Source: Methanocorpusculum sp.
GTDB taxonomy: Archaea; Halobacteriota; Methanomicrobia; Methanomicrobiales; Methanocorpusculaceae
NCBI GenBank assembly: GCA_017408885.1
Contig: JAFQTT010000007.1
Span: 62,001-126,000 of the forward strand
DNA: 64,000 nucleotides
Reading direction: 5' to 3'
Below are positions 1-64,000 of this stretch, piece by piece. The first letter of the stretch is position 1, and the number at the start of each line of letters is the position of its first letter. The notes beneath the pieces were generated by a model. It saw only the letters and a program-made list of their open reading frames with translations, had not been told where the DNA came from and did not search any database. The position numbers were made by a program, and so were the translations under genes.

Positions 1-406
1 CGCCAATCACATCAACGCCTGCGATTTTCCCTTCCGCCTCAAGCGAAAACCAGGGAAGAATATTCGAATGATGCTCCTGAAGCGGAATAATCACACGGTC
101 CTTTGGATTCCAGGAAATACCGCGGGCCAAAATATTCATACCCTCAGTAGTATTCCGTGTAAACGCCAAAATACCAGACTCACCGCCGAAAAACTTCAGC
201 AGAACATCACGTGCTTCCTCAAACTTATGCGTTGCCATCCGTCCAAGCCGGTGAACACCGCGGCCGACATTTGCCCGGTAATGGAACTCAGCATCTGCCT
301 GAACCTCCACAACAGAACGTGGAGACAAAGCAGTCGCCGCATTGTCAAGATATACGACATGCTCCAGAACCGGAAAGTCCTCTCTGATATCTTCTGCAGA
401 AAACAT
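1..406 (-). CDS. Cysteine desulfurase, SufS/Csd type (5' part only; cut by window edge)
   Basis: This is the N-terminal 135 residues of a PLP-dependent cysteine desulfurase, which moves sulfur from cysteine to an enzyme persulfide for Fe-S clusters and thiolation. The reverse-strand translation starts MFSAEDIREDFPVLEHVVYL and shows family landmarks: YLDNAATA near the N-terminus, YRANVGRGVHRLG, FTRNTTEGMNI and the EHHSNILPW motif that contacts the cofactor. The active-site lysine and cysteine lie beyond the window edge. ATG at 406 is the first good start. It diverges from the sulfur-transport operon beginning at 608, so the two sides probably share regulation through the 200-base gap. Confidence 0.9.
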   Translation of the reverse strand, partial: MFSAEDIREDFPVLEHVVYLDNAATALSPRSVVEVQADAEFHYRANVGRGVHRLGRMATHKFEEARDVLLKFFGGESGILAFTRNTTEGMNILARGISWNPKDRVIIPLQEHHSNILPWFSLEAEGKIAGVDVIG

Positions 407-434
407 CAGCCCATCTCCGGATACTGCATACCTA

Positions 435-456
435 TATGTTTGGGCACCTAAACATA
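435..456. promoter_or_regulatory. Inverted repeat, candidate operator between the sulfur genes
   Basis: TATGTTT (435-441) and AAACATA (450-456) form perfect 7-bp arms around an 8-base spacer whose inner GG/CC bases also pair. It lies about 30 bases upstream of the cysteine desulfurase start. A TATA-like TATATAAAC (480-488) lies farther upstream, which would put the repeat near that gene's transcription start, a normal place for a repressor site. The regulator is unknown. Confidence 0.45.
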
Positions 457-550
457 AGTTTGTGTCGGATAACTAATCGTATATAAACAAATCCAAAACA
501 AATATATATCCCTAAAAAATCACAGAAACAAAAACACCAAAAAATAATCT

Positions 551-586
551 AATATAAATACTTTCCCAGCAAGCCTAATAAATATA
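551..586 (+). promoter_or_regulatory. TATA-like elements of the sulfur-transport operon
   Basis: Two AT-rich TATA candidates face the operon: AATATAAATA (551-560) and TAATAAATATA (577-586). The second is about 26 bases from the ATG at 608, and no Shine-Dalgarno precedes that ATG, so a leaderless transcript is possible. The choice between the two boxes is not decided by sequence alone. Confidence 0.4.
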
Positions 587-607
587 CAAAGCTAACAAAA
601 TAGTTGC

Positions 608-1120
608 ATGACAAACGAAACACCAAAAAAAGGGGTTGACGCAATCCTCAAGAAGCCGATCGCAGCCGGCCTCATCATTGGATTTGCCGCAGCACTCGTT
701 CAGGCACTGCTCTTCCCGGCAGGCGGACCTGTTGCATACGGTTTCTGTGTCGCATGTCACTCCCGTGACTTTATCGACGTAATCTGGAACAACATCTTTG
801 GAACATCTCTTTTCGCAGCACCAATCTCCCTTGCAGGAGCACTGCCGGTTTTAACCATCATCGGTGTCTTAATCGGAGCAGTTGTCGCAGCACTCATCTA
901 CCGTGAGTTCCGCTTAAAGAAAGCAACTGTAGGCGGCTGTGTCAAGTACACCCTCGGCGGATTCTTCTTCATGGTCTGCGCTCTTCTTATGGGAGCATGC
1001 CCGTACCGTATCGCACTTCGTATCGGCTACGGTGACTTAGTTGCACTCTTTGGACTTGTCGCAATCGTTGTAGGTGTCTTAATTGGTGTTAAGATTGCCT
1101 TAAAGAAAATGGAGGCCTAA
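608..1120 (+). CDS. YeeE/YedE-family sulfur transporter, first half
   Basis: A 170-residue integral membrane protein with about four to five hydrophobic segments. The conserved small-residue and cysteine motifs of the YeeE/YedE sulfur-transport family are visible: VACHSRDF near residue 51, GGCVKY, and MGACPYR near residue 135. Single-chain YeeE thiosulfate transporters are about twice this length and built of two similar halves; here the halves are separate genes, this one and the next (3 bases away), and probably form a heteromeric channel. The substrate is inferred to be thiosulfate or another reduced sulfur species, because tusA follows. The start has no visible Shine-Dalgarno. Confidence 0.8.
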   Translation: MTNETPKKGVDAILKKPIAAGLIIGFAAALVQALLFPAGGPVAYGFCVACHSRDFIDVIWNNIFGTSLFAAPISLAGALPVLTIIGVLIGAVVAALIYREFRLKKATVGGCVKYTLGGFFFMVCALLMGACPYRIALRIGYGDLVALFGLVAIVVGVLIGVKIALKKMEA

Positions 1121-1123
1121 AAC

Positions 1124-1642
1124 ATGGACCCGCTCGCAAAAGATGTAGCAATTATGCTCGTACCAATCGTCACCATCATCCTTGGTTTCATCATCGGATG
1201 GCTCGGACAGCGCTCCGGATTCTGCTCCATTGGAGGTATCCGCGACTTCTTCCTCTTCAGACAGACCAGACTCCTTAAAGGATACATCGGACTTATCATC
1301 TCCGCATTCGTCTTCTACTTAGTCTTCTCTCTCCTCGTACCTTCCGCATTCCCGAACTTCTTCTGGCTCATCGAAAACCCGGGAGGAATCCTTGCAGCAA
1401 TTCCGGGAGCACCGGCAGGACTTTCCGTTGCAGCAACCATCATCTGCATGTTAGTCGGCGGTATCTTCGTTGGAATCATCGGAACTCTCCTTGGCGGATG
1501 TCCGCTCAGACAGCTCGTCATGACCTCTGAAGGAAACATCAAATCCGGTTTCTTCGTAATCGGAATGCTTGCAGGAGCAGTTGTCTTCTCCGCATTCATC
1601 ATGGGATGGGTTGTACAGCTCTTTGCAATGATTGGAATCTAA
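1124..1642 (+). CDS. YeeE/YedE-family sulfur transporter, second half
   Basis: A 172-residue membrane protein, the partner of the gene 3 bases upstream. Residues 28-40 carry the GQRSGFCSIGGIRD signature that begins canonical YeeE/YedE proteins, and GGCPLRQL near residue 127 matches the second conserved cysteine site. The ATG is preceded by GGAGG inside the end of the upstream gene, indicating translational coupling. Function as a sulfur-compound channel is inferred from family and from the TusA gene that follows. Confidence 0.8.
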   Translation: MDPLAKDVAIMLVPIVTIILGFIIGWLGQRSGFCSIGGIRDFFLFRQTRLLKGYIGLIISAFVFYLVFSLLVPSAFPNFFWLIENPGGILAAIPGAPAGLSVAATIICMLVGGIFVGIIGTLLGGCPLRQLVMTSEGNIKSGFFVIGMLAGAVVFSAFIMGWVVQLFAMIGI

Positions 1643-1653
1643 GGTGATTAAAA

Positions 1654-1872
1654 ATGAATCTTGACATTACCGGAAAAGTTTGTCCGTTCTGCGTACTCTC
1701 TGTCGACAAAGCATTAAAGACTCTCCCGGCAGGCGAGTCCCTTGTCGTCCTCTGTGACCACGCACCGGCAGCAACCGCATCCATTCCAGAATACTGCGAC
1801 ATCAAGAAACTCAACTGTGCAGTAAACTTAAAGGAAAGCGGTCTGTGGGAAATCACTATCTCTAAGAACTAA
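1654..1872 (+). CDS. tusA: TusA-family sulfur carrier with CPxC instead of CPxP
   Basis: A 72-residue TusA/SirA/YedF-like sulfur carrier. The family cysteine that accepts persulfide sulfur is in VCPFCVLSVDKALK; the usual CPxP is here CPFC, giving two cysteines three residues apart. The rest follows the TusA fold, with a charged helix after the motif and a beta pattern ending in WEITISK. A strong Shine-Dalgarno, GGTGAT (1643-1648), precedes the ATG. YeeE-TusA pairs are a known arrangement, in which TusA is thought to take sulfur from the transporter. Confidence 0.85.
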   Translation: MNLDITGKVCPFCVLSVDKALKTLPAGESLVVLCDHAPAATASIPEYCDIKKLNCAVNLKESGLWEITISKN

Positions 1873-1892
1873 CAGAGCCAATCTGTTATGTA

Positions 1893-2108
1893 ATGACAGC
1901 AGATTTTCGTGAAGAATCCTGCACGTACCTGATGCTGAAGTTAAAGGTCGCGCTCAAAAAAGCGGACGGACCTTTCTCATTTTTAGGGACTTCAACACAG
2001 GTCAACACTGTGGAAGGGGGTTTTCAGAAATCAGCATACACCGTCTCTGTTGAAAAACAGGAAGAAGAAGACACGTATCTGATTACCCTTACACCAACTA
2101 ACAAATAA
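1893..2108 (+). CDS. Small protein, probable divergent TusA-like sulfur carrier
   Basis: A 71-residue protein 20 bases after tusA. Its N-terminus, FREESCTYLMLKLKVALKKA, can be laid on the TusA pattern SCPxPVLKxKKALK with one cysteine at the persulfide position, but the prolines are gone. The rest alternates short strands and ends in a DTYLITLTP strand much like the TusA C-terminus. This suggests a second, diverged carrier of the same fold. That is a by-eye alignment; it could also be an unrelated small protein. Position inside the sulfur operon supports a related role. Confidence 0.55.
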   Translation: MTADFREESCTYLMLKLKVALKKADGPFSFLGTSTQVNTVEGGFQKSAYTVSVEKQEEEDTYLITLTPTNK

Positions 2109-2130
2109 CACCAACTCCAATGTGATATTT

Positions 2131-2652
2131 ATGCTGAACAATATTGATTTAGATCAGGTAAAACAGTACGAAGCAGAAATTATTGCTGACGACAACGAAG
2201 CATTATTTACCACCAAGATGACCGGAACCTGGCAGTTCGATGAGAACGGCCCGCAGTTCACCGCATCTGCCAAGACTGACAACGGACCGGTTGAGTTTGC
2301 ATTAACCCACCCGAACTTCGAAAAGCTTGGAAACTATCCATCCCCGATGGCATACGGTCTGTTCTGGATCTGCGGATGTGCATCTGCAACCTTCATGACC
2401 GCAGCAGCCAAGAACGGCATCAAGATTGATAACCTCACAACCGATATCGAAGCCGACCTTGACTACCACGCACAGTTCAAGCTTGGAGACCAGCCGCTCG
2501 TTGGCGCATACCGCGTCACTTTTAATGTCACAAGCGAGCAGGCAACCGATGAGCAGATTCAGATGCTCAAGGAAGCAGCATACAACGGCTGTATGGCTCT
2601 CTATACCGTAAAGACCGCAGTTCCTCTTACTGTTGCAGCAAAAAGAGTCTAA
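2131..2652 (+). CDS. OsmC-family protein
   Basis: A 173-residue protein resembling the OsmC/Ohr-like superfamily, small dimeric proteins whose reactive cysteines often reduce peroxides or handle sulfur. Visible features are the beta-rich N-terminus, the central helix FWICGCASATFMTAAAKNG carrying cysteines, and the C-terminal GCMALYTVKTAVPLT, where a second cysteine sits. A GTG at 2122 would add three residues, but GTGAT there is a better Shine-Dalgarno for the ATG at 2131, so I start at 2131. OsmC-like genes often travel with YeeE/TusA, and a role in sulfur transfer rather than peroxide defence fits this setting. Confidence 0.75.
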   Translation: MLNNIDLDQVKQYEAEIIADDNEALFTTKMTGTWQFDENGPQFTASAKTDNGPVEFALTHPNFEKLGNYPSPMAYGLFWICGCASATFMTAAAKNGIKIDNLTTDIEADLDYHAQFKLGDQPLVGAYRVTFNVTSEQATDEQIQMLKEAAYNGCMALYTVKTAVPLTVAAKRV

Positions 2653-2658
2653 TTAAAT

Positions 2659-3135
2659 ATGACTCTCCCTTCTTATTTTTCGTTACCGGCAGAAGCGGAT
2701 GCTCTAAAAGTCCGCGAGGCTGCCGAAGAACTGTATCGAACCTGTCAGTTCAACTGTTCGGAAGCTGTAATCAAAGCTGTTCGTGATGTATTCTGTCCGG
2801 AGATTCCAGACTTTGTGATTGCAATGAGTTCCGGTTTTCCGGTCGGAATGGGCGGTGCAGGATGTACCTGCGGTGCTGTTGCCGGAGGGCAGATGGCCCT
2901 TGGTTTAATCTTCGGCAGAGAAAAGTCCCTGCAGTTTGTACAGAGCGGACACACTATGCGCCTCGCACGCGAGCTGCATGACCGTTTCCGTGAAATGAAC
3001 CAGACCTTATGCTGCAGACTCCACACAAAGAATATGCAGATAGGATCCCCGGAACATGCCGCACAGTGCACCCGTTTAACCGGCGATGCAGCACAGATTG
3101 TGGCAGAAATTATTATTCGTGAGGCAACAAAATGA
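2659..3135 (+). CDS. C_GCAxxG_C_C family redox protein
   Basis: A 158-residue protein of the C_GCAxxG_C_C family, cysteine-rich and thought to bind metal or act in redox. The motif is seen as GAGCTCGAVAGGQMALGL near residues 70-88, with further conserved cysteines at FNCSEA (about residue 31), DVFCPE, NQTLCCRLH and AAQCTRL. It begins seven bases after the OsmC gene and overlaps the next gene by four bases. The family's chemistry is not firmly established; gene context suggests electron or sulfur transfer connected to the reductase-like protein two genes on. Confidence 0.8.
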   Translation: MTLPSYFSLPAEADALKVREAAEELYRTCQFNCSEAVIKAVRDVFCPEIPDFVIAMSSGFPVGMGGAGCTCGAVAGGQMALGLIFGREKSLQFVQSGHTMRLARELHDRFREMNQTLCCRLHTKNMQIGSPEHAAQCTRLTGDAAQIVAEIIIREATK

Positions 3136-3323
3136 CATTGACCGCAGATTCAAAAATTGAAGAGATTTTAACCGAGCGCCCGGAGACCGCAGAGGTTTTC
3201 CAGAGCTTTGGAATGAACTGTCTTGGATACGCAATTGCAAACAACGAGTCCATTCGTCAGGCTGCAACCCGCAAGGGTGTTGATTTAGAGAAGCTTACCG
3301 AGGCTCTTGGTATTTCAATGTAA
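3132..3323 (+). CDS. DUF1858 (hybrid-cluster-associated disulfide) domain protein
   Basis: A 63-residue stand-alone DUF1858 domain. The pattern is a short helix (TADSKIEEILTERPETAEVF), then SFGMNCLGYAIANNESI, and a final helix rich in leucine. Many DUF1858 proteins have CxxC where this one has a single cysteine, NCLG, so disulfide chemistry within one chain is not possible here. It overlaps the upstream gene by ATGA and is followed by the siroheme protein. Confidence 0.8.
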   Translation: MTLTADSKIEEILTERPETAEVFQSFGMNCLGYAIANNESIRQAATRKGVDLEKLTEALGISM

Positions 3324-3375
3324 GCATTCAGGACACGAAGATTATTTAGAGTGTCTGACAAACAATTAATTACTT

Positions 3376-4302
3376 ATGGCACGCAGAAGACCAAGCAACC
3401 GGGAGAAGTCGCAGTTCTATCTCAAGGGCGGCATTATCCCGGAAATTGATCCGGACTATTATATTGTCCGTCTCCGTACTCCTGCGGGCATGATTACGCC
3501 CGACCAGATGTCCGGTATCGCACGTATAGCACGGCGCTTTGGCGTATCTCAGGTGCACTGCACTACCCGCCAGACCGTTGAGCTGCTTCATGTGAAGCAT
3601 GAGGATTTAGAGAAGATGGCGGCCGCTTTAGAGAGAAACGGAACGCCTGTCGGTGCTGAGCGTGACGAGATTGTCAACATTACGTCGTGTCTTGGAACGC
3701 AGAACTGTAAGTATGCTGTAATTGATTCTCTGTCTCTTGCAAAGAAGCTGGATGAGAAGTTCTTCGGCCGCGAGATGCCGGTCAAGGTGCGTATCGCAAT
3801 ATCTGCATGTCCGAATGGATGTACGAGCGAGCGTTTAAATGAGATTGGTATTACCGGTCTTAGAAAGCCGATTCGCAATATGGGTCTTTGTACGGGATGC
3901 AGTACGTGTGCGTACTACTGCCGCGAGAAGGCAATCGAGATTGTAAACGGCAAGCTGCAGATGAATAACAGTAAGTGTATGCTTTGCGGTTTCTGTGTTC
4001 ACGCATGCCCGTATAAGTACATCAACTTCGATGAGCCGCGCTATCTTATCACTTTAGGCGGTAAGCGCGGACGTCACCCGAAGATTGGAAGGACGTTCTT
4101 CATTGCAAAGTCCGAGGATGATGTGGTGGCTGTGGTCGAGAAGATTATCTACTGGATTTACAGAAGTATTGCATCCGATAAGATGCTTCCGGAGCAGCTG
4201 ACAGATGAGGAGTTTGCTGAGTTCCGTGAGCGTGTGATGAAGAGTTTAGAGCCGCTTGGAATTGAGGGCTATAAGCCGACTCATGCATTTGCTCTGAGAT
4301 AA
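3376..4302 (+). CDS. Sulfite-reductase-like siroheme / 4Fe-4S protein (Dsr-LP type)
   Basis: A 308-residue protein with the order nitrite/sulfite-reductase ferredoxin-like half-domain (about 20-75), siroheme and 4Fe-4S domain (about 80-175) and a two-cluster ferredoxin insert (about 175-225). The substrate-side TTRQTVELLH motif, the cluster ligands in SCLGTQNCKYA and SACPNGCTSE, and the ferredoxin cysteines GLCTGCSTCAYYC and CMLCGFCVHACPY are visible. Such compact proteins in methanogens are called dissimilatory-sulfite-reductase-like (group I Dsr-LP), with activity unproven. It ends the sulfur operon. Possible roles are sulfite reduction or another six-electron siroheme reaction. Confidence 0.85.
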   Translation: MARRRPSNREKSQFYLKGGIIPEIDPDYYIVRLRTPAGMITPDQMSGIARIARRFGVSQVHCTTRQTVELLHVKHEDLEKMAAALERNGTPVGAERDEIVNITSCLGTQNCKYAVIDSLSLAKKLDEKFFGREMPVKVRIAISACPNGCTSERLNEIGITGLRKPIRNMGLCTGCSTCAYYCREKAIEIVNGKLQMNNSKCMLCGFCVHACPYKYINFDEPRYLITLGGKRGRHPKIGRTFFIAKSEDDVVAVVEKIIYWIYRSIASDKMLPEQLTDEEFAEFRERVMKSLEPLGIEGYKPTHAFALR

Positions 4303-4311
4303 TACACACCA

Positions 4312-4322
4312 TTTTTTTTTTT
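4312..4322. terminator. Poly-T terminator of the sulfur operon
   Basis: Eleven consecutive T start ten bases after the stop codon of the siroheme protein, with no clear stem before them, as is usual for archaeal terminators. The next gene is convergent. Confidence 0.65.
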
Positions 4323-4341
4323 GTAGAAAATAAAACCGGAT

Positions 4342-4830
4342 TTATTGCCCTGCATGTGTTAATATATGCTTTATTTCCGGCACGATTATCATCTCAGAAG
4401 CAAGCCTTGCAGCATTTGGCGAGCCCGGAATACAAAATACCGCAGATTCCCCAATAAGTCCTGCTGTTGCTCTTGAAAGCAGAACCCTTGTCCCAACCTC
4501 ATCATAACTTAGACGGCGAAAAAGTTCTCCAAAACCATCCATCGTTTTTCTAAAAAGAGGAGAGACCACATCGATTGTAACATCATCAGCAGTAAGCCCC
4601 GTGCCTCCTGTTACTACAACACAGTTGGCAGAAGACACAGCCTCCTCTACTGCACGGCATATATCCTCTGCATCATCTGCTACAAGAACCTGGGAAACCA
4701 CAGGAATCGAAGCACTCTCGAAGCATTCCCGAATAATTTTCCCTGACAAATCAGTCTTTTCCGTCCTGCTTGTTGAAACTGTAATCACAGCACAGCAGAC
4801 ATCAACATCCTTATGATGTACATGGCTCAT
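4342..4830 (-). CDS. moaB: Molybdopterin adenylyltransferase-like MoaB/Mog
   Basis: A 162-residue MoaB/Mog family protein, which binds molybdopterin and activates it by adenylylation before metal insertion. It shows VITVSTSR near the N-terminus, the family signature VVVTGGTGLTADDVTID at about residues 70-86, and FCIPGSPNAARLA near residue 133. Its start overlaps the moeA stop by four bases (ATGA), so the two are translated together. Length is normal for the family. Confidence 0.92.
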   Translation of the reverse strand: MSHVHHKDVDVCCAVITVSTSRTEKTDLSGKIIRECFESASIPVVSQVLVADDAEDICRAVEEAVSSANCVVVTGGTGLTADDVTIDVVSPLFRKTMDGFGELFRRLSYDEVGTRVLLSRATAGLIGESAVFCIPGSPNAARLASEMIIVPEIKHILTHAGQ

Positions 4831-6296
4831 CTGAAACCTCCGGCAAAAACACGTAATCTGTTACAGATATCATCCTGCATATCGCATCTCATCAGAAGAA
4901 CTGTATTATCTCCAAGGGGATACGCCTCAAGAGGTATATCTTCGAGTGCGTCAACATCAAAACTCTCCGTAACACATAGTGCATGGCATGCCTTGTTTCT
5001 AAGAAGGTTGGGATTTTCAGAACTTACATCTCCAAATCTAACCGACAGACCAGAAGCCGCGGCACTTGCTGCAACACGTTCAACGCCTGCCGAGTACACA
5101 CCTGCAAAAAGCACAGTCGAAGATAACTCCTCAACAGGCACATTAAGGACAGTTGTAACCGCCTCTCCTGCCTTAACTTTTCCCAAGCCTCTTGGAATAT
5201 GCATGTAACCGTTTGCCCTGATACCGTTCATCTGCATACTTGCTGAGCGAATCTGCGGCAGAACAACAACGCGTCCGTCAACCTTTGCAGCAGATGCGAA
5301 ACGGAACTCATCAATATCTCTATCAGACTTCACATCCTCTCCTGCCTCAGCTAAAAGAGTCTCCTGCTCAGGGCCTTTTAATCCCCACCCCTCTAAAAGA
5401 GTACGCACAAAGAGACGCTCGGCAGTCTGTGCCGCAAGCGGAAAACCCGGCATTCCAATAATCGGCTTTCCCTCAACGATTCCAAGCATGGAAGGCTTTG
5501 CAGGCTTCATCAAAACACCGTGGAAGAGAACCTCTCCAAGGTCTGCAATCGCCTTTGCTGTAAAATCCCGTGAGCCCATCGAAGAACCGGCAGAGATAAG
5601 AACAATCTCATTCTCCTTAACCGCACGTGAGATTGCTCCGCGAATTAAAGCCTGATTATCTGAAACAGGAGGATAACAGATAACATCTACTCCAAACTCT
5701 TTGAGGTATGCCTCAGTCATAACAGAATTACTCTCAACAACCTCGCCTGGAAGCGGAATATCTCCTGGAGCAATCAGCTCCGAGCCGGTTGGAATGATTC
5801 CAACAGAAACACTGTAAACAGAGACCTCAGTAATACCATATCCTGCAAGAGCTCCGATGTCAAAAGCCCGAATCCGTGAACCTGCCGGAAGAACAAGTCT
5901 TCCTGCTTCGATATCCTCTCCCGTCGCCCGTACATTTCGCCCGGAAGAAATCGGAGCGCGGATAGTAATTTCCGCCGGATCTTCAGAGCCGTCAAACTCC
6001 ACATCCTCTATCATAATCACGGCATCGTAACATCCGCGAACCACATTTCCTGTATTTACACGGTCAAAGTCTCTAAGTGTTACAGGATTATTCTCTGAAG
6101 CTTCGACTGTCTTTTTTGAAGATACCGCAAAGCCGTCCATTGCTGAGACCGGTGAGATTGGAACAGAATATTTTGCATAGACAGGCTCTGCAAGAATCTT
6201 TCCAACAGCCCTCTCAACCGGATATTTTCGTACCGCATAAACCGGCTCTACAGATGTTACCATATTCAGCGCGTCAGAGTAGGGGATTTTCATCAT
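4827..6296 (-). CDS. moeA: Molybdopterin molybdenumtransferase MoeA with C-terminal extension
   Basis: MoeA inserts molybdate or tungstate into adenylylated molybdopterin. The protein has 489 residues: domains I-II with VSAMDGFAV and the VNTGNVVRGCYDAVIMIEDV motif, domain III with GIIPTGSEL and the SAGSSMGSRDF and MKPAKPSMLG loops, and PIIGMPGFPLAAQ. Standard MoeA ends near 400; about 80 extra residues follow a normal domain IV. Some archaeal MoeA proteins carry longer PBP-like tails, and this may be a short relict of one. ATG ATG at 6296 leaves either start possible. First gene of the moeA-moaB pair. Confidence 0.92.
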   Translation of the reverse strand: MMKIPYSDALNMVTSVEPVYAVRKYPVERAVGKILAEPVYAKYSVPISPVSAMDGFAVSSKKTVEASENNPVTLRDFDRVNTGNVVRGCYDAVIMIEDVEFDGSEDPAEITIRAPISSGRNVRATGEDIEAGRLVLPAGSRIRAFDIGALAGYGITEVSVYSVSVGIIPTGSELIAPGDIPLPGEVVESNSVMTEAYLKEFGVDVICYPPVSDNQALIRGAISRAVKENEIVLISAGSSMGSRDFTAKAIADLGEVLFHGVLMKPAKPSMLGIVEGKPIIGMPGFPLAAQTAERLFVRTLLEGWGLKGPEQETLLAEAGEDVKSDRDIDEFRFASAAKVDGRVVVLPQIRSASMQMNGIRANGYMHIPRGLGKVKAGEAVTTVLNVPVEELSSTVLFAGVYSAGVERVAASAAASGLSVRFGDVSSENPNLLRNKACHALCVTESFDVDALEDIPLEAYPLGDNTVLLMRCDMQDDICNRLRVFAGGFR

Positions 6297-6343
6297 AATG
6301 GGTACTAATTTGCAGTGCCGTATTAAAAAACCTTCGGCAAAAA

Positions 6344-6395
6344 GTAAACTAAGTTAATTTGATTTAATGGATTTAATTTATCGAAAATAGTTTAC
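6344..6395. promoter_or_regulatory. Divergent moeA/moaA regulatory region with inverted repeat
   Basis: GTAAACTA (6344-6351) and TAGTTTAC (6388-6395) are perfect 8-bp inverted arms 36 bases apart. Between them lies TTAATTTGATTTA (6354-6366), the reverse complement of a 13-mer found again upstream of modA (8764-8776), then GGATTTAA (6369-6376), which read on the minus strand is a TATA-like TTAAATCC. For moeA this puts the shared element just downstream of the TATA box, a repressor-like position. Interpretation as a molybdate/tungstate-responsive site is inference. Confidence 0.45.
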
Positions 6396-6439
6396 AAAAA
6401 GCACAATGTTCATATGTTCAAAGAGACCAGTAAAAATAC

Positions 6440-7387
6440 ATGACTGATGCTGAGTCTCTTATGACAGACAAATATTCCCGCCGCATCACAGATGTCCGTG
6501 TGGCGCTTAACAGTGCATGTAATCTGCGCTGTATATACTGCCATCACGAGGGTGAAGCAGTAAATGGATGTGTCAGATCTGAAAAATCCAAAGCCATGTC
6601 CGCAGATGAAATATCTGAAATCCTCTCTTTGCTTGTGACACTTGGAGTGCGGACGGTTAAATTAACAGGGGGCGAACCAACTCTTCGCGAGGACTTAACA
6701 GACATCATACGTTCTGTACCTGAGGGAATGGAGATTTCTATGACAACCAACGGCACACGCCTAAAATACCTTGCCGGAGAACTGAAAAAAGCAGGTCTTT
6801 CCAGAGTAAATATCAGCATCGACTCACTCAAGCGCGACCGCTACGCAAAAATCACAGGACGCGACCTTCTTCCAGACGTTCTCGAAGGACTTGCCGCAGC
6901 ACGCTGCGCAGGACTTACTCCAATCAAAATAAATACTGTCCTGATGCCTGGAATCAATGATGATGAAGTAGAAGATTTCATCTCACTCGTACGAGGTCAC
7001 GATGACCTCATCTTACAGTTCATCGAACTGATGGATATCAACGGATGGACTGATAAGATGTCTGACGGTAAAAGCAACGCTGACTTTGTATCGGATTTGG
7101 AGGAGCACTTCAAATCCGAAGCCGAGATTGTCGAAACCCGCCGCATGCATCATAGAAGAAAATACAATTTAGACGGTGCGGTTGTTGAAATTGTACGTCC
7201 CATGCACAACGCAGAGTTCTGCGCAAACTGCAACCGGCTTCGCATAACATCTGACGGAAAGCTTAAGCCCTGTCTTCTTCGAACAGGAAACGAAATAGAC
7301 ATCTTAGGACTTCATGGAGATGAACTTGTGGACGCGGTAGGACGTGCGGTAAAGAACCGCTCGCCATACTTTACGGAGGAATCATGA
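6440..7387 (+). CDS. moaA: GTP 3',8-cyclase MoaA
   Basis: A radical SAM enzyme that starts molybdopterin synthesis from GTP. Residues 24-31 carry the SAM cluster motif CNLRCIYC. The C-terminal second 4Fe-4S site is CANCNRLRITSDGKLKPC. The TGGEPTLRED glycine-rich SAM-binding motif is near residue 75. At 315 residues it has family length. The ATG at 6440 is used; a later ATG at 6461 is also possible. It overlaps moaE by four bases. Confidence 0.95.
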   Translation: MTDAESLMTDKYSRRITDVRVALNSACNLRCIYCHHEGEAVNGCVRSEKSKAMSADEISEILSLLVTLGVRTVKLTGGEPTLREDLTDIIRSVPEGMEISMTTNGTRLKYLAGELKKAGLSRVNISIDSLKRDRYAKITGRDLLPDVLEGLAAARCAGLTPIKINTVLMPGINDDEVEDFISLVRGHDDLILQFIELMDINGWTDKMSDGKSNADFVSDLEEHFKSEAEIVETRRMHHRRKYNLDGAVVEIVRPMHNAEFCANCNRLRITSDGKLKPCLLRTGNEIDILGLHGDELVDAVGRAVKNRSPYFTEES

Positions 7388-7791
7388 CCGAAATTTTACG
7401 GATGCAGACCGAAGACATCGATATTGGAAAACTGATTGCAGATACCCGCACACCAGATGACGGTGCTCAGCTTGTCTTTGTCGGCTGTGTCAGAGATGAC
7501 GGCATGGAAGCTTTGGAGATTGAAGCCTTCGTGCCGGTAGCCGAAGAGGATTTGAAGCGGATTGCAAATGAGTGCCGTTCGAACTTTTCTGTGAATGCGG
7601 TTCACATCATCCACCGCTTCGGTCATCTCAAACTAGGCGAGACGATTGTTGTAATTATCATCTGTTCGGCTCACAGACAGGAAGGATACGAGGCTTCACG
7701 CTATGCAATCGAGCGGTTAAAGGAGCTTGTTCCAATCTGGAAGCAGGAGATTGTAAACGGAGAAAAAGGAAAATGGGTGGAGATGCACTGA
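7384..7791 (+). CDS. moaE: Molybdopterin synthase catalytic subunit MoaE
   Basis: The large subunit of molybdopterin synthase, which adds the dithiolene sulfurs to precursor Z. It has 135 residues, with the sequences [36 protein letters not shown] and the [18 protein letters not shown] tail containing the active-site lysines. Overlaps moaA (ATGA) and moaC (TGATG). No moaD is in the window; the small sulfur-carrying subunit must be elsewhere. Confidence 0.93.
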
Positions 7792-8261
7792 TGCCAACTT
7801 TTACACACTTAAACGAGAAAAACGAAGTCCACATGGTGGATGTTACGGCAAAGCCTGATGTGTCGCGCAAGGCAGAAGCCCGCGGCAGAATTTATCTGCG
7901 TGACACAACGCTGAAAGCGATTGCCGAGGGTACGGTTGTGAAAGGAAATGTGCTTGCAACAGCACAAGTAGCCGGAACTATGGCGGTCAAACAGACATGG
8001 GCACTTATTCCCATGTGCCACCCGATTCCGGTCGGTGCTGTAACCATCTCATTTGAGCAGACCGATGAGTACATCGAAGCTTCATGCCTGGTTAAGACAT
8101 TCGGTAAAACAGGAATCGAGATGGAAGCCTTAACAGGTGTGTCTGTAGCACTTCTTACTATTTGGGATATGGTAAAATCAGCCGAGAAGGACGAGGCAGG
8201 TCAGTATCCGGTAACACGGATTGAGGGCATTCATGTTGTCGAGAAGCTGAAAGGTGAGTGA
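7791..8261 (+). CDS. moaC: Cyclic pyranopterin monophosphate synthase MoaC
   Basis: Converts the MoaA product to cyclic pyranopterin monophosphate. The 156-residue protein contains the active-site sequences [31 protein letters not shown] and [13 protein letters not shown]. The open frame extends upstream inside moaE, but the ATG at 7791 sits on a TGATG overlap with the moaE stop and has a GGTGGAG Shine-Dalgarno at about 7776, so that start is preferred over ATG 7773. Confidence 0.95.
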
Positions 8262-8743
8262 TGAACCCTGTTACCTTTTATCCGGTAGGCATTGTGCACT
8301 CTCCGCACAAAGAGCTTTCAGGCATGCCGGTTCAGCCTCCATCGGCTGAAGGCATCACCGGTGAGATTGAGATTTTCCCGGAGTTTGCAGAAGGTCTTTT
8401 GGATATCGAAGGCTTTTCGAGGCTCATGGTTTTCTACCATCTGCACAAGAGTGCAGGGCCTCTTCTTACTGCAAAGCCTTTCTTAGATACTGTACCACAC
8501 GGTGTTTTTGCTTCCCGCATTCCACGCAGACCAAATCCGCTTGGTTTTTCGGTTCTACGGCTTTTGTCGCGTGAGGGTAATGTGCTTCGCATCTCTGATG
8601 TGGATATTTTAGACGGCACGCCTGTTCTCGATGTCAAACCGTATGTTCCGGCTTTTGATTCTTATCCGGATGAGCGTGCCGGATGGTTTGAGGGAAAACT
8701 TGACGGGATTTCAGAGAAGCGTTCGGATGGGCGGTTTGTGTAA
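8261..8743 (+). CDS. TrmO/TsaA-family protein (probable tRNA t6A37 methyltransferase)
   Basis: A 160-residue protein of the TsaA/TrmO beta-barrel family, whose bacterial member methylates t6A at tRNA position 37 using SAM. Visible motifs are YPVGIVHSPHKE at the start, GLLDIEGFSRLMVFYHLHKS, and FASRIPRRPNPLGFSVLRLL with the conserved RxPxRPNPIG-type loop, then DVKPYVPAFDS. A GTG at 8258 is in frame, but GGTGAG there is the Shine-Dalgarno for the ATG at 8261, which overlaps the moaC stop as TGATG. Its tight coupling to moa genes is odd for a tRNA enzyme; substrate is uncertain. Confidence 0.82.
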   Translation: MNPVTFYPVGIVHSPHKELSGMPVQPPSAEGITGEIEIFPEFAEGLLDIEGFSRLMVFYHLHKSAGPLLTAKPFLDTVPHGVFASRIPRRPNPLGFSVLRLLSREGNVLRISDVDILDGTPVLDVKPYVPAFDSYPDERAGWFEGKLDGISEKRSDGRFV

Positions 8744-8754
8744 ATTGAGTTTGG

Positions 8755-8776
8755 TTGATTAAATAAATCAAATTAA
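8755..8776. promoter_or_regulatory. modA upstream inverted repeat and shared AT element
   Basis: TTGATT (8755-8760) and AATCAA (8766-8771) form a perfect inverted repeat with a 5-base spacer. It overlaps TAAATCAAATTAA (8764-8776), the same 13-mer seen between moeA and moaA. A TATA-like GTATTTATC (about 8783-8791) follows, giving a start near the ATG at 8815. A metal-responsive operator is a reasonable inference. Confidence 0.45.
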
Positions 8777-8814
8777 AAATAAGTATTTATCAAAATACCG
8801 CAAACCAAATTATT

Positions 8815-9618
8815 ATGAAGCAGAATAAACTTCAGGTAATCCTTGCCGTAGCACTATGTATTCTGATTGCAGTCACCGCCGCAGGATGTATCTCACAGCC
8901 GGCAGAAGAAGTTGAAATCACAGTCTTTGCCGCCGCATCCTTAACCGGTGCATTAACCGAACTTGGAGAAAACTTCGAAGTAGAAAATCCAAACATCAAA
9001 GTCGTATACAACTTCGCAGGAAGTCAGACCTTAAAAACCCAGATTTTAGAAGGGGCTGACTGTGACCTCTACATCTCTGCAAACAACAAACAATTTGACC
9101 CGGTTGTGGAAGCAGGACTCATCGAAGACAAGAAGATTCTCCTGCAGAACAAACTCGGAATCGCTGTTGTCAAGGGCAACCCGCTTGGAATCAAGGACCT
9201 CGGCGACCTTGCCGGAAGCGGCGTTGAACTTGCTGTCGGTGACGAATCCGTTCCGTTTGGTCAGTACACCAGAGATATCATCAGCAAATACCAGGACGAC
9301 GGTCACGCAGGATACGTTGACGCATTCATGGGCAACGTCGTAACCCAGGTTGACGCAGTTGACAAAGTCAAGTCCTACTTAACCTTAGGCGAAGCAGATG
9401 CCTCCATTGTCTATGTCTCCGACATCTCCAAAGCAGACAAGGAATCCATCGACATCCTCGAGATTGCCGACAAATACAATGTCATTGCAGACTACCCGTA
9501 CGGAATCCTCAGGAACACTGAAAACAAAAAGGCTGTCGAGACCTTCGAAGCATTCTTAACCGGCCCTGAGGGCAATGCACTTCTCCTCGACTACGGATTC
9601 TCTCCGGTAACCGCATAA
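8815..9618 (+). CDS. modA: Molybdate/tungstate ABC transporter substrate-binding lipoprotein ModA
   Basis: A 267-residue extracytoplasmic binding protein. Residues 1-24 are a signal sequence ending in the lipobox TAAGC, so it is anchored as a lipoprotein. The mature part shows the ModA landmarks VFAAASLTGALTELG, FAGSQTLKTQILEGADCDLYISA, and PFGQYTRDII. Bacterial-type ModA spacing is seen rather than the longer WtpA form. It begins a modABC operon next to the cofactor genes. Confidence 0.93.
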   Translation: MKQNKLQVILAVALCILIAVTAAGCISQPAEEVEITVFAAASLTGALTELGENFEVENPNIKVVYNFAGSQTLKTQILEGADCDLYISANNKQFDPVVEAGLIEDKKILLQNKLGIAVVKGNPLGIKDLGDLAGSGVELAVGDESVPFGQYTRDIISKYQDDGHAGYVDAFMGNVVTQVDAVDKVKSYLTLGEADASIVYVSDISKADKESIDILEIADKYNVIADYPYGILRNTENKKAVETFEAFLTGPEGNALLLDYGFSPVTA

Positions 9619-9623
9619 GCATC

Positions 9624-10445
9624 ATGCAGTACCAGGTAAAAAACCGTACCGCAGCACGCGTCGGGACAACTGTCCTGACCGCGGCCCTTATTTTTCTCTT
9701 TCTGATATTTATCACTGTCCCGCTGATTTCGCTGTTTACCCGCATATCGCCAGCGGATATGCTGACGGCACTGACGTCTCCTTCCGCACTGCAGGCGCTT
9801 GCACTCAGCGCGGGAACGGCTCTTGTCTCGACGGTAATCGTCATCCTCTTTGGAACGCCGCTTGCCTACATTAATGCCCGCGTCCGCTATCCGGGACGAA
9901 ACATCGTCGATACGCTGACCGACCTGCCAATTGTCCTTCCGCCTACGGTTGCAGGTCTGGCCCTCCTTACAGCATTCGGTGCGAATGGAATGATAGGGCA
10001 GTACTTCTCGGTATTTGGAATAAAAATCGCTTTCACAACACTTGCAGTTGTAATCGCCCAGATATTTGTGGCGTCTCCATTCTACATCAGGCAGGCAAGA
10101 GCAAGTTTTGAAGCAGTTGATGTGGAGTTCGAATATGCATCAAGGACACTTGGTGCAGGTAGTGCTTCGACCTTTTTCCGCGTAACGCTTCCTCTTGCAT
10201 CAGGTTCGCTTATGTCCGGAATCATCATGACCTTCGCCCGTGCTCTTGGTGAGTTTGGGGCGACCATGATGTTTGCCGGAAATCTTCCGGGAAAAACCCA
10301 GACCATGCCGCTTGCAATCTACGGGCAGATGCAAAGCGACATGTCAGTATCGATTGCTTTGTCGATTGTTCTGGTTATTTTCTCGTTTGCGATTATTTTA
10401 GCTGTCAAATACATTGGAAATCTGGAGATGAGAAAATATGCTTAA
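9624..10445 (+). CDS. modB: Molybdate/tungstate ABC transporter permease ModB
   Basis: A 273-residue permease with about six membrane segments. The cytoplasmic EAA-like loop is ASRTLGAGSASTFFRVTLPLA, followed by ARALGEFGATMMFAGN, a ModB/CysU hallmark. It starts six bases after modA and overlaps modC by eight bases. Confidence 0.92.
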   Translation: MQYQVKNRTAARVGTTVLTAALIFLFLIFITVPLISLFTRISPADMLTALTSPSALQALALSAGTALVSTVIVILFGTPLAYINARVRYPGRNIVDTLTDLPIVLPPTVAGLALLTAFGANGMIGQYFSVFGIKIAFTTLAVVIAQIFVASPFYIRQARASFEAVDVEFEYASRTLGAGSASTFFRVTLPLASGSLMSGIIMTFARALGEFGATMMFAGNLPGKTQTMPLAIYGQMQSDMSVSIALSIVLVIFSFAIILAVKYIGNLEMRKYA

Positions 10446-11499
10446 TGTAACACTGAAAAAGAAACTCAGGGACTTCGAGCTTGATGTAAATATCACGGTA
10501 AACGCGGGCGAGACTTTAGGTCTCTTAGGCTCTAACGGTGCTGGAAAGTCCACTGTGCTAAAGCTCTTATCCGGCCTTATGAAGCCTGATGCAGGACGAA
10601 TTGAGCTTGGAGGAACAGTTATCTTTGATTCTTCAAAAAGGGTTTTCAAACAGGCAGAGGAGCGAAATGTTGGATATATGTTCCAGAATTATGCTCTCTT
10701 TCCACATATGACAGCACGAGAAAATATTGAGTATGGTTTGAAGATGCGCCGCGTTGATACGGCAGAAAGAAACATTCGCGTTGATGAGTTGATTTCCTCT
10801 CTTGGTCTTGCAGAAATTGCAGATGAACCGGTGACAAAAATGTCCGGAGGTCAGAGGCAGAGAATAGCTCTTGCAAGAGCTCTTGCCCCGAATCCGTCAC
10901 TATTACTGCTTGACGAGCCTCTTTCAGCACTTGATTCAAAGACGCAGGAGAAGCTTCGTCAGGAACTGGCTTCAGTTATACGGCAGGAGGATATTCCATG
11001 TATTCTTGTAACACATTCGATTCTTGATACTCTGGCTGTGGCTGACAGGACAGCAGTTATCGAGCGCGGCAGAATTACTGCAATCGGTACTCCGGAAGAG
11101 ATTGTTCACAACCCTGCATACGGTTTTGTGACGTGCGAAAATCCGAACATTTTCCGCGGTGAGATTTGGGTTAAGGACAACGGGGTTATTTGTGTAAGAG
11201 TTGGCTGTGTTGATTTCCGTGCTGTAACGCCTCTTTGCGGTACTGTTACAGTGTCGGTCAGACCAGAAGAACTGATTTTGTCCAGAAACCGTTTTGTTTC
11301 AACTGCGGTTAATGTATTCGAAGGCAGGATTGTAAAAATAGAGCCGACGTTAAAGGCTGATGAGATGTTTGTTCATGTTGATATCGGAATCCCGCTTGCA
11401 GCAACAGTTACACGTCAGTCGGTTGAGCGTCTGCGGTTTGTTCCAGGCGAAAGAGTGACTGTTACCTGTAAGGCAACAGCAGTTCGTGTGTTTGTGTGA
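10438..11499 (+). CDS. modC: Molybdate/tungstate ABC transporter ATPase ModC
   Basis: A 353-residue ATPase powering the importer. Walker A is GSNGAGKST (about 33-41), the signature MSGGQRQRIALARAL (about 137), Walker B LLLLDEPLSALD, and the switch histidine lies in LVTHS. Residues about 285-353 resemble a TOBE-type small-molecule-binding domain, which in ModC family members senses the oxyanion. Overlap with modB implies coupled translation. Confidence 0.92.
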   Translation: MLNVTLKKKLRDFELDVNITVNAGETLGLLGSNGAGKSTVLKLLSGLMKPDAGRIELGGTVIFDSSKRVFKQAEERNVGYMFQNYALFPHMTARENIEYGLKMRRVDTAERNIRVDELISSLGLAEIADEPVTKMSGGQRQRIALARALAPNPSLLLLDEPLSALDSKTQEKLRQELASVIRQEDIPCILVTHSILDTLAVADRTAVIERGRITAIGTPEEIVHNPAYGFVTCENPNIFRGEIWVKDNGVICVRVGCVDFRAVTPLCGTVTVSVRPEELILSRNRFVSTAVNVFEGRIVKIEPTLKADEMFVHVDIGIPLAATVTRQSVERLRFVPGERVTVTCKATAVRVFV

Positions 11500-11506
11500 G
11501 GGGTTT

Positions 11507-11888
11507 TTACCCCTCTTCAATCAATATTCTGATTAGGTATTCCTCGATTACGATGCATACCCAAAGAAGGCAGTAGAGTGCCCGACGGATTAGCGGATGG
11601 GATAGAAAATTAAGCGCTCTGTCCGCCAAGCGCGGTCTGTTTGTCCGCCCAGGTTTCGACTGCTGCAAGGGTTTCGTCGAGCTCGAAGCCGTTGACGAGC
11701 ATGTACTCTCTGGTGATGGTGACAGTAAAGGTGTCTTCTCCAAGAGAGCAGGAAAACTTGGCACTCCAGGTATCTTCGGTGCTGTCCGTAGAGGCAGAGC
11801 CCCCGACACCTGCTACGAAAATATCCTCTGTATGTATAAAATGATTTGAAAACAAATATTTAAAAAAGAAGATTATTAAAAAACCCAA
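11507..11888 (-). pseudogene. Remnant coding sequence without a start codon
   Basis: The 390 bases between modC and the dtxR-like gene hold no complete gene. On the minus strand, about 11830-11610 reads as protein-like sequence (GEDTFTVTITREYMLVNGFE then ETLAAVETWADKQTALGG) ending at TAA 11610. Upstream in that frame there is only AT-rich DNA, and no usable ATG or GTG apart from one inside the segment; the only 5' option is a TTG at 11888. A second frame overlapping the end continues to 11507 with a membrane-like tail, ALYCLLWVCIVIEEYLIRIL. The picture fits a decayed gene with a lost 5' end and perhaps a frameshift. Product not recognised. Confidence 0.35.
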
Positions 11889-11890
11889 AC

Positions 11891-12289
11891 TTATTTTTTC
11901 ATCTCAACGAACTCCTTAATCTTCTGAATAGTCTCAGAATGAAGTTCGTGTTCCATGAAACATGCATCTTTGTCTGCAATATCTTCAGAAACACCGATAT
12001 GCTTCAAAAACTCAACAAGCACATCATGTCTGAATCTCACCTGAACTGCAACACCTTTTCCAGTCTCTGTTAACGTCACACCCTCATACTTACGGTGAAC
12101 AATCAGTCCCTTTTTGCTAAGCTTTACAAACATCTCCGATGCAGACGATGGAGAGACACCTAAATCATCTGAGACGTCACGAGCCTTTGCATATCCTTTA
12201 ATCTCGGAAACATTGAGGATGGATTCTAAATAATCCTCCTCCTTCATTGTAAGCTTACAGTGTGCCGGAGAACAGATAGAGGCCTCCAT
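11891..12289 (-). CDS. DtxR/MntR-family metal-dependent regulator (short form)
   Basis: A 132-residue iron- or manganese-responsive repressor. The N-terminal winged helix is LTMKEEDYLESILNV through ARDVSDDLGVSPSSASEMFVKLSKKGLI, and the dimerisation domain has metal-ligand residues in RHDVLVEFLKHIGV and CFMEHELHSETI. It lacks the C-terminal SH3/FeoA-like domain, as in MntR. The start overlaps the hsp20 stop (TAATG) with GGAGG before it. No Fe transporter is adjacent, and it is co-transcribed with chaperone genes. Confidence 0.88.
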   Translation of the reverse strand: MEASICSPAHCKLTMKEEDYLESILNVSEIKGYAKARDVSDDLGVSPSSASEMFVKLSKKGLIVHRKYEGVTLTETGKGVAVQVRFRHDVLVEFLKHIGVSEDIADKDACFMEHELHSETIQKIKEFVEMKK

Positions 12290-12696
12290 TATGCCTCCGG
12301 AGCTTCGACAGCCGCCAGTTTCCCGCAGAAAATCTCCAGAACTCCGTTTTTCAGTCTGGTCTTGATTGCAGAAGGATCAATCCCTGCAAGCGGAAGTTCG
12401 GCACGATACTCACGGTTCTCACCTGCCTGAAGTTTGAGCTTTCCGTCAACATAGGAAAGAGTGAAATCATTCGGACACTCGCCTGGAAGCTCTGTCTGGA
12501 TTGTAAATGAAGTGTCAGACTCGAACACCTCAACAGGAATCATGCGGGATGGAGGAGCAGAATTCTGCTGACCTCCAACCACAAACTTAACTCCGACAAT
12601 CGGCGGAACACCGTCTTTTCCGGGCAGCTGGTTTCCAAGTATTTTATGAATAATATCCATCAGATCTTTGTATGAGTCGTCAGTCGGGTTTCCCAT
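12289..12696 (-). CDS. Hsp20/alpha-crystallin-like small heat-shock protein
   Basis: A 135-residue protein with an alpha-crystallin-type beta domain from about residue 50. The strands include TSFTIQTELPGECPNDFTLSY, GKLKLQAGENREYRAELPL and the closing GIDPSAIKTRLKNGVLEIFC, which matches the AxxxNGVLxI motif of the family. It lacks the C-terminal IxI motif. The Shine-Dalgarno GGAGGA lies at 12702-12707. It sits between cdc48 and a DtxR gene in one direction, suggesting a protein-stress operon. Confidence 0.75.
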   Translation of the reverse strand: MGNPTDDSYKDLMDIIHKILGNQLPGKDGVPPIVGVKFVVGGQQNSAPPSRMIPVEVFESDTSFTIQTELPGECPNDFTLSYVDGKLKLQAGENREYRAELPLAGIDPSAIKTRLKNGVLEIFCGKLAAVEAPEA

Positions 12697-12710
12697 GACA
12701 TATCCTCCAA

Positions 12711-12731
12711 AACCAGGTGGAGAGCCTGGTT
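12711..12731 (-). other. Stem-loop between cdc48 and hsp20
   Basis: AACCAGG (12711-12717) and CCTGGTT (12725-12731) form a perfect 7-bp stem with a 7-base loop, just after the cdc48 stop and just before the hsp20 Shine-Dalgarno. On the minus strand a T-rich stretch follows. It could be a partial terminator, an mRNA processing site or a translation control element. Confidence 0.5.
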
Positions 12732-12735
12732 AATA

Positions 12736-15072
12736 TTACTGATTAAGTATCTCTTTGATTCTGCTAAAGTCTTTCTGATGAGACATCAGAAGAGACGACA
12801 GCTCCTTTACCTCGGCATCTTCATCAGTTCCGCTGTAATCTGCGGATTCTACACGAATTAAAGCACGCTCAAGGAGTTTTCTCTCGTCTTCGTTGTAACG
12901 GTACTGCCAGGAGTTACGCTCAGCATCGCGGCGTCCTGCTGTATCAAGTGAAGGTCTGACGCGTTTTAATGCAGCATCAAAGTGTCTGGCAAAGATTTTA
13001 ACACTTGATACTGCAAGCGAGATTTCTGCAGCATCGCGCCCTGCCATTGCTTTTACAAACTCGCGGATAGCAGTCATTTTTGCCTCACGGACGAGTGCTT
13101 CGACATCAGCCCCGACAAATCCGTCAGTTGCTTCAACCAATGCATCAACCTTTACATCCTCTGCTAAGAGGTCTGATACTTCGCGGAGGTATACCTCGAA
13201 GATCTGCTTTCTTCCATCTGCATCCGGGGGTGGTACAAAGATGTGCTGTTCAAGACGTCCAGGACGCATTAAGGCCGGATCAATCATGTCAGGCCTGTTG
13301 GTTGCTCCGATGACGATGACATTTTTGAGTTCTTCAAGGCCGTCAAGTTCAGTTAAGAACTGGCTGACCACACTTTCGGTTACGTGGGACGAACCTTCGT
13401 AGCTTCCGCGTTTTGGAACGATTGCATCGATTTCATCGAAGAAGATAATCGACGGAGAGGCAAGCCGTGCTTTTCTGAAGATTTCGCGTACCCCTTTTTC
13501 GGATTCACCAACCCACTTGGACATGAGTTCAGGTCCTTTTACGGAGATGAAGTTGCACTCGGATTCGTTTGCAACAGCCTTTGCAAGGAGAGTCTTGCCG
13601 GTTCCGGGAGGTCCGAAGAGAAGGAATCCTTTCGGAGATTTGGTCGCGAACTGTTTGTAGACGTCAGCATATTTAATCGGCCATTCAACTGCCTGCTGTA
13701 ACTCTTCTTTTACAGAATCAAGACCTCCGACATGAGACCATCTGATATCCGGGACTTCGACAAAGACCTCGCGCATTGCGCTTGGCTGAACCATTTTTAA
13801 TGCGGATTCGAAGTCTTCAGCAGTGACACGAAGGCTTTCAAGCTTTTCTGGGCTTGGGGTTTCGTCCGGGTTCATGTTCGGGAACTCGCGGCGAAGTGCG
13901 TGCATGGCTGCTTCTTTTGCGACAAGGGATAAGTCTGCTCCGACAAAGCCATGGGTTCTGTCCGCATACTTTTTGATATCCACGTTTTCTGAAAGCGGCA
14001 TGTTTCTTGTGTGGATTTCTAAAATCTGCTTTCTTCCATCCTTGTCAGGTACGCCAATCTCGATTTCGCGATCGAATCTTCCGCCGCGGCGAAGGGCAGG
14101 GTCGATTGAGTCTGGAAGGTTTGTTGCAGCGATTACAATGACCTTTCCTCTGGACTTCATGCCGTCCATTAAGGATAAGAGCTGAGCTACGACACGGCGT
14201 TCCATTTCACCCTTGGATTCGTCACGCTTTGGAGCGATTGAGTCGATTTCGTCGATGAAGATGATTGCAGGTGAGTTCTTTTCTGCTTCCTTGAAGATTT
14301 CGCGAAGTTTCTCTTCGGAGTCACCGTAGTATTTGGAGACGATTTCAGGGCCTGAGATTTCGTAGAACTTTGCCTGAGATTCAGTGGCCACAGCTTTTGC
14401 GATTAAAGTCTTGCCGGTTCCCGGAGGTCCATAGAGCAGAACTCCCTTTGGAGGTTCGATTCCAAGTTTCTCAAAGACTTCAGGATGTCTGAGCGGGTAC
14501 TCAATCATTTCACGAACCTGAGAGAGTTCGCGGCCTAATCCTCCGATATCTTCATAGTGGACTTCGGGGCGGTCACTTTCTTCATCTTCTTTGTGGACGC
14601 GGTCTTTGTAGATGAACTGGGTTGCAGAGGTTACAATCGCATATTCTGACGGTGAAACTTCAGACACTACGAATCCATAGTAGTATGAGTAGGTGAATTC
14701 GTATCCTTTGTAGACGAGTTCTCCCTGGAGAGTATCGCGGAAGATTTCGCTGTCTTTTACTTTTACTCCTTCATCTCTTGGCTGGATGGTGATTTTGTCT
14801 GCATAGAGCGGAGTGATTTTTTCAATTTCGACCGGACTGTCGAAGTTTGCAACAGCTTTTAATCTGACATCTTTGGTTAAGACGATTTTTCCCGGGTGAA
14901 CATCCGGGTGGAAGTGTGCTCTGGCGAGTGCGGTTTTTCCGCCTGAGATTTTTACGTAGTCTCCTGCTGAGATTCCAAGTTTTCCCCGGTCATCAGAAGA
15001 AAAGAATGCATAACCGCTTTCGTTGCTGTATGCATGCTGAACGGTTAATGAGATTTTTTTGTTATCAGTCAT
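12736..15072 (-). CDS. Cdc48/VAT-type AAA ATPase
   Basis: A 778-residue type II AAA unfoldase, the archaeal VCP/p97. An N-domain (about 1-170, double-psi barrel plus second part) is followed by D1 with Walker A GPPGTGKT at 215-222 and Walker B IIFIDEID at 270-277, and D2 with Walker A at 487-494 and [10 protein letters not shown]. In D1 the usual RRPGRFD is RRGGRFD. The C-terminus, RIKEILNQ, lacks the HbYX motif used to dock on the proteasome, unlike PAN in this window. A Shine-Dalgarno-like GTGATG precedes the ATG. Heads the cdc48-hsp20-dtxR operon. Confidence 0.95.
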
Positions 15073-15411
15073 ATTTCATCACGTTGGTTTTTGTGTTTAC
15101 TTTAGGTAAGATATCGAACTATTTAAAGAAATTCCATACGGCAAACAAATAAACCCTATACGAAGAATATTTATAGTCACACAACACGCCAAATGTAGCA
15201 ACGCGCAGAAAAGAATTATTCGAAATACCTTTGCACACCACATTTTGAATTTGGAATAAACTTCATAATGATTTATATAAAATCCGTCCAATTTCAGATA
15301 AGCTTCGAAACATACCCTGGAAAAATCATTCAAAAAAGACCAGACAGAAGAGATCAATGGTAGCCGAATGAAAACATTATTCGTAATCAAAATCTGACAC
15401 TAGAACAACAA
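15073..15411. promoter_or_regulatory. Divergent promoter region between cdc48 and the EamA gene
   Basis: There is no gene in these 339 bases; one long reading frame here has no coding character. For cdc48 a TATA box TATTTAAA (15120-15127, read on the minus strand as TTTAAATA) would start RNA near 15097. Facing the other way are TATA-like sequences at 15166-15178 (AATATTTATAG) and 15269-15284 (GATTTATATAAAAT). The latter implies a 5' leader of roughly 110 bases for the transporter gene. Confidence 0.45.
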
Positions 15412-16350
15412 ATGAAACCATATCACATACTGTTTCCGCTTCTGGTTTTTCTTGGCGGATGCAGTTTCGGACCCTCCTCTTCCGTAATCAAAATGGCATA
15501 CGAAGCAGGATTTGCCGCAAACGATGTGGTAATGAGTCAGTACCTCTTTGGCTGGATAATGATGGCATTGCTTGCCGGAGGTCTGTTTATCTCATCAGCA
15601 GCCCGCAAAAAACAGTCCGTACCGCACCTTCCAAAATGGAAAAACATAGCAGGAATCGCCGCAGTTGGAATAAGTCTTGCTCTGGTCAGCACATGCTACA
15701 TATTTGCTTTGCAGACAGTGCCGGCACATATTGCAGTAATTCTTTTGTTCCAGTACACATGGATGGATATCATAATCGAAGCAATCTACACAAGAAAACT
15801 TCCAAAGATATCAATTATGACATCCCTCGTAATCCTGACAGCCGGAACATTGCTCGCAGCAGGTGTCGGAGCAGGGGCTGAAAACCTGGACCCGACAGGA
15901 GTTCTTCTTGGACTTGGCTCTGCGTTCTTCTACGCAATATACATCTTCCTCCTTGGAAAGGTTGAAGTAAACGTCCACCCGATTACAAGAAGCTTTGTCA
16001 TCCTATCATTCGCATTGGTGTTCCTGATTTGCGTCTTCTCTCCCGCATACTTTGTCTCAGGAGTTCTTGAGGCTGGAATCTGGAAGTATGGAATCCTGAT
16101 TGGAATTCTTGGATGTGCGATCCCATCGTTCTTCTTCGCGATTGGAACGCCAAAAATATCAACTGGAGCAGCAACGATTCTCAGCTCATCAGAACTTCCG
16201 GCAGGAATTATATGTTCAGTGATAATTCTCTCAGAAGCAGTGTCACCGCTTCAGTGGGCAGGAGTTGTAATGCTCTTCTTTGGAATTGCATACCCGTACA
16301 TTGCTGAATGGGTTCTGTCGAAAAAAGGACGGAGAGAAATCTCCGAATAA
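15412..16350 (+). CDS. EamA/DMT-family transporter
   Basis: A 312-residue membrane protein with about ten helices in two EamA repeats. The first repeat opens with GGCSFGPSSSVIKMAYEAGF, and the repeat boundary is marked by the ILLFQYTWMDIIIEAIYTRK region, matching the family's helix 4-5 end; the second repeat ends LPAGIICSVIILSEAVSPLQ. Drug/metabolite transporters of this type export small metabolites or amino acids; the substrate is unknown. It converges with pan, their stop codons only a few bases apart. Confidence 0.85.
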   Translation: MKPYHILFPLLVFLGGCSFGPSSSVIKMAYEAGFAANDVVMSQYLFGWIMMALLAGGLFISSAARKKQSVPHLPKWKNIAGIAAVGISLALVSTCYIFALQTVPAHIAVILLFQYTWMDIIIEAIYTRKLPKISIMTSLVILTAGTLLAAGVGAGAENLDPTGVLLGLGSAFFYAIYIFLLGKVEVNVHPITRSFVILSFALVFLICVFSPAYFVSGVLEAGIWKYGILIGILGCAIPSFFFAIGTPKISTGAATILSSSELPAGIICSVIILSEAVSPLQWAGVVMLFFGIAYPYIAEWVLSKKGRREISE

Positions 16351-16353
16351 TTT

Positions 16354-17625
16354 TTAGAGATACATTCCAGGCGGAAGCTCTCTTGCTTCCGGCTGCTCTC
16401 TTCCGCGTTTTACTGCATTTAATGCCTCGGCAAAATCATTTTCGCGAACAGTCGAGCGGTTGTGCCTGATTGCCTGCATACCGGCTTCAACTGTAACAGC
16501 CATGAGTTCTGCCCCGTTGAATCCTTCCGTTGCTTCAGCCAGAGAAGAGATACTAACATCCTTTGCAAGATGCATCTTCTTTGTATGAATCGAGATAATA
16601 GTCTCACGTTCTTCCTTTGTCGGAAGCGGGAACTCAATGATTCTGTCAAACCGCCCCGGCCGTAAAAGTGCCTTGTCAAGTACGTCAATTCTGTTCGTTG
16701 CCGCAATGATTTTCACATTTCCTCTGGCATTGAACCCGTCAAGCTCTGCTAAAAGCTGCATTAAAGTTCTGCTTACCTCATGATCACCTGCTGAGTATGC
16801 ATCAGCCGAGCGCGAGGCACCGATTGCATCAATCTCATCGATGAAAACAATCGCCGGAGCTTTTTCCCTGGCAAGTGCGAAAAGTTCCCGAACAAGACGT
16901 GCTCCTTCTCCAATATACTTCTGAACAAGTTCTGATGCAACAACACGGATGAATACCGCATTCGTCTCATGGGCTGCTGCTTTTGCAAGAAGAGTCTTGC
17001 CGGTTCCAGGAGGACCATAGAGAAGAACACCCTTTGGAGGCTCGATTCCTGTCTTTTCAAAGAGCTTCGGCTTTAACAAAGGAAGTTCGATTGCCTCGCG
17101 AAGCAGATTCTTCTGAGTTGCAAGACCCCCAATATCGGAATACTGAACATCGGGAGCTTCTTCGACCTCCATAGTAGATACCGCTGCATCGTACTTCTTT
17201 GGAAGAACCTCGATTAAGACAAATGACTGTGGATGAAGGGCACACTGAGCTCCGGGAATCACCAGGCTTTTGTCAACACCTTCCGAGATACTTGATAAAA
17301 ACTGCGGACCGGTCGTACTTCGGACAATAACACGACCATCTTCAAGCATCATCTCCACAGAACCGATTACAAGAGGCGGAGTCTTCATCTGTGAAATTTC
17401 AGTCTTGTACTTACGCGACTCTCTTCTGTACTGGTCACGTTCAGACTCAGCCGCAGCTATCTGAAGCCTTAGCTGGCGGACAGTCTCACGAAGCTCATAA
17501 TTCCTGTTTTCGAGCGAAATGTTAGTCTTTCTAAGTTTCGCAAGATCTTCTGAGGAGATGATAGGTTCGAGCGGGACGTTCTTCGGACTTAAAACATCCC
17601 CCGTATTTTCTGCAGAATCTGTCAT
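16354..17625 (-). CDS. pan: Proteasome-activating nucleotidase PAN
   Basis: A 423-residue hexameric AAA unfoldase feeding the 20S proteasome. Residues 26-70 form the N-terminal coiled coil, then an OB domain (about 85-145) and one AAA domain with Walker A GPPGTGKT (204-211), FIDEIDAIG (about 265) and the LRPGRFDRIIEFPLP second-region motif. The last residues, PGMYL, give the HbYX motif (M-Y-L) that opens the proteasome gate. The frame is open further upstream, but ATG 17625 has GAGGG before it and gives the usual PAN length. Confidence 0.95.
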   Translation of the reverse strand: MTDSAENTGDVLSPKNVPLEPIISSEDLAKLRKTNISLENRNYELRETVRQLRLQIAAAESERDQYRRESRKYKTEISQMKTPPLVIGSVEMMLEDGRVIVRSTTGPQFLSSISEGVDKSLVIPGAQCALHPQSFVLIEVLPKKYDAAVSTMEVEEAPDVQYSDIGGLATQKNLLREAIELPLLKPKLFEKTGIEPPKGVLLYGPPGTGKTLLAKAAAHETNAVFIRVVASELVQKYIGEGARLVRELFALAREKAPAIVFIDEIDAIGASRSADAYSAGDHEVSRTLMQLLAELDGFNARGNVKIIAATNRIDVLDKALLRPGRFDRIIEFPLPTKEERETIISIHTKKMHLAKDVSISSLAEATEGFNGAELMAVTVEAGMQAIRHNRSTVRENDFAEALNAVKRGREQPEARELPPGMYL

Positions 17626-17685
17626 GTAACCCTCTGATAATTCGTATTTGGCATATAACATAAAAGCCCTTTCGAAACAGTATCC

Positions 17686-17705
17686 GCATTGATTAATATC
17701 AATGC
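17686..17705. promoter_or_regulatory. Perfect inverted repeat between pan and the HAD gene
   Basis: GCATTGAT (17686-17693), spacer TAAT, ATCAATGC (17698-17705): 8-bp perfect arms. It overlaps the best TATA candidate of the rightward gene (ATTAATATC, 17692-17700), whose ATG at 17726 lies about 30 bases downstream and may be leaderless. A dimeric regulator binding here would block that promoter and could also act on pan, whose start is 60 bases to the left. Confidence 0.5.
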
Positions 17706-17725
17706 ACACATAAGAGTATGTACCT

Positions 17726-18526
17726 ATGTCTCTTTCCGTTGTTTTTGACAGTGCAGGAACTTTGATGAAGACAGTTCGGGCTGTTTTTTCAAGAGAAACT
17801 GGAAATATCACATTCGACAAAGAGACGACGCTTCTGGTGTTCGATGATAAAGACAGAGTGCTTGTCCTGATAAATGCCGGAAACTGTGATATTTTATCAG
17901 GAAAGCCTGATATGCCGCTTTTTTGTTGGATTTCTGAGAACAATATTTCTTATGCGGTATCCTGTGGACATGGCACGTTTGAGGATGCAACGCGTATCAT
18001 CAAAAATGATTCAGCATCCACATTACAATATCTTCAAAATGTTGTTTTGGCATGCAGAGCGGAAGCTGAGAAGGAAAGCGGTGTTTTTGCTTTGAATACA
18101 GGGCTCATTCTAAATCTTCGAAGAAACATGATTGAGTTCATAGTTGCCGCCGCCGGATATCCTTTCTCAGGAGTAAAAGAAGTAATGTCCAGTCTAAAGG
18201 AGATGGGAGTTGGAGTATTCGTTGCATCAGGAGACAGACAGGAAAAACTTGAGGCCGCAGCTGAGTATATCGGAGTTCCAAAAGACCATGTGTTCGGGGC
18301 GGCAACCCCGGATAGGAAGGCAGAGATTGTATCAGAACTTCAAAAATCAGGATTTGTGATTATGGTAGGAGACGGAATTAATGATATCTCGGCATTCCAC
18401 AAAGCAGATTATGCGGTTCTAACACTCGAACAGAAGGGAAGAAGGCCAGATATTTTGTTTAATGCGGCAGATTTTGTGATTGAGGATATCAGAGAAGTGA
18501 TTTCGATTGCGGAGAGATTTCTATGA
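17726..18526 (+). CDS. Soluble P-type-ATPase-like HAD protein
   Basis: A 266-residue HAD-superfamily protein with the motif order of a P-type ATPase phosphorylation domain but no membrane segments. Motif I is FDSAGTL (residues 7-13) in place of DKTGT, with the nucleophile Asp kept. Motif II is VASGD (about 170), motif III TPDRKAEIV (about 190), motif IV MVGDGINDISAF (about 211). About 150 residues lie between motifs I and II, where P-type ATPases hold the nucleotide domain. Such proteins are annotated as soluble P-type ATPases; substrate is unknown. It overlaps the following NERD gene by four bases. Confidence 0.8.
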   Translation: MSLSVVFDSAGTLMKTVRAVFSRETGNITFDKETTLLVFDDKDRVLVLINAGNCDILSGKPDMPLFCWISENNISYAVSCGHGTFEDATRIIKNDSASTLQYLQNVVLACRAEAEKESGVFALNTGLILNLRRNMIEFIVAAAGYPFSGVKEVMSSLKEMGVGVFVASGDRQEKLEAAAEYIGVPKDHVFGAATPDRKAEIVSELQKSGFVIMVGDGINDISAFHKADYAVLTLEQKGRRPDILFNAADFVIEDIREVISIAERFL

Positions 18527-19140
18527 CAGACGAATCTGACCTTCCAAAGATTCGCGGAAAAGAGCAGGAAGCACTTCTAAGAAAAGTATTATCCGCATGT
18601 GATAAACCCACCGGCAGTTTATCATATGTTTCACCGGTTGCTTTGTATCTTCCAACAGAAAACGGAGTAACTGAGGTGGATGCTGTTTTTATCCACGAAT
18701 CAGGTGTATATGTGTTTGAGTGCAAGCATATGACGGGAGCTGTTTCAGGCAAACTTAGAGACAGAATGTGGACGAAGACAGGAGATGGAAGAGTTCTTTC
18801 GTTTACTAATCCGATAATTCAGAATCGAAGGCATGCAGAGGCGGCTGCAATATATTTCGGAGTAAAACCTGATGACTGCATTTCGTGCGTGGTCTTTAAT
18901 GATTCCTGTGACATCTCAAGAGTTGAGAAAGGTACTGAGCGTATCTGGAAGACAGGTGATGTGAAAACAGAGCTTGCCCCGTATCTTTTGAAGAAGAGAT
19001 TCTCAAGAGAAGATACAGAACGCCTGATTAGAAAAGCAGAGAAGGCGGCATCATCTGCTGACAAATATGCAGATACGCATGCTGCCAAAATACGCGATGC
19101 AAAACAGAGAAAAAAGGCTGAGAAGAAAAGAGGACGTTAG
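18523..19140 (+). CDS. NERD-domain protein
   Basis: A 205-residue protein with a nuclease-related (NERD) domain in the first 150 residues. The endonuclease-like core is GVTEVDAVFIHESGVYVFEC followed by KH, with D, E and K in the expected PD-(D/E)xK order, then FTNPIIQNRRHAEAA, the NPxxQ..xH element of NERD proteins. The C-terminal 50 residues are a basic, helix-forming tail (KQRKKAEKKRGR). It is coupled to the HAD gene upstream (ATGA). The biological target is unknown. Confidence 0.8.
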   Translation: MTDESDLPKIRGKEQEALLRKVLSACDKPTGSLSYVSPVALYLPTENGVTEVDAVFIHESGVYVFECKHMTGAVSGKLRDRMWTKTGDGRVLSFTNPIIQNRRHAEAAAIYFGVKPDDCISCVVFNDSCDISRVEKGTERIWKTGDVKTELAPYLLKKRFSREDTERLIRKAEKAASSADKYADTHAAKIRDAKQRKKAEKKRGR

Positions 19141-20564
19141 AACTCCCCGTCCTGCTCGAAGCTTCTGCCGAATCTGATTGCAAGCTCGGCTTTGTAAAGT
19201 TCCCGTCCGAGATATGCCGCGTGGTCTAAGAGAGACACGCCGCCTTCAGCAAGGATAGCGGAAAAAACCTCTTCAGCAGTTTTTCCACGAATCGCATGAC
19301 CTTTTCTGACTGCAACAATCTTACCTCCTTCAATTCCGATTCTAAAACTTCCCATCGGATCATATGTCAGATTTTCCGAAACTCCTTCGACATCTCTCAC
19401 TGAATCATAAGACGGAGCAGGTTCTTTTCTCTTTCTTTTCTCTTTGATGACGAACACATCAACTCCGGCATCTTTTGGATATGGTCTGCCTCTTGAAAGC
19501 TGCATCTGAGACACAGCCCGATACATCTCTGAAACTGCCCCTGCTGTTTTATCCGAATGTTCAGAGACTAAAACCGCACAGCATCCGCATTCGGCGGCGG
19601 ATGCTGCAAGGATAGCGCAAATTCCAGGGCTGTCTGCATCGATTAGCTCAACAACATTTACACATCCCATTACCTTTGGAGCTCCAAACTCAGGCAGGAA
19701 TCCTGCAAGAGACTCGGTCATGCCGGATAAAGGCGGCTGTAAGAGAGGGTCGGCAAATATTTTTGTAAGGCCTGCGTCTTCTGCCGCCTGTACAGATTCT
19801 ATAAGGCCTGTACCATCACGCGGAATAATTACAGCCGCCGCCCCTGCCTTTTTCACATCCTCTGCAAGAAGCGGAATTGTTTTTGCCGTAAGAGAGAAGA
19901 TGATGTCAGCCCTAAAGAGAGATGCCCTGATTAGTTCAGGCGATAATGTATCGACAGACAAAACACAATCAAGGTCTTCGAGTTCTGTAAAACAGCGGAC
20001 AACATCCTCTTCGGTTGCGTCAAACCCGAATCCTAAATCTATTCCGTCCGCACCTTCTGCTAAGGCACGCTCAGCTTTTTCACGAAGCGATGTGCTCCGG
20101 TGTGCATCCATTATTTCACAGAGGACTTTGATTCTGGAATTTTTTCCAAACTTGACACCTCTTATTTCAAAGTCAGCGTCTGCTTCTTCCTCCATTGTGA
20201 CAAGGCGTTTTTGAGCGGCGATTCTTCGCTCTTCATCCAGTAGAACATCAGCCGGTTCTGTTGTAGATAGAGTGCCTTTCAAAATAAGAGGGACAGCAAG
20301 CCTCATGTCTGCTGCGTGACGTGTTCCGCGATATACTGGTATTTTCATCTCTTCTGATACAGCAGAAAAGTCTGCGGTACACATTCCTGAAACCACCGCG
20401 GCATCGCATGGATGTTCTTTGATAATAGTCCTGAGACGCTCAGGCGTTAAGAAAGATGCTATTTCTCCTGAGACGATGATTTCATAGGTAAAGTCCGATA
20501 CACCTAGAAAAGATGCAGAAAGAGATGCCTCAGTCTGTCGTCCCGTGGGAAATAACACATGCAT
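19137..20564 (-). CDS. Dihydropteroate-synthase-related protein
   Basis: A 475-residue protein of the archaeal DHPS-related family. The central pterin-binding TIM barrel (about 160-410) includes IKVLCEIMDAHRSTSL, ALAEGADGIDLGFGFDATEE and the LSVDTLSPELIRASL region. The N-terminal 150 residues and the tail after residue 410 are family-specific. The family is thought to act in methanopterin synthesis, where a DHPS-like step joins an arylamine to a pterin; this is not proven here. The reading frame extends upstream, but MHVLFPTGR at 20564 is the typical family beginning. It overlaps the end of the NERD gene by four bases, convergently. Confidence 0.82.
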   Translation of the reverse strand: MHVLFPTGRQTEASLSASFLGVSDFTYEIIVSGEIASFLTPERLRTIIKEHPCDAAVVSGMCTADFSAVSEEMKIPVYRGTRHAADMRLAVPLILKGTLSTTEPADVLLDEERRIAAQKRLVTMEEEADADFEIRGVKFGKNSRIKVLCEIMDAHRSTSLREKAERALAEGADGIDLGFGFDATEEDVVRCFTELEDLDCVLSVDTLSPELIRASLFRADIIFSLTAKTIPLLAEDVKKAGAAAVIIPRDGTGLIESVQAAEDAGLTKIFADPLLQPPLSGMTESLAGFLPEFGAPKVMGCVNVVELIDADSPGICAILAASAAECGCCAVLVSEHSDKTAGAVSEMYRAVSQMQLSRGRPYPKDAGVDVFVIKEKRKRKEPAPSYDSVRDVEGVSENLTYDPMGSFRIGIEGGKIVAVRKGHAIRGKTAEEVFSAILAEGGVSLLDHAAYLGRELYKAELAIRFGRSFEQDGEF

Positions 20565-20660
20565 AGTATCTGATAGGTTGTCTAAGGAATAATAATCATG
20601 GTTTTGAAGAAACATTACCTTTATATTCACAGAACGCAAATATTTTAAAGCACTTTTAGA

Positions 20661-20745
20661 GCGAAGGTAGCCAAGCCAGGTCAACGGCGCCAGATTCAGG
20701 GTCTGGTCTCATAGGAGTTCTGGGGTTCGAATCCCTTCCTTCGCA
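20661..20745 (+). tRNA. tRNA-Leu (anticodon CAG)
   Basis: An 85-base class II tRNA. The acceptor stem pairs GCGAAGG with CCTTCGC, and the discriminator is A. The anticodon stem CCAGA/TCTGG encloses TTCAGGG, giving CAG. A long variable arm and the GGGTTCGAATCCC T-arm are present. The 3' CCA is not encoded. It lies between the DHPS-related gene (divergent) and a repeat-rich stretch. Confidence 0.93.
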
Positions 20746-21023
20746 TTTACTCACTATCGTTCGTAAATGCTCAACCTTCGAGTCGCTACGCGCCTCTCGG
20801 ACTTCGCACTCTTTTCTCACTCATTTCATTCGTTCGAAAATCCATGCTCAAGGCTTGAGCCTTCGGCTCGCGCCCTTCGCATATTTTCGTATCACTTCGT
20901 TCACTCAAATGAGTGCTCAAGGCTTACGTCACTGTCGCAAATCATTCTGATTTGCTCATGGTTCGAGGCTAAAGCCTCTCACCTCGTGCCGTTCGCCCTT
21001 CGCATTTTTCTCACTCATTTCAT
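20741..21023 (+). repeat. Degenerate tandem repeats reusing the tRNA-Leu 3' end
   Basis: This 335-base gap between tRNA-Leu and the symporter gene holds no gene. CCTTCGCAT, the last bases of the tRNA plus one, recurs at 20738, 20874 and 20997. An 18-base segment starting TTTTCTCACTCATTTC is exact at 20812-20829 and 21006-21023. TGCTCAAGGCTT is exact at 20845 and 20914, with partial TGCTCA copies at 20768 and 20953. Together they give four to five degenerate units of about 40-77 bases, most ending in TTCGCA, with internal hairpins such as GAGGCT-AA-AGCCTC. Confidence 0.7.
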
Positions 21024-21080
21024 ATCCACTTCTCACCACACAATTAATCTTTCTGCACAGCAAATGATAAGCAACAATTC

Positions 21081-22688
21081 ATGCCGCCTTCTGCAAAATC
21101 CAAAAACTTCCGCCTGTCAAAGGATGTGGTGGAGGAAATCAGCACCTTAACTGCCGAGACATTAAAAGAGGACAATATCGAATCACAGGCAGCCGACCGT
21201 TTACATGCGGTTGTTGAAAAGGTTCTGCATAAATGGCTTGATGGATTAGGAGAAGGTGCAGAGTGCAGTTTTCGGTCAGGCAGGAAACTTGGAAAACAGT
21301 ACATCACTTTAACCGCAGCAGGCACGCGTGTAAATCCGTTTGGAAATGACAGCGACTGTGTGTTAAACGGAGGAAGCTCTGTTCAGACCCTTCTTGCAAA
21401 CATTGGTCTTGCTCCATCCTACCACTATGTAAACGGCGAAAACCAGATTACAATCATGCCGAAGCGGAGAAAGATAAATCCGCTTATCTACTTAGGTATT
21501 GCACTTATCTCCGGCATTCTGGTTGGTCTCTTCTGCAGAACGCTTTCTGATGACATGAGACACGGACTTTCTGAAGTTCTGATTGGCCCTCTCTTTGATA
21601 CATTTATCGGGCTTTTAATCGCAACGGCACTTCCAATGATGTTTTTATCCCTTATCTGGGGTATCTACAGTATAGGAGACACAGCAACTCTCGGCACACT
21701 TGGGCGAAAAGTTATCGGCAGATACTTTGGAAGAATCTACTTCACATTAGTTATCTGTACGCTTGTTGCTCTGCCGTTCTTTACCTTCTCCTTTTCCGGA
21801 GGAAGTACCGGAGGCGGCGAGTTCTTTGCGATATTTGATATGCTCCTTGGCATTGTCCCGGATAATCTGATATCCCCGTTCGTTGAAGGAAACACCCTGC
21901 AGATTATCTTCCTTGCTGTGGCGTTTGGTCTTGCTATGCTTATCTTAAACAAGAAGCTTCCTGTAATCGTCCAGTTCGTAGCTCAGGCAAACAGTCTGGT
22001 TCAGCTCATCATGGAGTGGATTACAACCCTTCTTCCGCTTATTGTTTTCATCAGCGTGCTGAATCTGATGCTGACCGATATGGTAAACAACGCCTCAGAG
22101 CTTCTGCTCCTTTTCGTTGTTCTTGCAATATCTGTAATCTTAAACATCATCTTAATCTTAGGTGAGGCATGCATCTTCCAGAAGGTAAAACCTGCAGTAT
22201 TCATCAGAAAGGTCATGCCGGTTTTCCTCATCGCACTCACAACCGCTTCATCTGTTGCAACATTCTCTACAAATGTTGAGTGCTGTGAAAAGCGTCTTGG
22301 AATTTCTAAGAACCTGGTAAACTTCGGTGTCCCGCTCGCAACAGCATTCTCCAGATGCGGACACGCGGCAACTTTCTTCTGCGTGTGTGTCTTTATGGCA
22401 AGCTACTACGCAGTACCTATGACCTTATCCTGGCTCTTTGCAGCAATTTTGACCGCAGGTCTTCTGGCTTTAGCAGTCCCGCCGGTTCCGGGAGGAGGCA
22501 TTGCCTGTTACTCAATTCTCTTCCTTCAGCTTGGAATCCCGGTCGAAGCACTCGGTATCGCTGTAGTCTTAGAGATTGCTCTCGACTTCGTAAGCACTGC
22601 TCTGAACATGATTGCAGTACCTGCGGATTTAACAAGTGTTGCGGGAAAAATGGATATGCTTGATAGGGAAATGCTGAGAGAGGCATAA
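21081..22688 (+). CDS. Dicarboxylate/amino acid:cation symporter with N-terminal cytosolic domain
   Basis: A 535-residue protein. Residues about 135-525 form a DAACS (glutamate/dicarboxylate symporter) core, with RCGHAATFFCVCVFMA and VPPVPGGGIACYSILFLQLG matching the substrate-binding and second hairpin regions; the classical NMDGT motif appears as ALNMIAV. The first 130 residues are soluble (LTAETLKEDNIESQAADRLH, then SGRKLGKQYITLTAAG) and look like a compact histidine-kinase-ATPase-like or regulatory fold, an uncommon fusion. The substrate is probably a dicarboxylate or amino acid. The ATG at 21081 has no clear Shine-Dalgarno. Confidence 0.8.
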   Translation: MPPSAKSKNFRLSKDVVEEISTLTAETLKEDNIESQAADRLHAVVEKVLHKWLDGLGEGAECSFRSGRKLGKQYITLTAAGTRVNPFGNDSDCVLNGGSSVQTLLANIGLAPSYHYVNGENQITIMPKRRKINPLIYLGIALISGILVGLFCRTLSDDMRHGLSEVLIGPLFDTFIGLLIATALPMMFLSLIWGIYSIGDTATLGTLGRKVIGRYFGRIYFTLVICTLVALPFFTFSFSGGSTGGGEFFAIFDMLLGIVPDNLISPFVEGNTLQIIFLAVAFGLAMLILNKKLPVIVQFVAQANSLVQLIMEWITTLLPLIVFISVLNLMLTDMVNNASELLLLFVVLAISVILNIILILGEACIFQKVKPAVFIRKVMPVFLIALTTASSVATFSTNVECCEKRLGISKNLVNFGVPLATAFSRCGHAATFFCVCVFMASYYAVPMTLSWLFAAILTAGLLALAVPPVPGGGIACYSILFLQLGIPVEALGIAVVLEIALDFVSTALNMIAVPADLTSVAGKMDMLDREMLREA

Positions 22689-22758
22689 AGATACAGCAAA
22701 AACATCCCTATTCTTTTTTAAAACAGTAATTTTCCAACTATAACCATACTTAGAATAT

Positions 22759-22786
22759 TTCCACCGAAAGCCGCCCCGCGGTGGAA
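22759..22786. other. GC-rich stem-loop between convergent genes
   Basis: TTCCACCG (22759-22766) and CGGTGGAA (22779-22786) form a perfect 8-bp stem with a 12-base loop, AAAGCCGCCCCG. It stands out from AT-rich surroundings, 70 bases past the symporter stop and about 100 bases before the end of the convergent coiled-coil gene. It could be a terminator or a dispersed palindromic element. Confidence 0.45.
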
Positions 22787-22884
22787 TATCCCTTTTGGTT
22801 TATGATGGAGAAGGATAAATTAAGTGAGGCTTAGTATCTCTTTTTCAAAAATGAAGGTTATTAGAAATCCTCAGATTAGAAGAT

Positions 22885-24621
22885 TTACTCTTCCACAACC
22901 GACCATCCAAGAATCTCGTTTTCGATCCTTGAAACATCAGCCGACACATCCGCTACAGAAATCATCTTTGCACGCTTCTCCATTGGAGGATTCAACTTTG
23001 CCTTCTGCTCATAGACAGCGATGTCGTTTGCGAACTCATCCGGCAGTGTATCAATCTCTCTGAGCACGCTTACAAGTTCGCGTGAGAAGTAAGTATCAAT
23101 CTGTACCTTGCGTTTGGTTGTGTGAGACAGGCGACCGATGAATCTGCAAAGTTTGTCTCTGTCCTCCGGGCTTAACTGCTCTGCGAAGTCATAGTTTTCG
23201 ATAGTTCTCAGCATCTGAAGGATTGGAAGCATAGACTCAGGGGTGATTACATAAACAGTGTATTCCGCTAAATCGTACATGAATGTAGTCAATACTTCAA
23301 GAGTAGAAGCAGGGACAACTAAGAAAGCATCCTTTCTCACGTTCTCATGTTTGCAGTACTTCTTCATCCCTTCCGCCTGAGCCTTCAGGTACTGCGGGAA
23401 GTTGCTGAGTTCTTCAGGATTTTTCGGACTCTTTGCATCGAAGACAGTATACATTCCGCCAATCAGGAACACATTATCCGGAGTTCCCGGGTTTGGATAC
23501 TCGTCCTTATCACATCTGATGAAATCATGCTTTTTAGCGATGCTCTTCATAGATTCTGAAACATCCTTCTCATGTCTCTGCCATGCAGTAGAAAGCCGCT
23601 CCTCGCGTTCGGCAACCTCGGATAGAATTCTCTCCTCTGCTTTTGCGTGGTCTGCTTCCATCTGCTCAACTAAAGTGTTGAGCTTTTCAACACGGCGTTC
23701 GTACTCTGCAGTACGCTCCTCTTTTACACTTTCCTCTGCGGCAAGGAGCTCTTTTACCGAAGAAAGCTCGACTGATTTCTCATCAAACTCAGCCTTCAGT
23801 TCCGCATACTTCTGAGTCTCAATCTTTCGTCCCTCAGATTCGGCGGTCAGCATATCGCGTACGGACTGAAGTTCGGACGCGGCCTTTTCATATTTGAGAG
23901 TCAACTCTTCAGCATTTTCAAGAGCTGTACGGCACTGCTCTGCTTCAACTGCTCTTGTCTCACGCATCTCAACAAATGCCAAAGACATGGAGTCATACTC
24001 TTCCTTTAGTGCCGCATACTTCTCAGCAGAAAGCTTCCTTCCTTCAGATTCAGCGGCAAGAGTGTCTCGAACTAAGCGAAGCTCGGATGAAGTCTTTTCA
24101 ACTTCGGCTGTAAGTTCTTCGATTCTGGATAAGGCAGTCATTCTCTCTGCTGTTTCAAGAGCCAGAGAGTCTCTGTAGTTTTGGGCATCTGTTTCGAGAT
24201 TTTCCGCTTCGGCTTTTAATGCGGCATACTCTGATGCAAGTTCACGTTTTGCAGAATCCACATCCGAAAGCCTCATGGACAAAGCCTGCTTTGCGGCAGT
24301 TTCTGCGGCTAACATCTCACGGGCAGTTGTAAGATCCTCTGACAGTCTTGCAGAACGGGCGGTTTCATTTGAGTATCTGATATCTGCTTCTCTGAGAGAT
24401 TCCAGTCTTGCCTGTTCTGCATCGCGGGCTCTTTTTTCAGCCTCGCTTAAGCGGAAGGTAATCTCGCGAATCTCTGCCGCATGCATGGACTCAGCATTTT
24501 CTGCTTCCATACGGGCAAGAACCGCTTTTTCCTTTATGGATTTCCATGAAAATATTCTCTTAAAAAATCCTGCAGAACTAACTGCCGAGATTAGTTCTGC
24601 TACCTTTGACTGCCCATTCAT
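22885..24621 (-). CDS. Coiled-coil protein with RmuC-like PD-(D/E)xK nuclease domain
   Basis: A 578-residue protein. Residues about 30-355 are a long charged coiled coil with a 70-residue internal repeat (SELRLVRDTLAAESEGRK at 179, SELQSVRDMLTAESEGRK at 249). From about 365 a globular domain carries PDNVFLIGGMYTVFDAKSP, with PD at 381 and DAK at 395-397, the layout of the RmuC nuclease core. A helical tail follows. RmuC proteins are linked to limiting DNA inversions and rearrangement. Similarity is in motif and domain order, so RmuC-like rather than RmuC. It diverges from the DUF169 gene. Confidence 0.65.
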   Translation of the reverse strand: MNGQSKVAELISAVSSAGFFKRIFSWKSIKEKAVLARMEAENAESMHAAEIREITFRLSEAEKRARDAEQARLESLREADIRYSNETARSARLSEDLTTAREMLAAETAAKQALSMRLSDVDSAKRELASEYAALKAEAENLETDAQNYRDSLALETAERMTALSRIEELTAEVEKTSSELRLVRDTLAAESEGRKLSAEKYAALKEEYDSMSLAFVEMRETRAVEAEQCRTALENAEELTLKYEKAASELQSVRDMLTAESEGRKIETQKYAELKAEFDEKSVELSSVKELLAAEESVKEERTAEYERRVEKLNTLVEQMEADHAKAEERILSEVAEREERLSTAWQRHEKDVSESMKSIAKKHDFIRCDKDEYPNPGTPDNVFLIGGMYTVFDAKSPKNPEELSNFPQYLKAQAEGMKKYCKHENVRKDAFLVVPASTLEVLTTFMYDLAEYTVYVITPESMLPILQMLRTIENYDFAEQLSPEDRDKLCRFIGRLSHTTKRKVQIDTYFSRELVSVLREIDTLPDEFANDIAVYEQKAKLNPPMEKRAKMISVADVSADVSRIENEILGWSVVEE

Positions 24622-24670
24622 GAATATTCTTTTCTTTGGAGACGGGATATGCTTTTCGAGAATGATACCT

Positions 24671-24679
24671 CTTTATACC
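24671..24679. promoter_or_regulatory. TATA-like box between RmuC-like and DUF169 genes
   Basis: CTTTATACC lies 26 bases from the ATG at 24701, the distance expected for a leaderless start. Read on the minus strand it is GGTATAAAG, about 50 bases upstream of the RmuC-like start, so one box could serve either direction. Confidence 0.4.
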
Positions 24680-24700
24680 ATGAACAACCAAAATATCAAC

Positions 24701-25399
24701 ATGGTTAATATTGCAGATTTCGAGAAAATATCCGCAGAGTTAAAGGAACTTATCGGACTTGAAGGATCTCCGGTCGCAGTAAAAATTGCTCAGTCACCAG
24801 AAGACATCCCAGAAGGAATCCCGGAAATTGAGGAAGCAACACGTCACTGCCGCATGGTATCTCTCGCACGCGAAGGACAGGTGTTCTACGCAACCGATGC
24901 AAAACACCAGTGCGGTGGAGGAGCATGGGCTCTTGGTCTTCGCGAGAAGGGAGCTACCTTAAAGACCGGACAGCACTACTTCAAACTTGGCAAATACGAG
25001 ACCATCAACTCTTCCAGAAGAACCATGGAAGGTGTCCCAAGTCTCCCGCAGGAAAGCTACGCAACAATCTATGCACCACTCGAGAAGGCAAACTTCGAGC
25101 CGTCTGTTGTTCTCATCTTCGCAAAACCGATGGCCATGCTCAAGCTTGCACAGAGTACTCTTTACAACGTAGGCGGCAGAATCTATCCTGAGTTTGCAGG
25201 AATTCAGTCCATCTGTTCCGACACTACCGCATATGTTCTCTTAAACGGAAAGCCGAACTTCTCTCTTGGATGTGACGGTTCCCGTAAGTTCTCCGGAATC
25301 AAGGACGAAGAGATGGTTGCCGGATTCCCGATTGAAGTAATCGCAGATGTTGCAGAAAACTTAAAGAAGGTTACTGCAGCACCAGGATCCAAGAAATAA
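24701..25399 (+). CDS. DUF169 domain protein
   Basis: A 232-residue member of the DUF169 family, common in methanogens and of unknown function. Characteristic parts are the N-terminal ISAELKELIGLEGSPVAVKI, the cysteine-bearing RHCRMVSLAREGQVFYAT and HQCGGGAWALGL, VVLIFAKPMAMLKLAQSTLY, and the late SLGCDGSRKFSGI. The conserved cysteines suggest metal or redox-cofactor binding. ATG 24701 is preferred because a TATA box lies 26 bases upstream; ATG 24680, seven residues earlier, is inside that distance. Confidence 0.8.
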   Translation: MVNIADFEKISAELKELIGLEGSPVAVKIAQSPEDIPEGIPEIEEATRHCRMVSLAREGQVFYATDAKHQCGGGAWALGLREKGATLKTGQHYFKLGKYETINSSRRTMEGVPSLPQESYATIYAPLEKANFEPSVVLIFAKPMAMLKLAQSTLYNVGGRIYPEFAGIQSICSDTTAYVLLNGKPNFSLGCDGSRKFSGIKDEEMVAGFPIEVIADVAENLKKVTAAPGSKK

Positions 25400-25407
25400 C
25401 AACCCTC

Positions 25408-25428
25408 TTTTTTTCGGTTCAATGAACC
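25408..25428. terminator. Poly-T terminator followed by a perfect palindrome
   Basis: Seven T (25408-25414) follow the DUF169 stop. Next to them GGTTCA-A-TGAACC (25416-25428) is a perfect 6-bp inverted repeat with a 1-base centre, about 70 bases upstream of the DJ-1 gene. It may belong to that gene's promoter. Confidence 0.5.
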
Positions 25429-25495
25429 ACTTAATTCATAAAATCCACCCTCTGAATACGGGTTGTTTATCAACTCTCAAAACCAACATTATACC

Positions 25496-26008
25496 ATGAA
25501 AGTTCTTCTCGCAATCGCATCAGACAGATTCATGGATGAAGCATACACCATTCCAAAGCAGGCACTCGAAGCAGCAGGCGTTGAATGTGTAACAGCAGCA
25601 CCTGTTAAGGGAACCTGTTACGGTATGCACGGCGAAATCGTTGAAGCAGACATCGCATTCGCAGATGTCAACGCAGACGAGTTTGACGGAATCATTATCG
25701 GCGGCGGAATCGGATGTCAGGACCAGCTCTGGAGATGTGAAGAGCTCATCGATATCGCAAACAAAATCGGAAACAACGGCAAGTTCGCAGCAGCAATCTG
25801 CTTAGCTCCGGTCATCCTCGGTGAGGCAGGACTCTTAAACGGCAAGAAGGCAACCACCTTACAGACTCCGGCATGTATCCGCGTATTACAGCTCGACAAT
25901 GCAGAGATTGTCTCTGATAACGTTGTTGTTGACGGAAACATCATCACCGCAAAGTCACCATTCGACGCAAAGGCATTTGCAGACGCAATCCTCTCCGTTA
26001 TCCAGTAA
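25496..26008 (+). CDS. DJ-1/PfpI family protein
   Basis: A 170-residue DJ-1/PfpI protein with the family nucleophile elbow AAAICLAPVIL (Cys about 101) and upstream GIIIGGGIGCQDQLW. The acidic residue near the cysteine and the small beta-alpha fold fit chaperone or glyoxalase-like members. The frame is open 33 bases upstream, but ATG 25496 begins the typical MKVLLAIASDRF strand; a TATA-like TTTATC near 25466 suggests a leaderless start. Followed after three bases by the TPR gene. Confidence 0.88.
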   Translation: MKVLLAIASDRFMDEAYTIPKQALEAAGVECVTAAPVKGTCYGMHGEIVEADIAFADVNADEFDGIIIGGGIGCQDQLWRCEELIDIANKIGNNGKFAAAICLAPVILGEAGLLNGKKATTLQTPACIRVLQLDNAEIVSDNVVVDGNIITAKSPFDAKAFADAILSVIQ

Positions 26009-26011
26009 TTT

Positions 26012-27853
26012 ATGGAAAATACCATACCGGACCCGGCGGCACTTTCTGCCGCCCTCGAGCTTTTCAACGCTGGAAAATATGACGAAGTAATCAGCTTCGC
26101 ATCAGGCACAACCGACCCGGCATTAATGCTTTTATCAGCCAGAAGCTATGCGGCTGTTGCAAAATATGACATCGCAGAGTCACTTCTTCGGTCTCTTATT
26201 CGAATAATGCCGGGATCATCCTACGTCCACAGCTATTTAGGAGACGTCCTTTTAGCTGTTGGAAATGAAGGAGCAGAAGCAGAGTTTGCAAAAGCAATCA
26301 CTCTCGACCCGGAAAACCTTCCGGCAGTCAGACAGTACGCAGAACTTGTAATTGAAAGAGGTGACCTGAGAGGAGCAATTCCTGCCCTTCGAACTCTTGT
26401 TCGAAACAGCGGAAATGATGAGGATGTAAAAACCCTCATAAAGACATTAACCGCTGTCGGAGAAGCAGACGAAGCAGTAAGTCTGCATCGCAGAACCTTC
26501 AGTGAAGACGAGTTCAGCGTTGAGTACATCGAAGCACTCCTTGCATCCGGCGAGTTCCAGAAAGCATTAAACTTAGCTCTTCGCGGATGGACAGAAACAA
26601 AAGATACCGCATATCTGCGCCTCGATTTGGAAGCACTCGCTGAAATCGACAAAGAAGCCGCAGAAAAAGCATATCGGTCGGCTCTTGACAGCTTTGAAGA
26701 GGCTGAAATTGCTGATGAAAATGTATCTGCAATCCGCTTCTCATTTGTGCTTCTGGAAAAGTATCTCGAAAACTACGATGCCGCAGAGTTCGAACTATCA
26801 CATCTGCTCACACCTGAAGCGGACGCAGTCTATTATCTTCTTTCAGCAGAACTTGCCGCAAAGAAAGATGAAGGAGAAAGAGCGTCTTCAATCTACCGCG
26901 GATTAATCGATTCACTTATGAAGCATGACACCGACTGGGAAACAGCAGAGCTTGTAATCGACAGGTATGTCTCATTCCTCTCCGCAGTTCGTTCAAAAGA
27001 AGAGGTTGCAGGAGTTATCAGTGTTGCTCTATCGGCATATCCGCATGCTGTATGTCTTGCCAAAATCGGTGAGGCATATGAAAATGCAGGAGCGGACAGT
27101 CAGGCAAAGGACTGGTTCTACCGTTCGTACCGCGCAGACTACCTAAACGGAGGTCTGGCATACGCAGGATATCTGAAAAGAAGCAAAGCATTCCGCGAAG
27201 CTGATACAGTTATCCGATACATCCTGACAAACGCAGAGTCGGTCTCTGACTTAGAACACGCATCAGACATCATCCTGAATGGAGACTCAGCACTTTACCA
27301 GCTCGAAAAGTCGCGCGGGCTAGTTCAAAAAAGCCTTGCTTCAGTTTCCGACCGCTTAACATCCAAAGGCCGCGAAATGCTTTCAGCAGTTTATCTTTAT
27401 GCAGCTGTTGACGCTCTCGAGTGCGGAAGTTACGAAGACTGCAAATGGTTCTGTTTAGCAGGAATTGACGTTCTTCCGTGCTACCCTGCAACAATCAGCA
27501 TTCAGGACTTCACCGATATTCTGTCCAGAACCAAAGGAAGAGCAATCGCTGAGAGACCTATTCTTATTGAAAAAGCAGCCGAAGCAGCAGAAGATATAGC
27601 AGAAGAGGAGACAGTATCTGCCGAAGAGGACATTCTGCCAAACCTTGACGAGCGCGAGAAGAAACTTCTCTCATTCCTTCGCGAACACCGGGAAGCAACT
27701 GAGATGGATTTAAGAAGTGTTCTGGACACCAGAAGAGTTGCCGGAATCGTAAACAGCCTTCTTGCAAAAACAGCAGACTTCGGAGTTACTCTAATCGAGA
27801 AACGCGGAGTAGGTGAGAGAGGAGAGGTGTATGGTTATGTCGGCCGCAGATGA
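26012..27853 (+). CDS. TPR-repeat protein with C-terminal winged-helix-like domain
   Basis: A 613-residue protein, mostly antiparallel helices of TPR type: YVHSYLGDVLLAVGNEGAEA and ENLPAVRQYAELVIERGDLR are clear units, and helices continue to about residue 500. An acidic linker rich in Glu and Ala (about 515-545) leads to a final domain, LDEREKKLLSFLREHREATE then SVLDTRRVAGIVNSLL, that reads as a winged helix. It overlaps the next ATPase gene by 17 bases, so the two are probably partners. No enzymatic motif is seen. Confidence 0.75.
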   Translation: MENTIPDPAALSAALELFNAGKYDEVISFASGTTDPALMLLSARSYAAVAKYDIAESLLRSLIRIMPGSSYVHSYLGDVLLAVGNEGAEAEFAKAITLDPENLPAVRQYAELVIERGDLRGAIPALRTLVRNSGNDEDVKTLIKTLTAVGEADEAVSLHRRTFSEDEFSVEYIEALLASGEFQKALNLALRGWTETKDTAYLRLDLEALAEIDKEAAEKAYRSALDSFEEAEIADENVSAIRFSFVLLEKYLENYDAAEFELSHLLTPEADAVYYLLSAELAAKKDEGERASSIYRGLIDSLMKHDTDWETAELVIDRYVSFLSAVRSKEEVAGVISVALSAYPHAVCLAKIGEAYENAGADSQAKDWFYRSYRADYLNGGLAYAGYLKRSKAFREADTVIRYILTNAESVSDLEHASDIILNGDSALYQLEKSRGLVQKSLASVSDRLTSKGREMLSAVYLYAAVDALECGSYEDCKWFCLAGIDVLPCYPATISIQDFTDILSRTKGRAIAERPILIEKAAEAAEDIAEEETVSAEEDILPNLDEREKKLLSFLREHREATEMDLRSVLDTRRVAGIVNSLLAKTADFGVTLIEKRGVGERGEVYGYVGRR

Positions 27854-29123
27854 CCTTCGTCTTGAAAGTATTGCAGTAATCACAGCTCTTAGGAGAGGTA
27901 CTGTCCCGAATGCAGGCCTGTCACGTCTTGCTGTAGGGCTTGAGGCAGAGGAGAAAGTTCTCTCTTCACAGCTCGAGTTCTGTGCCGCAGGGCATGCTGA
28001 CTGCAAATTTGTTCGGGGAGACTATGGTTCCGGAAAGACATTTCTGATTGCCAGAGCCGCAGAGATTGCAAGATCAAAAAAGTTCGTTGTCTCGCATGTC
28101 GTAATCTCCCCGGACACTCCGCTTCACAAACTCACTGCAGTCTACACAAAAATCTGTGCAGGGCTTTCCACTCAAAGCGAGGAACATGCATTAAAGAGCA
28201 TCATCGACACATGGATTTTCGGAATCGAAGACAGACTTATAGAGACCGGGATCGATGAGAATGATGAGCGTCTTGCAGAACTCACCGAAAAAGAAATTGA
28301 GTCATCTTTGGAGAGAGTTGCAGGAGTTAGTTCAGGCCTTGCCGCTGCTGTTCGTACATACTATGCCGCAAACAACCGTGGAGATTTCCAAACAGCCCAG
28401 GCGGCGGTTGGATGGATTTCAGGAGACACAACAGTTGCAAACCGCAGTTTCAAATCCCAGGCAGGTGTAAAAGGCTCGGTATCGGAAACAGATGCCCTGC
28501 TGTTTTTGAAAGGCATCGTTTACTTAATCCGTCAGGCAGGATTTGCCGGATTATTTGTGAGCTTTGACGAAGCAGAAACAGCCCAGGCATTCTCACGTCC
28601 TCAGCGCGAGAAGGGATATATCAACTTACGTCAGCTTGTTGATATGACGGACAAAAACGAGATTCCAGGATGCTTCTTCCTGTTTGCAGGAACTCCGGCA
28701 TTCTTTGAGAGTGCCAAAGGAATCCGCTCACTTCCGCCGCTCTATGACAGAATCGGAATAATCTCCGAAGACGGATTTGCAAACCCGATGCAGACACAGA
28801 TTGTGCTTTCAAAGTTCAACAGCGAGAAACTTGAAAAAGCCGCATACAAAGTCTCAGACATCTACAGTGAAGGATTCGGTCCTGTTGACACATCCCGCGT
28901 GTCTCCAGCCTTCATTCAGACTATGATTTCAAAGGTTACCGGAAGATTCGGCGGAAGAGTTGATGTTGTCCCAAGACTTTTCCTTCGCGAGTTTGTGGAT
29001 GTTCTGGATAAGTGTGCATTGTATGAGAACTACTCTCCGATGGAGAAGTATGCCTTTACTCCCGGAAACGGAGACACTCCGCTGAAGGCTGAAGAGAAGG
29101 CAGTCATGGAAATATCATGGTGA
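27837..29123 (+). CDS. BrxC/BrxD-like (DUF2791) P-loop ATPase
   Basis: A 428-residue ATPase resembling the BREX ATP-binding family (BrxD-like, DUF2791). Walker A is RGDYGSGKTFLIA (about 63-75), Walker B GLFVSFDEAET (about 245), and the family-typical ALRRGTVPNAGLSRLAVGLE opens the protein. Sensor-region FLFAGTPAFFESAKG follows. ATG 27837 is favoured because GGTG (27826-27829) is at proper distance; earlier in-frame starts sit on or before it. It overlaps the TPR gene by 17 bases. No BREX partners (PglZ, PglX methylase, BrxL) are nearby, so the function differs from classical BREX. Confidence 0.78.
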   Translation: MSAADDLRLESIAVITALRRGTVPNAGLSRLAVGLEAEEKVLSSQLEFCAAGHADCKFVRGDYGSGKTFLIARAAEIARSKKFVVSHVVISPDTPLHKLTAVYTKICAGLSTQSEEHALKSIIDTWIFGIEDRLIETGIDENDERLAELTEKEIESSLERVAGVSSGLAAAVRTYYAANNRGDFQTAQAAVGWISGDTTVANRSFKSQAGVKGSVSETDALLFLKGIVYLIRQAGFAGLFVSFDEAETAQAFSRPQREKGYINLRQLVDMTDKNEIPGCFFLFAGTPAFFESAKGIRSLPPLYDRIGIISEDGFANPMQTQIVLSKFNSEKLEKAAYKVSDIYSEGFGPVDTSRVSPAFIQTMISKVTGRFGGRVDVVPRLFLREFVDVLDKCALYENYSPMEKYAFTPGNGDTPLKAEEKAVMEISW

Positions 29124-29128
29124 TTTAG

Positions 29129-30070
29129 ATGGAAAAAACAACATATGTAAAAGATATCACAAACGAAACATCAGTGGATGCCCCGTTTGCAATTAAAAGA
29201 GCAGACTTAAGAGCAAAACGCGGAGAACAGTATCTCCACATCACAGTAACCGACAGAACAGGTGTCATTGAGGCAAAGTTCTTTGGAGAAAAGGCAGCAG
29301 AAGCAGCCCGATCAATTAAAACAGGACAGGTTTACCGCATTATTGGAACCGGAAAAGTTCCGCAGGGCGGAAGTCTTCTTATCGAATCCGAAAACGAAGA
29401 ATCCCTTGATGCAATTCTTGCCGGAGCTATCCCGCTTTCCGCAGGAGAAGACATGCTCTATATCTACACCCCGGCAAAGATTGAGGAGAATGCATCCGAG
29501 CTTCAGAAGATTGTTGCATCCATCCAGAACCAGAACCTCAGAATCTTTGTCGCATGCTGTCTCGACAGCAGATTCTACGAGTGTCCGGCTGCAATCCGCC
29601 GCCACCATGAGTATGTCGGGGGATTATGCGAGCACACTTTAGAGACAGTCAAAATCGCATTATCGATTATGGATACCATGCCGCGTACAAAAATTAACCG
29701 TGATATGGTTATCGCAGGCTGTGTCCTTCATGACATTGGAAAGATTTTCTGCTTTGATAAAGTTGGTCAGAACTATGTTCCAAACGACACATACAACCTA
29801 ATCGAGCACATCACAATGGGTATCATGTTCATCGATGAGTACAAATCTCTCTTAACCGATTCCCAGCTTTTACAGATTCGCCACATCATCCAGTCTCACC
29901 ACGGAATCTACGGAGACGTTGTACCTCTCACGGCTGAAGCATGGTTAGTCAACGAGGCAGACGGGGCAAGTTCCAGACTTCGCTCTATCGTTGATGACTT
30001 AGAAGCAATTCCGGCAGGTCAGAAGAAGAAGGGACTGCACTCTGAAAAGTTCCTCTGGAAGGCCATCTAA
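29129..30070 (+). CDS. OB-fold plus HD-domain protein (YhaM-like)
   Basis: A 313-residue protein with an N-terminal OB fold (about 10-95; YLHITVTDRTGVIEAKFFG) and an HD phosphohydrolase domain (about 155-270) with YVGGLCEHTLETVKIAL, VIAGCVLHDIGKI and IQSHHGIYG giving the metal ligands. This order matches YhaM/CBF1-type 3'-5' exoribonucleases. Exonuclease activity is likely but unproven. GGTGAT before the ATG is a strong Shine-Dalgarno, five bases after the ATPase gene, so the three genes form an operon. Confidence 0.85.
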   Translation: MEKTTYVKDITNETSVDAPFAIKRADLRAKRGEQYLHITVTDRTGVIEAKFFGEKAAEAARSIKTGQVYRIIGTGKVPQGGSLLIESENEESLDAILAGAIPLSAGEDMLYIYTPAKIEENASELQKIVASIQNQNLRIFVACCLDSRFYECPAAIRRHHEYVGGLCEHTLETVKIALSIMDTMPRTKINRDMVIAGCVLHDIGKIFCFDKVGQNYVPNDTYNLIEHITMGIMFIDEYKSLLTDSQLLQIRHIIQSHHGIYGDVVPLTAEAWLVNEADGASSRLRSIVDDLEAIPAGQKKKGLHSEKFLWKAI

Positions 30071-30121
30071 AACCTCCTTTTTTCCAAACAATTACAATCT
30101 TCCGCGTCAAACATATAATAA

Positions 30122-31003
30122 ATGACTGCCGGTGACTTCTACCGTATCGAATTTCGCATACAAAACAGTGTCAGAAAATACTACCTGATTAGAGAAATCT
30201 TCACAGACTCAAAGAAGTTCTCTGCCTCCCGCCTTATTACATCAGGAACTCCGCCTACCAGAAGAGAAACTGACCGCTGTGCATCCCTTTTCGGCTTTGA
30301 GTTAGAGCTGAAATGCATCGCAAAAGCCGCAAAGTACAGATCTGAAAATTTCAGATTCGAAGAAGAGGGTGACACCGATGCAGTATTCGAGATAGAACGC
30401 TTCCGTCTATTACAGGCCAGAAAACAGCAGATGAAGTCAGCAGACCATTTCTTTGAGTATGCTGCATCCCACAAGGCAGTCACATTCGAGGCAGAAGAAA
30501 TCTCAAAGATGTTTTCATCAGGCATGATACCGCGCGGAAAGACACTTTCTGAAGTAAACCTTGTGCAGAACCTGAAAAACGCATGGGAGATGCGTGATGG
30601 AAAGATGCCTTCGATTCACAAAATCGTAAAAATACATCAGGCACTCTCGGCAAACCTTGGAAAAGAAGCACTCACCGCAGAACAAAAGACATCAATTGAA
30701 AAACAGCTTCGGATATTCTCTGAAAAAATAAAAGACGGATTCTATCCATTCGAGCAGTGTAAAATCTTCTACAACTCTGTAAAAGAAATTACAGGAGACG
30801 AAGTATTCTCTGGAGACATCTACCACATGCTTTTGTCGCAGTTCGGATACACCTTCCCTCTTGACAAAGCAGAAGAGTTCGAAGATGCAGTATTATTCGC
30901 AGAAGAAGAAAACCCCGCACTCGAATACGACATCAGACAGCTCAACGAAGCAATATTTACCGTAAAGACAGGCGGAAAACAGAAACAGCTTGAATTATTC
31001 TAG
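30122..31003 (+). CDS. Unassigned protein, Fic-like helical region without the catalytic motif
   Basis: A 293-residue protein of unknown function. The N-terminal 70 residues are basic and beta-rich. Residues about 140-180 (SEVNLVQNLKNAWEM, then IHKIVKIHQALSANL) look like the helices preceding the Fic active site, with its glutamate-asparagine and I-x-x-IH patterns, but no HPFxxGNGR is present. The tail is acidic and ends KQKQLELF, which fits the archaeal PCNA-interacting pattern QxxLxxF. Both comparisons are by eye. It lies 51 bases after the HD gene. Confidence 0.5.
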   Translation: MTAGDFYRIEFRIQNSVRKYYLIREIFTDSKKFSASRLITSGTPPTRRETDRCASLFGFELELKCIAKAAKYRSENFRFEEEGDTDAVFEIERFRLLQARKQQMKSADHFFEYAASHKAVTFEAEEISKMFSSGMIPRGKTLSEVNLVQNLKNAWEMRDGKMPSIHKIVKIHQALSANLGKEALTAEQKTSIEKQLRIFSEKIKDGFYPFEQCKIFYNSVKEITGDEVFSGDIYHMLLSQFGYTFPLDKAEEFEDAVLFAEEENPALEYDIRQLNEAIFTVKTGGKQKQLELF

Positions 31004-31008
31004 GCAGA

Positions 31009-31656
31009 TTACCATACGCTTCCGTCAACGCGTTTGGTACTCTTTGCCGGGGCACTTTTTTTATGCAGGACTTCATTTGGATGAAGACGTCTGTAAAGCA
31101 GATTTCCATCCTCGATTACAACCGAAGAATCGCAGTCACGCAGGAATTTTAGTTCGCGAACAGGCTTTGCGCAGACCAGAAGAAACTGAATATCGCATCC
31201 ATAAAGGCGTTCTAAAAGCTCGCGTTTTAAAGATACCTCAGATGCAATTCCGGCTTTTGCAGGATTTACAATAACCTCTCCGAAAACTCTGATGCCGTCA
31301 GATGTTTTCACAAGGAAATCCACCTCTGCTGCAACCCTGCCGTTTACTTTAAACCTGATTCCGCCATCCTTCGAATACCAGAGCCCGTCTTTGGCATACT
31401 TATCATAGGGAACATACAAAGCATCCGAAAACTTTGCGGCAACAGAATCCACAGCAGGCGATACTTCTCCTTCCTGCAGTAAGATTTCGTAAACAAGAGC
31501 TTCAAAAAATTCGCCTGCCGCTGAACGGTGAAGAGGGGATTCTTCATCGTAGAGTGCGGCACGTGTTGGTTTTGGGAGGTGAATGGCCGCACGCCGAATC
31601 TCTCCGCTGGAAATTTCAGCGTTGTTTAAGAGCTCGGCGACTTCGGCAGCTGACAT
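31009..31656 (-). CDS. Unassigned protein, possible degenerate nuclease fold
   Basis: A 215-residue protein not recognised. After a helical start (SAAEVAELLNNAEISSGEIR) it has EVDFLVKTSDGIRVFGEVIV (about 111-130), which has the spacing of a PD-(D/E)xK core, but the lysine of ExK is replaced by isoleucine. A basic tail follows (KSAPAKSTKRVDGSVW). It begins directly after the gltX stop on the same strand and is probably co-transcribed. It could be a DNA- or RNA-binding protein. Confidence 0.5.
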   Translation of the reverse strand: MSAAEVAELLNNAEISSGEIRRAAIHLPKPTRAALYDEESPLHRSAAGEFFEALVYEILLQEGEVSPAVDSVAAKFSDALYVPYDKYAKDGLWYSKDGGIRFKVNGRVAAEVDFLVKTSDGIRVFGEVIVNPAKAGIASEVSLKRELLERLYGCDIQFLLVCAKPVRELKFLRDCDSSVVIEDGNLLYRRLHPNEVLHKKSAPAKSTKRVDGSVW

Positions 31657-33339
31657 TTATCTGTGGGTATGATATGCGACAGCTTTTCCGTTCTCGACTG
31701 CGTCAATCTTTGCAAATCCGACGCGCTCGAACTGAACAATCTTTCCTTCGTAGTCTAAGACCTCTGGCTCTGCAAATCCTTCCTGCATTCCCTCTGGAGT
31801 AAGAAGAGAACATGGCACTGCTTTCTCTGCCGGAAGCCACTGGATAATCGGGGCTTTCTCTTTTCTTGCCTCAGCAAGAGAGTCGCCTGCATATTCAGCG
31901 GTTGCGTCTCCTGTCATTCTGATATTGAAGAGATCTTTTAATCTGAGCATTCCGCCCTTCTCAACTTCTGCACGCGGCAGGAGAACCTTTCCTGTGAACG
32001 GTAAAAGACGCTCCCCTCTCTCCGGCTTGTTCGGATAGACCGGTGCGTGTGCAGTCATCTCAGGAGCATCTGCAACGGTGACTTCGACTGCATCAGGAAC
32101 AAAGAAGTATCTGTCTGCATCTGCATCAATAATTGCCTTGTTTGCGGCAAAGAGGTTCTCCCAGGAGAATGAGATGTCAGTGTCTCCCATACCGATATCG
32201 ACAACAGCTCCGCGAACTGCTTCTGCCTGGATTCCGCGTCTTGCTAATGCGCGAAGGGTTCCTAAATGGATGTCATCCCATCCGGTGTAGAGCCCCTCAT
32301 TGATTCCTTTTCTCATGCCAGAAGTGGAAAGCTCAAGTCCTGCAATAGACATTCTTCCGTAATGGTAGAAGTACGGCATCTTCCATCCGAAGTAGTTGTA
32401 GATGTACTCCTGACGGCGGGTGTTTGCGATGTGGTCTTTGCCGCGAATGACATGCGTCATTCCAAGGAGATGGTCATCAACTGCAACAGAGAAGTTCATG
32501 AGAGGATAGACGAAGATTTCCGGCTTTCTCGGGTGCTTTGGTTCCTTTAAGACACGCATTGCAGCGAAATCACGAACTGCCGGGTCCGGGTGTGCAATGT
32601 CGGTCTTGACACGCATGGTAATCTCTCCTTCCTCGTACTTTCCAGCGAGCATATCATCGAAACGTTTTAAGTTCTCTTCGACTGATAAATCGCGGCACGG
32701 ACAGGCCTGCTTCTTGAGCTTTAAGTCTCTAAACTCAGCATTGTCACAGTCACACATGTATGCTCCGCCGAGTTTGATTAACTCGCGGGCGAGGTCATAG
32801 TAAATCTCGAAACGGTCTGACTGATAGACAACATCAGTGATGCCGATTCCAAGCCACTTGAGATCTTCTGAGACCATATCATATGCTTCAGGGTCAACAC
32901 GTTTCGGATCAGTATCTTCGACACGGTAATAGAATTTTCCGCCGTATTTTTTGACGTAGTAGTCATTTAATACGGAAGCTCTGGCATGGCCTAAGTGAAG
33001 CGGACCTGACGGGTTTGGAGCAAAACGCATGACAACGCCGCCTTCTGCGTCCGGAAGAGTTGGAAGCTCGTGGATGCGTTCCTTTTTCTCATGCATCTTT
33101 TCGATTGCCTCAGGGTTTAACTCACGAAGCTGTGCTTCGCGTTCCTCTGCGGAAAGTGCCTCGACCTTGGCTAAGATTGCCGGAAGCATGGCGTTGATTT
33201 CCTTTGCCTGAGAGCGAAGCTCAGGGTGTGCACCCATCACGCTTCCAAGGACTGCTCCCGCACGCGGAACAGCCTTGTTTTTGACGGCGTTCTGAAGGGC
33301 AAGAATGTATATATCGTTTTCAAGATTGCTGTCGGCCAT
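31657..33339 (-). CDS. gltX: Glutamyl-tRNA synthetase, archaeal type
   Basis: A 560-residue class I synthetase charging tRNA-Glu (and likely tRNA-Gln in archaea that use the amidotransferase route). HIGH-type motif FAPNPSGPLHLGHARASVLN near residue 110, KMSKS-type LSTSGMRKG near residue 340, then a beta-barrel anticodon-binding domain of the GlnRS/archaeal GluRS kind. The first 100 residues form the usual helical extension. Length is typical. Confidence 0.96.
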   Translation of the reverse strand: MADSNLENDIYILALQNAVKNKAVPRAGAVLGSVMGAHPELRSQAKEINAMLPAILAKVEALSAEEREAQLRELNPEAIEKMHEKKERIHELPTLPDAEGGVVMRFAPNPSGPLHLGHARASVLNDYYVKKYGGKFYYRVEDTDPKRVDPEAYDMVSEDLKWLGIGITDVVYQSDRFEIYYDLARELIKLGGAYMCDCDNAEFRDLKLKKQACPCRDLSVEENLKRFDDMLAGKYEEGEITMRVKTDIAHPDPAVRDFAAMRVLKEPKHPRKPEIFVYPLMNFSVAVDDHLLGMTHVIRGKDHIANTRRQEYIYNYFGWKMPYFYHYGRMSIAGLELSTSGMRKGINEGLYTGWDDIHLGTLRALARRGIQAEAVRGAVVDIGMGDTDISFSWENLFAANKAIIDADADRYFFVPDAVEVTVADAPEMTAHAPVYPNKPERGERLLPFTGKVLLPRAEVEKGGMLRLKDLFNIRMTGDATAEYAGDSLAEARKEKAPIIQWLPAEKAVPCSLLTPEGMQEGFAEPEVLDYEGKIVQFERVGFAKIDAVENGKAVAYHTHR

Positions 33340-33412
33340 ATTTGGTGTATAATATTAGTTGGGATTGATGTTTAAGGTAACTACTGGATTTCGAAAAAAA
33401 GTATTGATGAGC

Positions 33413-34378
33413 TTACTCAAGCTCTAAGGTTCCAGCAATTCTGAGCTTTCCGCCGTCAAGATAATGAATGACTGCCTTGTCTCCCGGTTTGAAAACAATC
33501 GGAGTCTCAAGTTCGATTGTTAAGGTCGGGTTGTGCCAGTCGTCTCCGTTCTCAACACCTGTAACACGTGCAGATAAGAACTGCATCCAGTGTCCAAGAG
33601 AGACTACCATCTGCTCTTTGAATGCTGCCGGCCAGTATTTTACAAGGTGTGCTTTGCCGACCAGCTCAGTCTTGTGGATGACTGCCGGATCAGTGGTTAA
33701 GACATATCCGCGGTCGAGATCATCTGCTTCGATGTCCTTTAATGCACATCCGACACGGTCACCCTCATATGCGGACGGGAAGTCATCATCGTGCTTCTGA
33801 ACAGAACGCACCTGACAGGTCTTTCCAATCGGTTCAACACGCATCTTGTCGTGTTTTTTAATCCAGCCGTCTGCAACACATCCGAGAATGACAGTTCCAA
33901 TTCCTCTGACATTGAAGTGGTGGTCGATTGGAACAGTTCCAACAGCTCCGTCCTTTGGCTCAATATCAGGCTGTGCTGCTGCACGTTCTAAGAGAGCTGC
34001 GGATAAAGTGATGAAGTCCTCTTCCATTACAGTGTAGGATTCAAGAACAGTTCCCTTGATAAGCGGAGCAATCTGTTCGGGCTGGATGTAGTTTTTCAGA
34101 ATGATTGTTCCAGCCTTTACACCTGCACAGTCGAGCATTAAAATCCACTCGGCAAGCATCGGATTAATCTCTTCAACAACAACGATTGCTTCGTGAGCCA
34201 TAGATACTACGTAGAACAGCGGGGCAAGTCTGTCCGGATATCTGGTAGGCTCAAGGAGAGTTACTGTATCGTGTCCTTTTTTCAGGTTATAGAAAGTGAT
34301 GTCAGTACTGGTTCCCTTCTTTCCAAGCTCTCTGGAGTATCCGTTCGGGGCGAGTACTGCAACGGTTAAGTTCGGCAT
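33413..34378 (-). CDS. SelB-like elongation-factor homologue with degenerate G domain (aSelBL type)
   Basis: A 321-residue protein with translational-GTPase architecture (G-like domain to about 160, then two barrels with DHHFNVRGIGTVILGCVADG and CQVRSVQKHDDDFPSAYEGD). The P-loop GxxxxGK(S/T) is absent: APNGYSRELGKKGTSTD sits in its place, and no NKxD appears. It fits the archaeal SelB-like family described as having lost nucleotide-binding residues in many members. It is unlikely to work as a normal GTPase. It is divergent from the small gene at 34478. Confidence 0.8.
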   Translation of the reverse strand: MPNLTVAVLAPNGYSRELGKKGTSTDITFYNLKKGHDTVTLLEPTRYPDRLAPLFYVVSMAHEAIVVVEEINPMLAEWILMLDCAGVKAGTIILKNYIQPEQIAPLIKGTVLESYTVMEEDFITLSAALLERAAAQPDIEPKDGAVGTVPIDHHFNVRGIGTVILGCVADGWIKKHDKMRVEPIGKTCQVRSVQKHDDDFPSAYEGDRVGCALKDIEADDLDRGYVLTTDPAVIHKTELVGKAHLVKYWPAAFKEQMVVSLGHWMQFLSARVTGVENGDDWHNPTLTIELETPIVFKPGDKAVIHYLDGGKLRIAGTLELE

Positions 34379-34477
34379 GTTCCTATATATTTGCCCTGTT
34401 AGATGATTAGTATTACTCTATGGAGAGGTCAAAACCCCGCAAACATTTATTTTGTTACATGACATATTATCTCATAT

Positions 34478-34675
34478 ATGAAGAATGTAAAAATGTCGGT
34501 CGAAGGAGACATCCTGACAATAACTGTTGACCTTTCACAGGACTTTGGCCCGTCGTCATCTGGAAAGACCATCATGATTGGTTCTACCTTAGGAAACAAG
34601 CAGGTCTCCCGCAAGCACCCTGATGTCCGTGTGGGTGTAAACGTTTACAAGAAGATCGAAGAAAAGAAAGACTAA
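34478..34675 (+). CDS. Small conserved-looking hypothetical protein
   Basis: A 65-residue protein, beta-rich in the first half (VKMSVEGDILTITVDLSQDF) with SSSGKTIMIGSTLGNKQV and a lysine/glutamate tail. It is not recognised. TTTATTTT (about 34447-34454) lies about 27 bases upstream, so its mRNA may be leaderless or nearly so. The codon pattern looks coding, and the next gene follows after 13 bases. Confidence 0.65.
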   Translation: MKNVKMSVEGDILTITVDLSQDFGPSSSGKTIMIGSTLGNKQVSRKHPDVRVGVNVYKKIEEKKD

Positions 34676-34688
34676 AAAATCTTTTTTT

Positions 34689-35366
34689 ATGAAACCATAC
34701 GTCATTATTAACGCGGCGATGAGTGCCGACGGTAAAATTTCAACCCCGCTTCGCAAACAGACGAAAATTTCCGGCGCTGATGATTTTACCCGTGTGGATG
34801 CTCTTCGTGCAGAGTCTGATGCTGTTTTAGTTGGAATCGGAACTGTTAAAACAGATGATCCATCCCTTAGATTAAAGAGCGAGGAGTTAGCTGAGGCCAG
34901 AATCAAAGCAGGAAAGCCCGCCCACCCTATGAGAGTTGTTGTAGACTCAAACGCAGAGATGCCGCTTGATTCTGATATGTTCAAGAAGGGACTTGGCGAG
35001 GTTGTAATCGTTGTATCACGCAAAGCACCAGAGGACAAAATCGCCGCACTTTCTGAGAAGACCACTGTTATCAAAGCAGGAGATTCCCGCGTTGACCTTT
35101 CAGAGATGCTTGAGAAGTTAGGTGAGATGGGTGTTAAACAGCTCATGGTTGAAGGAGGTTCAACAATTCTCTGGTCATTCATGAGCCAGAGGCTCTTTGA
35201 TGAGATTAGAATCTATGTCGGAGCGTTAATTATCGGAGGAAAGACTTCACCAACCTTTGCAGACGGCGAGGGATTTACCGAGGTTGATGAGTTCCCGCGT
35301 CTGACATTAAAGAATGCAGAGCGCATCGACGACGGCATTCTGCTTACCTGGCTGAAGAAGGAATAA
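34689..35366 (+). CDS. arfC: 2,5-diamino-6-ribosylamino-4(3H)-pyrimidinone 5'-phosphate reductase
   Basis: A 225-residue RibD C-terminal-like reductase of archaeal riboflavin/F420 synthesis, reducing the ribosyl side chain. Landmarks are YVIINAAMSADGKISTP at the N-terminus, DAVLVGIGTVKTDDPSLRL, the NADPH-binding GVKQLMVEGGSTILWSFM, and ALIIGGKTSPTFADGEGF. Length matches stand-alone archaeal members. It heads a pair with a membrane methyltransferase-like gene eight bases on. Confidence 0.92.
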   Translation: MKPYVIINAAMSADGKISTPLRKQTKISGADDFTRVDALRAESDAVLVGIGTVKTDDPSLRLKSEELAEARIKAGKPAHPMRVVVDSNAEMPLDSDMFKKGLGEVVIVVSRKAPEDKIAALSEKTTVIKAGDSRVDLSEMLEKLGEMGVKQLMVEGGSTILWSFMSQRLFDEIRIYVGALIIGGKTSPTFADGEGFTEVDEFPRLTLKNAERIDDGILLTWLKKE

Positions 35367-35373
35367 TCCGATA

Positions 35374-36042
35374 ATGGATTCCAAACTTCTTTTTCAGGCT
35401 CTTTTCAAATTCATCACAGGAATAATTCTTATCGGAGTTCTTGTTTTTCTGCCTGCCGGCACATTTTACTTCGGAGGTATTCTGCTTTGCGGTCTTTTGT
35501 TTATACCGATGCTTGTTTTAGGAGTAATTCTTTTCATAAAGTCACCAAAGCTTCTTCAAAAGCGTCTTGATACAAAAGAGAAGGCAGGCACTCAGAAAGG
35601 TATAGTGCTCGCATCGGCTCTTATTTTTACCGCAGGGTTTGTAATCGCAGGTCTGGACTATAGATTCAGCTGGTCTGCTGTGCCGGCATGGATTGTAATT
35701 ACTGCATCCGTTCTTTTTCTTGTCTCGTACGGATTATACGCTGAGGTGATGAGAGAAAATGCATATCTTTCACGTACGATTGGAATACAGAAAGGACAGA
35801 AGGTAATCGATAGCGGGCTTTACGGAATTATCAGACATCCTATGTATGCGGCAACAATTCTTATGTTTTTGTCAATTCCGATTATACTTGGTTCATGGTA
35901 TGCATTTTTAGTGTTCATGCTCTATCCTATAGTGATAATTGTGCGAATCATTCATGAAGAAAATGTTCTGGAAGATGGACTTCCCGGATATTCAGAGTAC
36001 AAAAAGCGTGTTCAATACAGAATTATACCATTTGTGTGGTAA
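35374..36042 (+). CDS. Isoprenylcysteine carboxyl methyltransferase-family membrane protein
   Basis: A 222-residue protein with about five membrane helices and the ICMT-family C-terminal motif YGIIRHPMYAATILMF, followed by IIHEENVLEDGLPGYSEYK, the conserved RHP and EE elements that bind SAM and substrate. Prokaryotic members methylate various lipids or are of unknown function; no prenylated protein substrate is evident here. Confidence 0.82.
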   Translation: MDSKLLFQALFKFITGIILIGVLVFLPAGTFYFGGILLCGLLFIPMLVLGVILFIKSPKLLQKRLDTKEKAGTQKGIVLASALIFTAGFVIAGLDYRFSWSAVPAWIVITASVLFLVSYGLYAEVMRENAYLSRTIGIQKGQKVIDSGLYGIIRHPMYAATILMFLSIPIILGSWYAFLVFMLYPIVIIVRIIHEENVLEDGLPGYSEYKKRVQYRIIPFVW

Positions 36043-36137
36043 TTTAACCTGTCTTTTTTACACCATAACGAATTTCTTCAAAAACCAAGCCAAACCATTA
36101 TATAGTACAAAATCAGATTATAGTGAAGTGATTGAAA

Positions 36138-37355
36138 ATGAAGAGAAATATTAACGTCTCTCATCTTGTTCAGACCCCTATTGAAAAACAGCGTGTCGAA
36201 CTTGTCGAACGCAAATGTATCGGACACCCGGACAGTTTAGCTGACGGAGTTGCAGAAGCAATCTCCCGTGCACTCTGCAAAGAATATATGGAGGAATGCG
36301 ACGGAGGCGTTCTTCACCACAATACTGACCAGGGAGAAGTTGTTGCAGGAGAGTCCGCACCGGCATTTGGCGGAGGAAAAATCATCAAACCGATTTACTT
36401 CCTCTTAACCGGACGTGCAACCCGCAAATTCAAAAACAAGACATTTGCAACTGATGCAATCGCAGTCAAAGCAGCACGCGACTACTTAAAAGAGACCATG
36501 CCTACCTTCAACATGGAAAACGATGTCGTAATCGACTGCCGTATGGGAACTGGTTCTACTGACCTTTGTGATGTGTTCAACACCAGAAAGGGACACACCA
36601 CCATCCCGCGTGCAAACGACACATCCTTTGGTGTAGGTCATGCCCCATTCTCTGAGACCGAACAGATTATCTTAGGACTTGACAAATTCATCGCAGAAGA
36701 GTTCCGTCCAAAGAACCCGGCACTCGGATACGATATCAAACTCATGGGTATGCGCGAAATCAACACAGTAAACATCACTGTTGCCGCAGCAATGGTGGAC
36801 AGATACTGTTCCAGCATCGAAGACTACATCGAGACCAAAGAAAAGATGGTCGAAGAGTTTACCCGTGTTGCAAAACAGTTCACCCACAGAAAGGTCAAGG
36901 TCGCAGTCAACACCGCAGACGTCATCAAAAAGAACCGCCAGTCTGTCTTCTTAACTGTTAACGGAACCTCTGCCGAGATGGGCGATGACGGATCTGTCGG
37001 ACGCGGAAACCGCTGCAACGGACTTATCACTCCAAACAGACCGATGTCTATGGAAGCAACCTCTGGTAAGAACCCGATTAACCACATCGGAAAAATCTAC
37101 AACCTGCTTGCAACCGAAATCGCAAAGGAGTGCTGTCAGAAGGTTGACGGAGTCTCTGAAATGTACGTCAGACTTCTCTCCCAGATTGGACACCCAATCG
37201 ACCACCCGCACGTTGCAAGCGTTCAGTGCATCACCAAACGCGGATACTCCTACAAAGACTTCGCACCGGAAATCGAGGAGATTGTTGACAAACGCCTCGA
37301 GTCCATCACCGACATCACCAAACTCGTCATCGACGGCACCTTAAAGACCTTCTAA
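36138..37355 (+). CDS. mat: S-adenosylmethionine synthetase, archaeal type
   Basis: A 405-residue archaeal MAT that makes SAM from methionine and ATP, unlike bacterial MetK in sequence. It has the family segments [57 protein letters not shown] and [20 protein letters not shown]. The in-frame TTG at 36132 would add two residues; GTGAT at 36128-36132 is the Shine-Dalgarno for ATG 36138. hisG follows one base after the stop. Confidence 0.96.
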
Positions 37356-37356
37356 A

Positions 37357-38217
37357 ATGACAAAAGTACGTCTTGCAATCCCGAACAAGGGAAGAATTGC
37401 CGAACCAATCAATGACTTAATGGCAAAAGCCGGCATCCACGTAAAGATGACGGCTTCCCGCCAGCTTATCGCAAAGACAGTTGATCCAAACATCGAAATC
37501 CTCTTCGTCCGTCCGATTGATATCCCGGAATATGTGGCAAAAGGAGTTGCTGACATCGGAATCACCGGTCTTGATATGATTGCAGAACGCCGGGCAGATG
37601 TCGAGCCGATTTTAGACTTAAAGTTCGGCGGAGCACGCTTAGTCTTAGCTGTTCCTGAAGCCTCTGCTGTCCGCGAAGTCGCCGACATGAAAGGCATGCG
37701 GATTGCAACGGAGTTCCCGAACATCTGCGAGGACTTCTTCAAGGCAGCAGGCGTTGATGTCACAATCGTTGAAGTGGCAGGCGCATGCGAAGCAGCCCCG
37801 CAGCTTGGCGTCGCAGACGCTATTGCAGACTTAACCTCTTCGGGCACAACCCTGGAGATTAACAAGCTCAGAATCGTCTCGGAAGTCTTAGCCAGCACCA
37901 CGCATGTCATCGCAAACCGTGACTCTCTTGTAGAAAAGAGCGAAAAGATCGATGAGATTCTTCTCGCATTCGAAAGCGTTATGGCGGCATCGGGAATGTG
38001 TTATCTGATGCTCAACGTCGAACGGGAAAAACTTGATGCAATCAAACAGCTAATCCCAGGTCTTGGAGGACCGACAGTCATGGATATCGCAGGTTCAACC
38101 TCAGTCTCCCTCCACGCAGTAGTATCCTCTGACCGTGTCTATCAGCTCATCAATCAGCTCAAGAATGCAGGCGCACGCGATATCTTAGTTCTCGACATTA
38201 CCCGGATGGTTCGCTGA
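37357..38217 (+). CDS. hisG: ATP phosphoribosyltransferase HisG (long form)
   Basis: Catalyses the first step of histidine synthesis. At 286 residues it is the long form, with two catalytic domains (VRLAIPNKGRIAEPINDLM, GVADIGITGLDMIAERRADV, TSSGTTLEINKLRI) and a C-terminal ACT-like regulatory domain (LIPGLGGPTVMDIAGSTSVS) that mediates histidine feedback. It overlaps hisA by one base. Confidence 0.96.
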   Translation: MTKVRLAIPNKGRIAEPINDLMAKAGIHVKMTASRQLIAKTVDPNIEILFVRPIDIPEYVAKGVADIGITGLDMIAERRADVEPILDLKFGGARLVLAVPEASAVREVADMKGMRIATEFPNICEDFFKAAGVDVTIVEVAGACEAAPQLGVADAIADLTSSGTTLEINKLRIVSEVLASTTHVIANRDSLVEKSEKIDEILLAFESVMAASGMCYLMLNVEREKLDAIKQLIPGLGGPTVMDIAGSTSVSLHAVVSSDRVYQLINQLKNAGARDILVLDITRMVR

Positions 38218-38936
38218 TGCAGATTCTGCCGGCAGTAGATATCTTAGGCGGAAACTGCGTTCAGTTAGTCGGCGGAGACAAATCCACAGCAACCGTTTAC
38301 GGAAGCCCGCTTGAGAATGCTCTTCGCTGGATAGAACAGGGAGCAGACGCACTGCATGTCGTAAATTTAGACGGGGCATTTTCAGCAAGTGCTGAGAATG
38401 TATCATGCATCCGCGAGATCATCAGTGAGACAGATGTCTTTGTCGAGGTAGGAGGCGGAATACGCAGTCTTGATGACGCCCGCGGATGGCTTGATTTAGG
38501 TGTTGACAGAATTATCATCAGCACCTTTGCCGTACGCGAGCCGCAGGCTGTTGCAGCCCTTGCAAAAGAGTTCGGCTCTGATAAAATATGTGCAGGAGTT
38601 GATGCCAGAGGCAGTTCTGTCTCTGTAGAAGGGTGGACGGCTGATGCCGGAGACTATATTTCATGGTCGAAACGCTTCGAAGAGCTTGGTGCAGGTTCTC
38701 TTCTCTACACCAACATTGATGTGGAGGGAAAGCAGGCAGGCATTCAGACCGAACCGATAGCCCGCTTAATTGATGCGGTATCCATACCGGTTCTGGTATC
38801 CGGCGGGGTGTCGTCTGCCGCTGATGTCTGTGCCGTCAAGGCATTAGGCGCTGGAGGCTGCATTTTAGGTTCTGCACTGTACAGTGGAAAGATTTCCTTG
38901 AAAGAGGCATTGGAGGCAAATAATGAGAACTGCTGA
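38217..38936 (+). CDS. hisA: ProFAR isomerase HisA
   Basis: The fourth-step isomerase of histidine synthesis, a TIM barrel of 239 residues. [31 protein letters not shown] and the EVGGGIRS and VSGGVSS phosphate-binding motifs are clear, as is the catalytic Asp in AVDILGG. It overlaps hisB by 14 bases. Confidence 0.95.
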
Positions 38937-39504
38937 ACTGACACGAGAGACAAACGAAACACAAATTTCAATCACTTTCAATCCGGATGTACGAGGAGAG
39001 GTTTCCATCTCCACCGGAATTGGTTTCCTTGACCATATGCTTCATGCATTTGCAAAACACGGCGGCTTTTCACTGACGGTTGATGCAAAAGGTGATCTTG
39101 AGGTTGACTGCCATCACACGGTAGAGGATATAGGGATTCTCTTAGGCGATGCGGTAAAGCAGGCTGTAGGGACAGGAGCTGGAATCACCCGCTTTGCAGA
39201 TGTTATTATCCCTATGGACGAGGCACGCGCAACCGTTGCTTTAGATGTCGGAGGGCGCGGGTATCTTGTTATGGATGGAGCATTTACCGGAATTATGACA
39301 GGCGGAATTCCGAATGATTTGTTCGAGCATTTCTTCTACAGTTTCTGCATCCACGCAGGAATTACTGCGCATATCATCTTTACAGGTGTAAACGATCACC
39401 ACAAGTGTGAAGCCATTTTCAAGGCATTCGGAGTAGCATTAGGCCGCGCACTGACTGTGCGTGAGGGCTGTGTGGACATTCCAAGCACAAAGGGGACACT
39501 CTAA
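38923..39504 (+). CDS. hisB: Imidazoleglycerol-phosphate dehydratase HisB
   Basis: A 193-residue metal-dependent dehydratase of histidine synthesis. [39 protein letters not shown] and [17 protein letters not shown] carry the metal-binding histidines. Last gene of the mat-hisG-hisA-hisB operon. Confidence 0.96.
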
Positions 39505-39507
39505 TCC

Positions 39508-39521
39508 CTTTTCTTTTTTTT
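39508..39521 (+). terminator. T-rich terminator of the his operon
   Basis: CTTTTCTTTTTTTT immediately follows the hisB stop, with no strong stem. The remaining bases to 39693 are AT-rich and include a TATA-like CTATAAC near 39644 for the next gene. Confidence 0.6.
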
Positions 39522-39693
39522 CACAATACATTTCCCAAATCACACGCACAGGTTTTGGTCATATATTGTGAATATTTTGACAACAAGGCATTTTTTTCAA
39601 AAATAAGGCGCATTTCAGTTCGTAATATTCTTTTTGGATTTAGTCTATAACACATGAGACTGATATCTTCGTTTAGGAAAATAGGTGTCTTTG

Positions 39694-41592
39694 ATGTCTG
39701 TGAAATTCAATGTCCTAAAGGCAGTTGTCTGTATTGCTTTGATTTTTGTATTGTTCTCCGTTCCAGCGGGCGCAGTTACTGTATCTGATTTTGTATCTTT
39801 GAAGGAGGCCGTTGAAAATGGAGGAGAGCAGACTATTTTGATAAGCGAAGATATCGATATGGGCTATATAACAATCCCAGCCCACTCTGATATAACACTG
39901 AAACCGGAAGACAAATCTGTTGTTCTCTCATTTGAGAGATTTGATGAAGACAAATCTGAATGTATCTATGTACGTCAAAACAGCAATTTAACTCTGTCCG
40001 GAAATGATGGATACACACTTACAATTAAAGGATTAGATGGTTCTCCAACATTGGTTTCCAACATTGGAAAACTCACCCTTGAATCAGGTGCGATTCTTAC
40101 AGACCACACCACGACAGCAGATTATGGAGGAGTGAGAAACAAAGGAGAGTTCATTATGAACGGAGGTGAGATATCTCACATAACAGGCACAGTTGGAGGA
40201 GCTGTATCATTAGTAGGAACTGGTGCTTCATTTGTCATGAACGGCGGCATAATCAAAGAAAATACCGCAGACAACGGAGCAGGCATTTATCTTACCGAGG
40301 GTTCAGTTTCAATAAACGGAGGAACAGTCTCACAAAACATTGGACATGACATAGAGATTACAACAGTAAATCAGCTTAGATCCTCAATTTCAATCTCTGG
40401 AAATGCTGTCATATCATCCATTCACTTCCAAAATACACAAAGCGGAAACGCTGTCCCAACAATTCAGGCAGCATCTGATTTCACAGGAAAAATCCAGAGA
40501 ATCAGCTATACAGAGTATGTTCCAAAAACAAAAACCGTAGAGTTCCAATCACCTGATGCAGCACAAACCCTCCAGAACAAATTCTCACTCGCAAACGAAG
40601 ACTACAGCCTAATACCATACGGAAATTACCTGATTGTAGAACCATCTCCTGACTTTCAATTTGTTTTGGACAAGTCAACAGAAGTCATCATCCCAAAATA
40701 TCCCATAAATATTCCTGTATCCCTTAAAGTAACAAATGGAAAACTCAGCTCCATAGTAGTCACTTCAATCCTATCTGATGAAAACGGAAATGAAGTACAA
40801 GGCATCCCCTATACCTACGATGTCAAAGATGGTGTATTTGGTGCAGTCGGCAGAAAAGAAAATGTACTGACACTCTCAACAGGAAAAGACATCACAGAAA
40901 ACAATGATGAACTCATCACCATCATCATATCCGATACAGACCTGACACCTGGAAAATACACAGTTACCATCTCGATTGAAAGCTCAGTCTCAAACGAATA
41001 TGACTACACAAAATACCCGACACAAACCCTCACCGCCGCCGTCCAGGTAATCCCGCTTATCCTTGAAAGCACATCAAACACCAACGGAGCAGATATATTC
41101 GGCACACCCATCTGGTCATTTAGTCAAAAAGCCGCAGTCACGTACATCATATCTCCATTCGAAGCATCATTGGATGAAAAATGGCCGTCTGTATCAAGAC
41201 ACAGCTCACCATCCTATAAAAACAAAGCGTCCGAACTGACAGAAGTACAGGTATACAAATCCAATACCCAATACGGCTCAGCAAACAAATGGACACCTGC
41301 ATCAAGTACTGTCGACAAAAATCAAGACGGCACAATCCATTTCACCCTCGCTGACACAGATGCAAAATGTTTCAAAATCGTATTCTCTGGAAGAAAACTC
41401 GGTGATGTAGTTGAAGGAACAGGAGACATAGACAACGTAAATCTATACGATGTGGATATGATTCTACACGCAGCAGTTTCACCAACCATCTACATCAAAC
41501 CTGAATGGAGAATGTATGCAGATACTGATTCTGATGGAAAAATCCAGTTAGGCGATGCAATAGACGCCTTTAACTTCATCAAAGGGCACTAA
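39694..41592 (+). CDS. Secreted surface protein with beta-helix-like repeats and C-terminal dockerin
   Basis: A 632-residue secreted protein. Residues 1-27 are a signal peptide (VVCIALIFVLFSVPAGA). Residues about 80-215 have repeats of a GEFIMNGGEISHI / ASFVMNGGIIKEN / GSVSINGGTVSQN kind, typical of parallel beta-helices. The last 50 residues are dockerin-like: a degenerate first loop (GTGDIDNVNLYDVDMILHAA) and a canonical second one (ADTDSDGKIQLGDAIDAF). GTG 39685 and TTG 39691 are in frame, but AGGTG suits ATG 39694. The adjacent cohesin-like gene starts two bases after it. Confidence 0.75.
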   Translation: MSVKFNVLKAVVCIALIFVLFSVPAGAVTVSDFVSLKEAVENGGEQTILISEDIDMGYITIPAHSDITLKPEDKSVVLSFERFDEDKSECIYVRQNSNLTLSGNDGYTLTIKGLDGSPTLVSNIGKLTLESGAILTDHTTTADYGGVRNKGEFIMNGGEISHITGTVGGAVSLVGTGASFVMNGGIIKENTADNGAGIYLTEGSVSINGGTVSQNIGHDIEITTVNQLRSSISISGNAVISSIHFQNTQSGNAVPTIQAASDFTGKIQRISYTEYVPKTKTVEFQSPDAAQTLQNKFSLANEDYSLIPYGNYLIVEPSPDFQFVLDKSTEVIIPKYPINIPVSLKVTNGKLSSIVVTSILSDENGNEVQGIPYTYDVKDGVFGAVGRKENVLTLSTGKDITENNDELITIIISDTDLTPGKYTVTISIESSVSNEYDYTKYPTQTLTAAVQVIPLILESTSNTNGADIFGTPIWSFSQKAAVTYIISPFEASLDEKWPSVSRHSSPSYKNKASELTEVQVYKSNTQYGSANKWTPASSTVDKNQDGTIHFTLADTDAKCFKIVFSGRKLGDVVEGTGDIDNVNLYDVDMILHAAVSPTIYIKPEWRMYADTDSDGKIQLGDAIDAFNFIKGH

Positions 41593-41594
41593 GC

Positions 41595-42245
41595 ATGAAA
41601 CTAAAAATCATCTCACTTATCATTCTCCTGTGTATTCTCCCGTGCGGAGTACAGGCAGGTTCGTTTGTGATTGATACCGCAGGAATCTCTGCCGAAGTTG
41701 GTAAAACAGTACAGATTCCGGTTAAGGTATCAGGAGCAGATGACCTCTCAGGATACCAGCTTCTGATAAACACAGGAAAAACACCGTCGGCTAAAATATC
41801 AGTCAATGAAGAGTCAGCCTCAGGCATGATATACTCTGATGAAACAGGAGTTCTCATCTGGGCAGGCGCAATGAGGGATGAGACAATAGACGGAGACAAA
41901 ACCCTGTTTTTGCTCGATGTAACTCCAAACACCAAATCACCTGTTACCCTCTCTGTTTCGGTCACCCAGACATTTAGAGGCACATCCCCTGCTGTGCAGG
42001 TAAAAAATTACGCAGGATATGAAGCAGTTTTAAAAATAGGTGAAAACAATGGAGAAGGAAAAGAAATTCAGCCGGATGAACCTGAAATTGAAGACAACAG
42101 AGATACACAAAGACCTGTTGATAAAGACAATCGTCTGGAAACTCTGCCTGATACAGAAGAAGGATTTTCGATTCCATACTGGATTTTGATTATCCTTGCC
42201 TCAACTGCTTTAGCAGTTATGATAATTGTTACAAAAAAAAGATGA
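41595..42245 (+). CDS. Membrane-anchored cohesin-like protein
   Basis: A 216-residue protein. A signal peptide (1-21) is followed by a cohesin-type beta domain (about 22-150): SFVIDTAGISAEVGKTVQIP, VKVSGADDLSGYQLLIN and the LIWAGAM...GDKTLFLLDVT pattern match cohesin strands. A charged linker (about 150-188) and a final transmembrane helix (IPYWILIILASTALAVMIIV) with KKR end the protein, so it sits on the outer face of the membrane. Pairing with the upstream dockerin protein is implied by adjacency. Confidence 0.78.
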   Translation: MKLKIISLIILLCILPCGVQAGSFVIDTAGISAEVGKTVQIPVKVSGADDLSGYQLLINTGKTPSAKISVNEESASGMIYSDETGVLIWAGAMRDETIDGDKTLFLLDVTPNTKSPVTLSVSVTQTFRGTSPAVQVKNYAGYEAVLKIGENNGEGKEIQPDEPEIEDNRDTQRPVDKDNRLETLPDTEEGFSIPYWILIILASTALAVMIIVTKKR

Positions 42246-42252
42246 GTCAGCC

Positions 42253-42645
42253 TTAGTCACGGTTTTCCCGTGCAGAGATTCCGTGTATTACCTTTAATGC
42301 ATCGCAGGCATCCTCGAGCTCCGGCATAGGACAGCCGACCGAACCCTTAAACCCTGTATAACCATACACTGCATTTAATGCCGCCTCAAGTGCCTCAACT
42401 CCCTCGTCATGTGCAATGCGTCTTAGGAAATAAAGCACCGCTTCATCTCCTCCCGACTGATGAAACACGCGACCATTTCGCATTCCTGCATACATCTTGA
42501 AAACAACTTTATTGTACACATCCGAACTGCCGATAATACCGGATAATTTTGCAGAAGCCTTATCTGCATCAATCTCTCCATTGAATACCAGTCTTGAAAC
42601 AAGGTATAGTTTCTCATATTCGGCTTCATTCGGCTGACTTGTCAT
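42253..42645 (-). CDS. Hypothetical protein
   Basis: A 130-residue, mostly helical soluble protein (YEKLYLVSRLVFNGEIDADK; DEAVLYFLRRIAHDEGVEAL). A GFKGSVGCPMPELEDACDAL segment with two cysteines is near the C-terminus. It is not recognised. It shares a short promoter region with the divergent HAD gene, and its ATG lies about 26 bases from the shared TATA, so leaderless translation is possible. Confidence 0.6.
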   Translation of the reverse strand: MTSQPNEAEYEKLYLVSRLVFNGEIDADKASAKLSGIIGSSDVYNKVVFKMYAGMRNGRVFHQSGGDEAVLYFLRRIAHDEGVEALEAALNAVYGYTGFKGSVGCPMPELEDACDALKVIHGISARENRD

Positions 42646-42666
42646 GATGAGTAATATTGTTGTCTT

Positions 42667-42676
42667 AGATTATAAT
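42667..42676. promoter_or_regulatory. Symmetric TATA box shared by divergent genes
   Basis: GATTATAATG contains the self-complementary ATTATAAT. It is 26 bases from the start of the leftward hypothetical gene and about 60 from the rightward HAD start (42737), so one box could serve both directions. Confidence 0.4.
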
Positions 42677-42736
42677 GACAGCGGGTCTGACTGCGAATCC
42701 GACATGTCTAAATGGTCGCGGGAAGAATCTATAAGT

Positions 42737-43435
42737 ATGCAGACACTCCTCTCCTCCCCCTATCAGGCAGTTCTCTTTGATATGGATAACACACTGTTTG
42801 ATTTTATCGCCTGCATGGAGCGCGGAAGCGCTGCGTCTGTCGAATTTCTCGGGGTTGGAACAGCAGAGGAGCTTTTCAGTTACTACCTTAGATGGAAGTA
42901 CCATGTAGAAGACCACATGAATCTTCAGGACTTCATGATAGCTCACGACTGCTTCTCTGTCGAGAAGTACTTTGCAGCAGTGGAAGCCTATGAAACAGCG
43001 ATGCATACAGATCTTCTGCCGTATGACGGGGTAAAAGAACTTCTTTCATCCTTAAAGGATGCAGGATATAAGCTTGCAGTGGTTACAGATGCCCACACAT
43101 ACGGGGCTGAAAAAAGGCTTGAGGTTTCCGGCTTAAATGAGTATTTTGATGTTATTGTAACATATGACATAACAGGATATAAAAAACCGCATCACGCTCC
43201 ATTTGAGTGCGCACTGTCGCTTCTCGAATGTCAGGCTCACGATGCAGTCTTTGTCGGAGATTCAATACGCCGCGATATTGAACCGGCTTTGGCTGTGGGG
43301 CTGACGCCTGTTTATGCAAAATACGGAGACCGCAACTTCTTCGAGGAAAAATACGGACTGCAGATTCCGTCAAAAACCCTTGTCGCAGAAAAGCCGCAGG
43401 ACATCTTAACTATTTTACAGACTCCGATGCTGTAA
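42737..43435 (+). CDS. HAD-family hydrolase
   Basis: A 232-residue HAD phosphatase. Motif I is LFDMDNTLFDF near residue 14, with a helical cap after it, motif II VVTDAH (about 113), and motif IV AVFVGDSIRRDIEPA (about 174), with the conserved lysine at GYKKPH. The frame is open 93 bases upstream, but ATG 42737 gives the usual N-terminus and leaves room for the promoter. Substrate unknown; phosphoglycolate phosphatase-like. Confidence 0.85.
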   Translation: MQTLLSSPYQAVLFDMDNTLFDFIACMERGSAASVEFLGVGTAEELFSYYLRWKYHVEDHMNLQDFMIAHDCFSVEKYFAAVEAYETAMHTDLLPYDGVKELLSSLKDAGYKLAVVTDAHTYGAEKRLEVSGLNEYFDVIVTYDITGYKKPHHAPFECALSLLECQAHDAVFVGDSIRRDIEPALAVGLTPVYAKYGDRNFFEEKYGLQIPSKTLVAEKPQDILTILQTPML

Positions 43436-43438
43436 AAT

Positions 43439-43456
43439 CCTTTTTTATAAAAAAAT
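43439..43456. terminator. Bidirectional T/A-rich terminator
   Basis: CCTTTTTTATAAAAAAAT lies between convergent genes, so either strand shows a T-run after its stop codon. Confidence 0.55.
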
Positions 43457-44445
43457 TAAAGAGCCGGATAGGTTATTCCATCCGTTTCGAAGTCAGTTCC
43501 AAAACGTTTGTTAAACTCCAGAAGAACACTCTCAGGCGTCAAATCGAACTTGATTCCCGGATACTCCATCTTAAACAAAGCAACTGCTGCCGCACAGCTT
43601 CTTGGACCATAGGTCAAATCATTTCTGATAATCCATACCTTACCGTTTTCCACAGCAGACACACGGTCAAAGCCCCTTCTGTTTTCGATTTCGTTCATGA
43701 CCGCGTTAGGATTTTCCATGTTGTTTACGAGTTTTACAATAATTTCAGGATTGGATGTTACAACCCACTCATCCGAGAGCTTCTTTGCTCCTGCATCCTT
43801 CATGATATTCTGCCCAAAAGTCCACGAGATGAGCTGCCCCATGCCTGTATCAGTTCCCTGTCCGTACCATGCAGTATAGCTTTCCGCATAGATTGTATAG
43901 TGAGTTGATGCGAGCATGGATGCAGAGCGCACCTCATCCATCACCTCAGTATAGAACTCAGCAATCTCTGCTGCACGCTCCGGTTTGCCTACAAGTTTTC
44001 CAATCTCTGCGATATCCAAAGCCATAGTCTCAGGCTTTGTACAGTCCACATAAACAACCGGAATGTTTGCGGCAGCTAAGACCTCTGCATTTTTCGGCTT
44101 CGAGTCAGAGTATGCAAGAACAACATCCACCCCCATTGAGATGAGATACTCAACATCCGGCTCGTTCCATGCACCGATAATCTTCGCATTCGGATAGAGA
44201 CCTGCCTGTATAGAGTTATCTGCGATGGACTTTGAGATTCCAACAACCCTGTCAGCCTCTCCTAAGAGATACAAAACCTCACCCGCATTGGAATTAAGCA
44301 GAACAATACGTTTGGCATCCCCGAAAATCTCTGTAGTTGTCCCGTCGGTATTGGTAATTGATAAATCCCCAGTCTGCGGGGCAACACAGCCCGCTGTCAT
44401 AATGACCAGTACGACAGCTAAGACTGTCCAGAACAATTTCTTCAT
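43456..44445 (-). CDS. Metal-chelate-type ABC transporter substrate-binding lipoprotein
   Basis: A 329-residue class III binding protein of the FepB/BtuF/MolA superfamily. Residues 1-19 form a signal with lipobox TAGC. Then come KRIVLLNSNAGEVLYLLG, the DVEYLISMGVDVVLAYSD loop and a long central helix. The ligand could be siderophore iron, cobalamin, or molybdate/tungstate as in MolA. The frame is open far upstream, but MKKLFWTVLAVVLVIM at 44445 is the evident start. It is the last gene of a permease-ATPase-binding-protein operon. Confidence 0.85.
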   Translation of the reverse strand: MKKLFWTVLAVVLVIMTAGCVAPQTGDLSITNTDGTTTEIFGDAKRIVLLNSNAGEVLYLLGEADRVVGISKSIADNSIQAGLYPNAKIIGAWNEPDVEYLISMGVDVVLAYSDSKPKNAEVLAAANIPVVYVDCTKPETMALDIAEIGKLVGKPERAAEIAEFYTEVMDEVRSASMLASTHYTIYAESYTAWYGQGTDTGMGQLISWTFGQNIMKDAGAKKLSDEWVVTSNPEIIVKLVNNMENPNAVMNEIENRRGFDRVSAVENGKVWIIRNDLTYGPRSCAAAVALFKMEYPGIKFDLTPESVLLEFNKRFGTDFETDGITYPAL

Positions 44446-44446
44446 A

Positions 44447-45217
44447 CTAATATGATGGTTCGTAAGATAGAATAAACCTTCCTGTCTCCTTCTCCACAAC
44501 CTCTGACTCAACTCCGTAAACGTCACGAACCGCCTCGGTTGTAAGCACATCACAAGGCTTTCCGTCCGCATAAATTGAACCGTCCTTTAAGAGAACAACA
44601 TGGTCTGCATATCTAAGAGCCAGATTCAGATCATGAAGGGCAACAATCATTCCCGAGTTGTTTTTGTGGACAACATCCTGCATTACTGCCAAAGTCTCTA
44701 ACTGATGACGAAGATCTAAGGAACTTGTCGGCTCATCGAAGAGGAAAAACTCCGGGTTCTGGGCAAGAGCACGGGCGATGAAAACCCTCTGACGCTGACC
44801 GCCTGAGAGTTCATTTACAAAACGTTCTGCAAGATCTTCGATGTGCATCGTAGAAAGCGCAGCATCTACAGCCTCCAAATCCTCATCAGATACAGACCAG
44901 CTCATGTAAGGTCTTCGTCCGATTAAAACCGTATCCAGGACTGAGGTAAATGATGTATAGTGGAAGTACTGCGGAACATATCCAATCATCTTAGATCTCT
45001 CCGCCTTTGGAACAGTTGTAATGTCTGTATCGTTTACGAGGATTCTTCCCCCCCTCATCGGAAGAACATCTGCAATTGTCTTAATCAGAGTTGATTTTCC
45101 AGAACCGTTTGGACCAAGGAGGGCTGTAACTTTGCCGGACTCTGTTGTAAAACTTACATCATCCAAGACAACATGCGAGCTGTACATCTGTGTCAGATGT
45201 TCAACAGAGATTTTCAT
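44447..45217 (-). CDS. Metal-chelate-type ABC transporter ATPase
   Basis: A 256-residue FecE/BtuD/MolC-like ATPase. Walker A GPNGSGKST (about 34-42), signature ELSGGQRQRVFIARAL (about 136), Walker B FFLFDEPTSSLD, and switch VALHD are present. It overlaps the permease gene by four bases. Confidence 0.93.
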   Translation of the reverse strand: MKISVEHLTQMYSSHVVLDDVSFTTESGKVTALLGPNGSGKSTLIKTIADVLPMRGGRILVNDTDITTVPKAERSKMIGYVPQYFHYTSFTSVLDTVLIGRRPYMSWSVSDEDLEAVDAALSTMHIEDLAERFVNELSGGQRQRVFIARALAQNPEFFLFDEPTSSLDLRHQLETLAVMQDVVHKNNSGMIVALHDLNLALRYADHVVLLKDGSIYADGKPCDVLTTEAVRDVYGVESEVVEKETGRFILSYEPSY

Positions 45218-46335
45218 GAGAGGTACCTCCCGTGTCCTCTGGTGATTAAGAAAAGGAAGAAGATACCTCCAAGGACATACATGATAACTCCAACCGGAAT
45301 CTCGACAGGCGCTAAGATAACGCGGGCGACAGTATCAGAAATCAGGAGAATCAAAGCACCCATTAATGCGGACGCCGGAAGAAGATATCTGTAATCATTT
45401 CCGATAAGCATCCGGCAGATGTGCGGAGCCATGAGACCTACAAAACCGATGATTCCGGTAAATGCAAGACATGCAGATGCGGCAAAGCTCACAATTAAGA
45501 GCCCTGTAATTCTAAACCGGTCAACATTGATTCCTAAGTTTCTTGCAACATCATCACCGCTTGATAATGTGTTTAAGTCCCAGGCTCTTCGTTCTATAAG
45601 CAGGAAGCATATCAGAACAACCGGTGTCAGGATAAAAATCGTCTGCCAGGTAGCCCCCCACATACCGCCCATCATCCATGTTACAATCTCACGAAGAGCA
45701 TCATCGTTTGAAACATATTTGAGAGCTAAAAGTCCTGCCTGGAAGAGGTATCCGATAACAACTCCTGCCAGAACCATCACAGCCTGCGAGGTCTGACGGG
45801 CACGGGAAATGAAGTAGACGAGAATAACACTAAGCCATCCAAACAGAAATGCGGAGAGGATAAGCATCAATGATTTCGTGGTGAACTCGAATCCCAGAAA
45901 AACAACAGAGCCGGCAAAAAATGCCCCAAATACGGCAGGTCCTAACACAATCATCAGTGCAGCTCCAAATGATGCAGCAGACGAAAGTCCTAAGGTGAAC
46001 GGAGATACAAGAGGATTTCGAAGAAGTCCCTGCATAACAGCTCCGGCAGCCGAAAGAGCGATACCGGTTAGTACAGCAAGCAGAATACGCGGCATTCTGA
46101 AATTGATGATAATATCTGCTGCCCCGTCTGGAGCGTCGATAAGTCCCGGGAGGAGCGCGTTCAGTAATGATGCCAGAACTTCTGTCGGCGGAATAAATAC
46201 AGAGCCGATTCCAAGGGCTAGAATCATCGAAAGAACCAGTAATACCGCGAGAATAATTATCACAGACATCTTACGTCTGCGGACAGCGTGATACTTTCCT
46301 GCGGTTTTATTCATATTTTGTGCGGGACTTACCAT
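45214..46335 (-). CDS. Metal-chelate-type ABC transporter permease (FecCD/BtuC family)
   Basis: A 373-residue permease with about ten membrane helices. FecCD hallmarks are FRMPRILLAVLTGIALSAAG, AVMQGLLRNPLVSPFTLG, GVVIGYLFQAG and IGFVGLMAPHICRMLIGNDY. The basic leader (about 1-22) precedes the first helix. Shared with molybdate importer MolB, iron and B12 systems, so substrate is undecided. Confidence 0.93.
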   Translation of the reverse strand: MVSPAQNMNKTAGKYHAVRRRKMSVIIILAVLLVLSMILALGIGSVFIPPTEVLASLLNALLPGLIDAPDGAADIIINFRMPRILLAVLTGIALSAAGAVMQGLLRNPLVSPFTLGLSSAASFGAALMIVLGPAVFGAFFAGSVVFLGFEFTTKSLMLILSAFLFGWLSVILVYFISRARQTSQAVMVLAGVVIGYLFQAGLLALKYVSNDDALREIVTWMMGGMWGATWQTIFILTPVVLICFLLIERRAWDLNTLSSGDDVARNLGINVDRFRITGLLIVSFAASACLAFTGIIGFVGLMAPHICRMLIGNDYRYLLPASALMGALILLISDTVARVILAPVEIPVGVIMYVLGGIFFLFLITRGHGRYLS

Positions 46336-46345
46336 GTGTTAGTAG

Positions 46346-46368
46346 TAATTTGATTTTGAAGGATTTAA
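46346..46368. promoter_or_regulatory. AT element upstream of the metal importer, shared with moa/mod regions
   Basis: TAATTTGATTT (46346-46356) and GGATTTAA (46361-46368) repeat the order seen between moeA and moaA (6355-6365 and 6369-6376), one base farther apart. On the minus strand GGATTTAA reads TTAAATCC, a TATA-like box 30 bases before the permease ATG, with the other element between box and start as expected for a repressor site. Confidence 0.4.
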
Positions 46369-46459
46369 AGCAGGCAGTATGAATATTTTTAAAAAGTGTA
46401 AAACTAAAGAGTTTCAGTCAGCACCATTAATCATCTTCCACACCAAATAATACAGTATA

Positions 46460-47464
46460 ATGTCTGTCGCACTCTTAACAAATGCGCAGGAAAAAGCGGC
46501 ATCCCGTGAATATGAAGCCGCAGAAAACCTCTTCCGCGAATATCTTAAGGAAAATGAAACCGATGCATCCGCATGGGCTGACCTTGGATATGTTCTTTTA
46601 AAACAGCAGAAACTCTACGAATCCGGAGACGCATATGCCGCAGCATATGATTTAGAGCCGGAAAATCCAAAATACATCAGTCTGCTTGGAAACGCATTAG
46701 CTGAGCTTCATCAGTTCGAAGAAGCAAAGCTCCTCTTCGAAAAGGCTTCCGACATCTCCGGAAATCAGCGCTGTCACATCCGTGTAGGAGACATGCTTGG
46801 CAAAATGGGAAAGTACGACGAAGCACTCGTCTTATACTCTCTTCTTGCAGCAGACAACCCGGAAAACCCGACGATTCAGCACAGAATGGTCAAAGTCTAT
46901 GAAGCCCTGGGCCGCCCGGGTGATGCCGCAGCAGCTCTCGCACGCGAGATGGAACTGCGCGAAAAGATTGTTCAGTCAAATCCGAGTGCCAAGGAATGGC
47001 GCATGTATGCCGATACAAAGGCACGTCTTTCCCTCTGGGCAGAAGCTGAAGATGCATTCAGAAAGTCCCTTGAGTTAGAAGAGACAGCAGAGATTCATTT
47101 AAGAATCGGAGCTGTTCTTGTAATGCAGAATAAAACAGAAGAAGGTCTCTTAGAGTTTGAAAAGGCCGCCGAGTTCGATCCTGAAGACTTCGCATTCCTT
47201 ATGATGCAGGCAGATGTCTTAACCCGCCTGGAGCTTTTCGAGGAATCGATTCACTACTACAGCAAAGCTTTGGAGCTTCGAAGCGTTCACGCAGATGCAT
47301 GGGCAGGAATTGCCTACGATCTCTTAAAGATGGGGCAGCTTGAAGAAGCAAAGGCATTCTTCGAGATGGCAAAGGCTTCGTCTTCTGTACGCGAACTTCC
47401 GTGGGCAGATAAACTCCACAAGAGTGAGAAGACAAACGCGCTTGATGCCGCATTAAAGGAATAA
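46460..47464 (+). CDS. TPR-repeat protein
   Basis: A 334-residue protein of nearly continuous TPR units of about 34 residues, for example TDASAWADLGYVLLKQQKLYESG, ENPKYISLLGNALAELHQFEE, and ADAWAGIAYDLLKMGQLEEA. No catalytic domain is present. It starts a tight operon with larB and nadM (next ATG two bases after its stop). It probably mediates protein interactions. Confidence 0.85.
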   Translation: MSVALLTNAQEKAASREYEAAENLFREYLKENETDASAWADLGYVLLKQQKLYESGDAYAAAYDLEPENPKYISLLGNALAELHQFEEAKLLFEKASDISGNQRCHIRVGDMLGKMGKYDEALVLYSLLAADNPENPTIQHRMVKVYEALGRPGDAAAALAREMELREKIVQSNPSAKEWRMYADTKARLSLWAEAEDAFRKSLELEETAEIHLRIGAVLVMQNKTEEGLLEFEKAAEFDPEDFAFLMMQADVLTRLELFEESIHYYSKALELRSVHADAWAGIAYDLLKMGQLEEAKAFFEMAKASSSVRELPWADKLHKSEKTNALDAALKE

Positions 47465-47466
47465 TT

Positions 47467-48234
47467 ATGGACAAAGCAGAAATTCTCCGTGCAGTTGCAG
47501 ATGGAAGCCTCTCTGTTGAAGAGGCGGAAGTCATGCTTTCGAAGCCTGCTGTTTCAAAGGTTGGAGATGTTGCAAATCTTGATTTAGAGCGTGAGTCAAG
47601 ATGCGGGATGCCGGAGATTGTTTTAGCCGAAGGAAAAGATACCGATTCTCTTGTGCAGATTATGCACAACTTTGTAAAAGCCGCAGGACGCTGTGTTGCA
47701 TCCCGTATCACATCAGAGCAGACAAAGGCGGTCTGTGCAGCACTTCCAAAAGGGGTTGAAGCAGAGTATCGTGAGGCTGGAAATATTCTGATTTTAACAG
47801 ACGGCACAGTTCCAAAACCTTCCGGTGGAAAAGTGGCCATTCTTACAGCCGGCACCTCAGACATCCGTGTCGCAGAGGAGGCACGGGCAATCGCTGAGGA
47901 GATGGGAGCTTGTGTTGTTACAGCCTACGATGTCGGGGTTGCCGGAATTCACAGGCTTTTCCCGGCTCTTGAGAAGGTTTCCGGAGCTGATGTTTATGTT
48001 GTCTGTGCAGGACGCGAAGGTACTCTTCCGTCAGTTGTTGCAGGACTTGTTGACAGACCTGTAATCGGTGTTCCGGTCTCTACCGGATATGGTTACATGG
48101 GACAGGGGCAGGCAGCTCTTGCTTCGATGCTTCAATCCTGCGCAGTGATTACTGTTGTAAATATTGATGCAGGATTTACAGCCGGGGCTTTTGCTGCCAG
48201 AACAGCGGCTTTAATTGCAGAGGGACGTAAATGA
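47467..48234 (+). CDS. larB: Nickel-pincer cofactor biosynthesis carboxylase LarB
   Basis: A 255-residue LarB family protein with an AIR-carboxylase-like C-terminal half. In lactate racemase maturation LarB carboxylates and hydrolyses nicotinic acid adenine dinucleotide. [40 protein letters not shown] and [20 protein letters not shown] are family segments. LarC, LarE and LarA are not in the window. Overlap with the NMN adenylyltransferase gene by four bases links two enzymes of pyridine dinucleotide metabolism. Confidence 0.9.
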
Positions 48235-48740
48235 AGCGCGGACTTTATGTTGGAAGATTTCAGCCGTTTCACAACGGTCACAAAGCAGTAATCGACGGAC
48301 TTTGCAAAGAGGTTGATGAGTTAATTATAGGCATCGGAAGTGCTCAGATGAGCCACGACCTCCGCCATCCGTTTACGGCAGGCGAGCGTGTATTGATGAT
48401 TCGCCGTGCCCTGTCAGATGCAGAAATCCCGCTCTACATAATTCCTCTCGAAGACATCAAGAGAAATGCTCTCTGGGTATCTCATGTCAGGTCTATGGTT
48501 CCGCCGTTTGATGTGGTATATACATCAAACCCGCTTGTAATCCGTCTCTTCGAAGAGGCTGGGATTCATGTTGAGTCGCCTCCGATGTACCAGAGAAAAT
48601 CACTATCCGGAACATCAATCAGACAGAAGATGCTGGAAGGAGATGACTGGAAACAGTATGTCCCAAAGGCAGCAGCAGATGTTATCGAATCAGTGGGCGG
48701 TGTTAAGAGACTTTACGACATCGCAAAAACTGATGAATAA
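48231..48740 (+). CDS. nadM: Nicotinamide-nucleotide adenylyltransferase, archaeal type
   Basis: A 169-residue nucleotidyltransferase making NAD from NMN and [21 protein letters not shown] carries the HxGH-type site as FHNGH, and [11 protein letters not shown] is the second conserved substrate motif. Length is normal for NadM. Third gene of the TPR-larB-nadM operon. Confidence 0.94.
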
Positions 48741-48873
48741 TTATCCAACAGAGGATTTCTAACAACCTCTATCTTTCAAAATCTGTTTTCAAATAACTTC
48801 ACACATGAAGAAAATATTTTCCACCGTTATCACGATGCGAATCTATTTATTTTACCCTCTCCTAAAGTAAGGT

Positions 48874-49254
48874 ATGGCAAAATCACACAAGGCATACAAA
48901 TGCGAAGCATGCGGAAACATCGTCTTCGTCTTAAACGCAGCCGCACCGGAAATTGAATGCTGCGGAGCAGAGATGGTTGAGCTTGTGCCAAACACCACCG
49001 ATGCAGCAGTCGAAAAGCACGTCCCGGCAGTTGAAAAGACCGCAGACGGATTCAAGATTACCGTAGGCTCTGTTACCCACCCGATGGAGGCAGACCACTA
49101 CATCCAGTGGATTACCTTCGTTGCAGACGACGGAATCACCTACCGCAAGTTCTTACAGCCGGGAGAGGCACCGGAAATGATTATCAAAACCGATGCAGCA
49201 GGCGGAAAAGCATACGAATACTGCAATAAACACGGACTCTGGGCAACCCAGTAA
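48874..49254 (+). CDS. Superoxide reductase, desulfoferrodoxin type
   Basis: A 126-residue protein that reduces superoxide without making oxygen. The N-terminal desulforedoxin domain has YKCEACG and IECCGAEM cysteines for an Fe(Cys)4 centre. The catalytic domain has the iron-binding histidines in EKHVPAVEK and THPMEADHYIQWI and in EYCNKHGLW. It is thus a two-iron form. A TATA-like CTATTTATTTT (about 48843-48853) is upstream. Confidence 0.93.
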   Translation: MAKSHKAYKCEACGNIVFVLNAAAPEIECCGAEMVELVPNTTDAAVEKHVPAVEKTADGFKITVGSVTHPMEADHYIQWITFVADDGITYRKFLQPGEAPEMIIKTDAAGGKAYEYCNKHGLWATQ

Positions 49255-49302
49255 TCCCTTTTTTTCATCAATCTTTAATTCTCCAACAGCAAATAATGGA
49301 GT

Positions 49303-50181
49303 ATGTTTTTTTCTGATGTACTGCGCGGAATATGTATGGCAATAGCCGACAGTGTTCCGGGAGTATCCGGCGGAACTATAGCATTTCTTTTAGGGTTCTA
49401 CGAGAAGTTTGTAACATCCGTAAACGACTTTCTCTTAGGCCCTCTGGAAAAAAAGATTGCATCATTACCGTTTCTGATTAAGCTTGGATGCGGATGGGCC
49501 GGAGGGTTTGTTGTCTGCGCAATGCTTCTCTCAGAGCTCTTTGATGTATACATTTATGAGCTGAGCTCTCTGTTCTTAGGTCTAACACTTCTTGCGATTC
49601 CAATCGTTATAGTCGAAGAGAAAGAGGCTTTGAAAGGAAAATACCACTGGATTTTGTTTACAATACTTGGTGCTGCACTTGTACCTCTAATGGTTCATCT
49701 AAACTCATCGTTTGGAACAGTTGATTTAACTGCACTGAACCTTTCACTTGGGTTACTTCTCTTCGCAGCAGGGGCTTTGGCTGTGTCCGTTATGATTATC
49801 CCAGGAATCTCAGGCTCAACGCTTCTCTTAATCTTTGGTCTTTATGTGCCGCTGATTTCAGCAGTTTCTGCTCTTGTGCATCTCGAGTTCGCATATCTTC
49901 CGGCACTTTGTATATTTGGTATCGGAGCGGTATTTGGTCTTGCTCTCTGTACCAAGATTATCCGCGTATGTTACGCAAAATTCAGACCGCAGCTCATGTA
50001 TCTGGTAGTTGGTCTCCTGATTGGTTCACTTTATGCAATATCCAAAGGAGCAGAGACGCTCTCAGAACCGCTTCCTGCATTAGGTCTTGAAACGTTTAGT
50101 ATCGTCTTCTTTATCCTTGGTATTCTGATTATGGTTCTCCTTCACTGGCTGAAAAGAAGAGCAGAGAAGAATACTGAATAA
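49303..50181 (+). CDS. DUF368 membrane protein
   Basis: A 292-residue protein with about eight hydrophobic segments and the DUF368 signature ADSVPGVSGGTIAFLLGFYE near the N-terminus; its repeated counterpart is MIIPGISGSTLLLIFGLY. The internal repetition suggests an inverted-repeat transporter. DUF368 proteins have been proposed as undecaprenyl or polyprenyl phosphate translocases in bacteria; the role in archaea is unknown. It follows a T-run (49259-49265). Confidence 0.9.
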   Translation: MFFSDVLRGICMAIADSVPGVSGGTIAFLLGFYEKFVTSVNDFLLGPLEKKIASLPFLIKLGCGWAGGFVVCAMLLSELFDVYIYELSSLFLGLTLLAIPIVIVEEKEALKGKYHWILFTILGAALVPLMVHLNSSFGTVDLTALNLSLGLLLFAAGALAVSVMIIPGISGSTLLLIFGLYVPLISAVSALVHLEFAYLPALCIFGIGAVFGLALCTKIIRVCYAKFRPQLMYLVVGLLIGSLYAISKGAETLSEPLPALGLETFSIVFFILGILIMVLLHWLKRRAEKNTE

Positions 50182-51006
50182 TCAAACCATTATTTTTTCA
50201 ACCGCATCTGTTATGCGGTCTCTTACCTCAAGCATCTCACACCAGCTTTTTGGAATCGCATCTATTCCATACAAAGCCCCGCACATTCCGCCTGCGATAG
50301 CTCCAATTGTATCAGAATCTCCGCCAAGACGACATGCTTTTGCCACAGCATCCACATAGCTTTCCGAATCCCTGAAAATGCAGAATGCGCAGCGGGTTGA
50401 CTCAAGCGCATCCACAGACGGATAGAGCTCTCCTTCAAGATATTTCTTAGGCACTGCTTTTAGCACATCCTCCTTTGATTTTCCGTGCAGAAGAGAATAG
50501 ACAGCCAAAGATACAGCAGAACAGGCATCCCCTGCTTCCTCATCCATATGGGAAAACGAAGAAACCTCCCTTGAAAGAGACAAAGCCTCATCTTTAGATG
50601 ATGCAGCAAGTCCTACCGGAAGTGTTCTCATAACGCTTCCGTTTGTCCTGCTTCCAAAAATCATGTGCACAACCTCTGCCGCAGATTTTGGATAACATCC
50701 CTGCTCAACAAGAGATGCTAAAGTACGTGTCGTGTTGCCGAATGTTTTTGGACGGGCGCGTATTGTTTGAATCATCTTCGACAAAAAAAGCGGTCTCGAA
50801 AAATATCCGGCCTCAGCATATGTCTCAAGAAGAGCCAGCATCATAAGAGTATCATCTGTCACTTCCCCTGGAGCTATCGAAAACTGCCCGCCGCCTCTCA
50901 TCTCAGGAATGCGGCTCTCATCTGCCGTCATCCCCTCAAACGATGCACCAACAGAATCAGCCGCCGCCGCGCCGAAAAGAGCCCCATATACCCTGCTCAA
51001 ATCCAT
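50182..51006 (-). CDS. ADP-ribosylglycohydrolase family protein
   Basis: A 274-residue all-helical ADP-ribosyl hydrolase. The metal-binding motifs are DDTLMMLALLETYAE near residue 52 and GGDSDTIGAIAGGMCGALYG near residue 235. Such enzymes remove ADP-ribose from arginine, or act on small ADP-ribosyl compounds. The frame opens at 51021, but ATG 51006 (MDLSRVYGALFG) fits a TATA box at 51026-51033 and is preferred. Confidence 0.9.
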   Translation of the reverse strand: MDLSRVYGALFGAAAADSVGASFEGMTADESRIPEMRGGGQFSIAPGEVTDDTLMMLALLETYAEAGYFSRPLFLSKMIQTIRARPKTFGNTTRTLASLVEQGCYPKSAAEVVHMIFGSRTNGSVMRTLPVGLAASSKDEALSLSREVSSFSHMDEEAGDACSAVSLAVYSLLHGKSKEDVLKAVPKKYLEGELYPSVDALESTRCAFCIFRDSESYVDAVAKACRLGGDSDTIGAIAGGMCGALYGIDAIPKSWCEMLEVRDRITDAVEKIMV

Positions 51007-51025
51007 ACAAAAAAATATCATTCCA

Positions 51026-51033
51026 GATATTTA
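51026..51033 (-). promoter_or_regulatory. TATA box of the ADP-ribosylglycohydrolase gene
   Basis: TATTTAAA on the plus strand (TTTAAATA on the gene strand) lies 20-27 bases before ATG 51006, predicting a leaderless mRNA. The rest of the 242-base gap up to 51248 holds no gene but has two similar GCGCAAA-containing segments (about 51055 and 51077). Confidence 0.45.
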
Positions 51034-51248
51034 AAGACATACGGTCTGCATGAAACGCGCAAACGAAACAAACCGCGCAAAACGTCTGAAATGACAAAAT
51101 GAACCCAAATATATTGCAGGTATGAAATCATCGAAGAAATAACAGGCAAAATCACTTCTCAGATATAAACATAACGAGTTAGGTATATCACAAACCGGCG
51201 CTGACATGTATAAGAACTATCATCACCCCGATACACAGGTGACAAAAG

Positions 51249-51515
51249 ATGCAGAAAGAAGAACTCCTACACCTACACATGCTCATGGTACAGATTAAAA
51301 AGTACTATGAATCCGTCTCCGGCAATACTGTTCCAACTGAAGAATACGATGCATTATCCATCTCCCCAATACACATCCACAAGAATAAGAATGTACACAG
51401 AGTGGCTGTCTTAACCCTTGGAAATGAAATCGTAACCCAGATGAAAGCAACCATGCCGGTATCCGGTGCAGCCTTAAACGACGCACACACCGACGCAGTA
51501 CCAGCAGAACACTAA
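51249..51515 (+). CDS. UPF0058 family protein
   Basis: An 88-residue protein of the archaeal UPF0058 family. The conserved N-terminus is MQKEELLHLHMLMVQIKKYYE, and HIHKNKNVHRVAVLTLGNEI is the second conserved part; the histidine-rich surface hints at metal binding. Function is unknown. AGGTGA precedes the ATG, and GTATAAGA (about 51209) is a TATA candidate. Confidence 0.85.
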   Translation: MQKEELLHLHMLMVQIKKYYESVSGNTVPTEEYDALSISPIHIHKNKNVHRVAVLTLGNEIVTQMKATMPVSGAALNDAHTDAVPAEH

Positions 51516-51522
51516 ATCAAAA

Positions 51523-51548
51523 AGCCGTAAGGCTGAATACTTTTTTTT
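51523..51548 (+). terminator. Stem-loop and T-run terminator after the UPF0058 gene
   Basis: AGCC-GTAA-GGCT (51523-51534) followed by eight T at 51541-51548. It is a short stem but is directly after the stop codon. Confidence 0.55.
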
Positions 51549-51629
51549 CTTTTCTTCAAAACAGATTCTAAGACACTGTCCACTGATACGGTAAACATTT
51601 TTGATATCATACGTCCAACATATAGGGAT

Positions 51630-52925
51630 ATGAAAATCCTTGTTGCCGGAGGCGGCGGACGAGAACACGCAATCGTATCTGCACTTTGCAGAAACAACGC
51701 TGTCGAACTCTACAGTGTCATGGGAAAGAAGAACCCCGGAATTGCAAAACTTGCAAAGGAAGTATTCCTCCATGCTGAAACCGATGTAGAAGCAGTTGTT
51801 GACTTCGCTAAAAAACACAATATCAAATACGCAGTAATCGGACCGGAAGCTCCGCTTCAGGCAGGTCTTGCCGATGCGCTCTGGAAAGAAGGAATCGGAT
51901 GTGTCGGTCCAAAGAAGATGGCCGCAAGAATCGAGACCGATAAGGGATTCTGCCGCGAGCTTATGCAGAAGCATGGAATCGCCGGATGTCCGGGATATAA
52001 AATCTGCAAAACACCGGAAGAAGCAGCAGAATATATCAAATCCTACGAAGGAGAGCTTGCTGTAAAGCCGACCGGACTTACCGGAGGAAAGGGCGTTAAG
52101 GTAATGGGCGAGCAGGTCGACAGAGAAGGAGCTGTCGAGTACGCATTAACCCTCAAAGATCAGGAAATCATCTTAGAAGAGCGTCTCCTTGGTGAAGAGT
52201 TCACTTTAATGGCCTTCACTGACGGAAAAACTCTCGTTCCAATGCCGCTTGTTCAGGATCACAAGCGTGCATTTGAAGGAGATGTCGGACCAAACACCGG
52301 CGGTATGGGTTCATACTCTCTTGAATCCCACAAGTTCCCGTTCGTCTCTGACGAAGACTATGATGCAGCCTTTACCATCATGAAAGAGACCATCAAAGCC
52401 CTCGCAGAAGAGGGATGCCCGTATCAGGGAATTTTATACGGTCAGTTCATGAACACCCGCGACGGACCAAAGGTCATTGAGTTCAACGCACGCTTCGGAG
52501 ACCCGGAAGCAATGAATGTCTTAACCCTTCTTGACTCTGACTTTTCCGTAATTGCAGAGCACATCGCAGAAGGATGCCTCACCGAAGCTGATGTCTCATT
52601 TGCTAAGAAGGCAACTGTCTGTAAGTACATTGTTCCGGCAGGATATCCGGACGCACCGCACGCAGGAGATCCGATTACAACAGGCGCTGCTGACAATACC
52701 GTTCTCTACTACGCAAACGTCATCGAAAACGAATCAGGAATGTTAGAGACCATCACCTCCAGAACAATGGCATACGTTGGTGTCGGAGACAGCCTTGAAG
52801 AGGCCGAGCGTTATGCGGAAGCTGCATGTAAAAATGTCAGCGGAAACATCCGTTACAGAAGCGACATTGGAACCTCCGCACTCTTTGCCAAGCGCATTGC
52901 TCACATGGACGAGCTCAGGAAATAA
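51630..52925 (+). CDS. purD: Phosphoribosylamine-glycine ligase PurD
   Basis: A 431-residue ATP-grasp ligase of purine synthesis. N-terminal [18 protein letters not shown], then [20 protein letters not shown]-grasp [32 protein letters not shown] and [14 protein letters not shown] with metal ligands. Family length. argF starts two bases after its stop. Confidence 0.96.
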
Positions 52926-52927
52926 AT

Positions 52928-53842
52928 ATGAAGGATTTTCTCTCTATCTCAGACCTCACCCCCGAGGCATATGAAGACATCTTAACGCTTGCCGCACGTA
53001 TGAAGCGCCAGCGTTCCGCAGGAATCCCGCACCCGTACCTTGCAGGAAAAACTCTTGGTATGATCTTCGAGAAGGCATCAACCAGAACACGTATCTCATT
53101 CGATGTCGGTATGCACGAGCTTGGAGGATATGCACTCTACTTAAACTCCAAGGACACTCAGCTTGGACGTGGAGAAACTGTTCCGGATACTGCACGTGTA
53201 ATGTCCCGCTTCCTTCAGGGAGTTATCATGCGTACCTATAAGCATGAGACAATCACCGAGTTTGCAAAGTATGCAAGCATTCCGGTCATCAACGCATTAT
53301 CTGATAAGGAACACCCGTGCCAGATTATGGCTGACTCGCTTACTTTGAAGGAGAAGTTTGGAGAGCTTGACGGTCTTCGCATTGCATGGATTGGAGATGG
53401 AAACAATGTCGCAAACTCTCTGATTATGGCATCTGTACAGACCGGAATGGAGATTGCTGTCAGTACTCCGAAGGGATATGAACCAGATCAGGGCGCTGTT
53501 GATTTTGCAAGAGAGAATGGCGGAAAGGTCGTGTTCTATGATGATCCGGTTGATGCTGTCTCTGATGCACACGCAATCTATACTGATACCTGGATTTCGA
53601 TGGGTGAAGAGGATATCAAGGATGAGAAGCTCAAAGACTTTGTCGGATATCAGTTAAACATGGATTTATTAAAGAAGGCAGCAGACGATGCGATTGTTCT
53701 CCACTGTCTTCCGGCACACAGAGGAGAGGAGATTACCGATGAGGTTATCGATTCGATGCAGAGTGGTGTCTGGGATCAGGCAGAAAACAGACTGCACGCA
53801 CAGAAAGCTGTTCTTGTCCGTCTGATGAATAATGAGCTCTAA
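52928..53842 (+). CDS. argF: Ornithine carbamoyltransferase ArgF
   Basis: A 304-residue enzyme making citrulline in arginine synthesis. The carbamoyl-phosphate site is EKASTRTRISFDVGM, followed by HPCQIMADSLTLKEKFG; the ornithine-binding and catalytic Cys lies in LHCLPAHRGEEITDEV. It overlaps the next gene by 11 bases. Confidence 0.96.
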   Translation: MKDFLSISDLTPEAYEDILTLAARMKRQRSAGIPHPYLAGKTLGMIFEKASTRTRISFDVGMHELGGYALYLNSKDTQLGRGETVPDTARVMSRFLQGVIMRTYKHETITEFAKYASIPVINALSDKEHPCQIMADSLTLKEKFGELDGLRIAWIGDGNNVANSLIMASVQTGMEIAVSTPKGYEPDQGAVDFARENGGKVVFYDDPVDAVSDAHAIYTDTWISMGEEDIKDEKLKDFVGYQLNMDLLKKAADDAIVLHCLPAHRGEEITDEVIDSMQSGVWDQAENRLHAQKAVLVRLMNNEL

Positions 53843-54377
53843 GACTGCCGCAGAGTTTACCCGCATCGGCAAAAGGCTGTTTGCTGAGCATTTGGTCGGC
53901 GGTAATTTCGGGAATATGAGCGTTCTGACTCCTGAAGGGTATTTTATTACCCGTACGGGGTCTTATCTTGATGCAGATCCGGCGGAGCTTGTTCTGATGC
54001 CGAGAAACGGCAGAATGACGCCAGGTGCATCCAGCGAGTGGCGTGTTCATACGGCAGTTTACAATGCAACAGAGCACGAGGCGATTGTGCACGCTCATCC
54101 TCAGCATGCTGTGGCTTTGTCTCTTCTGTATGATTCTATAAGAACTGTTGACAGTGAGGGGCAGCTTTTTGCGTCAGAGATTCCTGTTGTGGAGGGAGCG
54201 TGCGGTACTCAGGCTTTGGCTGATGCAGTGGCCGAGGCTCTTTGTTCGTCTAAGGTTGTTATTGCAAAAGGGCATGGTACGTTTGCAGCAGGTAAGTCTT
54301 TGGATGAGGCTTATCTTTTTACGTCGCTTGCGGAGCACTGCTGTAAGGTGCTGTATCTGTTAAAGACGATGCAGTAA
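53832..54377 (+). CDS. Class II aldolase (fuculose-phosphate aldolase-like)
   Basis: A 181-residue zinc aldolase of the FucA/AraD family. LVGGNFGNMSVLTPEGYFIT is the phosphate loop, AIVHAHPQHAVALS gives two zinc histidines, and AKGHGTFAAGKSLDEAY the third. In a methanogen, a fuculose-phosphate aldolase has been implicated in making lactaldehyde for the F420 side chain; that role here is an inference. Translationally linked to argF. Confidence 0.87.
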   Translation: MSSKTAAEFTRIGKRLFAEHLVGGNFGNMSVLTPEGYFITRTGSYLDADPAELVLMPRNGRMTPGASSEWRVHTAVYNATEHEAIVHAHPQHAVALSLLYDSIRTVDSEGQLFASEIPVVEGACGTQALADAVAEALCSSKVVIAKGHGTFAAGKSLDEAYLFTSLAEHCCKVLYLLKTMQ

Positions 54378-54394
54378 ACCTGTATCATCTCTTC

Positions 54395-54406
54395 TTTTTT
54401 TTTTTT
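54395..54406. terminator. Poly-T terminator between convergent genes
   Basis: Twelve T follow the aldolase gene. On the other strand, the A-rich run at 54444-54457 gives a T-run after the arginine decarboxylase stop. Confidence 0.6.
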
Positions 54407-54458
54407 GAGTGTACTTAGATTGACAACCGCATCTGCGGGCAAAAAAAAGAAAAAAACC

Positions 54459-55004
54459 TCACGGCACAAAAACCGCGAGAGAAACAACTGTCGTCCAAAG
54501 CCCGTCGTGACAAACAGCAGATGCACTCACATTACTAGTCTTAATAATCTTCCCGCTTGCAAGATACGCCTGCTCACGCTCATCCCAGGCAGCCTTTGGA
54601 TCAATATCAATATTCATCAAAGAACCAAGCATAGTAGCCGCCAAATCCTCAGCATGAATACCGCACTCCTCCTCCGTCAAACCTGCTCCGTGATGCTCGG
54701 ATAAAAACCCGTGATGTCCCTGCTCAAAAGGCGGAACTGCAAGACCAACAGATGCAGCAATAGCCTCTCCTTCCACATTCGTCTCAGCTCTGGCCATAAC
54801 ACAGAAAACAATCTCACCTGCATGAAGCTCTGACAAACCCTCCTCACGCGGCACAATACGCGCATTCGGCGGCATAATCGAAGAGACCGTTACCAGATTA
54901 AACGGAGACACATGAGCGTCGCGCAGAGCCATCTCGAACGAAACAAGCTTCTCTTTATGAACGCCGACCCCCTTTGTGAAAAATACTTTTGACGGGACAA
55001 ACAT
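54459..55004 (-). CDS. pdaD: Pyruvoyl-dependent arginine decarboxylase
   Basis: A 181-residue proenzyme that cleaves itself to make a pyruvoyl cofactor and converts arginine to agmatine for polyamines. The cleavage region is LVTVSSIMPPNARIVP with the serines at 41-42. GEIVFCVMARAETNVEGEAI and FLSEHHGAGLTEEECG are family segments. It depends on no PLP. It lies opposite argF and may draw on its arginine product. Confidence 0.93.
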   Translation of the reverse strand: MFVPSKVFFTKGVGVHKEKLVSFEMALRDAHVSPFNLVTVSSIMPPNARIVPREEGLSELHAGEIVFCVMARAETNVEGEAIAASVGLAVPPFEQGHHGFLSEHHGAGLTEEECGIHAEDLAATMLGSLMNIDIDPKAAWDEREQAYLASGKIIKTSNVSASAVCHDGLWTTVVSLAVFVP

Positions 55005-55122
55005 TTGTTCTCATTAAATCACCCTGAGACATTATAATCCCTTTGCTTCAATCAAAGGAAATCAAAATCTCACCCACCGGTTAGATAGAATTTAATTATC
55101 TTCCAACCAACATACACGATAT

Positions 55123-55140
55123 CTATCTATCGTGAGATAG
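55123..55140. promoter_or_regulatory. Inverted repeat upstream of ribonucleotide reductase
   Basis: CTATCT (55123-55128), spacer ATCGTG, AGATAG (55135-55140). It is just downstream of a TATA-like TTTAATTA (about 55091-55098), so it may overlap the transcription start. A related palindrome, TAGATA-A-TATCTA, lies right after the gene (57390-57402), and TTAGATAG occurs at 55081. The binding protein is unknown; it is not the NrdR-box consensus as far as I can see. Confidence 0.4.
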
Positions 55141-55168
55141 AGTGGTGTATACAAAACAGGTTGATAGT

Positions 55169-57388
55169 ATGACGGATTCTGTAGTAGACAGTATTTTAGC
55201 GGCCCGCTACTTCCGCGCAGGCGAGACCTCATTCGAAGACGTCTGCCGGCGCGTAGCCAACGCTCTCGGGGAAACCCCAGAAGAAACCGAAGAGTACTTC
55301 CAGGCGATGATGAGTTTATCCTTCCTTCCAAACTCACCAACCCTCATGAACGCAGGAACCCCGCTTGGACAGCTCTCCGCATGTTTCACCCTTCCCGTAA
55401 ACGATTCCCTGCCGGAAATCTTTGACGCAATCCGCTGGGGAGCAATCATCCACCAGTCAGGAGGAGGAACCGGATACAACTTCTCACACTTACGCGCAGA
55501 AGGCTCTCCGGTACGCTCCACAGACGGTGTCGCATCAGGACCTGTATCATTCATGCGCGTCTTCAACTCTGCAACTGACGTAATCAAACAGGGAGGCAGA
55601 AGACGCGGAGCCAACATGGGTATCTTAAACGTCTGGCACCCGGACATCATGAAGTTCATCAACAGCAAAGCAAAAGAAGGCGACTTCTCGAACTTCAACA
55701 TCTCAGTCATGGTCTCTGACGAGTTCATGCAGAAGGTAGCAGACGGAAAACTCAATGACGTATGGGTAACCGACAACGCAGGAACTGAAGTCACAGTCAA
55801 AGAAATCTGGGACGGAATCGTTGAAGGTGTCTGGAGAAACGGAGAACCGGGTATCTTATTCTACGACACAATCAACAACAAAAACCCAACACCGCAGCTT
55901 GGGGCAATCGACACAACCAACCCGTGCGGAGAACAGCCGCTTCTCCCATTCGAATCATGCGTCCTTGGAAGTATCAATCTCTCCAAGTTCGTCGCAAACG
56001 GAGGCATTGACTTTGTCCGCCTCGACCGCATGGTACAGATGGCAATCCGCTTCCTTGATGCAGTCATCACCAAAAACGTCTTCCCAATCGAAGAGATCAA
56101 AGAAGCAACCAACCGCACAAGAAAAGTCGGTCTTGGTTTAATGGGCGTCCACGACGCAATGCTGATGCTTAGAATCCCCTACGACTCCGAAGAAGGACGC
56201 AAATTCTGTCAGGACATCATGAAGCGCGTCAACGACGTTGCAGTTGATGAGTCCATCCGTCTTGGAAAAGAAAAGGGAACCTTCCCGGCATACGAGGGAA
56301 GTGTCTGGGATAAACAGGGCATCATCATGAGAAACGCAGCTCTGACAACTATTGCCCCGACCGGAACCATCTCTCTTCTCGCAGGATGCTCATCCGGTAT
56401 CGAGCCTGTCTTCTCATATGCATACACCAGAAGAAACACCGTTGGAAAGACATTCGTCTTAGTCCACCCGTACTTCGAAGCAGAACTCGCAAACGTTCTT
56501 TCAGCAATGGGATACACCGGAAAGACCGCAGAGGAGAAGCGTCAGGAGGTCATTGACCATGTTCACGAGACAGGAACAGTGCAGGACGTAGCATGGCTTC
56601 CGTCATCCTTTAAGGCCGTTTTCAAGACCGCTCTTGACATTGGATGGAAGGACCATGTGTTAATGCAGGCAGCATTCCAGAAGTATGTGCATGCATCCAT
56701 CTCCAAGACTATCAATATGCCGGTCTCTGCAACCAAAGAGGATGTTGCACGCGCAGTCCTTCTCGCATGGCAGGAAGGAATTAAGGGTATGACCCTCTAC
56801 AGAACCGGTTCCCGAGAAGATGTGGTCTTAGCACTCGAGAAGAAGGAGGAGAAAAAGGAAGAGCCAAAGGCAGAGGAAAAGCCGGTTCCGCAGGTTATGC
56901 AGTCCTTAGACTTCATCCGCCCGCGCGAGATGAGCGGAAGAACATTCCTCGCACAGTCCGGATGCTGCCGTCTCTACATCACCGTCAATACAACTGTCGA
57001 AGGAAAACCGATGGAGGTCTTCATCAGAACCGTTGGTGCAGGATGCGAGGCAAACAGCAATGCTCTCGGACGCAGTATCAGCACAGGTCTTCAGAATGGT
57101 GTCCCGTACGAGAAGTTCGTTAAACAGTTCGCAAAGGTTCACTGTGTCTCTGCTATCAGAAACAAGAATTCAGAAGGTATGTCCTGCGCAGATGTTGTTG
57201 GAAAGTGCATTGAGCTTGCAGCAACAAACCAGACCATTGCAACCTTAGACAACTGGTCCATCACATCTCCAGCCCCGGGAGAGAAGAAGACCGTAAATCC
57301 ATGCCCGGAGTGCGGAGAGCCGCTCGACTTCGGCGAAGGATGCAACATGGGCATCTGCAAACACTGCGGATGGTCCGGATGCAGCTAA
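55169..57388 (+). CDS. nrdJ: Class II (adenosylcobalamin-dependent) ribonucleoside-diphosphate reductase
   Basis: A 739-residue reductase making deoxynucleotides. FLPNSPTLMNAGTPLGQLSACF, the GGGTGYNFSHLRAEGSPV region, TTNPCGEQPLLPFESCVLGS (active-site cysteine) and APTGTISLLAGCSSGIEP are all typical of class II enzymes. The last 35 residues have CPECGEP and CKHCGWSGC, a zinc-ribbon-like tail with the shuttle cysteines. GTG starts at 55142 and 55145 are in frame, but GGTTGAT before ATG 55169 favours the shorter form. Confidence 0.93.
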   Translation: MTDSVVDSILAARYFRAGETSFEDVCRRVANALGETPEETEEYFQAMMSLSFLPNSPTLMNAGTPLGQLSACFTLPVNDSLPEIFDAIRWGAIIHQSGGGTGYNFSHLRAEGSPVRSTDGVASGPVSFMRVFNSATDVIKQGGRRRGANMGILNVWHPDIMKFINSKAKEGDFSNFNISVMVSDEFMQKVADGKLNDVWVTDNAGTEVTVKEIWDGIVEGVWRNGEPGILFYDTINNKNPTPQLGAIDTTNPCGEQPLLPFESCVLGSINLSKFVANGGIDFVRLDRMVQMAIRFLDAVITKNVFPIEEIKEATNRTRKVGLGLMGVHDAMLMLRIPYDSEEGRKFCQDIMKRVNDVAVDESIRLGKEKGTFPAYEGSVWDKQGIIMRNAALTTIAPTGTISLLAGCSSGIEPVFSYAYTRRNTVGKTFVLVHPYFEAELANVLSAMGYTGKTAEEKRQEVIDHVHETGTVQDVAWLPSSFKAVFKTALDIGWKDHVLMQAAFQKYVHASISKTINMPVSATKEDVARAVLLAWQEGIKGMTLYRTGSREDVVLALEKKEEKKEEPKAEEKPVPQVMQSLDFIRPREMSGRTFLAQSGCCRLYITVNTTVEGKPMEVFIRTVGAGCEANSNALGRSISTGLQNGVPYEKFVKQFAKVHCVSAIRNKNSEGMSCADVVGKCIELAATNQTIATLDNWSITSPAPGEKKTVNPCPECGEPLDFGEGCNMGICKHCGWSGCS

Positions 57389-57389
57389 A

Positions 57390-57418
57390 TAGATAATATC
57401 TATCAACCTTTTTTTTTT
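57390..57418 (+). terminator. Palindrome and T-run after nrdJ
   Basis: TAGATA-A-TATCTA (57390-57402) is a perfect inverted repeat, and ten T follow at 57409-57418. It probably ends the nrdJ message. Confidence 0.55.
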
Positions 57419-57488
57419 GTATCTCACCTGCTTTATCTAAAGCCTGCAAAAACAAAAAAACAATTTAGAATATAATATCCAAAAAAAA

Positions 57489-58094
57489 TTACTCGCAGAG
57501 GGATACGAAGTTTCCTAAAATCCGAATCCCTGCATCTCCGCTTTTTTCAGGATGGAACTGAGTTCCCATCACATTCCCGCATCCGACAGCAGACGCATAA
57601 GTGATTCCGTACTCCGTCTTTGCAAGAGTTGCTTCAGGCGTTGTATCTGCATAGTAAGAGTGTACAAAGTACACATAAGTCCCGTCAGAAACGTCTTCAA
57701 AGAGCGGGTGGTTTGCGCACGGGGAAATTGTGTTCCATCCCATCTGCGGAACCTTGAAGCCTTCCCGGCGTTCAAACATTCTGATTCTTCCAGGGATAAA
57801 AGAAAGACCCTCGTGCACTCCGTGTTCCTCGCTTTCTTCAAGGAGCATCTGCATTCCAAGACAGATTCCCATAAGCGGTTTTTTCTCTGCCTCGGCTTTT
57901 ACGAGCGGGATTAAGGGGCGAAGCTTTTCCATACCTTCAGCAAAAGCACCAACGCCCGGGAGAAGAATACCGTCTGCCGAAGAGATAACCTCAGCATCAT
58001 TTGTAATAACAGGTTTAGCACCTGCCGCACAAAGACCGCGGAAAACACTTCTCAGATTACCTAAACCATAATCAAGAACAGCAATAGATGTCAT
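57489..58094 (-). CDS. hisH: Imidazole glycerol phosphate synthase glutaminase subunit HisH
   Basis: A 201-residue class I glutamine amidotransferase. IAVLDYGLGNLRSVFRGL opens it; the nucleophile elbow is LMGICLGMQMLLE (Cys about 80), and the His-Glu pair is in MGTQFHPEKSGD. It supplies ammonia to HisF, which is not in the window. The frame opens to 58142, but that overlaps the tRNA; ATG 58094 is the usual start. It lies apart from the other his genes. Confidence 0.95.
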   Translation of the reverse strand: MTSIAVLDYGLGNLRSVFRGLCAAGAKPVITNDAEVISSADGILLPGVGAFAEGMEKLRPLIPLVKAEAEKKPLMGICLGMQMLLEESEEHGVHEGLSFIPGRIRMFERREGFKVPQMGWNTISPCANHPLFEDVSDGTYVYFVHSYYADTTPEATLAKTEYGITYASAVGCGNVMGTQFHPEKSGDAGIRILGNFVSLCE

Positions 58095-58105
58095 AAAAAC
58101 GAGAG

Positions 58106-58179
58106 TGGACCCGAAGGGATTCGAACCCCTGACCTCCAGCATGTAAGGCTGGCGTCATAACCACCTAGACCACGGGTCC
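58106..58179 (-). tRNA. tRNA-Val (anticodon TAC)
   Basis: A 74-base tRNA on the minus strand. The acceptor stem pairs GGACCCG with CGGGTCC, discriminator A; anticodon stem CCAGC/GCTGG encloses CTTACAT, giving TAC. The T-arm is AGGGGTTCGAATCCCTT. CCA is not encoded. hisH begins 11 bases downstream, so they may share a transcript. Confidence 0.94.
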
Positions 58180-58264
58180 CTGTTGCCTTATAATATACGC
58201 ATTTATTCCTTAATTAATGCTTTGAAAAAACACGGGGAAAAATCCCGTGTACTTCGAACTCAGC

Positions 58265-59209
58265 TTATGCGAGACCGAAGGATTTGAGGGTGACTTCTGC
58301 GTCAACCTTTCCAACGTGGTAGACCTTTCCGGATGAGACTTCGTTGATGATGACTTCTGCCGGGGAGAAGAGGTTCTTGTCGATCTTGTAGAAGTCGTAA
58401 CCTGCTTCCTTGAAGATGTCATTGAACGGTCTGCCGTATCCTTCGGATGCGCAGCTTGGGATCTTCTCGAGGTAGTCGACGATTTCCGGTGCGTCCATGG
58501 TGAGGTTGATCTGACCGTGGTAGATGGTTGCATCGTTGGTGACACCCATTGCGAGCTTTGGACCGCGTACCGGCGGGATTGGTGCAGTTCCTGCTGCTGC
58601 GAGAATCTTTCTGGTGTCGAATCCAAGCTCGTTGAGCTTGTAGACTGCGGTCTCAACACAGCGTCCTGCAACCTGGATGGAGCCGACGATGGAAGAGGTC
58701 GGGGCTACAAGTGCGCAGACGTTTGCGACATCAACCTTACACTTCTCTGCGATTAATTCCATGACTGCTGCGTTTGGCAGGCGGTCTGCCTCAAGACAGA
58801 TGACTGCGTACTCGCTCTCGTCTTCGTAGCCGATGACTTCATAGGTGTGTTTCGGCTGAAGGGACAGTGCGCGTGCCGGTCCGGAACCCATTGCAAAGAA
58901 GTTCTCGTGCTTAACGGTCCAGCCTGCTTTCTGTGCACCAAGGCAGGAGATTGCCGGGAAGTCAGTGTTGACGTCGATGAAGGTCATCGGGAAGTTGCCA
59001 ACCATGCCCTGACGGAATGCAATGTCTCCAAGGCCGCCCATGCAGATGCGGGTGAAGTAGTCACCGGCACCGAATCCGCCTGGAACACTGACACCACAGT
59101 CAACGATGCGTGCACCGTTGTCGAGTTCGTGGTATGCTACGTTGAATAAATCTGCGTTCTCTACGAGTTCTTCGAAGAGGTCAAGTCCTAATTCGTTTAC
59201 ACTTACCAA
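58265..59209 (-). CDS. mch: Methenyltetrahydromethanopterin cyclohydrolase Mch
   Basis: A 314-residue enzyme of the methanogenesis C1 pathway converting formyl-H4MPT to methenyl-H4MPT. Family segments include ADLFNVAYHELDNGARIVDC, the ARICMGGLGDI-like ITRICMGG region, FFAMGSGPARALS and PTSSIVGSIQVAGRCVETA. There is no ATG at the expected place; TTG at 59209 (giving M-VSVNELGLDL, matching the family's LSVNE start) follows GGGGGATG and is chosen. A further TTG at 59239 is less likely. Confidence 0.94.
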   Translation of the reverse strand: MVSVNELGLDLFEELVENADLFNVAYHELDNGARIVDCGVSVPGGFGAGDYFTRICMGGLGDIAFRQGMVGNFPMTFIDVNTDFPAISCLGAQKAGWTVKHENFFAMGSGPARALSLQPKHTYEVIGYEDESEYAVICLEADRLPNAAVMELIAEKCKVDVANVCALVAPTSSIVGSIQVAGRCVETAVYKLNELGFDTRKILAAAGTAPIPPVRGPKLAMGVTNDATIYHGQINLTMDAPEIVDYLEKIPSCASEGYGRPFNDIFKEAGYDFYKIDKNLFSPAEVIINEVSSGKVYHVGKVDAEVTLKSFGLA

Positions 59210-59280
59210 AATACATCCCCCTTTAAGGATAGTAATCAAATATGTGATTGGAGAATAGATAAGGATTGTTAATCAGAGGT

Positions 59281-60414
59281 TCACTCTGACCGTGAGATAA
59301 GAGAGAGAATCATCTTTTTGTCTTCGTGAAGATGCACATATCTGCGTCTTCCCCCGCCCTGATTGGAGTATTCAAGGTCGATTAGACGAAGTCGGTCAAG
59401 ACGCTTGAAAATTTCGCTGACACGGGTGAGTTTTGGTCCGTTATCAGGAAGCGCCTCCATGATTTCCTTGGTTGTAGGAGATGTTTCATCCGAAAAAAGC
59501 TCAGCAGCGGTTTTTAGGACAAGGCGCTCGTCATCGGATAAACTGGAGATGAGCATCTCCAAGTGTCTGTCGCGCGAGGCCTCGACAGCTTTTATGATAT
59601 CCTCTTCTGTTACTTCCTTTCTTGCGGCCTTTTCAGCGTAAAGAACCGAGCGCTTGATTAAATCAAGTCCAAGGCGCACATCTCCGTGCTTCATTACATT
59701 GTCGATTATGACATCTAATAGGTCAGGCGGCAGGACTTTTGGATAGAGGCCCTGTTTTACTCTTTCATTCAGGATTCCGGCAATTTCACGCGCAGAGTAC
59801 GGAGGGTACTGGATGACTTCCGGGTGGAAGGTTGACTGTACTCTGACTTCGAGTGAGTTTTGCAGGTCGATTTCCGGGTCGCTTATGATAATTATCAGTC
59901 CGAAGTTTACACTCGGGAAAATCTCATGCATCCGAATGAGCGGGTAGAGGGTTTTGTTGAACTGGTTTTCGTAGATTAGATAGTTCGCATCGTCAAGGCA
60001 TACCAACGGGTGTACGTTTTCCTTTTCGATATAGTGAGCTATCATATCGATAATCTGCTTAACAGAGGTACCTGACGGCGGAGGGCTCAGTTTTGTAAGT
60101 GATGTGTAGATGCGCGTAAAGATTGCGTATTCGCTTGAGTCTATGCGGCAGTTTACATGAATCGGGATTACAAGCTGAGTGGTCTCTCTAAGCGATTCGA
60201 AGATTTTCTTAACCGAGGTGGTTTTTCCGGTTCCGGGAGGTCCGCGGCAGACTGTATCTAAGATTTTTCCTCCGCGAAGGGCAGGGCGTATTGCAAAAAC
60301 CAAAGCCTGTGTCTGTTCGTCACGGTAGTCGAACTGCTCTGGAACATAGTTTAGGTCAAAGACGTCTTGGTCGCGGAAGAGAGTCTCTTCCCAGGAGAGA
60401 AGGTTCTTTTTCAT
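59281..60414 (-). CDS. Orc1/Cdc6 replication initiator
   Basis: A 377-residue AAA+ origin-binding protein. Walker A is [13 protein letters not shown] (about 57-69). The Walker B region is LVCLDDANYLI, with Asp where many members have Glu. Sensor 1 is IIIISDPEI, and the C-terminal winged helix begins about residue 285 (SSLSDDERLVLKTAAELF). As initiator genes often lie beside the origin they serve, the gap beyond the next gene deserves attention. It overlaps the upstream zinc-ribbon gene by one base. Confidence 0.92.
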   Translation of the reverse strand: MKKNLLSWEETLFRDQDVFDLNYVPEQFDYRDEQTQALVFAIRPALRGGKILDTVCRGPPGTGKTTSVKKIFESLRETTQLVIPIHVNCRIDSSEYAIFTRIYTSLTKLSPPPSGTSVKQIIDMIAHYIEKENVHPLVCLDDANYLIYENQFNKTLYPLIRMHEIFPSVNFGLIIIISDPEIDLQNSLEVRVQSTFHPEVIQYPPYSAREIAGILNERVKQGLYPKVLPPDLLDVIIDNVMKHGDVRLGLDLIKRSVLYAEKAARKEVTEEDIIKAVEASRDRHLEMLISSLSDDERLVLKTAAELFSDETSPTTKEIMEALPDNGPKLTRVSEIFKRLDRLRLIDLEYSNQGGGRRRYVHLHEDKKMILSLISRSE

Positions 60415-60902
60415 TATTTCATGCAGTCTTTGCAGAGGATTTTGTGGTTGAAGAGCATTGAGACATCACGCTGAAGTTTTGTAACAGGTGCTCCGCACTT
60501 TGAGCAGGTGAACTCGGCATCCGCGGCCTGCCTTGGGGAAGGAGTTTCCTCTTCCTCTTTTTCCGGTTCCGGTTCTGATGCGAACTCCAAGGTTAGCGGT
60601 TCTGCTGCCGGGGACTCAATCTCTTCGGTTGGGACAAACGGCATTGGCGTGTCTTCGAAGGTGAATGCTTCGGTCTCTGGTTCAATATCTGCGTCAGCTA
60701 AGATACGCTCTTTGTATTTGTCGATGGCGGACTTTGCTGTTGCATTGTTATTTCCGTATCCGTCTAAGATATCTGCCAGGAAATAACGAAGTGCATCGGC
60801 TTCCTCTTTTGTCTCTGCTTTGTCGGAGACTTCGAGGCGAAGGTTTTCGTAGTTGCCAAGATTGATTGTGATACTTACTGTGACAGTTCGATTTTCCGCC
60901 AT
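60414..60902 (-). CDS. Unassigned protein with C-terminal zinc ribbon, coupled to orc1/cdc6
   Basis: A 162-residue protein. The N-terminal 70 residues (RTVTVSITINLGNYENLRLE, then a helix) read as a compact alpha-beta domain, followed by a Glu/Pro-rich linker (about 75-130) and FTCSKCGAPVTKLQRD...CKDC, a four-cysteine zinc ribbon. Its stop overlaps the orc1/cdc6 start, so the two are co-translated, and a role with the initiator is plausible. Not recognised otherwise. Confidence 0.65.
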   Translation of the reverse strand: MAENRTVTVSITINLGNYENLRLEVSDKAETKEEADALRYFLADILDGYGNNNATAKSAIDKYKERILADADIEPETEAFTFEDTPMPFVPTEEIESPAAEPLTLEFASEPEPEKEEEETPSPRQAADAEFTCSKCGAPVTKLQRDVSMLFNHKILCKDCMK

Positions 60903-61094
60903 TGTTTGCTGTTTAAGAATAGGTATTTTGAGGGGTTAAAGATTCGGGTTCATTCGGTGTTGTGGTGATAGGATTGAGTGATGGACTTTCGCGTGTGTTT
61001 TTGTTTTATTGCGGAGCAGTCAGATAAAACCAGAAAAAAACATTCCCAACAGGAGTACAACACACTCACATACCCCACGCCACCTACAGAAATC
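60903..61094. other. Intergenic region upstream of the zinc-ribbon/orc1 operon
   Basis: There is no credible gene here. For the leftward operon a TATA-like AATCTTTAA (minus-strand sense near 60936-60946) would start RNA close to the ATG at 60902. I see no repeated origin-recognition-box sequence, so an origin is possible only by position next to orc1/cdc6. Confidence 0.3.
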
Positions 61095-61125
61095 TTTTAT
61101 ACATGCGAGACTTACTAATAGTAAG
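61095..61125 (+). promoter_or_regulatory. TATA box and perfect palindrome before a putative structured RNA
   Basis: TTTTATAC (61095-61102) is a good archaeal TATA sequence. Twenty-six bases past its centre is about 61125. Between lies CTTACTA-A-TAGTAAG (61111-61125), a perfect 7-bp inverted repeat ending at the predicted start, the classic position for a repressor. Confidence 0.45.
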
Positions 61126-61314
61126 CAACAATTGAGTGGGAATAACCACTGCAAAAAGTTGCGGCACAGACACCACTGTGCTTTGCTGAAACTCATGCAC
61201 CACAAAACAGCAAATACTCATAACACACCTCCGGCACGGAATGATAATTCCGATGCGTAAACATACAGATATCTCCCCTGATTTGCCGGTGAAAATCCGG
61301 CTCTCCCTATTTTT
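61125..61314 (+). ncRNA. Putative structured non-coding RNA
   Basis: About 190 bases with no credible reading frame but successive perfect stems: GCAAC (61125-61129)/GTTGC (61158-61162) enclosing AGTGG (61135-61139)/CCACT (61146-61150); GCACAG (61164-61169)/CTGTGC (61176-61181); CGGAAT (61237-61242)/ATTCCG (61247-61252) with loop GATA; and GCCGG (61285-61289)/CCGGC (61297-61301) followed by TATTTTT. A TATA box is placed correctly at the 5' side. It does not read as a tRNA, 5S, SRP or RNase P RNA. RNA gene status is inference. Confidence 0.4.
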
Positions 61315-61326
61315 GAAAAAAAAAGT

Positions 61327-61809
61327 TTAGTCAGTATCTTTTAATGCAGTGATACTCTCAACATTAGTTAAGGCCCAGACCATTGAATTGTTTGAATTCA
61401 AAATCTCTGAAACCGGTTCATGGCTGCTGATTCCAAGAGCCTTTAACGCATTTTCAGAAAGATCGCGGTTCCCGATTAAATCTGCAAACATACGGCGCAC
61501 GGACTGCTTTTCATCAGGATTTACAATCTCTTCAAGGCGTCCTGAAAGCGTTACAAATCTGTAGTAACTCATATCATGTGCAACATCCTCGACTTCTACT
61601 GATACATGCGGATTAGTTTTGAAAAAGTCCATCTTTTTACCATACCTTGTTGGAAGGAAATAGAGACGTTTTCCGTCAAAGACATAGAGAAAAGGAGCGA
61701 TGTATGCACGATCGTTTTTTGTAAAAGCGATTCTTGAGAGATGGTTTTCGTGGAGAAGTTTATCGTATTCTGTTCTTGGCATCGAAGGGATTTTCACAAG
61801 AGATGTCAT
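61327..61809 (-). CDS. Pyridoxamine 5'-phosphate oxidase-like flavin/F420-binding protein
   Basis: A 160-residue split-barrel protein. EYDKLLHENHLSRIAFTKND, APFLYVFDGKRLYFLPTRYG and VSVEVEDVAHDMSYYRFVTL give the barrel typical of PNPOx-like nitroreductase-type proteins that bind FMN, F420 or heme. The tail (about 110-160) is helical. Substrate unknown. Its message probably ends at the A-run 61316-61324, a T-run on its strand. Confidence 0.82.
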   Translation of the reverse strand: MTSLVKIPSMPRTEYDKLLHENHLSRIAFTKNDRAYIAPFLYVFDGKRLYFLPTRYGKKMDFFKTNPHVSVEVEDVAHDMSYYRFVTLSGRLEEIVNPDEKQSVRRMFADLIGNRDLSENALKALGISSHEPVSEILNSNNSMVWALTNVESITALKDTD

Positions 61810-61858
61810 GAATATCTATTCATGCCGTAAAGATAATACGTTCCTCTTTACGGCAAAT

Positions 61859-63802
61859 TCATGAAGCATCAAGCTTCTTCTGAAGCTCTGCAATTCTGTC
61901 GCGAAGCTCAATTGCATGCTCGAAATCAAGCGCGGAAGCTGCAGTTTTCATCTCTGCTTCGAGCTGGATAATCAGGTTTGGAATCTCAGCAGACGGGATG
62001 TGCTTGATGTCTTTTAAGTCCACCTCTTTTTCCGGAATCGGTTTTCTAATGGTCTGAGGTGTGATGCCGTTTTCTTCGTTGAAGGCTATCTGCATCTGCC
62101 TTCTTCTGGCAGTCTCAGCGATTGCGGCTTTTATCGAATCGGTCATCACATCAGCATAGAGCACAACATGCGACTCCGCATTTCTTGCGGCACGTCCGAT
62201 AATCTGGATTAAGCTTCTTGTGTTTCTAAGAAAACCCTCCTTGTCCGCATCAAGGATTCCGATAAACCCTACCTCAGGGATGTCGAGACCTTCTCTTAAA
62301 AGATTGATTCCAACGAGCACATCAAACATACCAAGGCGAAGCTGCCTGATAAGCTCAGTACGCTCGAGTGTCTTGATGTCCGAATGAAGATATCTGGTTT
62401 TGATTCCGTTGGCTGCTAAGTACTCGCTGAGCTCTTCTGCAAGCTTCTTGGTGAGCGTTGTAACAAGTGCTCTGTCCCCGCGCTCGATAGTTGACCTTAT
62501 CTCACGCATGAGGTCTTCTGTCTGTCCCTGAATCGGGCGGACTTCAACAATCGGATCTACAAGACCTGTTGGTCTTATAATCTGTTCAACCACATCACCT
62601 GAGTGTTCGAGTTCATAATCTCCGGGTGTTGCAGAGACGAAGATTGTCTGTTTCATGAACTTTTCGAACTCTGAAAACATCAGAGGCCGGTTGTCGAAGG
62701 CGCTTGGAAGACGGAAACCGTACTCAACAAGAGGGATTTTTCGTGCGTGGTCTCCGTTAAACATTCCTCTGACTTGAGGCAGCGACTGGTGGCTTTCGTC
62801 GATGACTAAAAGGAAGTCATCCGGGAAGTAGTCAAGAAGGCAGAACGGCCTCTCCCCTGTGTTTCTTTTGTCGAAGTGACGCGAGTAGTTTTCGATTCCT
62901 TTACATGAACCGGTCTCTTCTATCATCTCGATATCATACTCGGTTCTCTGGCGGAGACGGTGTGCTCCAAGGTCATCGAGCTTTCCATCAGAGAGAACTT
63001 CATCCAGCTCAGAGCGAATAGATGTGATGGCTTCTTCAATCTCTTCTTTCGGTGTTACGAAGTGACGTGCGGGATAGACATAGAAGTAATCGAGTTTCTC
63101 TTTGACCTTTCCTGTCGCCTTCTCGATTTCGGATATTCTGTCAATCTCGTCCCCGAACAGTTCAATTCGGATGATATCGTTGAAGTAACCGGGAATTATA
63201 TCAATGGTGTCTCCCTTTACTCTGAAACGTCCGGGCATCAGTTCTGTGTCGTTTCTCTCAAATAGGATATCAACGAGTTTTTCCATCAGCTCCCTGCGTG
63301 AGATTCTCTGTCCTGTTTTAAGCTCGAATCCCATGTTCTGGAAGTTTTCAGGATTTCCAATACTGTAGATACATGAAACTGATGCGACAACAATTGTATC
63401 TCTGTGGGAAAGAAGAGATGCTGTTGCCGCAAGTCTCATCATCTCGATTTTGGGATTGATTGATGCGTCCTTTTCGATGTACTGATCCTTTTTTGGGATG
63501 TAGCTTTCCGGCTGGTAGTAGTCATAGTACGAGATGAAGTACTCGACATGGTTGTCCGGGAAGAACTCTTTGAACTCGTTGTAGAGCTGGCCTGCAAGTG
63601 TTTTGTTGTGGGCCAGAACAAGGGTTGGGCGCTGTAAGTTCTGGATTACGTTTGCTATCGTAAACGTCTTTCCAGAGCCTGTTACACCAAGGAGTGTCTG
63701 GAACTGTTTCCCGGAGAGAACACCTTTTGTTAATTCAGCTATGGCCTTTGGCTGTGAGCCTTTTGGGGCATAGCCTGATTTGAGTTTGAACTCTTCGTTC
63801 AT
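61859..63802 (-). CDS. uvrB: Excinuclease ABC subunit B
   Basis: A 647-residue damage-recognition helicase-like protein of nucleotide excision repair. Walker A is GVTGSGKTFT (about 39-48), the beta-hairpin YYDYYQPESYIPKKDQYI (about 92-109), motif FVSATPGDYEL, LLREGLDIPEV and IGRAARN follow, and the last 40 residues are the UVR domain that binds UvrC. Bacterial-type Uvr genes occur in mesophilic methanogens, probably by transfer. uvrA and uvrC are not in the window. Start overlaps the upstream stop (TGATG). Confidence 0.97.
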   Translation of the reverse strand: MNEEFKLKSGYAPKGSQPKAIAELTKGVLSGKQFQTLLGVTGSGKTFTIANVIQNLQRPTLVLAHNKTLAGQLYNEFKEFFPDNHVEYFISYYDYYQPESYIPKKDQYIEKDASINPKIEMMRLAATASLLSHRDTIVVASVSCIYSIGNPENFQNMGFELKTGQRISRRELMEKLVDILFERNDTELMPGRFRVKGDTIDIIPGYFNDIIRIELFGDEIDRISEIEKATGKVKEKLDYFYVYPARHFVTPKEEIEEAITSIRSELDEVLSDGKLDDLGAHRLRQRTEYDIEMIEETGSCKGIENYSRHFDKRNTGERPFCLLDYFPDDFLLVIDESHQSLPQVRGMFNGDHARKIPLVEYGFRLPSAFDNRPLMFSEFEKFMKQTIFVSATPGDYELEHSGDVVEQIIRPTGLVDPIVEVRPIQGQTEDLMREIRSTIERGDRALVTTLTKKLAEELSEYLAANGIKTRYLHSDIKTLERTELIRQLRLGMFDVLVGINLLREGLDIPEVGFIGILDADKEGFLRNTRSLIQIIGRAARNAESHVVLYADVMTDSIKAAIAETARRRQMQIAFNEENGITPQTIRKPIPEKEVDLKDIKHIPSAEIPNLIIQLEAEMKTAASALDFEHAIELRDRIAELQKKLDAS

Positions 63803-64000
63803 CAGAAGTCGTCGAACTCCTCAATGTCTTCTTCCGGTTCGATGAAAGCTGTTTCGTAGATGTTGGCTAAGTATCTGGTGACGAAAACACCTGTTGGAAT
63901 CATCACGATAACCATCAGACCAAAGATGATGATGTTTGCTGCTGCTGCGTAGCTGAAGATACCTGCAAGTCCGAGGAATAATACTGCAACGGAAAGCAGG
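63802..64000 (-). CDS. Small membrane protein (3' part only; cut by window edge)
   Basis: The last 65 residues of a protein on the minus strand. Two hydrophobic stretches, LLSVAVLFLGLAGIFSYAAA and IIIFGLMVIVMIPTGVFV, precede a short cytosolic tail, RYLANIYETAFIEPEED, rich in acidic residues, ending in TGA that overlaps the uvrB ATG. Product is not recognised. Its 5' end is beyond the window. Confidence 0.7.
   Translation of the reverse strand, partial: LLSVAVLFLGLAGIFSYAAAANIIIFGLMVIVMIPTGVFVTRYLANIYETAFIEPEEDIEEFDDF

Follow-up and report, generated by a model that had tools for sequence, protein, structure and literature searches.

Within a 64,000-nucleotide stretch of a Methanocorpusculum genome (hereafter the window), positions 61111-61314 appear to constitute a stand-alone small RNA gene of the heat-shock regulon that would be controlled by a repressor and act in trans upon mRNAs, a reading to which we assign a probability of roughly 0.6. 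An RNA gene lying beside a replication gene of this gut methanogen would thus probably be switched on by overheating, and its RNA perhaps retunes which proteins are made. The gene shares its operator and a largely common promoter geometry with hsp20, and both its presence in the genus and its folding are conserved.

An earlier note on this DNA, made from the letters alone, had proposed a TATA box, a perfect 15-base palindrome at the expected transcription start, a series of perfect stems, a hairpin with a GATA loop and a final hairpin followed by T5, all of which are present exactly where it had placed them (Table 1). The minimum-energy fold includes one additional stem beyond that list, TTGCTG/CAGCAA. 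Folding of the + strand exceeds chance, as positions 61118-61319 reach -53.5 kcal/mol (z -3.65) with 0/200 dinucleotide shuffles as stable; for the - strand (61090-61330), the fold z is -1.63 and 9/200 shuffles were as stable. The earlier note could name no RNA class for the locus and had called for an Rfam search, and indeed the locus is without a match at the gathering threshold: the whole window yielded two tRNAs only, and at E values up to 10 there were only two sub-threshold matches near the locus. Several segments of the window RNA are predicted to be exposed, with mean unpaired probabilities of 0.95 for CTCATGCACCACA and 0.78 for GATATCTCCC, the latter within 61262-61281. For CACCTCC, the corresponding value is 0.97 in the window's genome (designated G000 among the genomes compared) and 0.98 in G002, but only 0.42 in G007. 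The conserved segments of the window RNA (CACCTCC and GATATCTCCC) are both pyrimidine-rich.

Table 1. Features of the putative RNA gene and its neighbours, in window positions.
Feature	Positions	Strand	Basis
orc1/cdc6	59281..60414	-	Cdc6 lid, AAA
162-aa protein, paired with orc1	60414..60902	-	Pfam: no match
TATA box TTTTATAC of the putative RNA gene	61095..61102	+	octamer scoring, spacing to operator
Predicted heat-shock operator CTTACTAATAGTAAG, CTTAC-N5-GTAAG, over expected transcription start	61111..61125	.	same motif at hsp20, repressor and other RNA genes
Putative non-coding RNA, ~190 nt	61124..61314	+	fold z -3.65; homologues in G002, G007, G023; start predicted from TATA distance
5' stem GCAAC/GTTGC (61125-61129/61158-61162) with inner hairpin	61125..61162	+	in 4/4 type I RNAs
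Stem GGCACAG/CTGTGCT (61163-61169/61176-61182)	61163..61182	+	fold; not in G007
Stem TTGCTG/CAGCAA (61183-61188/61208-61213) closing A/C-rich loop (AAACTCATGCACCACA..)	61183..61213	+	fold; not in G007
CACCTCC	61226..61232	+	also in G002, G007
Hairpin CGGAAT-GATA-ATTCCG	61237..61252	+	relatives: place kept, sequence replaced
Segment CATACAGATATCTCCCCTGA, the best conserved, mostly unpaired; candidate for target pairing	61262..61281	+	homologue comparison
Terminator-like hairpin GCCGG-7-CCGGC, then TATTTTT	61285..61314	+	stem in 4/4 type I RNAs
Pyridoxamine-phosphate-oxidase-like protein, convergent neighbour	61327..61809	-	Pyridox_ox_2

The palindrome over the expected transcription start is common to hsp20. 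The genome G000 (90.5% complete) contains exactly three copies of CTTACNNNNNGTAAG, at the RNA gene, at hsp20 and at the gene of an ArsR-type Phr-like repressor, which is thus itself preceded by the operator. Across a set of 25 genomes of the genus, a Pfam HSP20 search identified one hsp20 gene each in 22, and the best CTTAC-N5-GTAAG-like site upstream of these genes matched 10/10 half-site bases in 12 genomes, 9/10 in nine and 8/10 in one. Shuffled hsp20 regions reached at least nine half-site bases in 96/6600 cases and at least eight in 1156/6600. Because eight or more are reached by many shuffled regions, the single 8-base site, that of G016, is not significant by itself; it was equalled by 50/300 shuffles and is no better than chance alone. 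Exact copies of CTTACTAWTAGTAAG number 17 across the 25 genomes, eight located at hsp20 and nine at RNA genes of this kind. In G000 there are 3 sites for the motif itself and 4-5 for its backward control, which means that the motif is not rare as such, and the argument is therefore carried by the position and conservation of the sites. The highest-scoring TATA-like octamer starts 17 nt before the operator in 14/17 RNA promoters and 18/22 hsp20 promoters, counts that depend upon the scoring, with the best octamer of the remaining promoters at 19-32 nt. The TATA-like box of the G000 regulator gene starts 18 nt before the operator, while the RNA gene of G007 has a degenerate operator and a TATA box that is not at 17 nt. 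Judging from these sites, the CTTAC-N5-GTAAG palindrome marks a predicted heat-shock regulon, and the operator of the RNA gene appears to be the same heat-shock operator found at hsp20 and the repressor gene.

Similar palindromes were also seen elsewhere. Heat-shock-like palindromes such as CTTACTAATGGTAAG and CTTACATGAGGTAAG lie at the starts of DUF7123-type genes (loci L094, L095, L135, L138 and L143, the DUF7123 assignment being by Pfam for L094 only), and in L135 one precedes each of two adjacent paralogues; these genes are possible further members of the regulon. With two mismatches, as CTTTCTATAAGTAAG, the palindrome is also conserved ahead of an isoleucyl-tRNA-synthetase-like gene in G000, G007 and G010 (L097, L100 and L067).

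The regulator encoded in G000 has as its best PDB match 2p4w (E 5.7e-12), which we take to be Phr of Pyrococcus furiosus, and it matches Pfam HTH_5. Its best NCBIfam model is Phr_regulator, but the score of 59.9 bits does not pass the cut-off of 320 bits and is far below it, and we therefore regard the protein as a Phr/HSR1-like regulator and not as Phr itself. Matches to it at E 1e-10 or better were present in 76/80 genomes sampled in the order. Thirty regulator promoters were compared: CTTAC-N5-GTAA[G/T] is present in the 10 that belong to the genus, and CTAAC-N5-GT[A/T]A in all 20 that belong to other genera of the order, with four of the 20 having the full CTAAC-N5-GTTAG. This last sequence is the motif given for Archaeoglobus fulgidus HSR1 in the excerpted text of PMC9133787. 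A further genus of the family, sampled through five genomes, has seven copies of CTAACNNNNNGTTAG: four adjoin regulator matches, and the other three precede genes identified by eye as hsp20. The identity of the regulator, together with the promoter motifs across the order and family, assigns the operator to a predicted heat-shock repressor of the Phr/HSR1 type.

The genomic setting of the gene bears upon two other explanations. In G000, G002 and G007, the RNA gene lies between the orc1 pair and uvrB; no pyridoxamine-phosphate-oxidase match was found at the G002 locus. These are the only three of 17 genomes in which it adjoins the orc1 pair, as in the other 14 it is located elsewhere in the assembly, at a distance of ~13 kb in G003 and G017 and on a different contig in G023. 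The RNA of G023 lies near a frame that, by eye, resembles a transposase. The 162-aa protein is present in 22/25 genomes of the genus and adjoins orc1/cdc6 in the loci compared (59281-60902 on the - strand of the window). The earlier note had offered a replication-origin element beside orc1 as its alternative, given that inverted repeats adjoin the initiator gene, but this is undercut by the 14/17 genomes whose operator-RNA units are away from orc1, while hsp20 accounts for the palindrome. In addition, a conserved site beside orc1 with repeated initiator boxes was not found, and the repeats within positions 60800-61600 are two-copy matches, with no larger family. We therefore consider an origin extremely improbable.

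It could also be argued that the operator is a remnant or acts on the 162-aa/orc1 genes, which are divergent, with the folded RNA being a functionless by-product, since palindromes are directionless and this one is 209 bp upstream of the start at 60902. However, on the + side (the side that was scored) the highest-scoring TATA-like box has the spacing seen at hsp20, the 49 bases immediately upstream of the 162-aa gene have a conservation of their own in G002, G007 and G010, the RNA is found apart from orc1 in most genomes that have it, and both its structure and its segments are conserved. A by-product is accordingly a distinctly unlikely explanation.

A 424-base query identified relatives of the window RNA in G002, G007 and G023, which we refer to as type I. 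G007 and G023 share the 20-mer CATACAGATATCTCCCCTGA unchanged, while G002 lacks one of its C residues; all four RNAs retain the terminator stem, save one outer pair in G002. The insert of the GCAAC/GTTGC stem ranges from a few to ~70 nt. The hairpin at 61237-61252 is replaced in sequence, with left arms of CGGAAT, TCAGAA, GCATGA and GCATGA in the four RNAs; each of its six pairs differs on both sides somewhere, with pairing kept in 4/4. The same stem length arose in 81 (G000), 111 (G007), 29 (G023) and 2 (G002) of 5000 shuffles of the hairpin region. RNAalifold counted 0/28 compensatory pairs in the type I RNAs as aligned by MAFFT, an alignment that leaves the arms of this hairpin unaligned. 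The covariation that the earlier note had proposed as a check was therefore found for one hairpin of the window RNA and for the type B relatives described below, and not for its other stems. An exact scan of genome and viral contig collections with a conserved 19-letter pattern gave 5 + 1 stretches and no new homologue: three of the six are those of G002, G007 and G023, and the others (L181, L183 and L184), being without the RNA's other features in the stretches shown, were attributed to chance.

The same comparison addresses whether the locus might instead encode a small protein or leader peptide on either strand. Short frames do exist on both strands, and the - strand has SD-like stretches before ATG as judged by eye, but the + strand frames of at least 12 codons differ in start, stop and length among G000, G002, G007 and G023, the hairpin arms change such that pairing survives, and the promoter and terminator indicate the + strand. 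A peptide is thus a very unlikely product, in line with the view of the earlier note that the locus has no credible protein frame. Having, by its sequence, its own promoter and terminator, a structure and no conserved frame, the gene has the features expected of a putative trans-acting sRNA, and the dedicated regulated RNA that the earlier note had pictured (promoter, operator at the start site, folded body and terminator) is backed by comparative evidence.

An operator-driven, apparently non-coding folded unit was recognised in 17/25 genomes of the genus, including 12/12 genomes that are at least 90% complete; the eight genomes in which it was not recognised are each <80% complete. These RNAs fall into four sequence types: type I (G000, G002, G007 and G023), type A (G001, G004, G005, G008, G018 and G019), type B (G003, G012, G014, G015, G017 and G020) and a further form in G009. 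In G015, the type B locus spans approximately 1,215,930-1,216,176 on the - strand of its contig, with an expected RNA of ~230 nt. All 17 have fold z values between -2.06 and -6.24 (40 shuffles each), bearing in mind that tallies of the 17 RNAs count related ones more than once. Type B has the strongest covariation, with 15/52 pairs changed on both sides versus a shuffle mean of 5.3 and 0/500 shuffles with as many. Its structure pairs in 91.3% of cells, which drops to 36-46% for slid structures, although the six sequences used for this test, some of them near-identical, also supplied the structure. Further pair types in type B gave a weaker signal (21/500 shuffles), and type A has compensatory changes in 3/24 pairs. 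Models of the 3' modules of type B and type I matched their own type only (6 and 4 of 25 genomes, respectively) with no cross-match, and the RNA bodies of different types do not align; therefore, common descent is demonstrated within types only. Pfam identified a TrkA-type gene next to one RNA of each of types A and B (L142 and L070), and TrkA-like frames were seen by eye in L065, L091 and L144, though not in L066, which suggests that the type A and B RNAs may derive from one ancestral locus.

It should be noted that two loci have uncertain status. G014 contains a second, weaker type B copy (L228, E 6e-10) ~6 kb from the first, which has no CTTAC-N5-GTAA upstream and has TTCACCTCC in its body; its operator is perhaps degenerate. 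In G016, a doubtful site, CTTACCAATAGTAAG, has a TATA-like stretch upstream and is followed by a short GGAGATATATCTCC palindrome between convergent genes (L148), and this arrangement may represent a reduced version of the RNA. Outside the genus, a strict motif and one model revealed no such RNA in another genus of the family. The best match of the type B 3'-module covariance model in five sister-genus genomes (E 3e-6) was taken as chance because it is antisense in a long reading frame and no operator-like match was reported in its locus.

With respect to function, CACCTCC corresponds letter for letter to the anti-Shine-Dalgarno sequence in the 3' tail of archaeal 16S rRNA, and members of each RNA type contain CACCTCC, TCACCTCC or TTCCTCCT. 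Hexamers of that tail number 24 in the 17 RNAs, compared with a shuffle mean of 8.8 and a maximum of 22 in 400, a count in which related RNAs are recounted. The type A RNAs of G018 and G019 are without a 16S-tail match longer than four bases. One might accordingly suppose a heat-shock RNA that copies the anti-Shine-Dalgarno end and is released together with the small chaperone, such that translation of chosen or many mRNAs would be throttled while Hsp20 protects proteins, the body of the RNA having been replaced between clades and the switch kept. We consider this tentative and rather unlikely. Four segments of the RNA, compared with the translation starts of 60 genes in the window, exhibited no preference for them over coding windows (Mann-Whitney p 0.56-0.95), in a test whose rule for selecting start codons itself favours SD-like upstream bases. 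An excess of a searched complementarity pattern over its backward control in G000 (11+10 vs 1+1) was set aside because the pattern resembles a generic ribosome site.

The lack of preference for translation starts would also fit a different mode of action for the RNA of the same proposed heat-shock gene, namely as a sponge or scaffold that holds a protein or ribosomes via its A/C-rich loops. The RNAs are G-poor (13-25% G) and C/A-rich, and CACC/ACAC words recur in their loops while the bodies are replaced; yet the most constrained stretch of type I is a single 20-mer (61262-61281) and not a repeat, and there is no known binding protein. A sponge or scaffold is unlikely on this evidence. Given that translation starts are not preferred in general, we favour pairing with a restricted number of mRNAs, as in one loop of sRNA154 in the excerpted account of PMC5867862, and the RNA probably pairs with mRNAs through its C-rich loops.

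The exposed conserved segments gave candidate target duplexes as single cases only. The strongest among the 60 window genes, at -21.9 kcal/mol, forms between the conserved segment of the RNA and the start region of brxC/D (27837), and was reached by 3/6000 random windows. Because it stands out as the top duplex among all combinations of 60 genes with four segments, it is a lead only. The gene itself encodes a BREX-type ATP-binding protein (BrxC/D; 27837-29123 on the + strand; Pfam PF10923, 419 bits), and the window may therefore contain a BREX-like anti-phage system. A complementarity of ~15 bp to a P-II coding region in three genomes, with one G-U pair (and one bulge in G000), is at chance level by estimate, and it is further weakened by the near identity of the P-II locus as a whole between those genomes. 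Approximately 0.8 kb around the P-II gene is identical at 58-60/60 positions per window among G000, G002 and G007 (L202, L197 and L200), beyond which G002 diverges sharply; four RNA-adjacent proteins are 67-98% identical between G000 and G002/G007. Recent exchange or assembly contamination is possible for this stretch.

The mechanism that we propose is as follows. At normal temperature, an ArsR-type winged-helix repressor of the Phr/HSR1 kind would sit on CTTAC-N5-GTAAG across the start site and block RNA polymerase. Upon heat stress, the repressor would leave the operator, and hsp20, the repressor gene and the RNA would be transcribed together. For comparison, Methanocorpusculum labreanum Z, a cultured strain of the genus, is reported to grow at 25-40 C (PMC3035222). 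We infer this binding and joint induction from the shared operator and from the published action of Phr and HSR1, as given in excerpts of PMC9133787 and PMC10653856. The resulting ~190-nt RNA would work in trans, with its unpaired C-rich segments CACCTCC, GATATCTCCCC and CATGCACCACA pairing with particular mRNAs and lowering their translation under heat stress; action in trans through these segments is the more tentative part of the proposal.

If correct, then with a conserved RNA gene as third member of the regulon the archaeal heat-shock response would extend to the post-transcriptional level. MicA and RybB of the sigma-E response are stress-controlled bacterial sRNAs of sigma-factor regulons, and the arrangement is alike in that a stress regulator drives protein factors plus an sRNA that trims other expression. 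They differ in the type of regulator, which here is a repressor on the start site, and in the domain of life. As described in the excerpted text of PMC5867862, sRNA154 of Methanosarcina mazei is likewise a structured, intergenic, stress-controlled methanogen sRNA with exposed loops, one of which masks a ribosome binding site by means of an anti-RBS sequence. It is under nitrogen control and has known targets, whereas the RNA described here has a predicted heat-shock operator. Among the matches listed from open-licence PubMed Central, none described an RNA gene as belonging to the regulon of Phr or HSR1, and the excerpts used present archaeal heat-shock control as a repressor acting on protein genes; the Phr targets given in the excerpt of PMC10746257 are proteins. 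As excerpted, the regulons of HSR1 (A. fulgidus) and Phr (P. furiosus) are similar to the present one in having an ArsR-type repressor, an operator before the repressor's own gene and over the start site, and hsp20 as a target. The likeness to HSR1 extends to its motif, which the family and order of the window's genome carry, even though the HSR1 operator reads CTAAC-N5-GTTAG in the excerpt versus the CTTAC/GTAAG half-sites found here. The targets named for HSR1 and Phr in these excerpts are proteins (sHsp, AAA+ ATPase and further chaperones), in contrast to the putative RNA gene that is a member here. Overall, the regulon is a known archaeal heat-shock regulon and, as far as literature searches go, the RNA gene would be a new kind of member.
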